Made by a program: the position numbers and the translations under genes
Shown here: piece after piece, positions 1 through 64,000 of the stretch
Layout: each line of letters opens with the position of its first letter
Position numbering within the stretch: the first letter of the stretch is position 1
The notes under the pieces: model-generated
The model's input: the letters and a program-made list of their open reading frames with translations, nothing else
What the model was told of the DNA's origin: nothing
Databases searched by the model: none
Assembly: GCA_033675265.1 (NCBI GenBank)
Contig: JAUJYZ010000967.1
Coordinates: 30,001 to 94,000 of the forward strand
DNA: 64,000 nt
Source of the DNA: Actinostola sp. cb2023
Taxonomy: Eukaryota > Cnidaria > Anthozoa > Actiniaria > Actinostolidae
Direction: 5' to 3'

Positions 1-3000
1 GTACGTAGTAGTAGTAGTAGCAGCAGCAGCAGCAGCAGCAACAGCTATACTTCTCACCTGTCAGCAAGAAACACGAAAGCTAAAATCCATATGTAATGTC
101 TACCAATCATGAAAACAAACGCTGCCAAGAAGAACTGAAAAGTAACAAAGATATCAGTTTCACTGGCACCTGGAAACGATCGAGCGGGCCTGGGATCTAC
201 AGCCCTACCAAATATGGAATATATACTCACCTTAATATAAAAAGACCATAGAATAAGACGGTAAGAACCATATGTGGTCAATAGAGGACTGAACACCAGG
301 ACGAGCATCTGAGAAAATGTAAATGTATTAACAACGTCTACTCGTTTTGTAAAACCGCCATAGTTTTTCACCAACAAATTTGATTACAAAACAACCACAC
401 TTCTTACAGACGAGTTAGTAGTTGATCAATTTACCTGAGGTAAAATGTATGAAGATCCTGCGATGAAACTTAATACGAACTAAAGAAAATGAATTAAAGT
501 TTTAATAGTACTTTATGATTAGATTAAACATTAAAGTACTACAACATTAACAAATTTAAAGCCGAGGGTCTTGTTATGGTAAGGTTTCCTTTTAGTGGCA
601 TACAAAATTAACCCCTTTTATATCAATCATACAGAACCCCCCCCCCCCCCCCCCCCCCCTGAAGACCCCAAGCGAACCCAAACGAACCCAAAGACAAACT
701 TTAAACTTGATATATACTTACTGTTGGTAAGACGTCAGGTCCTATTAAATAATCTGTAAATATTAGAAAAAAGTTGCTCTGGAAAGTCCCGTGAAACACC
801 TGTATAAAAACAAATTGTAGTTAGTGGATCACAAGGCATTCATTAAAACATACATCTGCGATCATACTGATGTTATGGCTACGTGTAGCTCAATCAATCA
901 ATCAATCAAACAATTTAATAATGGCATACGTGGGATAAAAGGCGCTCATGCATAAAACATAAGACATCGTTCCCAGAGGCCTCTACGATCCGTCACAAGA
1001 CAACGGAAAATGGCCTGGGAACAATAAAATGCCTCTAAGTATGTCACGTGACCATACTGACCTGGAAGAAGTTCATTGTTACAAACATTACTGCGAAAAG
1101 AAACAAAAACGTACAATAAGAAATAATAAGATTACAGTAGATACGAAATATTCGAAATATAAATTATCAGTCAGAAAAGGAATATCTGCTGTAGCTTAAG
1201 AGGCGTTATTTCACAGCAAGCGTATATATATACGTATGCCCAAGAGGTGTTACTTCACAGTGAAAACGGGCCTGACGCAAGCGTATATATACGCGTATGT
1301 TCAAGAGGCGTTATATTTCAGTGAAAACGGGCCTGACGCAAGCGTATATATACGCGTATGTTCAAGAGGCGTTATATTTCAGTGAAAACGGGCCTGACGC
1401 AAGCGTATATATACGCGTATGTTCAAGAGGCGTTATATTTCAGTGAAAACGGGCCTGACGCAAGCGTATATATACGCGTATGTTCAAGAGGCGTTATATT
1501 TCAGTGAAAACGGGCCTGACGCAAGCGTATATATATACGTATGCTCAAGAGACGCTATGCCACAGTGAAAACGGGACTGACGCAAGCGTGTATATATACG
1601 TATGCGCAAGAGACGTTATTTCACAGCGAAAACGGGACTGACGTAAGCTTTTTTCCATTTTTTTGTGCTGGGGCTGATGCATACGTCGGGTGCGTGAGTT
1701 CATCAGCATGCATTTAGCGTTGATAGTGACAACCAGGCCGGATCAGTTAAGTCTTACAAAGGTTTCTCTGTGAAACGAGCTGCTTCAGTAAAGTCCAGGG
1801 TGGAAGGGTTTCACCAGAACATTTGGAGTCTATAATAAAACATGGCAGACAAGTAACTAACGGTAATCTACAGCACCATGAACATCAAAGTAATGATACA
1901 TGTAATAATCGATTTCTATATTTCTATAAATATAGGGGGATTGGTACTCTGGGCGTTTTCGGGTAGGGGTGCCGTGGACACCTCAAAACCCTGACCCTAT
2001 TCCAGACCTATAAGCTCGAAACTCGGTAAAAAGCATAGATCAATTATATACTTTATTAACCACAAAACCCTTCAGTTGATATGATTTTTTCAATGTACCT
2101 TGAGCACCAACTGCCACAGTGACATCGAGCTTGATATTTCTACCAGTAAAAGTCATTAATAGCCAACTAATGACGGCAACCAGAACACAAACAATTTGAA
2201 ACAAATAGAAATTATCCTACAAGAACAATACAGGTATGAAAAACGATGAGTACATCTAGAAACAGTCACAGAACAACCAATCACAGTGTGGCTCTACAAG
2301 ATCATCCAACGACACCTGCATATCAGTGAGACACGTGACCAATCTACACCATCGCCTGAAGACTATCAGATGAAGCATCGCAAGACAATATCCAGCACTG
2401 ATTCACTCATGATGAATCATTTCTTTCTGTTTATAATATAAACTATGTGTGCCTCCCAAGAACGTGTGATTTGATTGGTTGCTGAGCATGCATTATTATG
2501 TTATAGAAGAAAAAAAATAATAATAATAATAAATAATAAATAAATAAATAAAAAATATTATGTTATAGAAGCACGGAGCAGCGAAAACAAAGCAGAAATC
2601 CTGTTTAAAACTAGTTTTATATTATAAAGTGAATAGAAGATGACTCTCGAGCTCTGTGCTTCTATACAAAAATAATGCACGCTGAGGTCTTGAAAGCTGC
2701 TGAATGCACTCACGTTCCGCTCATGCATCCACTAGCAGCTTTCAAGACCTCAGCGTGCATCTTAGAAGCACGAATGTGCTTTATAGAAGCACGGAGAGTC
2801 ATCTTCTATTATTTAAATAGAGAACGGTGATATCATAATAACAATCAAATACTGATGACTCTGATACATGTGAAGTTGTTCAAACATTGACTGACCTTGT
2901 TGCTGCCATAGATGAGAACACAGATAAACAGACCCAAAGGACTTAGGATTGCTGCTACTTGACTATGAAACAACAATGAAAATGAGTAGAAAAACATAAC

Positions 3001-6000
3001 ACAATATTCAATATGCAATATTCAGTTTTTGGCATTTGAATTGAAAACGTTTTAATAGCTGAATTTGTTACTATACACATAATACAATGCTGCAAATTGA
3101 ATAGCCTGAGAAAACAGCCGCCTCTCGAGCTCATTGGGGTCGGCTTAACCCCCCCCCCCCCCCCGAGAGCCCCTCCCCGAGAGGAGAACCCCCCCCGAGA
3201 GGAGAACCCCCCCCCCCCCCCCCCCCCCGAGAGGAGAACCCCCCCCCCGAGAGGAGAACCCCCCCGAGAGGAGAACCCCCCCCGATAGAGACGTTGGCTA
3301 AAGATTGAACAGCACTATTTTTCATACCAGTAACGCAAGACGATGTGTCGGTCTTCCTCGTGTTTTGATAACTCAGCAAAAAGAGCACAATGGGCCAGTA
3401 ACACTGAAAATTGAAGATTAATAATTCACACAATTTGAGCATTAATATATATAGCTTTGTAATCTTCCCATTTCCCAATAATTAAAGTCCATAAGTAGTC
3501 AGACTTGGAGAGATGCTTGAAGGGAGTTATAATCACAACATTAATTGTGGAGATATATATATATAGTAAGAGTCATTTTCATATGAGTGGGAAACCTACA
3601 TACGGCACTGAGTTACGGTCACGGTACGGAATCAGGAACATTCTGTTCAACCAATCACAGTGCGCAAAATCATTGCTCAACCAATCGGAATGCTTAGACA
3701 TGACATATGGTACCATCACCGCACAGCACGAACCGTACCGTATATAATTACTTTCCATTCCTACGAAAGCAACTGTATTGTGGGCAAACAATTAACACCA
3801 TCGATCTCTAGTTTATGGAGATTGCAATAACTTACCAAAAGTAAATAGTGCATCATAAAAACAGAGTGAGAATACTAGATGGAGACCGACAACCCAATCA
3901 CTTGCTCCTGGTGATGCCCATGGAAACCATGGCAACAAAAAACTATAAGAGAAATATAGATAGCTAGTTTATAACCCGTATAAGGATAGCAAAACACCAT
4001 TCTTGTATCCAGATTCCAGAGGAAAGTTAGGTATATAAAATTTAAAACCATGCATGCATATAATATAACTGTGATTTTGACTGGGTTGAATGTCTAGCTG
4101 GTAACTATAGTCCCAGGTTGTCCTCAAAGATAATTACTGATAAAGAACTGGGTACATTAAACAACAAAACTGATCACATTATAGTTTGTCGCAGGTGCAT
4201 GTGTATGCACATCAATTCATGTATAAAACTGTATTAATGACCACATTATATACACCAGAATAATTTGTTAATCAAATGTAATTCCCATATTTACCTTATC
4301 GCAAAAAGGGGAGCCCCGTAAAGAATAGCTTTTTGTCTGTTCCTAAATATTTGCCAAGTAGAACTATCCTGTGAGAATATGACGTATTTCAAGTATAAAT
4401 AATATTAACTCAGAGGCAATTAATTAATTTCTGTATATCTACAAAAGAGAGGGGTTATTAGAGATCGAGGGGCACGTGTGGAGCTTAATTGAGGGGGGGG
4501 GGGGGACTTTAGCCCCCTCAATTAAAAGGCTGGTTTCCCAATTACATTTTCTATTAAAATCTCAGCCATTTCAGGGGTTTTGAAGGTTTCAGCCCCCATA
4601 ATATGAAACTCGCTCCGCGGAACCTGAGAGGGATATAACCGTGGTAACTGTATATACAGTGCAGGTAACCGTGTATATGTATAATAAATAATGAGTTAAT
4701 TATGCATCAGTCAATTGAAACCCCGGCCCCCCGACCCCGGGACATTTAACATTTCACATTTAGCCAACTGGTGTTAAAAATCCCACTCCCTGGGTCAAGT
4801 AGTCTGTTAAAAGCCCCATCCGTATAAATCCCCGCTATTTTCCCCACTAACGGTGACGATACCATAGAATCCTGGTTATAAGCCCCCCTTGATTATAAGC
4901 CCACGTACCTGTCTGGTAACAGAAATTTCCTCCCGGTTATAAGCCCTCCCAGTTATAAGCCCCTCCCCGGATATAAGCCCCCTTCATTTACTCCTCCCCA
5001 TACGGGGTACCATATACAGGAAACAATATAATTAGGCAATTAGGTGTACATAGCAAACGAGACTGATAGAGTCCAGTAGTATACGGTAGCTCATTGATTG
5101 AAAACCCGCTCAGATTATAGTTTTTGCTGAGCATATTCACGTTTAAAAACTATTACTGTTGTTGTTGCATGAACACTGTTTAACTAAAATGGTCACGATT
5201 ATAAATGTTGTTTTTTAAATAAAACAGATTTCAGACATTTTTCCCCTCCATTTTAAAAGTCCCCCCGGTTATAAAGCCCCCCAGTTATAAGCCCACCACA
5301 AAACCCTTACGAAGTTATATAAGCCCAGGGTTTATAACCGGGATTCTACGGTTTATATGCTGTTATTAAAATCACCGCTCAGTGAACCCTATAGATGGAT
5401 ATTTTGTTAATTTCCCCGTCCCTCGGGGGTCGGGGGACTGGGATTTCAATTGACTGATGCATTACTTGTAAATAGCCAAACAAAGGGTCATTCAGAGCAT
5501 TCCACACTAGAAAAATCACTTGAGCAACATTGAACCAGGATTCTGAAATACTAATGAAGACATACATTCATGAATTAGATCTCCCTGTATAAATATATTA
5601 TTATATTTTTATTTAAATTTTTATTGGTTATTTATTTAGTATTTAGACTATTATTAATATTATTAAATGAATTATAAATATAACTACTAAAGAGTACAAT
5701 TAATGACTATATAATATAGAGTGGTTGTCATAACCCTGTGAAACAGAAACTAGAATGGTTTTCATAGACACTATTAGTTGGTATAAACGTGGTATGAGAA
5801 CAACATCAGTTATTATTATTGGGCTTCCTGTGGTCTACCATTTGATAAACCATTCATAGAAAATACTATTTACTTGATTACTCTATTGAAATAACTAAAA
5901 ATCTAAAAGATTTGAAAGTTTGCAATGAAATGTACCGTTTTAAATGCTCGGAAATCGATTTATTCGATCGTTGATTCCAAAATGTTGCGAGTTCCTCAGT

Positions 6001-6333
6001 TCGTGAGCCGTGCAATGAACAATCTCATCGATGAGTTCATGTAGTCGATCGCACGGTGTATTGTTCAAATGGTCAAATATTAAATACATCGATCGTATTC
6101 TCTATTAAAATATAACAACTATATAACATAACGATTACAGTAAATATGATATAACAAACACACTTTAACTACAGTATTTATATCTGACCCTGACCAGTGT
6201 CTAACGTCACGTTCACTTACCGGTAAACGTTTAAAAAGATTTTCACATAATAGAAGTTGAATATCGAGTACATCATCGTGGCAGCAAGAGTAGTCATAGA
6301 ATAAGCAAAGGCATTTCTACGAATGTGAGACAT
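1..6333 (-). CDS. TMEM180/MFSD13A-like multipass membrane protein, 13 exons, 3' end beyond left edge
   Basis: Major-facilitator-fold membrane protein of the TMEM180 (MFSD13A) family; the transported substrate is not established. Exons on the minus strand in transcript order: 6333-6221, 5550-5466, 4368-4295, 3942-3836, 3403-3328, 2962-2896, 2216-2144, 1829-1758, 1090-1062, 799-722, 479-435, 308-231, 134-58. Every junction is GT/AG and the phases join without a break (974 nt, about 324 residues). Start chosen at the first Met of MSHIRRNAFAYSM, a TM-helix exon followed by FNFYYVKIFLNVYR. Family hallmarks: NALNDPLFGYL (exon 2), LCFYDALFTF (exon 4), VFHGTFQSNFF (exon 10). Exon 9 is only 29 nt and exon 11 only 45 nt. 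The family is about 500 residues, so roughly the last third lies outside the window. The first 57 bases are intron with GTA/GCA triplet runs. Head-to-head with SLC13 copy A. Identification from remembered family motifs, not a search. Confidence 0.85.
637..659. repeat. poly-C tract in TMEM180-like intron
   Basis: A run of about 23 C lies in the intron between exons 10 and 11. Similar C/G homopolymers recur across the window (3149-3290, 21146-21196, 30686-30708, 47160-47345, 63541-63573). Confidence 0.9.
1195..1652. repeat. 61-bp tandem repeat, about 7 units, in TMEM180-like intron 8
   Basis: Units share TCAGTGAAAACGGGCCTGAC followed by an alternating palindromic GCGTATATATACGC core and CAAGAGGCGTTAT. 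The middle units are near-identical and spaced exactly 61 bp (for example 1261 to 1322); the first and last units are degenerate. Confidence 0.9.
2631..2812. mobile_element. hairpin (MITE-like) element in TMEM180-like intron 6
   Basis: The left arm beginning AATAGAAGATGACTCTC and the right arm ending GAGAGTCATCTTCTATT are inverted copies. An inner pair (GCACGCTGAGGTCTTGAAAG and its complement) extends the hairpin to most of the element. A related GTTATAGAAGCACGGAGC piece lies just outside at about 2563. No coding capacity. Confidence 0.7.
3149..3290. repeat. C-rich array with CGAGAGGAGAAC interruptions
   Basis: Poly-C runs alternate with CGAGAGGAGAAC about six times, next to exon 5 of the TMEM180-like gene. 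Proline/arginine-rich or glycine-rich open frames here are composition artefacts. Confidence 0.85.
4703..5462. mobile_element. MITE with ATGCATCAGTCAATTGAAA termini in TMEM180-like intron 2
   Basis: Terminal inverted repeats: ATGCATCAGTCAATTGAAAC plus a C-rich CCCCGACCCC stretch at the left, and its complement ending TTTCAATTGACTGATGCAT at the right. The right end abuts the exon-2 donor (GT at 5465-5464). A second element (4861-5352) is nested inside. Confidence 0.7.
4861..5352. mobile_element. nested MITE with ACCATAGAATCCTGGTTATA ends
   Basis: The left end ACCATAGAATCCTGGTTATA and the right end TATAACCGGGATTCTACGGT are imperfect inverted repeats. The interior repeats GTTATAAGCCC at least eight times in both halves. 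It sits within the 4703-5462 element, so it appears to have inserted later. Confidence 0.65.
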
Positions 6334-6985
6334 GATGGAGTCGTCGGACGTCTCAGTTGGGATTCCTGTGGGTTGCGATAAGTGTAATAATTGGGCTCGC
6401 TGTGGTGTACAGTTGGTTAGCGTTCTGATAGCCTCGCTCTGAGGGGAGGGAAAGGGGAGAAGAGCTTCGCTATTTAAAGCAGACTACATTCTACATCTAT
6501 GCTGCGATACATTTACGCTCCAGTGTAAATGTATCTCAATATGAGAACTGTTATTACAAAATGGATCAGTGTTAGTCAACAAAACCATTTTGAGAACACA
6601 GACTTCATATACTGATATTTTAAAAAGAACTTAACATTTTTTAATTATTTTAGTTATTAAAATAATCATTTTCGTGAGTATAAAAATGTTCTTACAAAAA
6701 CAAACGGCAAAGGAAAAATAATCGAGCCACGGGACCATAGTAATTTGCACAACAATAGACAGTCCATTCACAAGATACACTAGGTTATTTTGTCCTCCAA
6801 ATCAATAAGCGTGCACGATAGCCTAGTGGTGCGGGGCAGTTATTTCAGTGGGCCTAGGATCCGATTGTTCCCTCCCTCTTTGACTAGCTATACTAAGCTG
6901 ATTGGTGTAATGCCCGGATAGTGCGGATATGATGGGGCCGAAATCTTCATCCTATACGTAACATACGGTGACTCAGCATAATGTC

Positions 6986-7121
6986 TAGCCTGCGTAGCAA
7001 GCGTTTTTTAGGCCGTGCGGAAGAGTTTTCCTTCCCCTTTTTGCTCTCGTCCCAACTTTCGCGCGGCCAAAAAAACGAAAACTCTTCCGCGCGGCCTAAA
7101 AAACGCTTGCTACGCAGGCTA
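6986..7121. mobile_element. MITE with TAGCCTGCGTAGCAAGCG termini
   Basis: The two arms (6986 inward and 7121 inward) are nearly perfect inverted copies over about 60 bp, including GTTTTTTAGGCCG and AAGAGTTTTC. The same first 10 bases (TAGCCTGCGT) end the 35590-35788 element, so this is a family. Confidence 0.75.
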
Positions 7122-7179
7122 CATAACCGGTCTGGGAGTATGGGCCCTTTATCGATAAATTACCGGCATTCATCTCTTT

Positions 7180-7232
7180 TGAACCTGGGCCGGGGATCCA
7201 GGGTTCGAGTCTCAGCCGTGACACGTTTTTTT
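7180..7232 (+). repeat. possible tRNA-derived SINE fragment
   Basis: GGGTTCGAGTCTC at 7201-7213 resembles a pol III B box and is followed within 15 bases by a T run of about 12. The expected A box is not clear because the 6986-7121 hairpin sits upstream. Tentative. Confidence 0.25.
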
Positions 7233-8580
7233 TTTTTCATTCTTTCTTCAGTTTTTTGTTTTGTTTTGTTCTTGTTTCAGTTTGTTTTCTTTTTTGGAAT
7301 TGTTTACATATATTTCTTCTTTATTTGTAAAACAAATTGTAACTGTAAAAAAAAATGTAAAAAAGCATATTGATAAGCTTTGACCTTTTCTCCTTCCCTG
7401 AGCTAGCTCTAGGTCCAGTTGCTTTCTTTTGAGTAATGACATTCAAAAACGCCTCAACAGACACAAGAATTCAGGAATTTATTATACTGATAGATCCACC
7501 CGTGTTCAAAGAGTGCATAGCGTAATAAATAGCACAATCAGCTCGTGGCCGGGCAAAAAAGCTGTGGTCAGCGGAGAGGTGGCCGTTGTGGGGACTGATG
7601 TTTGCTTTGGTTAGAACGATCCCCAGCATCTGTCAAACTAATACAACTAGAATTCATCTGGATGATATCGTACCGAACTGATCAATGTCCGATTCGATTG
7701 TCATCAGTTTGTTTCTTTTTTCTTTCTCTCTTTTCCACTCACTCTCTCTTTCGTTTATCTTTCTCCTTTTCTTTTCTTTTATTGTTTTTCTATTCTTACT
7801 CAGTCAGTTATTTAGTCTCGTTTGCTTTAGTTGTTTTCATCTTTCAGTCTCGGCCTTCTTTCTCACCCCAGCTGGTCATGGTGCCGGTGTGTCTCCCTCG
7901 CATCCGTTTTGAAGAGCGTTACGTGACGGAACTAAAACCGGATGCGAGGGAGACTATTATATTAGGGCGAGTGCGGCCTTTAGAACATGAACGGCAGCGT
8001 CAGTTGCATAATTTCGTATTCAGTTAACAAAATTTTCAAGATAGGAGTTATTTTCCTTGAGAAAACGTCAACGTATTTTCCTCATGAATTATTAATGAGT
8101 TTACCACATAGTTGTCACACAACGCTCATGGGTACTCGGTACTGAAAGGTCATGAAGCTGCTTCAGCTTGATTTAATATATTAATAGTATCTATATATAT
8201 ACATTTTTCAATCAATCAATCTCTATATTTTAGTGTATCTGATGCCTTTGGTCAAGGATTCGTAAAAACACTACCGACCTTCAGCCTTGAACTCTGTGTA
8301 AACAAACATGTCAGGTACAAATTTGCATGTTCAAACAACATGTTGTTTGCGTTAGGAAAGCATCGTACGCTTGTATTCCGCATAAAACAAGGATTATATT
8401 GGAATTGTAGGGGTTAAATTCTTTTCAAGTTTTAGTTGGGTACTGATCGGGATTCAATTTCAGAAACCTAAGACCAAAAGTCAATGATAAACGTTTGTTA
8501 CTCTTTAACATACAGACAAGAAGTCGGAGAACAAAAGCGAAGGAGCAAGGCTCGTTCTCGGCTGCACAACACAAATCAGC

Positions 8581-11500
8581 ATGGAACCGCAAACTAGCGG
8601 AGCATTGAAGAGGAAACTGTTCAAATGGAGACGATATTTTATACTTTTGCTAACGCCACTACTTCTCATGCCCCTGCCTTTAGCTGTTCCAAGTTCGGTG
8701 AGTGTGTATAATGCGGTATAATGTTTGTGTTGCAGCGAGAGAGTATGTTGAGTTATCGCAAATCTATTTGCACATGTACAAAGGAGCTAGTAGGACACAG
8801 TAGAATCAAGCGAAAAATACAGCTGGTTTCTGCTGGAAAACACGGCTCATCGCATATTAGCAACTGCATGCGCTTTATATCATCAATCAGACTGAATATA
8901 ATAGAAGCTTTCATGCGTAGAATTGAAGGTGAAGATAACGAATTATATTAAAAGTGCTATCGGCTCAGAACATTCTCCATTGGAAATTCATGGCCGACCG
9001 ATCTGATTTGCAAAAGCCTATTTTTGTGATTTTGTTCTGGTGACACAGCATATTAATGTATGCATTATTTAGCACTGTGAGTGACTACCCTGGTTCCAGA
9101 GGCTTTGTCAAAATACGATGTTTGTACATACCGACAGTAATTATGTCCGTTCCTTTGCAAGCCAGAGCAACAATTGATTACGATACACATAGGCCGTGTT
9201 TACACTAGAGCGTTTTACCAAGGTACAAATCAGAAAACTAAGGTTAACCGCTCAACAAACAATGACATTTCCAATTTCTACCAAGGTTCGGTAGCTCGTT
9301 TACTGACAGAAGACCACCAATTTACCAAACCTTTCACACCCCTTTTAAAAATAAGGTGGGTGGGAATCTACCCTGCGAGCAGAGGGAATTTTCTGCTAAC
9401 GTAAGAAAGAAGGGAGAAGAAGAAGAAAAGACCTCTGCTAGCAGGGTAGTGGGAATCCCTTTCTTTGGTTCAGCCAAGTTCTAGAACCCCTTGAAGATCC
9501 GCTTCAGCGCCATAGCTTTCTTTTCAAAAACAAGTTATTAAATTATTTCAGTTACACTTTTAAAAAAATTACTAGAATCACGTAGTTTATTAATTATTTA
9601 TTTATACATACATGGGCAGGGAAAACCCCACAGAGCTAGGCTCCATCACGGGGACCCAGTTGAGAGCAGACACTTGAGGGTGGTCACTGCCAGAGGTCAC
9701 TGCCAGAGGTCACTGCCAGAGGTTTGTTTACGTCCTCAGTGGTTCTTTTACGTCCCTCCGATTCAAGTGTAGTGTACTGTGGAGAGACGGGACCGCACGT
9801 GATCATCCGAGCCACGCGAAGGTCAGAGTAACGAAGTGCGACGTCACGAAAACAATAATTTTCTCTTTATCACCTTTCGATCCCCAATTTCGAAAGAACA
9901 TCAATAAAGACGCTTACATGCCAAATTTGAGAGCAATCGGTTAAATAGCGGCTGAGATATGGCCAGTTGAATATATAATTTCCCCACACAAATCACTGTA
10001 TTTTCGGCTTGGATCATAACTTTATGATTTCTCCAGAGAACACCTGTTTACATCACATGGTTTGAAATGGGCAATTTACATCACAGGCAGCCCCACCAGT
10101 AGTAAGAGAGGAAGGTGGGGAGAAAAATCTAAAATCATTTACAAGACAATTGCTTGGGCTGCCTGTGTTTCAATCGCTCTAAAATTACCACCACGGAGCA
10201 CAGGCAGCCCAACCATTGTTTCTGAGGCTATTTATATTTATTAAAAAAAATTATTTGCATGCGCGCGTCTTTTTTTATGGGTTTCCTGTGTACGTCCTGC
10301 GGGACGCGCCCGCAGCAATGTGTATATTCACGATATTCACCTTGTTTCACTATGTACATTGCTGCGGGCGCTTCTTGCGGGACGCGCACAGGGAGCCCAA
10401 CATAATACATTTGTATGCACAGGGAGCCCGACATATACGTATTGCGCGCGCGCTCTACCACAGGAAACCCATCAAAAAAGACGCAAATATCATTTTATTT
10501 GATTATTTAGTAGCCTCAAAAGCAATGGTTGGGCTGCCTATTCACGGAGCTGAGCTCCACCACGGGCTCGGTTCGGACAGCGCGCAAAGGCGCTTGGGTT
10601 CTCCCTTCCCAATAAACATCGCACGCCCACATCGCGAGTAAGAGAAGCAACTGGGTACGAGTCTGTTACGATCTCCTAACGGCCTCTCCTAACTGACTGT
10701 CTATGTGAATATTTGGATAATTACAAGAGACCATGAGTGAGTGTCCCTCATGGTCTCTTGTAATTACTCAAGAGTTTTTCGTGACAGGAATATTATTTTG
10801 TTGACCTTTAAGTTGGCCGAAAGTATATGCTCCAATAAAAACTTGCTTTTCACCACTGTGGTAGTGCTCGAAATTGTTTGACCAACAAATGGATTAGAAC
10901 TAGAATGTTATCCTCTCTATCAATAGAGTACTAAAGTCATGACGTCATAAAAAATAATTTTTGCTTTTATAAATTTTTGATTTCCAGTTCAGATAGAATA
11001 TCATGAAAGAAGTTCACACACCAATTTTTATGACAATCGGTTAAATAGCGGTCAAGATATATATGGCCAGTTGAATATATAATTTGCCTTAACAAATCAC
11101 TGTATTTTCGGCTCCGTTCCTAAAGTTAAGAACGGAGCCGAAAATACAGTGATTTGTTAAGGCAAATTATATATTCAACTGGCCATATCTTGACCGCTAT
11201 TTAACCGATTGTCATAAAAATTGGTGTGTGAACTTCTTTCATGATATTCTATCTGAACTGGAAATCAAAAATTTATAAAAGCAAAATTAATTGTTTCGTG
11301 ACGTCACACTTTAGTACTCTATACCAAGCGTGCCTATCCCCCCGGGCGTTTTATTTTTGGAAAAAAAGCCTTGCAAATGCCCCACATACGGGCTTTGGAA
11401 CGTGTGCAAATGCCCTACCCACGGGATGACTGACTTGTGAAGTAAGAGTGAAAGTAGTCAAATGATGTTTGATGGATGGATGGATGGATGGATGGATGGA

Positions 11501-14500
11501 TGGATGGATGGATGGATGGATGGATGGGATGGATGGATGGATGGATGGATGGATGGATGGATGGATGGATGGATGGATGGATGGATGGATGGATGGATGG
11601 ATGGATGGATGGATGGATGGATGGATGGATGGATGGATGGATGGATGGATGGATGGATGGATGGATGATGGATGGATGGATGGATGGATGGATGGATGGA
11701 TGGATGGATGGATGGATGGATGGATGGATGGATGGATGGATGGATGGATGGATGGATGGATGGATGGATGGATGGATGGATGGATGGATGGATGGATGGA
11801 CGAATGGATGGACGAATGGATGGATGGATGGACGAATGGATGGACGAATGGATGGACGAATGGATGGACGAATGGATGGATGGATGGATGGATGGATGGA
11901 TGGATGGATGGATGGATGGATGGATGGATGGATGGATGGATGGATGGATGGATGGATGGATGGATGGATGGATGGATGGATAGATAGATAGATGAGTGAA
12001 TGGGCGGACTCACAGAGACTGTTTGACTGTGTGATTGATTGAAAAACTGATGGACTGACTGAATGATAAACGCTTTTTGCTTTTTGCAATATTTTTTATC
12101 AAACATTACCCATCTGTTTTTATAAGGAGTCCCGATGTGCCTATTGTATTCTCGTGATGGCGGTATACTGGGTCACAGAAGTCATCCCTCTCGCAGTTAC
12201 AGCCCTCCTACCCATGATACTCTTTCCGCTACTGGGTGTGGTGGGGTCCAAGGAGATTAGTCCCCCTTACTTCCAGGATACTAATGTACTCTTCATGGGG
12301 GGTCTCATCGTTGCTGTGGCGATTGAACACTGGATGCTTCACAAACGTATAGCTCTTCGTGTCCTGTTGCTCGTTGGAACTCAACCACGAAGGTACAGTT
12401 GGTGTGGGAAGTACAGATTAAAGTTATTTATTTTATTTATCAGTTTAAAAATGTGTATATTGGGCCCAATCTTGTGGGGCACGTGTGGCCCCCAGCCCTC
12501 CCCCTCATGCTTAAGTTTCTGTCTGAGAGTAACACTTCGTATTAGAGTTCAGAATGTGCTACCAAAATATGATGACGAGGAAAATATGAGAAAAGTAGGG
12601 TCACTTCGCGATTAATTGACAAAGTCCCCCGCCGATCAAGTCAGTATTGCGTCTTCAGCGCCTCTTCCTCGGTGCTTTTGGATACATATGATGGAGTACG
12701 TCATATGCAAGAATGGGGTTCACATGCAAAGGTGGCTTAGTTGGTTAGTACGCGACCTTCTATAAAGCGAGAAGTGCTCAGTTCGACTCTTCTCCTTGTT
12801 TCGATTTCCCTCTAATCCTTGTAGCTCTAGTGTAGCTTCAGTAAATCTCTAAATACCCGTAGAACGGAGCGCTGATGGAGGGAGGGGTGGAGGGCGTCTG
12901 TCCGTCCCCTGGAATATCATTTTCGGGTGATGATTCACCACCGTTCGTACCTGCGCGTTCTACTAGTACACTAAACAGTGACTCTAATCGTTTGTAGGCT
13001 CATGCTAGGGTTTATGCTAGTAACTGCGCGTTCTATTAGTACACTAAACATTGACTCTAATCGTTTGTAGGCTCATGCTAGTGTTTATGCTAGTAACTGC
13101 GCGTTCTACTATTACACTAAACAGTGACTCTAATCGTTTGTAGGCTCATGCCAGGGTTTATGCTAGTAACTGCGCGTTCTACTATTACACTAAACAGTGA
13201 CTCTAATCGTTTGTAGGCTCATGCCAGGGTTTATGCTAGTAACTGCGCGTTCTATTAGTACACTAAACAGTGACTCTAATCGTTTGTAGGCTCATGCTAG
13301 GGTTTATGCTAGTAACTGCGCGTTCTACTAGTACACTAAACAGTGACTCTAATCGTTTGTAGGCTCATGCTAGTGTTTATGCTAGTAACTGCGCGTTCTA
13401 TTAATACACTAAACAGTGACTCTAATCGTTTGTAGGCTCATGCTAGGGTTTATGCTAGTAACTGCGCGTTCTACTATTACACTAAACAGTGACTCTAATC
13501 GTTTGTAGGCTCATGCTAGGGTTTATGCTAGTAACTGCGCGTTCTACTAGTACACTAAACAGTGACTCTAATCGTTTGTAGGCTCATGCTAGGGTTTATG
13601 CTAGTAACTGCGCGTTCTACTAGTACACTAAACAGTGACTCTAATCGTTCGTAGGCTCATGCTAGGGTTTATGCTAGTAACTGCGCGTTCTACTAGTACA
13701 CTAAACAGTGACTCTAATCGTTTGTAGGCTCATGCTAGGGTTTATGCTAGTAACTGCGCGTTCTATTAGTACACTAAACATTGACTCTAATCGTTTGTAG
13801 GCTCATGCTAGGGTTTATGCTAGTAACTGCGCGTTCTATTAGTACACTAAACAGTGACTCTAATCGTTTGTAGGCTCATGCTAGGGTTTATGCTAGTAAC
13901 TGCGCGTTCTACTAGTACACTAAACAGTGACTCTAATCGTTTGTAGGCTCATGCCAGGGTTTATGCTAGTAACTGCACGTTCTATTAGTACACTAAACAG
14001 TGACTCTAATCGTTTGTAGGCTCATGCTAGTGTTTATGCTAGTAACTGCGCGTTCTACTAGTACACTAAACAGTGACTCTAATCGTTTGTAGGCTCATGC
14101 TAGGGTTTATGCTAGTAACTGCACGTTCTATTAGTACACTAAACAGTGACTCTAATCGTTTGTAGGCTCATGCTAGTGTTTATGCTAGTAACTGCGCGTT
14201 CTACTAGTACACTAAACAGTGACTCTAATCGTTTGTAGGCTCATGCCAGGGTTTATGCTAGTAACTGCGCGTTCTATTAGTACACTAAACAGTGACTCTA
14301 ATCGTTTGTAGGCTCATGCTAGGGTTTATGCTAGTAACTGCTTTCCTGTCAATGTGGATCAGCAATACGGCTACAACTGCCATGATGGTACCCATTGGTG
14401 AAGCTGTACTGTCTGAGCTTAAGGAGGAACAACTCAAGGAAGAACGTAAAAATGCAGAAGAGAGACAAAGTCTAGACGCCCTCGAAAACGTGACTAATTC

Positions 14501-17500
14501 TGCCTATGAGGATAATGATAATAACATTGGCGTGAAAATCGAGATGAGAGAAATACAAGACAACGACGAAGAAGAAGTAGATGCGGCCCAGAATAACGAA
14601 GTTGGCTTCAAGTACAAGAAAGGAGAAAGGTTTGTCAACGATTATTATTTAATGTTTACACAACTTGAAGAGTGTAGTGTGAGCTTGTAGTGTGTAGATA
14701 GATAGATAGATAGTTTATTATTAGTAAATACTGTGTATGTGATGGGTAGAGAACTGCAATATCGCGGGCTTCCTGTGCCACACACAAATCGATCATTCAT
14801 TCGGATTAGTTAGCGCATGTCATTTTACTTTTGTTCGACGCGCTATTAAGATAGTTCGTGTAGGCAGCGTAGTAGGGTTTTTTTTAATTTTTTTTTAATT
14901 TTTTTAGTTATTTCTTCTGAGGCTTTTGTTAAACACAGAAAGACAGTTTAGAGCGCAGGCCGAATTAGGGCTGTCCACAAGTTGCTCGGCAACTTTTGTG
15001 CAACTTTTCCGAATTCGGGCAACTTTTTTTCTTTCGAGCAACTTCTTTCTTTCTTAAACATTTCCACAAATTAAAACAAATTAAACAGGCCTATTAAGTA
15101 CTAAAATTGGTTTATTTCGCTTTAAGGGTCATAATACAGTTTGTAAACAGCATGCAGTGTTCAGGACTGGGTTAGTGAAGGCTTGTGGAGTAGTAGTGGG
15201 CTGCCTGTGGTTATTTGAAAAGGCGATTCAGGTGGTCAGCGGTTACTTTACCAAAATTAAAAATGGCGGACAAAAATGGCAACACGTGCATGAGATGGCT
15301 TGATTTGATAAGCAGCATAGAGTTTTCACTGCTGCTTTTTTAATTTGCTGCAAAGAGAGTTACACTTACACAAGTGATTTTCAGATAAATATTATTAATA
15401 TAGGCATAAGATTGATTGTTATGTAAACTAACATTGGCTGCCACTGAGATGCCATGAAAATGTTGTAAATTCCTGTTACAAGCTATATTTTATGAAAGAA
15501 ATCAGAAAATCGGTTAGAAATATTCCTTTGATTGGGTAATTAGCATCTTATTATAGTAAATACGAAAAGCAACATTGTAGCAACTTTAAGATTTTGGAGC
15601 AACTTTTGAGCAACTTTTAGAGTTTTGGAGCAACTTTTGAGCAACTTTCCTGGAAATTTTGAGCATCTTTTTAAACAATTTGGAGCAACTTGTGGACAGC
15701 CCTAGGCCGAATAATATATTTTGGCTTCCTGTGGTTCTATGCCTGAAATCTTCTACGTTTACGTACGTTCAACCTTAGTAAACGTAACCGTAGTCGATAC
15801 CGCGCGTAATACCACAGGAAGCCCAAATATATTTTCCCGTGTACTCTACCACAGGAAGCCCAAATATATTTTCCCGTGTACTCTACCACAGGAAGCCCAA
15901 ATATATTTTCCCGTGTACTCTACCACAGGAAGACCAAATATATTTTCCCGTGTACTCTATCACAGGAAACCCAAATATATTTTCCCGTGTACTCTACCAC
16001 AGGAAGCCCAAATATATTTTCCCGTGTACTCTACCACAGGAAGACCAAATATATTTTCCCGTGTACTCTATCACAGGAAACCCAAATATATTTTCCCGTG
16101 TACTCTACCACAGGAAGACCAAATATATTTTCCCGTGTACTCTAGCACCGGAAGCCCAAATATATTTTCCCGTGTACTCTAGCACCGGAAGCCCAAATAT
16201 ATTTTCCCGTGTACTCTACCACAGGAAGCCCAAATATATTTTCCCGTGTACTCTACCACAGGAAGCCCAAATATATTTTCCCGTGTACTCTACCACAGGA
16301 AGCCCAAATATATTTTCCCGTGTACTCTACCACAGGAAGCCCATAAAAGAACGCTCGCATAATTTATTTTTCTTTTCAACAATGTCCTGAGAAGAAATAG
16401 CTGGACTTGTGGATAGGCACAGACAGATTCTGCTCGGCAACTTTTGAGCAACTTTTTCGAATTTTGAGCAACTTTTTCAATTCTGAGCAACTTTTGAGAT
16501 TTTCCGAGCAACTTTTACCAAAATGACAATTTTTGATATATTTTGCCATTTCAAATCAAACACCGAACGAAAAATCTTGCTATAAGCACGATTTTCTGTG
16601 GTGTATCATATATGGATGTCTCGTTGGGTGTCCTGTGGTGTATCTTCCATATATGGATGTCTCGTTGCTCGTTGGGTATCCTGTGTTAATATTCCGAACA
16701 GCTTCCGGTATTGCTGAAAGCAAAATGGCGGAAGCCATGCAAGAAAGCGAAGACCCTATTCAAATTGCTAGAGAAAACGGGGCAGAGATGACGGAACCTG
16801 AAAGGGCTTCCATTTCGAAAGAACGTAAAGTTGCTAGAACATCGGACAAGTATATTATTGTATATCGTATGAGTTTGATACTTCAAACTCCCAATTCAAT
16901 TGAAAATATTGTTAAGACATCTCTAGCTCAGCCAGACAGCCAATGGAAATGGATGTATTTTTTGACTCACTATGTTGCTAAGCCAACAAAATGGCGGCCT
17001 AGTGAGTCTCTTTTTAATACAACCATATTGATTCAGTATAATTATGCAATATGGTGTTTAGAATAATTGCTTGATCTTTTGAAGCTGTTGAGTTTAGAAA
17101 CTTGATTCTTTATCATTTTTCAATAAATCAGGCAACAAGAGTGAGAACAATATATTTTTTTTGGAGCAACTTTTTATATAATTCTGGGAGCAACTTTTTC
17201 AAATTTGAGCAACTTTTGAGCAACTTTTGAGGGTTTTTTTGGGGCAACTTTTAAAGAATTTTTGAGCAGAATCTGTCTGTGCCTACTTGTGGAGTAGCGC
17301 GTCTGTATTGACATGATTGTTTGATTTACAGAGCATCAAGTGTTGACTTACTTGATGAAGACATCGAGGTGGGTGGTGTTTTTTGATGGTTGTTTGGTCT
17401 TGGTATTTGCTTCTGGTATTTGTATATATATGCTTTTTTCATTTTTCCTTCGACTTTCTATTTTTCTTCATTTTGTTTTCATTCCAATTCCTTTTTAGTC

Positions 17501-20500
17501 TTGAGTTTTCAATGATAGACACACATATGCATTCGTGCCCACGACCCTTGTCCAGCGCGCACCTCGAATAATATGATTGGATCCCGGCTTTCCGCAAGTC
17601 GACCACGCCCAAACTCAGAGAAATACCATGGTAAAGGCAGAGTTATATGAATGTTTCTTGTATATTTTCAGAGTGAAATTGACAAGCAGTTCAAGAATAT
17701 GAGTAAAATGCTGCTGTTGAGCATAGCTTATGCAGCCAACATTGGGGGAACTGCAACCTTGACTGGAACAGCACCCAACCTCATTCTTAGTGGACAAGTT
17801 TCCAAGTTAGTTTTAACCGTGGTTCATATCGAATTAAGTAGTAGTAAGAAAATGATCCACTGAAACAACAGTTGTATAGTTGTTAGGTTGTTGTTAGGAT
17901 TCATTGACATAATTACAAAAGATTTTGTCTCTGACTTAAATTACAAAATTGACAGACGTTTCGGCTAGTTCTTTAGCCTTCTTCAGTGAAATTCAAAATA
18001 ACGTTAGCTGCGCGAGAGGAATAGTTTGAAAATCATTGTCGTATTTATAATGTCGTTTAGGGGGAGGGGGAAGGGGGGGGAAGGAGGAGGGGAGTGACGA
18101 GAGAGGGGTGGTCATATTATCGGTCAAAATGTCCCACGCTTGTCAAGCATTTTTGCAAGGGATTGTAGCTATATAGCTGGCACCAGCCAACTCCATTTTT
18201 TCGGCCAATCTTTCGTGAAACACACATAGTTGACACGTTGTTGTGACGTGTTGTTGTGATATATTATTGTGACGTGTTGTTGTGACGTGTTGTTGTGACG
18301 TATTATTGTGACGTGTTGTTGTCGGACGTGTTGTTGTGACGTGTGGTTGTGACGTGTTGCTGTGATGTGTTATTGTGACATATTATTGTGACGTGTTGTT
18401 GTGACGTGTTGTTGTGATGTGTTGTTGTGATGTGTTGTGACGTGTGGTTGTGACTTGTTGTTGTGACGTGTGGTTGTGACTTGTTGCTGTGACGTGTTAT
18501 TGTGATGTGTTGTTGTGACATTATTGTGACGTATTATTGTGACATGTTGTTGTGACGTGTTGTTGTGGTGTTGTTTTACAGGTTGTTTCCCAAGAGTCCT
18601 GGGATAGGTTTTGCCACGTGGTTCATGTATGCATTGTGGTGTTGTTTTACAGGTTGTTTCCCGAGAGTCCTGGGATAGGTTTTGCCACGTGGTTCATGTA
18701 TGCATTGTGGTGTTGTTTTACAGGTTGTTTCCCGAGAGTCCTGGGATAGGTTTTGCCACGTGGTTCATGTATGCTTTCCCAGAGATGCTCATCTTGTTGT
18801 TTGTAGCCTGGGTTTGGTTGCAGATGCTCTTCTTGGGACTAAGGTGAGCATGTTGTTGGGGGTAACTATGTCTGACTGTATATAACAACAACAACAACAA
18901 CAACAACAACAATTATTAATTATTAATTATTGTTAAAACAACTGGTTTTTTTTGTTTTTTGTTTTTTAATTAATTTTATTCTGTATTTCACAAAGATGCA
19001 TAATTACATTTTCATACTTTATGTTCTGATGATATACAACATTATAGATTCACTCTATATTCACACTATATTAGCAACTGTTTATTTGTATATGCTTATG
19101 AATTGTCCATAAATTCACTGCCAATAAATTAACGGACAGAGACTCAGTAACGGGTTAAAAAGACGACTTGCATGTTGAACCCTATCTATCTAAGAGAAGC
19201 AAATAATTGTACGAGATAGTGGGAGTTAATTTGAGATTATCAAGTAAATGTTTCAGGAAAATAGAATCATTTGTTTTCAGTTCGAGAAAACGGGGTTCCA
19301 CTGTATTTCACTGAGGGGCAATACTTGATATGTGTTTATTTCGTTGTGCTTTAGATGTTGTTGTAAGAAAGGCGGTGAGCAAAACCGTGATCAAGCGAAT
19401 GCTGCCAAGAAAGTGCTACAGCAACAATACAGTGCACTTGGTCCAATGAGGTACGCGACACTTCATTTTCTATATAGTTTGGTATACCTGTGGTAAATAA
19501 AAGAGAGGGACTGGGAACGAATAGGAGAAAAGTGAATAGCCCAAGTCTCCCTCTGCCTAAAAACATAAAGGGCTCCCAAAAGAAGATTTAAAAGTGCGTA
19601 GGAGGCTAGTTCATACCCACCATTGAATGGCCAGTATCATCCCTTATACACTAGAGTCGTTTTGGTACGAGTGATAAACCTACGGTACCGTGACACTCAA
19701 ATAATAATAATAATAATAATACTACTTAATCTTTAAGGAGGAAGCGCCCATCACATAACGTGGTTTTCAGGGAGATCCTCAAATAATATACAATAGAAAT
19801 GAAAATAAAATAATTATAAAATACAATGTAAAAATGGATTAATATAAAACAATAAAACAATCATATATATAAAATACTCGATCTAAAAGTTCTGAGACTA
19901 AAAGTATTTACAAATCTATATCTCTACTCAGAGATCAAATGGTTGGTAGGCTGCCATCACCGCCTGGACGCAGACAACCATTTCAATCAGCGTCAGTGTT
20001 CAGAGACTTCAGACAAGGTGGACGATATGGTGAAAATATTTCCCCTGGGGGTAGTGCACTGGATTTGTCTGAGTTTCCAGCGTTAGCTAATAGAATGCTA
20101 GACAGCAGTGGAAGTGGTTCAGCACCAAGTAGACCGTCGTGGCTTCCTTTCTGAACCAATCAAATAGCGCATCTCATCCAATCAAACTCTTTCAATACGA
20201 CAAGGCGCGGCACCGTAACTTTCCCATTCATACGAAAACGACTCTAAAATATATATAAAATATACGACTGGACCAATCTTACAATAATTTGAAAAACATT
20301 ATAAAATATAATTATTTAATTATCCCACAAAATCTAGTTTTGCAGAAAAAGGCGTTTTGGTTCACTTCATATTACTTGCACTGCTGTGGTTGTTTCGTGA
20401 CCCCAAGTTCATGCCAGGATGGGCCATCATCTTTAAGAAAGAGTAAGAAACATATCTTATAAGTTGCTGTTAGGTTGTTGTTAGGTTGTTAGGGTGTTGT

Positions 20501-22847
20501 TAGGTTGTTGTTAGGTTGTTGTAGGGTGTTGTTAGGTTTGTTAGGTTGTTGTTAGGGTGTTGTAGGGTATTGTTAGGTTGCTGTTAGGTTGTAGGTTGCT
20601 GTTAGGTTGTTGTTAGGTTGTTAGGGTGTTGTTAGGTTGTTGTTAGGTTGTTGTAGGGTGTTGTTAGGTTTGTTAGGTTGTTGTTAGGGTGTTGTAGGGT
20701 ATTGTTAGGTTGCTGTTAGGTTGTAGGTTGTTGTTAGGTTGTTGTTAGGGTGTTGTTAGGTTGTTGTTATGTTGTTGTTAGGTTGTTGTTAGGGTGTTGT
20801 TAGGGTGTTGTTAGGTTGTTGTTAGGGTGTTGTTAGGTTGTTAGGGTGTTGTTAGGTTGTTGTTAGGGTGTTGGCTTGATTGCGTGAATTGCGAGCGAAA
20901 ACAGGAAAGTCATTGAGTAATAATGTATTAAATAATGTAAGTAAGATTATGGTGACGAATCATGTTTAGACTAGGGTCATGTTATATTCTACTAACCGTG
21001 TCCATCTATTTTAGCTATGTACGTGATGGAACTGTTGCTATGATTATTGCATTCTCGCTTTTCATTTGTCCTTCTGAAAAACCGAAGATCCTGTGTTGGA
21101 ATCCAGAAGGAGCTGGTAAGAAAAGCAGACATAATTCCCCTTAAACCCCCCCCCCCCCCCCTTTCTCCCTCTACCCTCCCCCCCCCCCCCCCCCCACAAG
21201 TCTACGCTACAAGACCGGGAGCGTGGGTAATGTTATTAAGAGTTACGTAGAACCTTGTGTTGTGATGGTGACTTATGATGATTCTCCTTACACTACTAAT
21301 TACAGTATGTGTTTGCAAAACACTCAAACAGCTCGGTTTCACATTAACGTTATTATTAACAGTTATTATGCTATGGTCACACAAACTTTCATTACATATT
21401 GTGTTGCCAATAGTAACCAAACCACCAGTGGCGCTGCTGACTTGGAACATTACAGCACGCAAGTTGCCTTGGAATATCATCATTTTGCTTGGAAGTGGTT
21501 TCGCATTGGCTAAAGCTTGCAAGGTTTGAAATCTCAATATAATATCACGATTCCATAGTCATTTACTTACCTACGTGTAGGGTTGGAAGTGATCAGAAAC
21601 AGTGAATGAGTAAATGAGAGAAAAAAACGAGAACAAACAGAAGACAGTGGGACTTCCCATGGCCTTAATCTACTCCGCAATCTTGGAGTTCCTGTGTTGC
21701 AGGGCTCGGTGCGCGTTCTTTGACACAAGGAATACATTGAAGAAAACAAAGTTGCTTGTCAAAGTTGATTCGTTTAATCATAGTCATCTTTTACTTTTAT
21801 ACATGATATGTCGTTGTGTTAGTCTTTTCTAATAATGGGTATCTTGCTTTTTCCAGGTCTCTGGTCTGTCTGTCTGGCTTGGACTTCAATTGGTTGGTCT
21901 CAAAGCCATTCCAAGTTGGGCGATTGTAACCGTGGTTTGTGTTTTGATTACGACTTTTACTGAAGTCACTTCAAACACTGCGACAGCTACTATCTTTCTG
22001 CCTATACTTGCTGCACTGGTAAGCAGAGAATTGTTGTGGTAAAGGGTTTGTAGCAGTCACGATCATTGTCTATCATAATAATCATCGTCGTGATCATCAC
22101 TATCATCATTATCATCACCATGACCATGACCATCATCGTTACCATCATCACAATCATCATTGCTATCATCACCATCATCATTGCTATCATCACCATCATC
22201 ATTGCTATCATCACCATCATCATTGCTATCATCACCATCATCATTGCCATCATCGTCATCATTACCATCATCGTCATTAAGCCTGGGTTTTTTTTTACTA
22301 GTGAGTGAAGCGGGTTTTTTTTACTCTGAAACGTCGCATGACACAATTATGAATGCTGTAGTTAACTGACGTGCTGTTCTCATATCAGGCTGAAAGTATA
22401 CAAGTCAATCCATGGTACCTTATGATTCCTGCTACTGTGTCCTGCTCATTTGCTTTCATGCTTCCAGTAGCTACTCCCCCTAATGCGATAGTATTCGCTA
22501 GTGGGAAGCTCAAAGTATCAGACATGGTAAGAATGTAATGGTTATGAAACCCGGTAAATTGACAAAATAGTCAATTGTATTAACTATGTTTGCGTCTTCC
22601 TCCTTTCTCCTGCCCTTCTTCCTCCCATCTTCCCTTCCTGTCTTCCTTCTTTAATGAGCTCCTTTTCTTCCCACAGGCCAAAGCTGGATTCGGCATGAAC
22701 TTGATCTGCTGTGTAATCTTAATCTTGTGTATTAATACTTACGGTTCAGCCATGTTTGATTTGCAAGAATACCCGTCATGGGCAGCACAGTTAGCAAAGA
22801 ACTCCACCATTAAGGTTGTCTGCAATAATGTCACAGTCTACCATTGA
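8581..22847 (+). CDS. SLC13-family sodium/dicarboxylate (citrate) cotransporter, copy A, complete
   Basis: Predicted plasma-membrane Na+-coupled di/tricarboxylate transporter of the SLC13 (DASS/NaDC/INDY) family. Exons: 8581-8697, 12127-12392, 14312-14629, 17332-17368, 17672-17805, 18724-18843, 19355-19450, 20338-20442, 21015-21115, 21414-21523, 21857-22018, 22389-22526, 22677-22847 (TGA). They sum to 1875 nt, 624 residues, in phase throughout with GT/AG borders. Motifs: first SNT (145-147, in [13 protein letters not shown]), [12 protein letters not shown] (271-282), second SNT (507-509, in [13 protein letters not shown]), and [17 protein letters not shown] (541-557), which fits the family signature. 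An acidic loop follows the first SNT. N-glycosylation sequons (NST, NVT) lie at the C-terminus, as in vertebrate NaDCs. Start: first Met, before basic [10 protein letters not shown] and TM1. Exons 3 and 6 begin in tandem acceptor arrays. Substrate not determinable from sequence. Confidence 0.93.
9369..9449. mobile_element. short hairpin element, CTACCCTGCGAGCAGAGG ends
   Basis: CTACCCTGCGAGCAGAGG at the left matches the complement of CCTCTGCTAGCAGGGTAG at the right, in intron 1 of copy A. A related hairpin with GCAGAGG ends is at 46031-46083 in copy B intron 1. Confidence 0.6.
10082..10540. mobile_element. CACAGGCAGCCC-family element(s) in copy A intron 1
   Basis: CACAGGCAGCCC-type ends lie at about 10082 and 10200, with the complementary GGGCTGCC at 10531. 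Inside are inverted GGGTTTCCTGTG / CACAGGAAACCCATC, GCGGGACGCGCCCGCAGC and an alternating CG stretch. The same modules recur at 36204-36430, 38685-38870 and 40500-41130. Confidence 0.65.
10924..11322. mobile_element. large hairpin MITE, about 190-bp arms, TAGAGTACTAAAG ends
   Basis: TAGAGTACTAAAGT at the left is mirrored by CTTTAGTACTCTA at the right. The arms stay complementary to a centre at about 11121-11125. The motif GGTTAAATAGCGG...TATGGCCAGTTGAATATATAA also occurs, unpaired, at about 9940-9980. Confidence 0.8.
11470..11983. repeat. GGAT tetranucleotide microsatellite (about 510 bp) in copy A intron 1
   Basis: Nearly pure (ATGG)n with single phase breaks at about 11527 and 11666 and a GACGAATG-interrupted block at about 11798-11873. 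No equivalent lies in copy B intron 1. Because the unit has no stop on either strand, long DGWM or HPSI frames are spurious. Confidence 0.97.
12726..12802 (+). repeat. tRNA-like / SINE fragment in copy A intron 2
   Basis: GGTGGCTTAGTTGGTTAG resembles a tRNA D-arm/A box, and CAGTTCGACTCTT about 45 bases on resembles a degraded B box. The paralogous site in copy B (50684-50752) keeps both, so it predates the duplication. It does not fold into a convincing functional tRNA. Confidence 0.35.
12957..14341 (+). repeat. 73-bp tandem array of a 3' splice site plus start of exon 3 (19 acceptors, copy A)
   Basis: Each unit carries ACTCTAATCGTTTGTAG, an intact-looking 3' splice site with a branch-like CTAAT, then 30 nt equal or nearly equal to the start of exon 3, then about 43 nt ending in the next acceptor. 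ACTCTAATCG falls at 12981 and the final, genuine one at 14295: 1314 bp, exactly 18 periods with no indel. Units differ at a few positions (GCTAGGG/GCTAGTG/GCCAGGG; TACTAG/TATTAG/TACTATT). Only the last unit runs into the remainder of exon 3. Confidence 0.95.
14966..15704. mobile_element. hAT-like non-autonomous transposon with 8-bp TSD in copy A intron 3
   Basis: Terminal inverted repeats TAGGGCTGTCCACAAGTTGC, flanked by the 8-bp duplication GGCCGAAT (14958-14965 and 15705-15712). Copy B has the empty site GGCCGAATAA at about 56810. Subterminal GCAACTTTT / AAAGTTGC repeats are typical of hAT ends. No transposase frame. A second full copy is at 41306-42041. Confidence 0.9.
15811..16343. repeat. 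37-bp tandem repeat containing CACAGGAAGCCCAAATATAT, 14 units plus partial
   Basis: ACCACAGGAAGCCC recurs every 37 bp from 15811 to 16329, exactly 14 periods, with variants such as GGAAGACC and AGCACCGG. Copy B has one unit plus a partial at about 57272-57322, so the array expanded in copy A. Open frames here are repeat artefacts. Confidence 0.95.
16414..17285. mobile_element. second hAT-like element with 8-bp TSD in copy A intron 3
   Basis: Terminal inverted repeats TAGGCACAGACAGATTCTGC, target duplication CTTGTGGA (16406-16413 and 17286-17293), and an intact empty site in copy B (CTTGTGGAGTAGCG at about 57388). Subterminal GAGCAACTTTT repeats link it to the 14966 element. It contains an open frame at 16533-17066 (177 residues), including a charged [17 protein letters not shown] segment, which I cannot assign. 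Confidence 0.88.
18236..18570. repeat. GTGACGTGTTGTT minisatellite in copy A intron 5
   Basis: Roughly 12-bp units GTTGTGACGTGT with variants run directly into the exon-6 acceptor array. The paralogous array in copy B (59390-59850) is longer. Confidence 0.92.
18572..18774 (+). repeat. 71-bp tandem array of a 3' splice site plus start of exon 6 (3 acceptors, copy A)
   Basis: TTGTTTTACAG acceptors end at 18581, 18652 and 18723, exactly 71 bp apart. Each is followed by the first 51 nt of exon 6 (encoding [17 protein letters not shown]); the first has CAAGAG where the others have CGAGAG. Only the third continues into FPEMLILLF and the rest of the exon. Reading on from an earlier acceptor meets TAG in the next unit. 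Confidence 0.95.
19698..20139 (+). pseudogene. copy A-specific insertion carrying a CNOT2-like exon fragment
   Basis: Copy B reads CACTCAAATGGCTTCC continuously, whereas copy A has about 440 bp between CACTCAAA and TGGCTTCC. The insert starts with a TAA-triplet run. After an acceptor-like CTCTACTCAG it is open to the reading ending in [20 protein letters not shown] (19939-20154). [12 protein letters not shown] resembles the conserved LDLSDFPALADR segment of CCR4-NOT subunit CNOT2 as I remember it. No other CNOT2 sequence is visible, so a captured or transposed exon fragment is inferred. Confidence 0.5.
20459..20875. repeat. GTTGTTAGG minisatellite in copy A intron 8
   Basis: Irregular 9-12 bp units (GTTGTTAGG, GTGTTGTTAGG) begin just after the exon-8 donor. 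An internal block of about 130 bp is itself duplicated (GTAGGGTATTGTTAGGTTGC occurs twice). The copy B counterpart is about 2 kb. Confidence 0.95.
21146..21197. repeat. poly-C tracts downstream of exon 9, copy A
   Basis: Two C runs separated by TTTCTCCCTCTACCC, about 30 bases after the exon-9 donor. The copy B equivalent at 63541-63573 is one longer run. Confidence 0.9.
22064..22280. repeat. ATC/CATCATCAC trinucleotide-type repeat in copy A intron 11
   Basis: Irregular ATC-rich repeat including five tandem CATCATTGC(T/C)ATCATCAC-type units. It lies wholly between the exon 11 donor and exon 12 acceptor. Confidence 0.9.
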
Positions 22848-22856
22848 CCGTCAGTT

Positions 22857-23925
22857 TTGGATCTTCCATACAGGATCTTCCATGCAGGATCTTCCATGCA
22901 GGATCTTCCATACAGGATCTTCCATGCAGGATCTTCCATGTAAAAATGATCTTCCATGCAGGATCTTCCATGCAGGATCTTCCATGCAGGATCTTCCATG
23001 CAGGATCTTCCATGCAGGATCTTCCATGCAGGATCTTCCATGCAGGATCTTCCATGCAGGATCTTCCATGCAGGATCTTCCATGCAGGATCTTCCATGCA
23101 GGATCTTCCATGCAGGATCTTCCATGCAGGATCTTCCATGCAGGATCTTCCATACAGGATCTTCCATGCACGATCTTCCATGCACGATCTTCCATGCAGG
23201 ATCTTCCATACAGGATCTTCCATGCAGGATCTTCCATGCAGGATCTTCCATGCAGGATCTTCCATGCAGGATCTTCCATGCAGGATCTTCCATGCAGGAT
23301 CTTCCATGCAGGATCTTCCATGCAGGATCTTCCATGCAGGAACTTCCATGCAGGATCTTCCATGCAGGATCTTCCATGCAGGATCTTCCATGCACGATCT
23401 TCCATGCACGATCTTCCATGCAGGATCTTCCATGCAGGATCTTCCATGCAGGATCTTCCATGCAGGATCTTCCATGCAGGATCTTCCATGTAGGATCTTC
23501 CATGCAGGATCTTCCATGCAGGATCTTCCATGCAGGATCTTCCATGCAGGATCTTCCATGCAGGATCTTCCATGCAGGATCTTCCATGCAGGATCTTCCA
23601 TGCAGGATCTTCCATGCAGGATCTTCCATGCAGGATCTTCCATGCAGGATCTTCCATGCAGGATCTTCCATGCAGGATCTTCCATGCAGGATCTTCCATG
23701 CAGGATCTTCCATGCAGGATCTTCCATGCAGGATCTTCCATGCAGGATCTTGCATGCAGGATCTTCCATGCACGATCTTCCATGCACGATCTTCCATGCA
23801 GGATCTTCCATGCAGGATCTTCCATGCAGGATCTTCCATGTAAATAGGATCTTCCATGCAGGATCTTCCATGCAGGATCTTCCATGCAGGATCTTCCATA
23901 TAGGATCTTCCATGCAGGATTTTTC
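22857..23925. repeat. 14-bp minisatellite (CAGGATCTTCCATG), about 76 units, immediately after the copy A stop codon
   Basis: The array starts about 10 bases after TGA and so would lie in the 3' UTR. Most units are identical; variants include CACGATC, TACAGGATC and short AAAATGATC or AAATAGGATC interruptions. The unit has no stop codon in any frame of either strand, so all six frames are open for hundreds of codons. I treat these as non-coding. Confidence 0.95.
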
Positions 23926-25770
23926 TATATTAGTAATAGTAGAAACCATTACTAGCCGGCAATTTTTAAATTTTTAAAACCATATATCTGCTTAATTTAA
24001 TCATCTTATAAGCAAAGATTGCGGAAAGCATTGAACGACAAAATCAGTGATTAAATACGACGTTTCCACATCTTCCGATGTCATTATCAAGTGCACTTGT
24101 CGAAACGTCGTATTTAATCACTGGCTTTTGTCGTTTAATTGTAATTCACGGGAAACAAATACGTCTTTGATGCACAAAGTTATATACACGTACCTATAAA
24201 CGAATAATCGTTGTTGACTTAAAAAAGCTAAAAGTAAATAGTAGTTTTACCGAGTGTCGTACCTCGTGGTTGCCCAAGCATACCTCCCTTTGTAACATTG
24301 TAGTATTTACTTTAGTACAACCACGGTTGACACAGGTGTGTGCATGTTTTCGTTTGGCCAAATGTTTTTGCATTTCACATTTTGACAAGTGAATGTGAAT
24401 AAAGTTATTTTTTTTAGCCGTGTCTGGATGTTAGATCCCGATATTGGAGTTAATCCATGATGGTATACTTGTGGGCATGAAGCAATAGGTTTGTGGCAGG
24501 GTGTGGCACATCCCAGGTCAATTTGGTTGACCTTTGTGTCATTTGTAATGTAATGCCCAAAGTGGAAAGAATGGTTGGAAAAAGAGTATTGTCACCTGGT
24601 TGTTGAGATGATTGATCGCATAGATCAGGCAGGTTACCACAAAGGCTGTACGGGTTGGCAATCGTTTTCCGCCACAATTCGAGAAGTATTCTTTGTAGGT
24701 TGTGAGATAGGTAGGATGTCATCAGTTCTATTGTACAGCGGTCATCCGCACACTGACGTCATTAAACACGAAGACGCACTATAAAAGGGCATCGCTCCGC
24801 CCACAATTTTTTGAATAATAATGAGTTTGAATATGGCGGACAATGGTTGAACATGGCTGAACAACGGGGTAAAATAATTTTCTTAATAAAGTCACATTTG
24901 AGCAACAAAGTCAATGAAGAAATTGTAAATTTACGTCTAAAACAGTTATAATAGACGGACGTGTCAATATTTTTCGTATTCGGTAGTTATCTATACGATT
25001 TTCATATGAAGAATGTTTTGAATTTCGCGCGCCATGTATCACAACAATCAACATCCGTACTTCTTATCCAGGCCTACAAATACATGAAGCGAAATCCTCT
25101 TTGCCTGTAGTAAGCATTTCCAAGCATAAAACTATGTTCGGTCATTTCTACATAAAGCGACAAGAGTATTGCTTTCATTACAGAAGTTAGTTCGTCCTCG
25201 TTGTCGTTCGTCTTGCTATGTATTGTTATGGTGTCCGCGTCGTTCGCGAAGGTGTCTTGTTGTGCATGATGTAAATGTGTCGAGCATTTGTACATCTCTG
25301 TACTTTTATGGTAAAGGCCGGTAAGGTTTCGAAACCTATGCTGTGAATATATTTAATTCGCAAATGGCATTTCCATGTCTTGGCGGGGAAATTTAGGATA
25401 ACCTACGAAAGAAACGATAAGCAATACTGGCTAGAGCTGAGCCGTGCGACTTCAAAACGGCTAACGATTCCTATGAATTCAAAGTACCATAGTTTTTACC
25501 AAAGTGAAAAGTGATAGTGAATTGTACAACAAAAATTATCCATGTGCGTTTTAGTACTTATTTCCACAGTTTCTTGCTCATTTGATTGTTTTATAGAGCT
25601 TGCAGTTCTTGAGATTCTCTCCCTGTGACGTCTCGGTAGATTTGATTGACAGATCCAACGAACTTACCCTAGGTACCTCTCCTTTTATAGTGCGTCTTCC
25701 TGTTTAAAAAGCACGCTTCTTCCAACCGCCATATTGAGTAGAGTCATTATTAGTTTTCTCCCAAAACATA
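23926..25770. other. spacer with possible 5' LTR of the Gypsy element
   Basis: There is a short hairpin at about 24053-24118 around AAACGTCGTATTTAATCACTG, and an AATAAA at 24398-24403 that could serve copy A as a distant poly(A) signal. GACGCACTATAAAAGG at 24771 has an inverted counterpart at about 25684. The DNA up to the putative primer-binding site should include the 5' LTR, but no matching 3' LTR was found, so its start is undefined. Confidence 0.4.
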
Positions 25771-25798
25771 ACATTTCTGGCGACGAGGATAGTCGACA

Positions 25799-26425
25799 AT
25801 GGCTAGTTTAGGAAAGATTGAGGAGTTTAATTCAAACAAATATATTTCGCGCTACCTGGATCGCGTTTAGAGCAATATTTCGAAGCGAACGAAGTTCATT
25901 GGAAGCAATACATAAGAGATTCTTGCTGACCTTTGCTCTCCTGATTCTCCAACTACGAAAAGCTTTACTGAGTTGACGACGATTCTAAAGAAGCAGTTTG
26001 CTCCAAGGAAATTGGTTATCTCCGAAAGATATCGATTTCACACGTGTGTTCAAGCTGAAAACCAAAGCGTCTCCGAGTTTGCAGCTCAACTTCAGCGGCT
26101 GGCATCAGTCTACGTGCAAATTCGAGACAGATTTGTTTGTGGTTTTCACAGCACCCATATACAAAAGCGTTTACTTACTGAAGAATTAAGTAGATTTTGA
26201 CAAACTCTATCAAAATCGCACTTGGCCAAGAGGCAGCAGAACACGACTTCGCACAGTTGAACAGCAAAACCAACGACTCCAACGTGAACAAGCTACTCAT
26301 TGCCAATAACAGACCCCCACCAAATAGAAACGATAGGCGACCTGACAAAGGACAAACTCCAGCAGGTTATAAAGAAAACCAGGTCTGTTTGAGCTGTGGA
26401 AAAACAGGACACCCACGAACCAGGT
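25799..26425 (+). pseudogene. gag remnant of the Gypsy element
   Basis: Starts with an ATG 9 bases after the primer-binding-like site and soon hits an in-frame stop (about 25869). The gag-like sequence resumes in another frame, including FAPRKLVISERYRFHTC and ENQSVSEFAAQLQRLA (25973-26200), then a zinc-knuckle-like CLSCGKTGHPRTR at about 26388-26427. At least two frame breaks. Confidence 0.75.
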
Positions 26426-26872
26426 AAATTCAGAAATGCCACGTGCTATGGTTGTGGAAAAGTGGAACATATCAAGGAAGTCTGTGAAAGCAAGCCAGCC
26501 AAAGTGCATTCAGTTGATGACTCGTCAGCACCTGATAACTCACTTGATCCATTCTCCACATCCCTCGACACGATCTCCACTAATCAGCATGGTATTGAAG
26601 ATCCCATTGAAGTAGACAGTACATCTGTTTTGATGGAACTTGACACAGGTGCAGGTATTTCTATCATTTCTGAAGAAACATATCAAAGGCTGTTCAAGAA
26701 AATACCTCTCATGCCTAGTACAGCCAAACTACATGCCTACACAGGAGATCCCATTCAAGTCTGTGGACAGTTCAATGTGGATGTCAAATACAAGAAACAG
26801 AGTGCAACTCTCCAAACTCACCGTGGTCAAGTGTACAGGATCATCCCTCCTGGGGAGAAACTGGCTCGCTAA
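26396..26872 (+). pseudogene. zinc knuckle and aspartic protease segment of the Gypsy element
   Basis: CYGCGKVEHIKEVC is a CCHC knuckle (CX2CX4HX4C). VLMELDTGAGISIISEETY carries the retroviral-type protease DTGA active-site motif. The frame then breaks, and the pol reading continues in a different frame from about 26850. Confidence 0.8.
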
Positions 26873-27632
26873 AATTCGTCTGGACTGGGAAGAAATCTTC
26901 AGCGTTCGTGTGTCTGAGAGTTCATTGTCACAAGATACCAGCCAACAATTGCACACTAGACTTGGAGGTCACTCAGATCTTTTCAAGGACGAACTTGGAA
27001 CAATCAAAGGGATTACAGCCAAACTTGAAATGAAAGAAGCAGTCACCCCAAAATTTTACAGGGCTCGAGCAGTGCCCTACGCACTACAGGAAGGGATTGA
27101 AGAGGAGTACAATCGCCTTGAAAGAGATGGCATCATCAGAAAAGTAGAGTTCAGCAACTGGCCTACCCCATGGTCCAAGTTCCTAAGTCTGATGGCACCA
27201 CACGATCCTGTGGTAATTACGCCATCAACCCTCAGCTGAATGTTCCCAGTTATCCAATTCCTCTTCTGCCAGAGGAAGTGTTTCACAAGCTACGTGGCGG
27301 AGAAAGATTCACCAAGCTCTATTTAAAGAATGCTTATCAGCGACTACCACTTGACAACGAAAGTCAAAAGTATGTGACCATCAATACGCATCGGGGTCTA
27401 TACTGCTATACACGCCTACCCTTTGGCATCGCCTCTTCTCCAGCGACATTTCCGCAACGATCCATGGGCATCATACTTCAGAGCCTTGATCAAGTTTCCT
27501 GCATCCAAGATATGATATTCTCGTAACAGGCAAGGATGATGTTGATCACCTCAGGAACTTGGAACTTGTGCTTAACCGACTGGAACAATATGGTCTGCGA
27601 CTCAAATTAAACAAGACGCTCAATGAGCGTAC
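26850..27632 (+). pseudogene. reverse transcriptase segment of the Gypsy element (inactive)
   Basis: Recognisable blocks: PKFYRARAVPYALQEGIEEE, DGIIRKVEFSNWPTPW, YAINPQLNVPSYPIP, LYCYTRLPFGIASSPATF. The Asp expected in the first catalytic block is Tyr (TKLYLKNAYQRL). The second catalytic block (IQDMIFS, about 27505-27525) is frameshifted to a stop. A frame change also occurs near 27185. Confidence 0.85.
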
Positions 27633-29603
27633 ACTCGGGCATTATGACAATGACAGTTGCGTGACGAGGGAGACTATGTGTCGGTGAGCATAACTAGATC
27701 ACGGGCAACAGGTCATGTAGAGTCAGTATTTTTGGTAATATTTGTATTTTCCGTATCGCTTATAAGCTCTCCGAAGCTCTGTTATTGTCTGTATTTGTTT
27801 CTGATGACCTTTAGATATCCGAACCCCAACAGTAATCTGAACCCCGACATCTGGTTTCATTTATGCGTCATGGCAATGACAGTTGCGTGACGAGGGAGAC
27901 TATGTGTCGGTGAGTATAGATAAAGATCTCGAATCAGTACGTACTCGGTACGTCTTGAGGTTGCATAGGTCAGATGGTTCTGATAACGCCCTTCGTTGTA
28001 ATAAGCCAAGTCAGAGTTTAAGGATTACCGTGATTCCTGGAACCGAATCGGGATAAAATCCAACCGGAAGTTGAGTTTCGCCATACATTCACTGTAAATC
28101 TGCTAGAATCTTAGGTGAAAATATCAGTCGTTTGCGTGCCTTAGTTAGACTCTAAGAAAGATTTACTCGACTAATGGTGAGTGTTTAAGACATAATGCGC
28201 CTTTGTGAGCCAATATTTGAGTGTCAGGACAAAAAGAACACGATTATAGATGGTCTTGTTTTGACTGAGTAATGACTGGGATTAGTCGCCCGCTATGACA
28301 CACCGGGACACCGAAACTTGCCTAATAGTTTTAAATTCACGTGATAAGCTATAATTTTATCCTTAGATGAGGATTTGTGCATTTTGTTGTTGTAGAGGAG
28401 ACGAGACGAAGGAACTATTGAAGGAATACTGAGGATTTATTTCGGTTAATTGGTTTCCCGTCGACAAAATGTGCAGATCAGAACATATTCGTGAATCTTG
28501 ACGAGGCTGCCATTTTCCCCCAGTTTGTTGGGTCTTTTCTGAGACCAGTTTAATCCGCTCTCTTCTAGTGTCAATATTTGCTATCAATGGTGAAGGACGA
28601 ACGGAGGAAGACAAGTAAAGACAAGACAGACACGGCAATCAGTTACATTTGCTTTTATTACGGCAGTTTATGAGTTGATAAGTACTGTGACTGCAGTTCG
28701 TAAATGCACAAAATATAAACTTATAGTTTATCAGGAAATATTCAAGGGAAATAAAATTATTCTAGGCAAGTTTCGGTGTCCCGGTGTGTCATGGCGGGCG
28801 AATCTCCAGTCATTACTCAGTCAAAACAAGACCATCTATAATCGTGTTCTTTTTGTCCTGACACTCAAATATTGGCTCACAAAGGCGCATTATGTCTTAA
28901 ACACTCACCATTAGTCGAGTAAATATTTCTTAGAGTCTAACTAAGGCACGTAAACGACTGATATTTTCACCTAAGATTCTAGCAGATTTACAGTGAATGT
29001 ATGGCGAAACTCAACTTCCGGTTGGATTTTATCCCGATTCGGTTCCAGGAATCACGGTAATCCTTAAACTCTGAGGCGCGTTTTTGTTTTTTGTGAAATA
29101 TATTTAACTTACAAAGGCTTCAATAGCACTATTTTCAGTCAATCATGCTTCTTCGATACAATATCATTTCTCTTCTGCATATTAAACACAATGACTGCTT
29201 CTCTCTCGATACAGCACTGTCGGATACCTTTTAAAAACGGGTTTTTGAAACCACGGCGTGACGGCATCCTTCTACCACTTCTAGTCGTCGAACGATGAAC
29301 TAGAATCCTGACCTTTCAATAGCTTGAAGATCTAAAACTGCTTTCAAAACTAATATTAAATATCTACTTGAGTCCTGTGTGTCATTTGTTTAGCGATTAG
29401 AGCGGTTTTCAGCGAATTTTGGGACCGTAGTGTAGCTCGCTCCCTTATCTGCCGAGTAATCTTGAAACTCGATGCGATCAAATACTTCGCATTTGGTCTG
29501 TACCGATACGATCAAATACTTCGCAGTCTGTGTCCGACGAAAAATAATAAAAAAACAAGAAAGCGCATTTTATAACTCGGGCTTCATCCGGAAGTGCCCG
29601 AGT
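27633..29603. mobile_element. nested insertion splitting the Gypsy pol gene
   Basis: It separates the RT thumb (LRLKLNKTLNE) from FMQKTVIYMGYTLSADG. ACTCGGGCA (27633-27641) and TGCCCGAGT (29595-29603) are possible inverted ends, though no clean target duplication is seen. Inside are a 44-bp direct repeat (27646 and 27872) and a pair of about 310-bp inverted arms (28012-28325, 28762-29073). Confidence 0.6.
28012..29073. repeat. long inverted repeat, about 310-bp arms, inside the nested insertion
   Basis: CAGAGTTTAAGGATTACCGT at the left is mirrored by ACGGTAATCCTTAAACTCTG at the right. The arms are highly similar with small differences and enclose about 435 bp without a recognisable gene. Long terminal arms suggest a DNA transposon. 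Confidence 0.8.
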
Positions 29604-30270
29604 AACAAATGCAAATTCATGCAAAAGACTGTGATCTACATGGGTTACACATTGTCTGCAGATGGAATCTCACCCACAGAAAGGTGGAAGCTATCAAATC
29701 TACACCAAGACCAGAGAATGCCACTCACGTTCGTGCCTTTCTGGGTATGATCAACTACCACGGCAAGTTTATTCAGAATCTAAGCACCATTGTACATCCA
29801 CTCAACCGACTGCTTCAGAAAGATCATGAATTCAAGTGGTCTGCAGAATGTGAAAAAGCCTTTTTGCTTGGCCAAAGGATCACTCACCTCTTCACAGCTA
29901 CTGGTCCATTTTAGCCCAGAGCTACCCATCGTTCTGGAGTGTGATGCAAGTCAGTACGGCATAGGAGCAGTAATATCTCATCGTTTCCAAAATGGCGTGG
30001 AAAAGCCTATTGCCTATTCTTCAAGATATCCCTCACGACAGCCCAGCAGAAAGGAACTATAGTCAAATTGTAAAGGAGGGTCTAGCCCACAAGCCGTTAC
30101 TTAAGATATTTGCACCAGACGGTGCTACACCAGTCCTTGCAGCATCCCGCTTGCAACGATGGGCCCTTTTGCTTTCGTCATACCAATATGATATCAAGTA
30201 CAAGTCTTCTAGAGACATTGCCAATGCTGATGCTTTGTCCAGACTCCCACTTGCATTTAGGAAGGATGCC
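29604..30270 (+). pseudogene. RT tail and RNase H segment of the Gypsy element
   Basis: Contains FLGMINYHGKFIQNLS, HPLNRLLQKDHEFKWS and LPIVLECDASQYGIGAVISH (RNase H start), then AYSSRYPSRQPSRKEL, and after a frame change YSQIVKEGLAHKPLLKIFAP and YKSSRDIANADALSRLPL. About 30 residues normally lying between the KEGLA-type and HKPL-type blocks are absent. Confidence 0.8.
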
Positions 30271-30489
30271 AGTGTTGAGAATACAATCTTCCATGTTACT
30301 GCTCAGCAGGTCAACAATCACCCAGTCAAGGCACAACAGATTGCCCGGGACACAGCTAGAAATAAAACACTGTCCAAGGTATTTACGTTCACTCAACATG
30401 GTTGGAATGACAAGGAATGTGACAACCCCGATGTCAAACCTTATTTCAATCGGCGTCATGAACTGTCTGTTGAACAAGGCTGTCTCGTG

Positions 30490-31065
30490 GGGATTACGTG
30501 TAATCATCCCATCAAGCCTTAGAGAAACCATCCTAAAGGAACTCCACTGGGCGCACCCTGGAGCAGCCAGAATGAAGTCCATGGCCCGAAGCCATGTTTG
30601 GTGGTCAAAATTGGACAGCGACATCGAAACCACAGCTCGAGAATGCAACACATGTATCAAAACTCGAAATGCACCACGCACAGCACCCCCCACCCCCCCC
30701 CCCCCCCCTTTCCCCTGCGGGACGTGGCCTACAGGTCCGTGGAGAAGAATCCACATCGACTTTGCTACACACGAAGAGAAGCACTACCTTGTCCTAAGTT
30801 GATGCACACTCAAAATGGCCAGAGGTGGTAGGACCAATGAAAAGTACAAATGCAGCCTCAACGATCAGCGCATTATCTAACCTATTCGCTAGATATGGGT
30901 TTCCAGAGCAAATCGTTAGTGACAACGGGCCATCATTTCAATCCATGGAATATGCAGAGTTCCTGAAGCAGAATGGAATACGAGTCCTTGTATCACCTTA
31001 CCATCCAGCATCAAATGGGCAGGCAGAGAGATTTGTTCAAACTCTCGAGGACTCGCGGCTCGGTA
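30490..31065 (+). pseudogene. integrase segment of the Gypsy element, 3'-truncated
   Basis: Zinc-binding part: HWAHPGAARMKSMARSHVWW through ECNTC. After a poly-C expansion (30686-30708, proline run), HIDFATHEE carries the first core Asp, and after another frame change FPEQIVSDNGPSFQSMEY and PYHPASNGQAERFVQTL carry the second Asp and Glu. Similarity stops by about 31065. Confidence 0.82.
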
Positions 31066-31299
31066 AATATCCACCACTACTCACCTCCACTTCGGGGAAT
31101 AATTGTTCAATATCGCACTCAATTCTGTTGATAACAAGTCTCATTTGAATACATTACCAGCAAAAAACAGCATTCATTTGGTCTTGCCTTGACGCTTGTT
31201 ACTTTGAACCGCGACAACGTTTTTTGAAATAAGTGTATATAGAGGTAAGAAAGGATAGGTATTAAACACATGCATATAGCAGTAGCCACATAAAATACC

Positions 31300-31490
31300 T
31301 TGAAGACTGGAATTATACACACTTTGTATAAGCGGAGTTGCGCTTTATGTAACCTAAGAATACTTGGTCAATTTGTTGACAACAAACAATATACTGATGA
31401 TGAATTAGTAAATTTAAACTGGGAGGAAAAATGCAGATTGATTCAAAGTGATCCAGTAACATGTGCCAGACATTTTGACTATTTAACAAT
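31300..31490 (+). pseudogene. Helitron-like Rep N-terminal fragment (part 1)
   Basis: LIQSDPVTCARHFDYLTI resembles the SDPVTCARxFD block of the Helitron-like N-terminal domain (rolling-circle Rep/helicase transposons). The reading stops where the 31484-32181 insertion begins. Confidence 0.65.
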
Positions 31491-32181
31491 TAGACAATGA
31501 GTCCGAGTTGGCTATGAGCAGATAGTCAACGAGGCCGGCTCCATCTTAGCTCATAGACAACGTTAACGAGGGCGAGTTGTCTAATTGTTTTAGTATAAAC
31601 AAACTAGCATACTTAATTTTATACCAATATATCTTGTTTAATTTGCATAGGTAAGAAGAATACGAATTAGTACACATTTGGCTGAACTAATCGAGCCGTT
31701 TAGTTTTACCATCAACAAATTGAAAACTATTTAACCATGCCGAGAAAAGTTGGTTCTTTTGTTGAAAAACTTTCATCAATCAGAACAAAACACGAGTCAA
31801 GAGTGGTGTAGCCTTCGTTTATTACCTTTATCGCTATCAGTATTCCCTTTGACCTTTGACTTTGTCTTCGCTAAGGTTGAAAAATCGGCCCGAATTCGAA
31901 AAATCTTCAACTTTAACGATCGTTCCTCGTTCAGTTTCTGCAGTGTCAGCCAAAGAAAACTTGCTGGAATTGTCAATGAGATGTCTATGTTTATGTGCTA
32001 ATTCCATTTCTTGTTCTTGAGATTTGTTTCTCGGTCTATTTTAGCTCTTTTTAGCGAGAAAACAACTATATGGTTACCATGGTGATTCGCTACTAGGGGA
32101 CTATCACTATTAGACCCCTAGTAGCGTAGCCGATCAGATTGCAGGATATGTGATAGACCACTAGTTTGTTTATACTAAATC
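31484..32181. mobile_element. composite insertion interrupting the Helitron remnant
   Basis: The left part (31484-31592) is palindromic with ACAATTAGACAA ends. The main body has inverted ends TTTAGTATAAACAAACTAG (about 31590) and CTAGTTTGTTTATACTAAA (about 32163-32181). AATTAG occurs on both sides. A second, end-truncated copy in opposite orientation is at about 36650-37185, with the same palindrome attached. Confidence 0.65.
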
Positions 32182-32393
32182 AAATTAGTCAGTTTCTAAG
32201 AAAATTTCTTTTGAGTACTGTTGTACCATTGGGTAAGATTGCAGATTGGTTTTATAGAGTTGAGTATCAGCAAAGAGGTTCACCACATATTCATAGGTTA
32301 ATATGGCTTGAGAATGCACCTACATTTGGTATTGATAACAATAGTGACGTCATAGAATTTATTGATAAAATAATCAGTTGTCAGAGACCATAG
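32182..32393 (+). pseudogene. Helitron-like Rep fragment with HUH motif (part 2)
   Basis: FLRKFLLSTVVPLGKIADWF, then VEYQQRGSPHIHRLIWLE and VIEFIDKIISC, match the Helitron-like Rep block. PHIH supplies the His-hydrophobic-His metal site of HUH endonucleases. It continues the 31300-31490 fragment across the insertion and ends in a stop at 32393; no helicase domain follows. Confidence 0.75.
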
Positions 32394-33948
32394 TTGACAA
32401 TCCTGAGTTACTCATTCAATGTGTTACCACAATGCAGTTCGGTCTTGTCAGTTCAGGTTGGAGTAGTTGCGAATCTCGGCGTAAACATCGGCCTAAAAGT
32501 TGAATAACACATACGGCAGAACCTTTCATCTGACCGTTTAGAAAGACAGAATGAAAGCTGTGATAAATAATATTGGTGAATTTTCTGAAATACATGATAT
32601 ATTATATACTTTTAATTAATACTTGAAGTTCGAACCACAACGACCAACACTATATACGACCAACACAAGGTAAAACGACTCGATGAAACTCGATGCAGAC
32701 AATCACGAGGAAGCAATCGGTTGAGCACGTACGCCGATCTCGGCTCGCTCTCGGTAATACGAAGTGATAGGGCGATTTCTTTACTCGGGTGGTGATTGGT
32801 TCCGAAGTTTATCTATTGTTACTTACTTATTTACTTTCGGAAAACTCAGACGATGCCAATAGCAATCTCGTCCCCAGAGCCTGCGTTACTTTCGGCCAGC
32901 GGCGAAGAACGTAGGCTCTGGCATAATCCATTTTTGAGAAAATTTGATTGGCTATTTCATTTTAGAAACTACGCACGCGCAAGATTCCGGAAATGAAATA
33001 TATCCAATGAAAATTGAGTTGTCAAAACAGTTCCGTTCAAAACAAAAATTAACATTTTTCAACGGTTTCATTGACATGTTATTAAAAATAGTCAGTCAAG
33101 GACTGCATGTGGCTACTATAAATAAACAAAGACAAGTAGTCTATCTCAAAAATAGGCAGTCAAGCCTTAAATAGCAGAAAAACGAAAAAAATTATAATGT
33201 CTAATCATTTTATACTAAACATCACAAAACTTGGCACAGCTTGAGAGTTTTATATCCTCTACTCATTTAAGTGAATGAAAACTAAACAGCGTATCACGTG
33301 GTAACCACGTGACAAATAATTTTGAAAACAAAATATAAAATGCGGTCGCCAGTTTAAGAGGAAAGTGAAAGCAAATATGTGTATAATAGTTGATCATCTA
33401 TTAACCCTCGTTTCCTCTCGCTTTTTGCAAGGAAATATTTCGGAAAAGAGGTCACGTGACCATTTCATGATTATATTTCTGTAGTTTTCTCTTAAACTAT
33501 ATATAATTCCGAGGTTTTCTAAACTATCTGTTAACTGGTTAACTTAAACGCTATTACGTAAAACGGTATTTCTGAATGAATTCGCGACCGCATTTAAGAA
33601 AAACTATATTTTCCTCCATAAGGTCACTGACCACATGACGTCACAATTGTAGATCCAAATTGTCTCAAATCTTGTATATAAATACTAAATGAGTTTAAAT
33701 TGAAAACAAGAAATGTGATTTTGACAGTGTACAAATAATTGAACAATAACAGTTATTATTAACAATCGATATGACAGCATTGATATACAGTCATGGAGTT
33801 GTTTGAACTAAACTTGTTTCTGGGTTCTACGCTAATTTACTGATCAGAAATGTATTTTATACAAAGTTTAATTGAAAACAATGACAGTGTACAAATAATT
33901 GAACAATAACAGTTATTATTAACAATCGATATGAACAGCATTGATATA
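32394..33948. other. spacer, no gene recognised
   Basis: AT-rich DNA. It holds a short palindromic element at 32867-32927 (CAGAGCCTGCGTTACTTTCG and complement), found inverted at 42171-42222, and a 67-bp direct repeat (about 33722-33794 and 33884-33955) whose second copy abuts the mariner-type hairpin. Confidence 0.6.
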
Positions 33949-34339
33949 CAGTCATTTGCAAAAATTCTGGCCGCTGCAATATATCAATATATCGGGTGGG
34001 TACTATTTTCAGTTTCCTAACTTATTAAATGAAGTAAAATGTACAAACAACAAACGTAAGACTAAAATAAACATTATAATAAATATTTCTACCAACTTTG
34101 CTGGCGTTAACCTGCTTTAAGGGGAATTTTAGATTATTTTTATAAAGCAGGTTAACGCCAGCAAAGTTGGTAGAAATATTTATTATAATGTTTATTTTAG
34201 TCTTACGTTTGTTGTTTGTACATTTTACTTCATTTAATAAGTTAGGAAACTGAAAATAGTATTATTTAATTACCCATAATGCACCCGATATATTGATATA
34301 TTGATATATCGTGGCGGCCAGAATTTTTGCAAATGACTG
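33949..34339. mobile_element. mariner/Tc1-type hairpin MITE with TA target site
   Basis: Both ends read CAGTCATTTGCAAAAATTCT inward and are flanked by TA (33947-33948, 34340-34341). The arms are complementary for about 185 bp around a small loop at about 34115-34140. TA duplication and CAGT start fit Tc1/mariner; no transposase. Confidence 0.85.
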
Positions 34340-34341
34340 TA

Positions 34342-35589
34342 TCATTAGTAATTGATTATTAACATTAATTTAACAATTAATTGATAATGGCGTCATGACT
34401 ACTCCGAAACGTCGCTCAATAAATCGTTTCCTTTCTTTGAGTTTTGCGATATTATGCTTTTCCAAAAATTTAACAATGTTCTGTATATAAGATCGGTGAA
34501 CTCAACTTTGATGAAGTGGTGTTTATTTATTTATTTGACTTTGCCTAAATATATGAAAACTTAAAGTATAATAAATAGAATATATAATTTGAAGATAAGT
34601 TTACACTCTAATATACTATGACTATATGCTATTTTGCACCAGAAACTAGACACATCTCTCGTGTTTTCAGTTCACAAGCTCGCCAGTCACCACCCTCTGT
34701 TTGTGTATTGGGCTTCATGTGTCTTATTTGACTCGATCGGCAGCATATGGCCGTAAATTCACTTCTAGAATCCTGTCCTTTTGATATCTTGTATTTCTAA
34801 AACTGCTTTCAAAATAAAGATGAATATGCACTTGAGTCCTGTGTGTCATTTATTTAGCGATTACAACGGCTTTTAGCGAGTTTTGGGACAAAGAGTAACG
34901 ACGTGTTTGTTTGTGTCTCGCATATTACTTATAAAGCTTAAACTATTAAACAAAATAAAGACATTATTTGTTCCTCGAAGAGAATTACTTGGCCCTTTAA
35001 ATCGGTTATAGATCTGGCAGTTTACATGGAGCCACTACACAGACAAGAGTCGATCGTCATGGACTGATGGGGCTATTTTAAAGGCCGAACAAACACAAAC
35101 ACAATCGATATTCCGCTGGAAAATAATCTCAACAAACCGTCACTGAAAAACTTGAAAACATCTTTATGATCAAACACTTGACACTTTGCACGAGAGATTT
35201 GTCCTGTTTCTGGTGCAAAATAGAATAGTAGAGAGTGTAAACTTACCCTTCTAAACAAAGCCGTGAAGCGAAAAGCACATGGAAATCCAACACGACGTCA
35301 GTTTGAACGCTATCGAATCGATAAAATGTCGACAACCACGAGAAGAATGTATCCGAATCGATAAAATGTCGACAACCAGACGAATAAACCATCGGGTGCA
35401 TCGTCGCGACATCGTGGCTGATGTTCGATCACCTGACTAGTTCCGAACACTATCCGATTTACGGACTTACGGACGGACGGACTTACACACTCGATGACAT
35501 AGTGGCTACTCTCTTCTAAGAAGAGGAGTAGCCACAAAAATCTTGTATTCGTGTTTCAACACATGTTGCCTCTGCAATAAATATCTAAG
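34342..35589. other. spacer, no gene recognised
   Basis: About 34790-34890 shares a stretch (CTAAAACTGCTTTCAAAA, CTTGAGTCCTGTGTGTCATT) with 29330-29430 inside the Gypsy insertion, so it is a dispersed repeat. Nothing else recognised. Confidence 0.5.
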
Positions 35590-35788
35590 TAGCCTGCGTG
35601 GCCGGCTCTGGGGGAGGGGAGATGGGTTAGGAGGGGGATTGGGGGAGGGGTGGGGGAAGGGAAGGGAAGGAGAGGGGGAGGGGGGAGGAGGGGCAATCCC
35701 CTCCCCTCCTCCTCCCCAATCCCCTCCTCCTCCCCAATCCCCTCCTCCTCCCCAATCCCCTCCTCTCCAGGGCCGGCTACGCAGGCTA
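35590..35788. mobile_element. MITE with TAGCCTGCGT ends and 9-bp target duplication
   Basis: TAGCCTGCGTGGCCGGCTCT at the left and its near-complement at the right enclose a G-rich half and its C-rich mirror. The 9-bp direct repeat ATATCTAAG flanks it (35581-35589, 35789-35797), as expected of Mutator-like elements. Family member of 6986-7121. Confidence 0.85.
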
Positions 35789-37200
35789 ATATCTAAGCAC
35801 AGAGAAACATCCAGTTTATCTAAGCTTATATATGTATCTCGAAGTGTCTTGAGAAGTTTTCAAGCGAAGCTCAAAATGTACACGAAGATGATGGTTATTC
35901 AAAGAACATATGTCGATCGTAAATCTAATATTCTTTAGGCTAGCAACTGAAAGTGCCAATCGAGGTGCTTACGAAGGCGAAAGATTCAAAAGAAATACAT
36001 TTAAAGGAGAGATGACAATAAGTAGAGAAGATGACGATGATAGATTCAAATAATTAACTCAGGATCGATATGTAAAGTAGACACTAGTCTATAGAAACAT
36101 TTTATTTTCTATATTTTCTTACTCACTTGTAAAGAGCATTGAGATTTATATGTAATGCGCTTTTTCAAGAATTAAATTATTATATTATTATTAGTAGTAG
36201 TAGCACAGGCAGCCCAACCATTGCTTTTGAGGCTACTCAAATAATTCAAAAAATGATATTTGCGTCTTTTTTTGATGGGTTTTTGACCCCCTGTGGTCAA
36301 TTTTTCTTCGAATAACTAAACTTTACCGCGCGCAGCGCGCAATACATATGTTGGGTTCCCTGTGTTGAGTATTATGTCCTATGGGTTCCCTGTTGGGCTT
36401 CCTGTGTGCATCCTGCGGGATGCGCCCGCAGCAAATGTGTATATTGAAACAAGGTATCAAACTAGGTCACGTGACAAATACGTTTTTGACCCTAATTTTG
36501 TCAATGTGATGTGAAAATTCAATTTTTCTTCGAATAACTAAACTTTACCGTATTCTCTAAGCACTTTATAAGTATCAGTCGTCTAACTTCAACGTACGCT
36601 GAGAAACTAATTTTTGAAATTTTGAGCGTCGTGCAGCCCAACCACTGCCCGATGTGTCTATCATATATCCTGCGCTACGCTTTAGGGGTCTAATAGTGAT
36701 AGTCCCCTAGTAGCGCACCATGGTTTGGCCGTGAGAAGCAAGTGGCGGACAAACCCGAGTTGTTTTTTCTCGCTAAAAAGAGCTTACCAAGAAATTCGAG
36801 ACATCTTGACAATTCCAGCATCGACACTGCAGAAACTGAGCGAAACGATCTCGGCAAATCTGAAGGCTACACCACTCTTGACTCGTGGTTTGTTCATTTG
36901 TTATTTGATTTATGAAAGTTTTTCAACAAAAGAACCAACTTTTCTGGTTTAGTTTTCAATTTGTTGATGGTAAAATGTGTACTTATGACCAGCATAAAAT
37001 TCTTATTCTTTTTACCTATGCAAATTAAACAAGAAATATTGGTATAAAAGTAAGTATGCTAGTTTGTTTATACTAAAACAAATTAGACAACTCGCCCTCG
37101 TTGTCTATGAGCTAAGATAGTCAACTCGGCAGGAGCCTCGTTGACTATCTGCTCATAGCCAACTCGTACTCGTTGTCTAATTGTTAATTATTCAAAAAAT

Positions 37201-38637
37201 GATGGCCTGATGTGCGCCGCGTTTTTTGGTGCACTTTTTCCGTGGCAGTCGGATTTCACCTTCGAGAGGACATCGACAAGCGCTCGGCAAATCTGAACTA
37301 TGCTCTTTTTGGCAAGTTTTAATATTTATATGTTCACTAAATATAAGTCAAAACATCTACAATATACTTTATTTGTTTTCTGTTTTGACTTTTATATAGT
37401 ATTTGTATTGTGTTTTGATTTTTATCGATTAAAATGCTTTAAAATTGAGGCATTGTGTTTTATAAATGCAGAATAGTCTCCATATTTAGTACTGCACAAC
37501 ACATTTTTGCTATCAGTGCTTATAAACAAAATGACAAACAAACGTATTTATTTCAACAATCAGTTAAAATAAGTTTACTAGCTTTTTACACACTGTTTTG
37601 CCGTTCTTTCTGTACAATTCATTCACTATATTGATCAGTATTACTATGGATATTGTTTTGTATATAAAAATACAAAATTAATAAATTTTATGCCTGTCAC
37701 CACAATCGACGAAGTTGTGAATGAATAACAAACATCGGAGTGCGATATTAAAAGCTTACTTATACGTTCTTCCGTGAACTGTATTTAAAATTACTCTGTA
37801 TTTCTCTCATATGATAGTATTTGCTAAATGTGTTGTGCTATTTCAATGACAATAATGAACAACTGTTAATATTTTAGTTCACGGCTGCTTCACGAGTCCA
37901 TCGCCATTCATCATGACTCCTTCGATGTTCGTCGGCTATATTTTTGCCTTCACCCTGAGAAGGTTTATACTGTGTTGGCGTTCCGGCTTATGTTGTAAGA
38001 AGTACTGTAAGAAAGCACAAAATAACATAGATGAGAGAGTCATAATGTTTAAACAGATAAAGTACTAGGTTCTTTGTTGAACTTGATTGAAGTGTACAGT
38101 GTGGAAGTCTTTAATATTTCAATGACAACTGTACACATGTACAAGTGAAATAGCTCGGTCATAAGCTTAATTTATGAAAAATAACTGAAGCAGCCCTTCT
38201 GCCATAGTATAGGCAAGTCCTTTCATGTCTTATTAGAGAACAGTTAGAGCAAAAACTACTAAAACCTCAAGAAAATAATTCAGAAAATATATTTAGTTCA
38301 GCCAGGAGCCCATTACAAAACTGTCGTGTGTCGAGCACAACATACAATTCTCCACCATTCAAAATGAAAAAGGACTACTTTAAAACCGTCAAATTTCATC
38401 TAAAGCTACTTAAAGTTGACATGAATTGTGAACTTCTAAACTTACCATGGATAAGGAAAAGAATCCAAACGCTTACACCGAAAAAATCATGTTTTGCTTC
38501 ATCAACTTCTCCGCCATTTTTCAAAACTTCAGCGACTTCACCCTGGGTACCCCCCACGAGCCTGTAGCCTACGACGACTTCGGCTCTTCGGTTCCCGGAA
38601 AAGTGCACCAACAAAACGCGGCGCACATCAGGCCATC
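37201..38637. mobile_element. 1.44-kb DNA element with about 40-bp terminal inverted repeats (copy 1)
   Basis: Left GATGGCCTGATGTGCGCCGC and right GCGGCGCACATCAGGCCATC are inverted; the similarity continues through GGTGCACTTTT(T)CCG. No transposase. A small frame starting MSSTTYNSPPFKMKKDYFK is conserved in copy 2 but is unassigned. Confidence 0.8.
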
Positions 38638-39047
38638 ACGTGACTGGAGTTTCATACCTTGTATATATATACACATTTGCTCACAGGCAGCCCAACCATT
38701 GCTTTTGAGGCTAAATAATCAAATAAAATGGGTTTTTGCGTCTTTTTTTATGGGTTTCCTGTGGTAGAGCGCGCGCGCGCGCGCGCAATACGTATTATAT
38801 TGGGCTTCCTGTGTTGAATAAGGCATAGTGTTGGGCTCCCTGTGCGCATCCCGCGCGTCCCGCAGTATATTATGAAACTCGGTCACGTGACAATTACGTT
38901 TTTGCCCCTAATCTTTGTCAATATGACGTGAAAATTCAATTTTTCTTCGAATAACTAAACTTTACCGTATTCTCTAAACACTTCATAAGTTTCAGCCGTC
39001 TAACTTCACCGTACGCTGAGAAATTTTAATTTTTACATTTTGCGCCT

Positions 39048-40476
39048 CATGGACCGATGTGCGGTACCTGCAGCTGGTGCACTTTTCCGTGAAGCAGTCG
39101 GATTTTACCTTCGAGAGGACATCGGCCAGCGCTCGGCAAATCTGCATTGTGCTCTTTTTTGCAAGTTTTAATATTTATATGTTCACTAAACATAAGTCAA
39201 AACATCTACAATATACTTTATTTGTTTTCTGTTTTGATTTTTATAAAGTATTTGTATTGTGTTTTGATTTTTATCGATTAAAATGTTTTAAAATTGAGGC
39301 AATGTGTTTTATGAATGCTGAATGGTCTCAATATTTAGTCCTGCACAACACATTTTTGCTATCAGTACTTATAAACAAAATGACAAACAGACGTATTTAT
39401 TTCAACAATCAGTTAAAATAAGTTTACTAGCATTTTACACACTGTTTTTCCATTCTTTCTGTACAATTTATTCACTATATTGATCAGTAATACTATGGAT
39501 ATTAAATACGAAATTAATAAATATTATGCATGTCATCACGAATGAATAACAAACATCGGAGTTGAAAGCGATACTGCTTACTTACGTTCTTACGAAAACC
39601 GTATTTAAAATTACTCTGTGTTTCTCTCAGATGATAATATTTGCAAAATGAGTTGTGCTACAGTCAATGACAATAATGAACAACTGTTAATATTTTAGTT
39701 CACGGCAGCTTCATGCATGAGTCCATCTCCATTCATGACTCCTTCGAAGTCGGTGAATTTGAGTTCGTCTATATTTTGGCATTTTTTGCTTCAGATAATT
39801 TATGCTGTGTTGGCGTCCCGGCTTGTGTTTTAAGAAATACTGTAAGAAAGTACAAAATAACGTCAAACGCTTTGTAGATGAGAGAGTCATAATGTTTAAG
39901 CAGATGAAGGACTATCAGTCATTTGAGAGCTATAAACGGTTCCTTTTCATGTAGTGTATTTCGATCACTGACAACCGACACAAGTCAAATAGCTCAGTCA
40001 TAATTTATGAAAAATAACTGATTTGCTGAGGATTATTAAGCAGCCCTTCTGCCCTAGTATAGGCAAGTGCTTTTATTAGAGAACAGTTAGAGCAAAAACT
40101 ACTAAAACCTCAAGAAAATACTTCAGAAAATATATTATTTAGTTAAAGCTTTAAGTACTTTTTTCGTGTGTCGAGCACAACATGCAATTCTCCGACATTC
40201 AAAATGAAAAAGGACTACTTTAAACCCGTCGAATTTCTTCTAAAGTTACTTAAAGTTGACATGAATTGTGAACTTCTAAACTTACCATGGATAAGGAATA
40301 GAATCCAAACGATTACACCGAAAAAATCATGTTTTGTTTCATCAACTTCTCCGCCATTTTTCAAAACTTCAGCGACTTTATCCTGGGTACCCCCCACGGG
40401 CCTGTAGCGTGCGACGACTTCGGCTCTTCGGCTCACGGAAAAGTGCACCAGCTGCAGGTACCGCACATCAGGCCAT
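39048..40476. mobile_element. 1.43-kb DNA element (copy 2)
   Basis: Homologous to 37201-38637 along its whole length, with its own matching ends (GATGTGCGGTACCTGCAGCT and AGCTGCAGGTACCGCACATC). The terminal sequence differs between copies, yet each copy's two ends match each other. Confidence 0.8.
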
Positions 40477-41305
40477 GATACGCCATCAGTTTCACACCTT
40501 GTTTCAATATACACATTGCTGCGGGCGCGTCCCGCAGGGCGTACACAGGGATCCCAACATTATACATTTCTATGAACAGGGAACCCAATATAATACCGGC
40601 GTATCGCGCGCGCGCTCTACCACAGGAAACCCATCAAAAAAGACGCAAATATATTTTTATTAGCCTCAAAAGCAATGGTTGGGCTGCCTGTGATTTGCTG
40701 CGGGCGCATCCCGCAGGAAGCACACAGGAAGCCCAACATAGGACATTACTCAGCACAGGGAACCCAACATATGTATTGCGCGCGCGCTTTACCACAGGAA
40801 ACCCATCAAAAAAAGACGCAAATATCGTTTTTTCAATTATTTAGTAGCCTCAAAAGCAGTGGTTGGGCTGCCTGTGCATCTACTTGCGCCGCACATCGGG
40901 CCATCACGTGACTGGAGTTTCATACCTTGTGTAAATATACACATTTGCTGCGGGCGCATCCCGCAGGACACACACAGGAAGCCCAACATAGGACATTACT
41001 CAACACAGGGAACCCAACATATGTATTGCGCGCGCGCGCTTTACCACAGGGAACCCATCAAAAAAAGACGCAAATATCATTTTTTGAATTATTTAGTAGC
41101 CTCAAAAGCAATGATTGGGCTGCCTGTGGTAGTAGTAGTAAATATAACCCCGTAGGAAGCCGACTGTTCGCGTATCCTGCTGTAAAACCACTGCTTTTAA
41201 TAAAGACTTCAGATACTGCGCTTCTTTCACTGTTATATCTTCCGTTTACCAAGTGCTTTTAAAGCGTATTCTATTCCCTGATGAAACCTTTCGATGGATT
41301 CCACT

Positions 41306-42041
41306 TAGGGCTGTCCACAAGTTGCTCGGCAACTTTTGCGCAACTTTTCCGATTTCGGGCAACTTTTTTTCTTTCGAGCAACTTTTTTTCTTTCGAGCAA
41401 CTTCTTTCTTTCTTAAACATTTCCACAAATTATAACAAATTAAACAGGCCAATTAAGTACTAAACTTGGTTTATTTCGCTTTACGGGTCATAATACAGTT
41501 TGTAAACAGCATGCAGTGTTCAGGACTGGGTTAGTGGGCTGCCTGTGGTTATTTGAAAAGGCGATTCAGGTGGTCAGCGGTTACTTTACCAAAATTAAAA
41601 AATGGTGGACAAGCGAAATGCAAAAAAAGAAGCCTTGATTTGATAACTGAGCAGCATAGAGCTTTCAGCTGCTTTTTTAATTAGCTGCAAAGAGAGAGCC
41701 TTTACACTTACACAAGTGATTTTCAGATAAATATTATTAATATAGCCGTAAGATTGATCATGTAAACTAACATTGGCTGCACTGATGCCAAGAAAATGTT
41801 GTAAATTCCTGATAACAAGCTAATACTATATGAAAAAATCAGAAAAACGGTTAGAAATATTCCTTTGATTGGGTAACTAGCATCTTATTATAGTAAATAC
41901 GAAAAGCAACATTGTAGCAACTTTAAGATTTTGGAGCAACTTTTGAGCAACTTTTAGAGTTTTGGAGCAACTTTTGAGCAACTTTCCGAGATATTTTGAG
42001 CATCTTTTCTAACAATTTGGAGCAACTTGTGGACAGCCCTA
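41306..42041. mobile_element. hAT-like element, second copy of 14966-15704
   Basis: Same TAGGGCTGTCCACAAGTTGC terminal repeats, with an 8-bp target duplication ATTCCACT (41298-41305, 42042-42049) different from that of the first copy, showing independent insertion. Confidence 0.9.
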
Positions 42042-42170
42042 ATTCCACTGAAACCTGAATCGACAATTTGAATCGACAACAATTAGCCAACTGCCCCAGC
42101 TAACTTGCACGTGCGCTCTAAAACCGGAAGAACAAGAAATCCTGTTCCCAAAAATGAATTATGCCAGAGC

Positions 42171-42222
42171 CTACGTTCTTCGCCGCTGGCCGAAAGTAAC
42201 GCAGGCTCTGGGGACGAGATTG
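42171..42222. repeat. short palindromic element CAGAGCCTACG...
   Basis: CAGAGCCTACGTTCTTCGCC folds back on CGAAAGTAACGCAGGCTCTG. The same sequence, with flanks, lies inverted at 32867-32927. Confidence 0.65.
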
Positions 42223-43090
42223 TGCCAATATAGCCACAGTAATTATGTTCGTTTGCTCCAATTATGCCAAAAATTAGACTAGGACAATCCGCTCAAGCCT
42301 AACTCGCACTATTTTGGTAAGTAGACTGAGTATTGAGTTTATTTATGTTTTTTCTTTGTTTTTTTCTTTTTTTTGGAGCCTGTGTCACATTTGTGCTAAC
42401 CGAAAACCCTTCAGGTATTGTGGTTTTTAAAAAACATTTTATAGTCGAACAAGACGCACAATAAAATAGTGTTTAGAGTGGGTTGCGTGACGACAATAAA
42501 AACTATATATGACTGATTCACTGAAATTCTATTTTCGTATGCATAGAAGTGAAAACCAACTTGTAAATCACAATGTAGGTAGTAAGATATCATTATATTT
42601 ATCAGCGAAAATGTGTTTGATTTTATAGTCCGTGATAAAGTGCTGAGTCACGGCGTGACGGCAGATCAGACGGTCGACCAAGCGGGGCCAAGCTAGCGAC
42701 CTATTTTATACTGGGAGATCAGTGAAATCCTCGCTCTCTAGCTTATATGGCATTCTTTTGCGGACAAAAATATATGGCATTAAAATTCAAGCCGGTCGAA
42801 AAACAGCCGGTAAAATATATTCGAATTCTTAAAAATGTGAGTTCGAATTTAAAAAATAGAAAGAACAATCGATGTTTATGAAAACTGATATGAAATGTGG
42901 AAGTTTTCAAATAAATAACTGTCGAGAATGTAAGAAAAAATGAGTCGAAAAATTAAAAAAATTGGAGTCGCGAATGTAAAAAAACCCGAGACGAGACGGT
43001 AGGTACTTCATATATAGTAATCAATTTGTTCCGTGTGGTCATCATATTCTAATCATTTTGTACCATCATATTGTACCATAATGACTATCA
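42223..43090. other. spacer, nothing recognised
   Basis: AT-rich sequence without a supported gene, RNA or repeat. Confidence 0.5.
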
Positions 43091-43093
43091 TTT

Positions 43094-45374
43094 CGTTGCT
43101 GTAGTTCATGTAGTTGCTGTAGTTGCTGTAGTTGCTGTAGTTGCTGTAGTTGCTGTAGTTGCTGTAGTTGCTGTAGTTGCTGTAGTTGCTGTAGTATGTA
43201 GTTGCTGTAGTGCATGTAGTTGCTGTAGTTGCTGTAGTGCTGTAGTTGCTGTAGTTGCTGTAGTTGCTGTGTAGTTGCTGTAGTGCATGTAGTTGCTGTA
43301 GTTCATGTAGTTGCTGTAGTTCATGTAGTTTGTTGTAGTTCATGTTGTTGTAGTCATGTAGTTGTTGTAATGTAGTTGCTGTAGTTCATGTAGTTGTTGT
43401 AGTTCATGTAGTTGCTGTAGTTCATAGTTGCTGTAGTTCATGTAGTTGTTGTAGTGCATGTAGTTGCTGTAGTTCATGTAGCTGTTGTAGTTCATGTAGC
43501 TGTTGTAGTTCATGTAGTTGCTGTAGTTCATGTAGCTGTTATAGTTCATGTAGTTGCTGTAGTTGCTGTAGTTCATGTAGTTGCTGTAGTTCATGTAGTT
43601 GCTGTAGTTCATGTAGTTGCTGTAGTTCATGTAGTTGCTGTAGTTCATGTAGTTGTTGTTCATGTAGTTCATGTAGTTGTTGTAGTTCATGTAGTTGCTG
43701 TAGTTCATGTAGTTGCTGTAGTTCATGTAGTTGTTGTAGTTCATGTAGTTGCTGTAGTTCATGTAGTTGCTGTAGTTCATGTAGTTGCTGTAGTTCATGT
43801 AGTTGTTGTAGTTCATGTAGTTGTTGTAGTTCATGTAGTTTGCTGTAGTGCATGTAGTTGCTGTAGTTCATGTAGCTGTTGTAGTTCATGTAGTTGTTGT
43901 AGTTCATGTAGTTGCTGTAGTTCATGTAGTTGTTGTGTAGTTCATGTAGCTGTTGTAGTTCATGTAGTTGTTGTAGTTCATGTAGTTGCTGTAGTTCATG
44001 TAGTTGCTGTAGTTCATGTAGTTGTTGTAGTTCATGTAGTTGTTGTAGTTCATGTAGTTGTTTAGTCATGTAGTTGTTGTAGTTCATGTAGTTGTTGTAG
44101 TTCATGTAGTTGCTGTAGTTCATGTAGTTGCTGTAGTTCATGTAGTTGCTGTAGTTCATGTAGTTGTTGTAGTTCATGTAGTTGCTGTAGTTCATGTAGT
44201 TGTTGTAGTTCATGTAGTTGTTGTAGTTCATGTAGTTGTTGTAGTTCATGTAGTTGCTGTAGTTCATGTAGTTGTAGTTCATGTAGTTGCTGTAGTTCAT
44301 GTAGTTGTTTGTAGTTCATGTAGTTGTTGTAGTTCATGTAGTTGCTGTAGTTCATGTAGTTGTTGTAGTTCATGTAGTTCATGTAGTTCATGTAGTTGTT
44401 GTAGTTCATGTAGTTGTTGTAGTTCATGTAGTTGTTGTAGTTCATGTAGTTGTTGTAGTTTGTTGTAGTTCATGTAGTTTGTATAGTTCATGTAGTTGTT
44501 GTAGTTCATGTAGTTGTTGTAGTTCATGTAGTTGCTGTAGTTCATGTAGTTGTTGTAGTTCATGTAGTTGCTGTAGTTCATGTAGTTGTTGTAGTTCATG
44601 TAGTTGTTGTAGTGCATGTAGTTGCTGTAGTTCATGTAGTTGTTGTAGTTCATGTAGTTGTTGTAGTTCATGTAGTTGCTGTAGTTCATGTAGTTGCTGT
44701 AGTTCATGTAGTTGTTGTAGTTCATGTAGTTGTTGTAGTTCATGTAGTTGTTGTAGTGCATGTAGTTGCTGTAGTTCATGTAGTTGTTGTAGTTCATGTA
44801 GTTGTTGTAGTTCGAATTCATGTAGTTGCTGTAGTTCATGTAGTTGCTGTAGTTCATAGTTGTTGTAGTTCATGTAGTTGCTGTAGTTCATGTAGTTGTT
44901 GTATAGTTCATGTAGTTGTTGTAGTTCATTTCGTTGCTGTAGTTCATGTAGCTGTTGTAGTTCATGTAGTTGCTGTAGTTCATGTAGTTGTTGTATAGTT
45001 CATGTAGTTGTTGTAGTTCATGTAGTTGCTGTAGTTCATGTAGTTGTTGTAGTTCATGTAGTTGTTGTATAGTTCATGTAGTTGTTGTAGCTCACGTAGT
45101 TGCTGTAGTTCATAGTTGTTGTAGTTCATGTAGTTGCTGTAGTTCATAGTTGTTGTAGTTCATGTAGTTGCTGTAGTTCATGTAGTTGTTGTATAGTTCA
45201 TGTAGTTGTTGTAGTTCATGTAGTTGCTGTAGTTCATGTAGTTGTTGTAGTTCATGTAGTTGTTGTATAGTTCATGTAGTTGTTGTAGTTCACGTAGTTG
45301 CTGTAGTTCATAGTTGTTGTAGTTCATGTAGTTGCTGTAGTTCATGTAGTTGTTGTAGTTCATGTAGTTGCTGT
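43094..45374. repeat. 2.3-kb minisatellite GTAGTTCATGTAGTTGCT / GTAGTTGTT
   Basis: It begins as 9-bp GTAGTTGCT units and becomes an 18-bp higher unit GTAGTT(C/G)(A/T)TGTAGTTG(C/T)T, with many single-base and phase variants. It ends at ACACCAACATGGCGGCC, about 480 bp before the copy B start codon. All long frames within it are artefacts. Confidence 0.97.
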
Positions 45375-45862
45375 TACACCAACATGGCGGCCAAATCACG
45401 AAGACTGAAAATCATGTTTACCAGTTGCAAACACTTCAATCTTTCAATAGCAATATTCATCAAAATAAAGTTACCCATCATCTACTAAGTTAATCGTATT
45501 ATTTTTGAAAATGCGTGACTGTATTGGGTGACAGAATTTGACTCGCAATAAAACGAAAACCAAACATCGAAATTACAAAATTATTTTGGTAAGACTTTTC
45601 TTATAACGATATAAACAACATATCCAACAAACATTTGGATTTTAACGTTTTAACGTTTTATACTCCACTAGCAATTGCACAATTTGTCCTAATTTCTTGG
45701 CAGTAGACACATGCGCTCATTGAGCGGCCTATTTTTTACAAGAGTAAACCTAAGACCAAAAGTCCATGATAAACGTTTGTTACTCTTTAACATACAGACA
45801 AGAAGTCGGAGAACAAAAGCGAAGAAGCAAGGCTCGTTCTCGACTGCACAACACAAATCAGC

Positions 45863-64000
<18,138 letters not shown>

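Follow-up and report, generated by a model that had tools for sequence, protein, structure and literature searches.

How can an exon keep its place when its own 3' splice site stands repeated many times in the intron ahead of it, and how would such an arrangement arise? The question is raised by a duplicated pair of genes (copies A and B) of the vent sea anemone Actinostola sp. cb2023, both of them SLC13 transporters, which lie together in the 64-kb stretch of DNA analysed here and referred to throughout as the window.

The gene pair and its host genome

Copies A and B match the public models QZH41_019209 (P0003) and QZH41_019211 (P0001), respectively, in exact pieces along most of each gene; model pieces that the two copies have in common, or that in B fall past the end of the window, were assigned to copy A, and residues 1-114 of the 606 in P0003 have no exact piece in the window. 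Pfam recognizes Na_sulph_symp and CitMHS in copy A. Exons 1-9 have an open frame in both copies, and exons 10-13 of copy A are placed only roughly. The genome paper (PMC10803348) gives the host as a vent sea anemone sequenced with PacBio and Illumina reads deposited as SRR25988563-SRR25988567, assembled with a pipeline of LoRDEC, DBG2OLC, Racon and Pilon, and annotated by homology and de novo gene prediction; it states a heterozygosity of 0.9%. The exons referred to below are as follows:

12127..12392, + strand, exon 2 of copy A
14312..14629, + strand, exon 3 of copy A
18724..18843, + strand, exon 6 of copy A
50054..50319, + strand, exon 2 of copy B
55713..56030, + strand, exon 3 of copy B
60222..60341, + strand, exon 6 of copy B

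An array of acceptors ahead of exon 3

The end of intron 2 of copy A and the head of exon 3 recur together as a tandem array:

12955..14341, + strand, array A73: a 73-bp unit present 19 times, as 18 decoys and the true unit at 14269-14341

A first-pass annotation had described this as a perfect 19-fold array of the exon's own 3' splice site, with a period of exactly 73 bp over 18 intervals and its last unit at the real exon start, and most of that description stands. Tandem Repeats Finder reports 12947-14341 with a period of 73, 19.1 copies, 96% matches and 0% indels; there are 19 acceptors, every one of the 18 intervals between them is exactly 73 bp in this one assembly, and the last unit holds the exon 3 start at 14312. 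Each unit consists of 43 nt of the intron 2 end and 30 nt of the exon 3 head, with the branch-like CTCTAAT and the TAG/G acceptor present in 19 of 19 units, which agrees with the composition originally proposed (a branch-like motif, the acceptor and the first 30 nt of exon 3). The first in-register unit occupies 12955-13027 and is preceded by an 8-bp partial unit from 12947, and the start of the array, earlier placed at 12957, is corrected to 12955, or to 12947 when the partial unit is counted. The word 'perfect' holds for the spacing and fails for the sequence, as 7 of the 73 sites (1, 9, 12, 24, 39, 52 and 55) are variable and the 19 units fall into 11 types, with the consensus matched exactly by four units and the others 1-3 bases off.

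The same design in copy B and at exon 6

The annotation had also treated the array as a feature of exon 3 of copy A, which is correct for that site and incomplete for the pair: the same unit recurs at exon 3 of copy B, and exon 6 of each copy has a second array, made of 71-bp units:

50952..55742, + strand, array B73: 65 acceptors, same 73-bp unit as A73, first unit disrupted
18563..18774, + strand, array A71: 3 units of 71 bp, with acceptors to 18582, 18653 and, the true one, 18724
59845..60272, + strand, array B71: 6 units of 71 bp, comprising 5 decoys and the true one

In B73, 50 of the 64 intervals are exactly 73 bp and 14 take other values in the one assembly, and the TAGG acceptor is kept in 62 of the 65 units. 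The 71-bp unit, which joins 20 nt of the intron 5 end to 51 nt of the exon 6 head, is unrelated in sequence to the 73-bp unit, and in all four arrays the last unit is the exon start. When 41 splice boundaries (24 in A, 17 in B) were probed with 40-nt sequences, extra copies were found nearby at four, namely the exon 3 and exon 6 acceptors of both copies, and at none of the donors probed in the two copies, those of exons 3 and 6 included; some boundaries of exons 10-13 of A are approximate by a few bases, and the 40-nt probes still span the sites.

A 13-bp array (GTTGTTGTGACGT) directly abuts the 71-bp acceptor array in both copies, at 18237-18575 and 59389-59857, and its final variant is resembled by the intronic portion of the 71-bp unit.

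Decoys and the choice of the true acceptor

Read straight on from the acceptor, a test whose scope ends where further splicing within the array would begin (for instance at the GTAACT that sits 22 nt into most 73-bp units), all 89 decoys meet a stop within 97 nt (18/18 in A73, 64/64 in B73, 2/2 in A71 and 5/5 in B71), the usual stop behind the 73-bp decoys being the TAG of the next acceptor. Neither 73 nor 71 is a multiple of 3, and the units thus shift the frame. Unspliced reading from the true acceptors stays open for 379, 454, 124 and 124 nt, beyond the ends of the exons.

Some of these decoys are letter-identical to the true unit, namely 2 of 18 in A73 and 4 of 64 in B73 across all 73 nt and 1 of 2 in A71 across all 71 nt; in B71 it is 0 of 5, with three decoys a single base off. 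A and B have the same true 73-bp unit, letter for letter, and copy A contains a decoy that departs from the true site at 1 base across 146 nt of upstream and exon-head context. Such decoys amount to a natural test of splice-site choice, in which only the surroundings can separate the competitors. As seven decoys are identical to the true unit, what decides the choice of acceptor must lie beyond the unit, in the simplest case downstream of it, and general knowledge of splicing makes it most likely that the true acceptor is chosen by exon definition, through the exon body and its downstream donor. RNA structure was considered as a discriminator and rejected: two inner units gain nothing in folding over shuffled sequences (z 0.35), of which 121 in 200 equal or surpass them.

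A peptide derived from decoys (residues 262-312 of P0001) was searched for in other species, and the matches listed, from 65 candidates scored, were only the two Actinostola models; gene models rarely include decoys, so this says little.

Origin of the arrays

Fifteen residues around the head of exon 3 are identical in Nematostella, and the exon is therefore older than the array. Together with the finding that no 14-mer of the consensus 73-bp unit occurs within the window outside the exon 3 arrays of A and B, this identity supports the view that the exon came first, not a satellite. At its left edge A73 reads GTACCTGC and at the unit end GTAACTGC, with 7 of 8 bases matching, which would fit slippage or microhomology 73 bp apart, and a partial unit would look alike. 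Copy B reads GTACCCGC at the same edge, after which its first unit is broken by unrelated sequence, and no clear edge match was seen at the 71-bp array.

A 73-bp segment placed at random in the copy A gene would span an acceptor about 3% of the time; among the distinct arrays with units of at least 30 bp inside that gene, 2 of 5 do so. This is a hint, post hoc and drawn from one gene, that acceptors may be hit more often than by chance, which plain slippage does not predict.

Turnover and comparison of the two copies

All seven variable sites of A73 vary in B73 also, with the same alleles. The mean number of differences per unit pair is 2.09 within A, 2.33 within B (54 of the 65 B73 units, the 11 with indels having been dropped) and 2.34 between them, a net A-B difference of 0.13 of 73 bases; this net value exceeds most label shuffles (p 0.0255), and the arrays are therefore not wholly mixed. 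An exact counterpart in the other array exists for 13 of the 19 A units and 15 of the 54 B units. Concerted evolution that leaves out the edge unit is among the traits of the lancelet 'mirages' discussed below; here the units share variants, and the true unit is not set apart from its array, equalling two decoys in A and four in B. Unit numbers differ between the paralogs (19 and 65 for the 73-bp unit, 3 and 6 for the 71-bp unit), and the order of unit types gives no sign of collinear arrays, the longest run common to A and B being 2, a length of at least which is reached in 449 of 500 shuffles.

Outside the arrays, aligned introns of A and B differ at 111 of 1632 bases (6.8%), and exons 1-9 at 35 of 1294, fewer than the introns, as would be expected of constrained genes. 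That private unit changes are few despite this paralog difference may point to recent turnover, to units exchanged between the two loci or to variation flattened during assembly; neutral decay alone would predict more. The idea that two haplotypes had been assembled in a row was ruled out by the 6.8% intron difference, to be set against the stated heterozygosity of 0.9%.

Gene models and other repeats in the window

Both public protein models of the pair (window 50054-63921 and 8581-22847) are mis-threaded at the arrays. Residues 275-315 of QZH41_019211 are drawn from 59867-59989, that is, from 71-bp decoy units read partly in another frame, and nothing in Nematostella corresponds to the extra residues. 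QZH41_019209 omits exon 2 and the head of exon 3, and enters exon 3 from other sequence at a point in its middle (14361).

Several further repeats lie in and around the two genes. A 14-bp unit (GGATCTTCCATGCA), repeated about 75 times, occupies 22859-23920, starting 12 bases past the apparent stop codon of copy A and thus probably in the 3' untranslated region. In both copies exon 8 is followed by an array of an 11-bp unit (TGTTGTTAGGG-like), at 20463-20873 in A (about 0.4 kb) and at 61322-63295 in B (about 2.0 kb). Intron 3 of copy A holds 14 copies of a 37-bp unit with CACAGGAAGCCC at 15810-16343, and single occurrences of this motif are found at other places in the window, such as near 57260. 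A dispersed GAGCAACTTTT-rich stretch occurs at 14965-15704 and 41305-42041 (87% identity between the two places), a minisatellite of seven 61-bp units at 1216-1648, and a 2.3-kb array of 9/18-bp units at 43095-45374, ahead of exon 1 of copy B.

Weighing the explanations

Taken together, the arrays are probably neutral minisatellites of the kind described from lancelet genes as 'mirages', produced by tandem duplication across an intron-exon junction and removed with the intron, the true acceptor being recognized by what surrounds the unit. Tandem duplication would have copied a stretch running from an intron's end into the head of the exon that follows, at exon 3 probably through slippage or microhomology involving the intronic GTACCTGC and the exonic GTAACTGC, and the array would then have expanded by unequal exchange. 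The copy adjoining the exon body would keep its role, and the others would become intronic decoy acceptors that leave with the intron; transcripts using a decoy would meet a stop at once and be destroyed by RNA decay. On this account the arrays would need no function.

A function has nevertheless some observations in its favour. Decoys that compete for the splicing machinery could, through the length of the array, determine what fraction of transcripts runs into a stop and decays, and so tune the dose of each SLC13 copy, and one could cite for this the stops behind every decoy of the four arrays, the acceptor and branch-like motif kept in nearly all units (TAGG in 19/19 in A and 62/65 in B) and the retention of both arrays in both paralogs. 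Random out-of-frame sequence gives stops too, however, repeat turnover also preserves motifs, and splicing is reported to proceed undisturbed in lancelet genes with mirages (PMC3087553, PMC3902484), and we regard a regulatory role of this kind as improbable. The chance that the assembly created the arrays, multiplying or reshuffling a few real units through errors in the long reads, their correction and the polishing with short reads, seems to us slimmer still; the build reported in PMC10803348 (PacBio with LoRDEC, DBG2OLC, Racon and Pilon), the nearly identical unit variants in A and B and the 14 irregular intervals in B would all suit it, but two unrelated units of the same design in two paralogs, units carrying different variants and 18 exact intervals in A argue against it, even if the exact unit numbers may nonetheless be wrong.

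Hardest of all to credit is the capture at the exon of a pre-existing satellite, from whose insertion the likeness to the exon would stem. The window is indeed rich in tandem repeats (63 rows in Tandem Repeats Finder), yet the exon head codes for the residues identical in Nematostella, the unit leaves no 14-mer elsewhere in the window, and the unit repeated at exon 6 is unrelated to it. Beyond the neutral mirage-type reading that we prefer, a broader proposal would make acceptor arrays a recurrent feature of anthozoan and lancelet genomes, formed by a process with a preference for 3' splice sites, with paralogous arrays still exchanging units (a net 0.13 of 73 bases as against 6.8% in introns) and, in its boldest form, with decoys acting as a length-variable switch to decay that sets gene dose; we offer it as a speculation that is unlikely to hold.

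Comparison with known systems

Intron gain by tandem duplication, the Rogers model as cited in PMC3087553, shares with the present case a tandem duplication that includes splice signals. It differs in its outcome, for no new intron is seen here, the exon is unsplit and the frame of exons 1-9 is as expected. Tandem duplicated, mutually exclusive exons likewise place several acceptors ahead of one exon sequence. In that respect they resemble these arrays, whose units, by contrast, include no more of the exon than its first 30 or 51 nt, lack its donor and shift the frame. A dispersed satellite or introner element would place one unit at unrelated loci, and in the window the 73-bp unit was found at no locus besides the arrays of A and B.

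The closest counterparts are the lancelet mirages, and the first-pass statement that no such minisatellite had been described was mistaken, as these are published (PMC3087553, PMC3902484). They are described for the globin genes BflGb6 and BflGb9 in PMC3087553, for Adh3 by Canestro 2002, as known through citing papers, and for TnC and PGBD5, added by PMC3902484. In both systems, as far as these reports describe the lancelet cases, a splice boundary is repeated in minisatellite-like tandem fashion, the exon carrying the authentic copy and the intron the rest, and the likeness extends to the boundary itself, the end of the intron and the head of exon 2 being repeated in BflGb6 and the intron end and exon head here. 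The unit length given for mirages is 10-160 bp (PMC3087553), and those of Actinostola measure 73 and 71 bp; the last copy is the only one from which an open frame runs on into the exon. Judged on this anatomy, the Actinostola arrays fall within the structural definition of mirages. They differ in belonging to another phylum, in reaching 19 and 65 acceptors as against the 6 and 3 units reported for two BflGb6 haplotypes, and in affecting two acceptors of one gene in both paralogs; for the lancelet mirages splicing and length instability have been reported, whereas the arrays in Actinostola are known here from the sequence of one assembly.

A search of the open-licence literature, judged by title and the start of the abstract, found no cnidarian mirage, and as far as such searches show, what is new is the host, a cnidarian, together with the high copy numbers and the presence of two such acceptors in one gene. 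Carried from lancelets to Cnidaria, mirages would seem to be either old or easily made.
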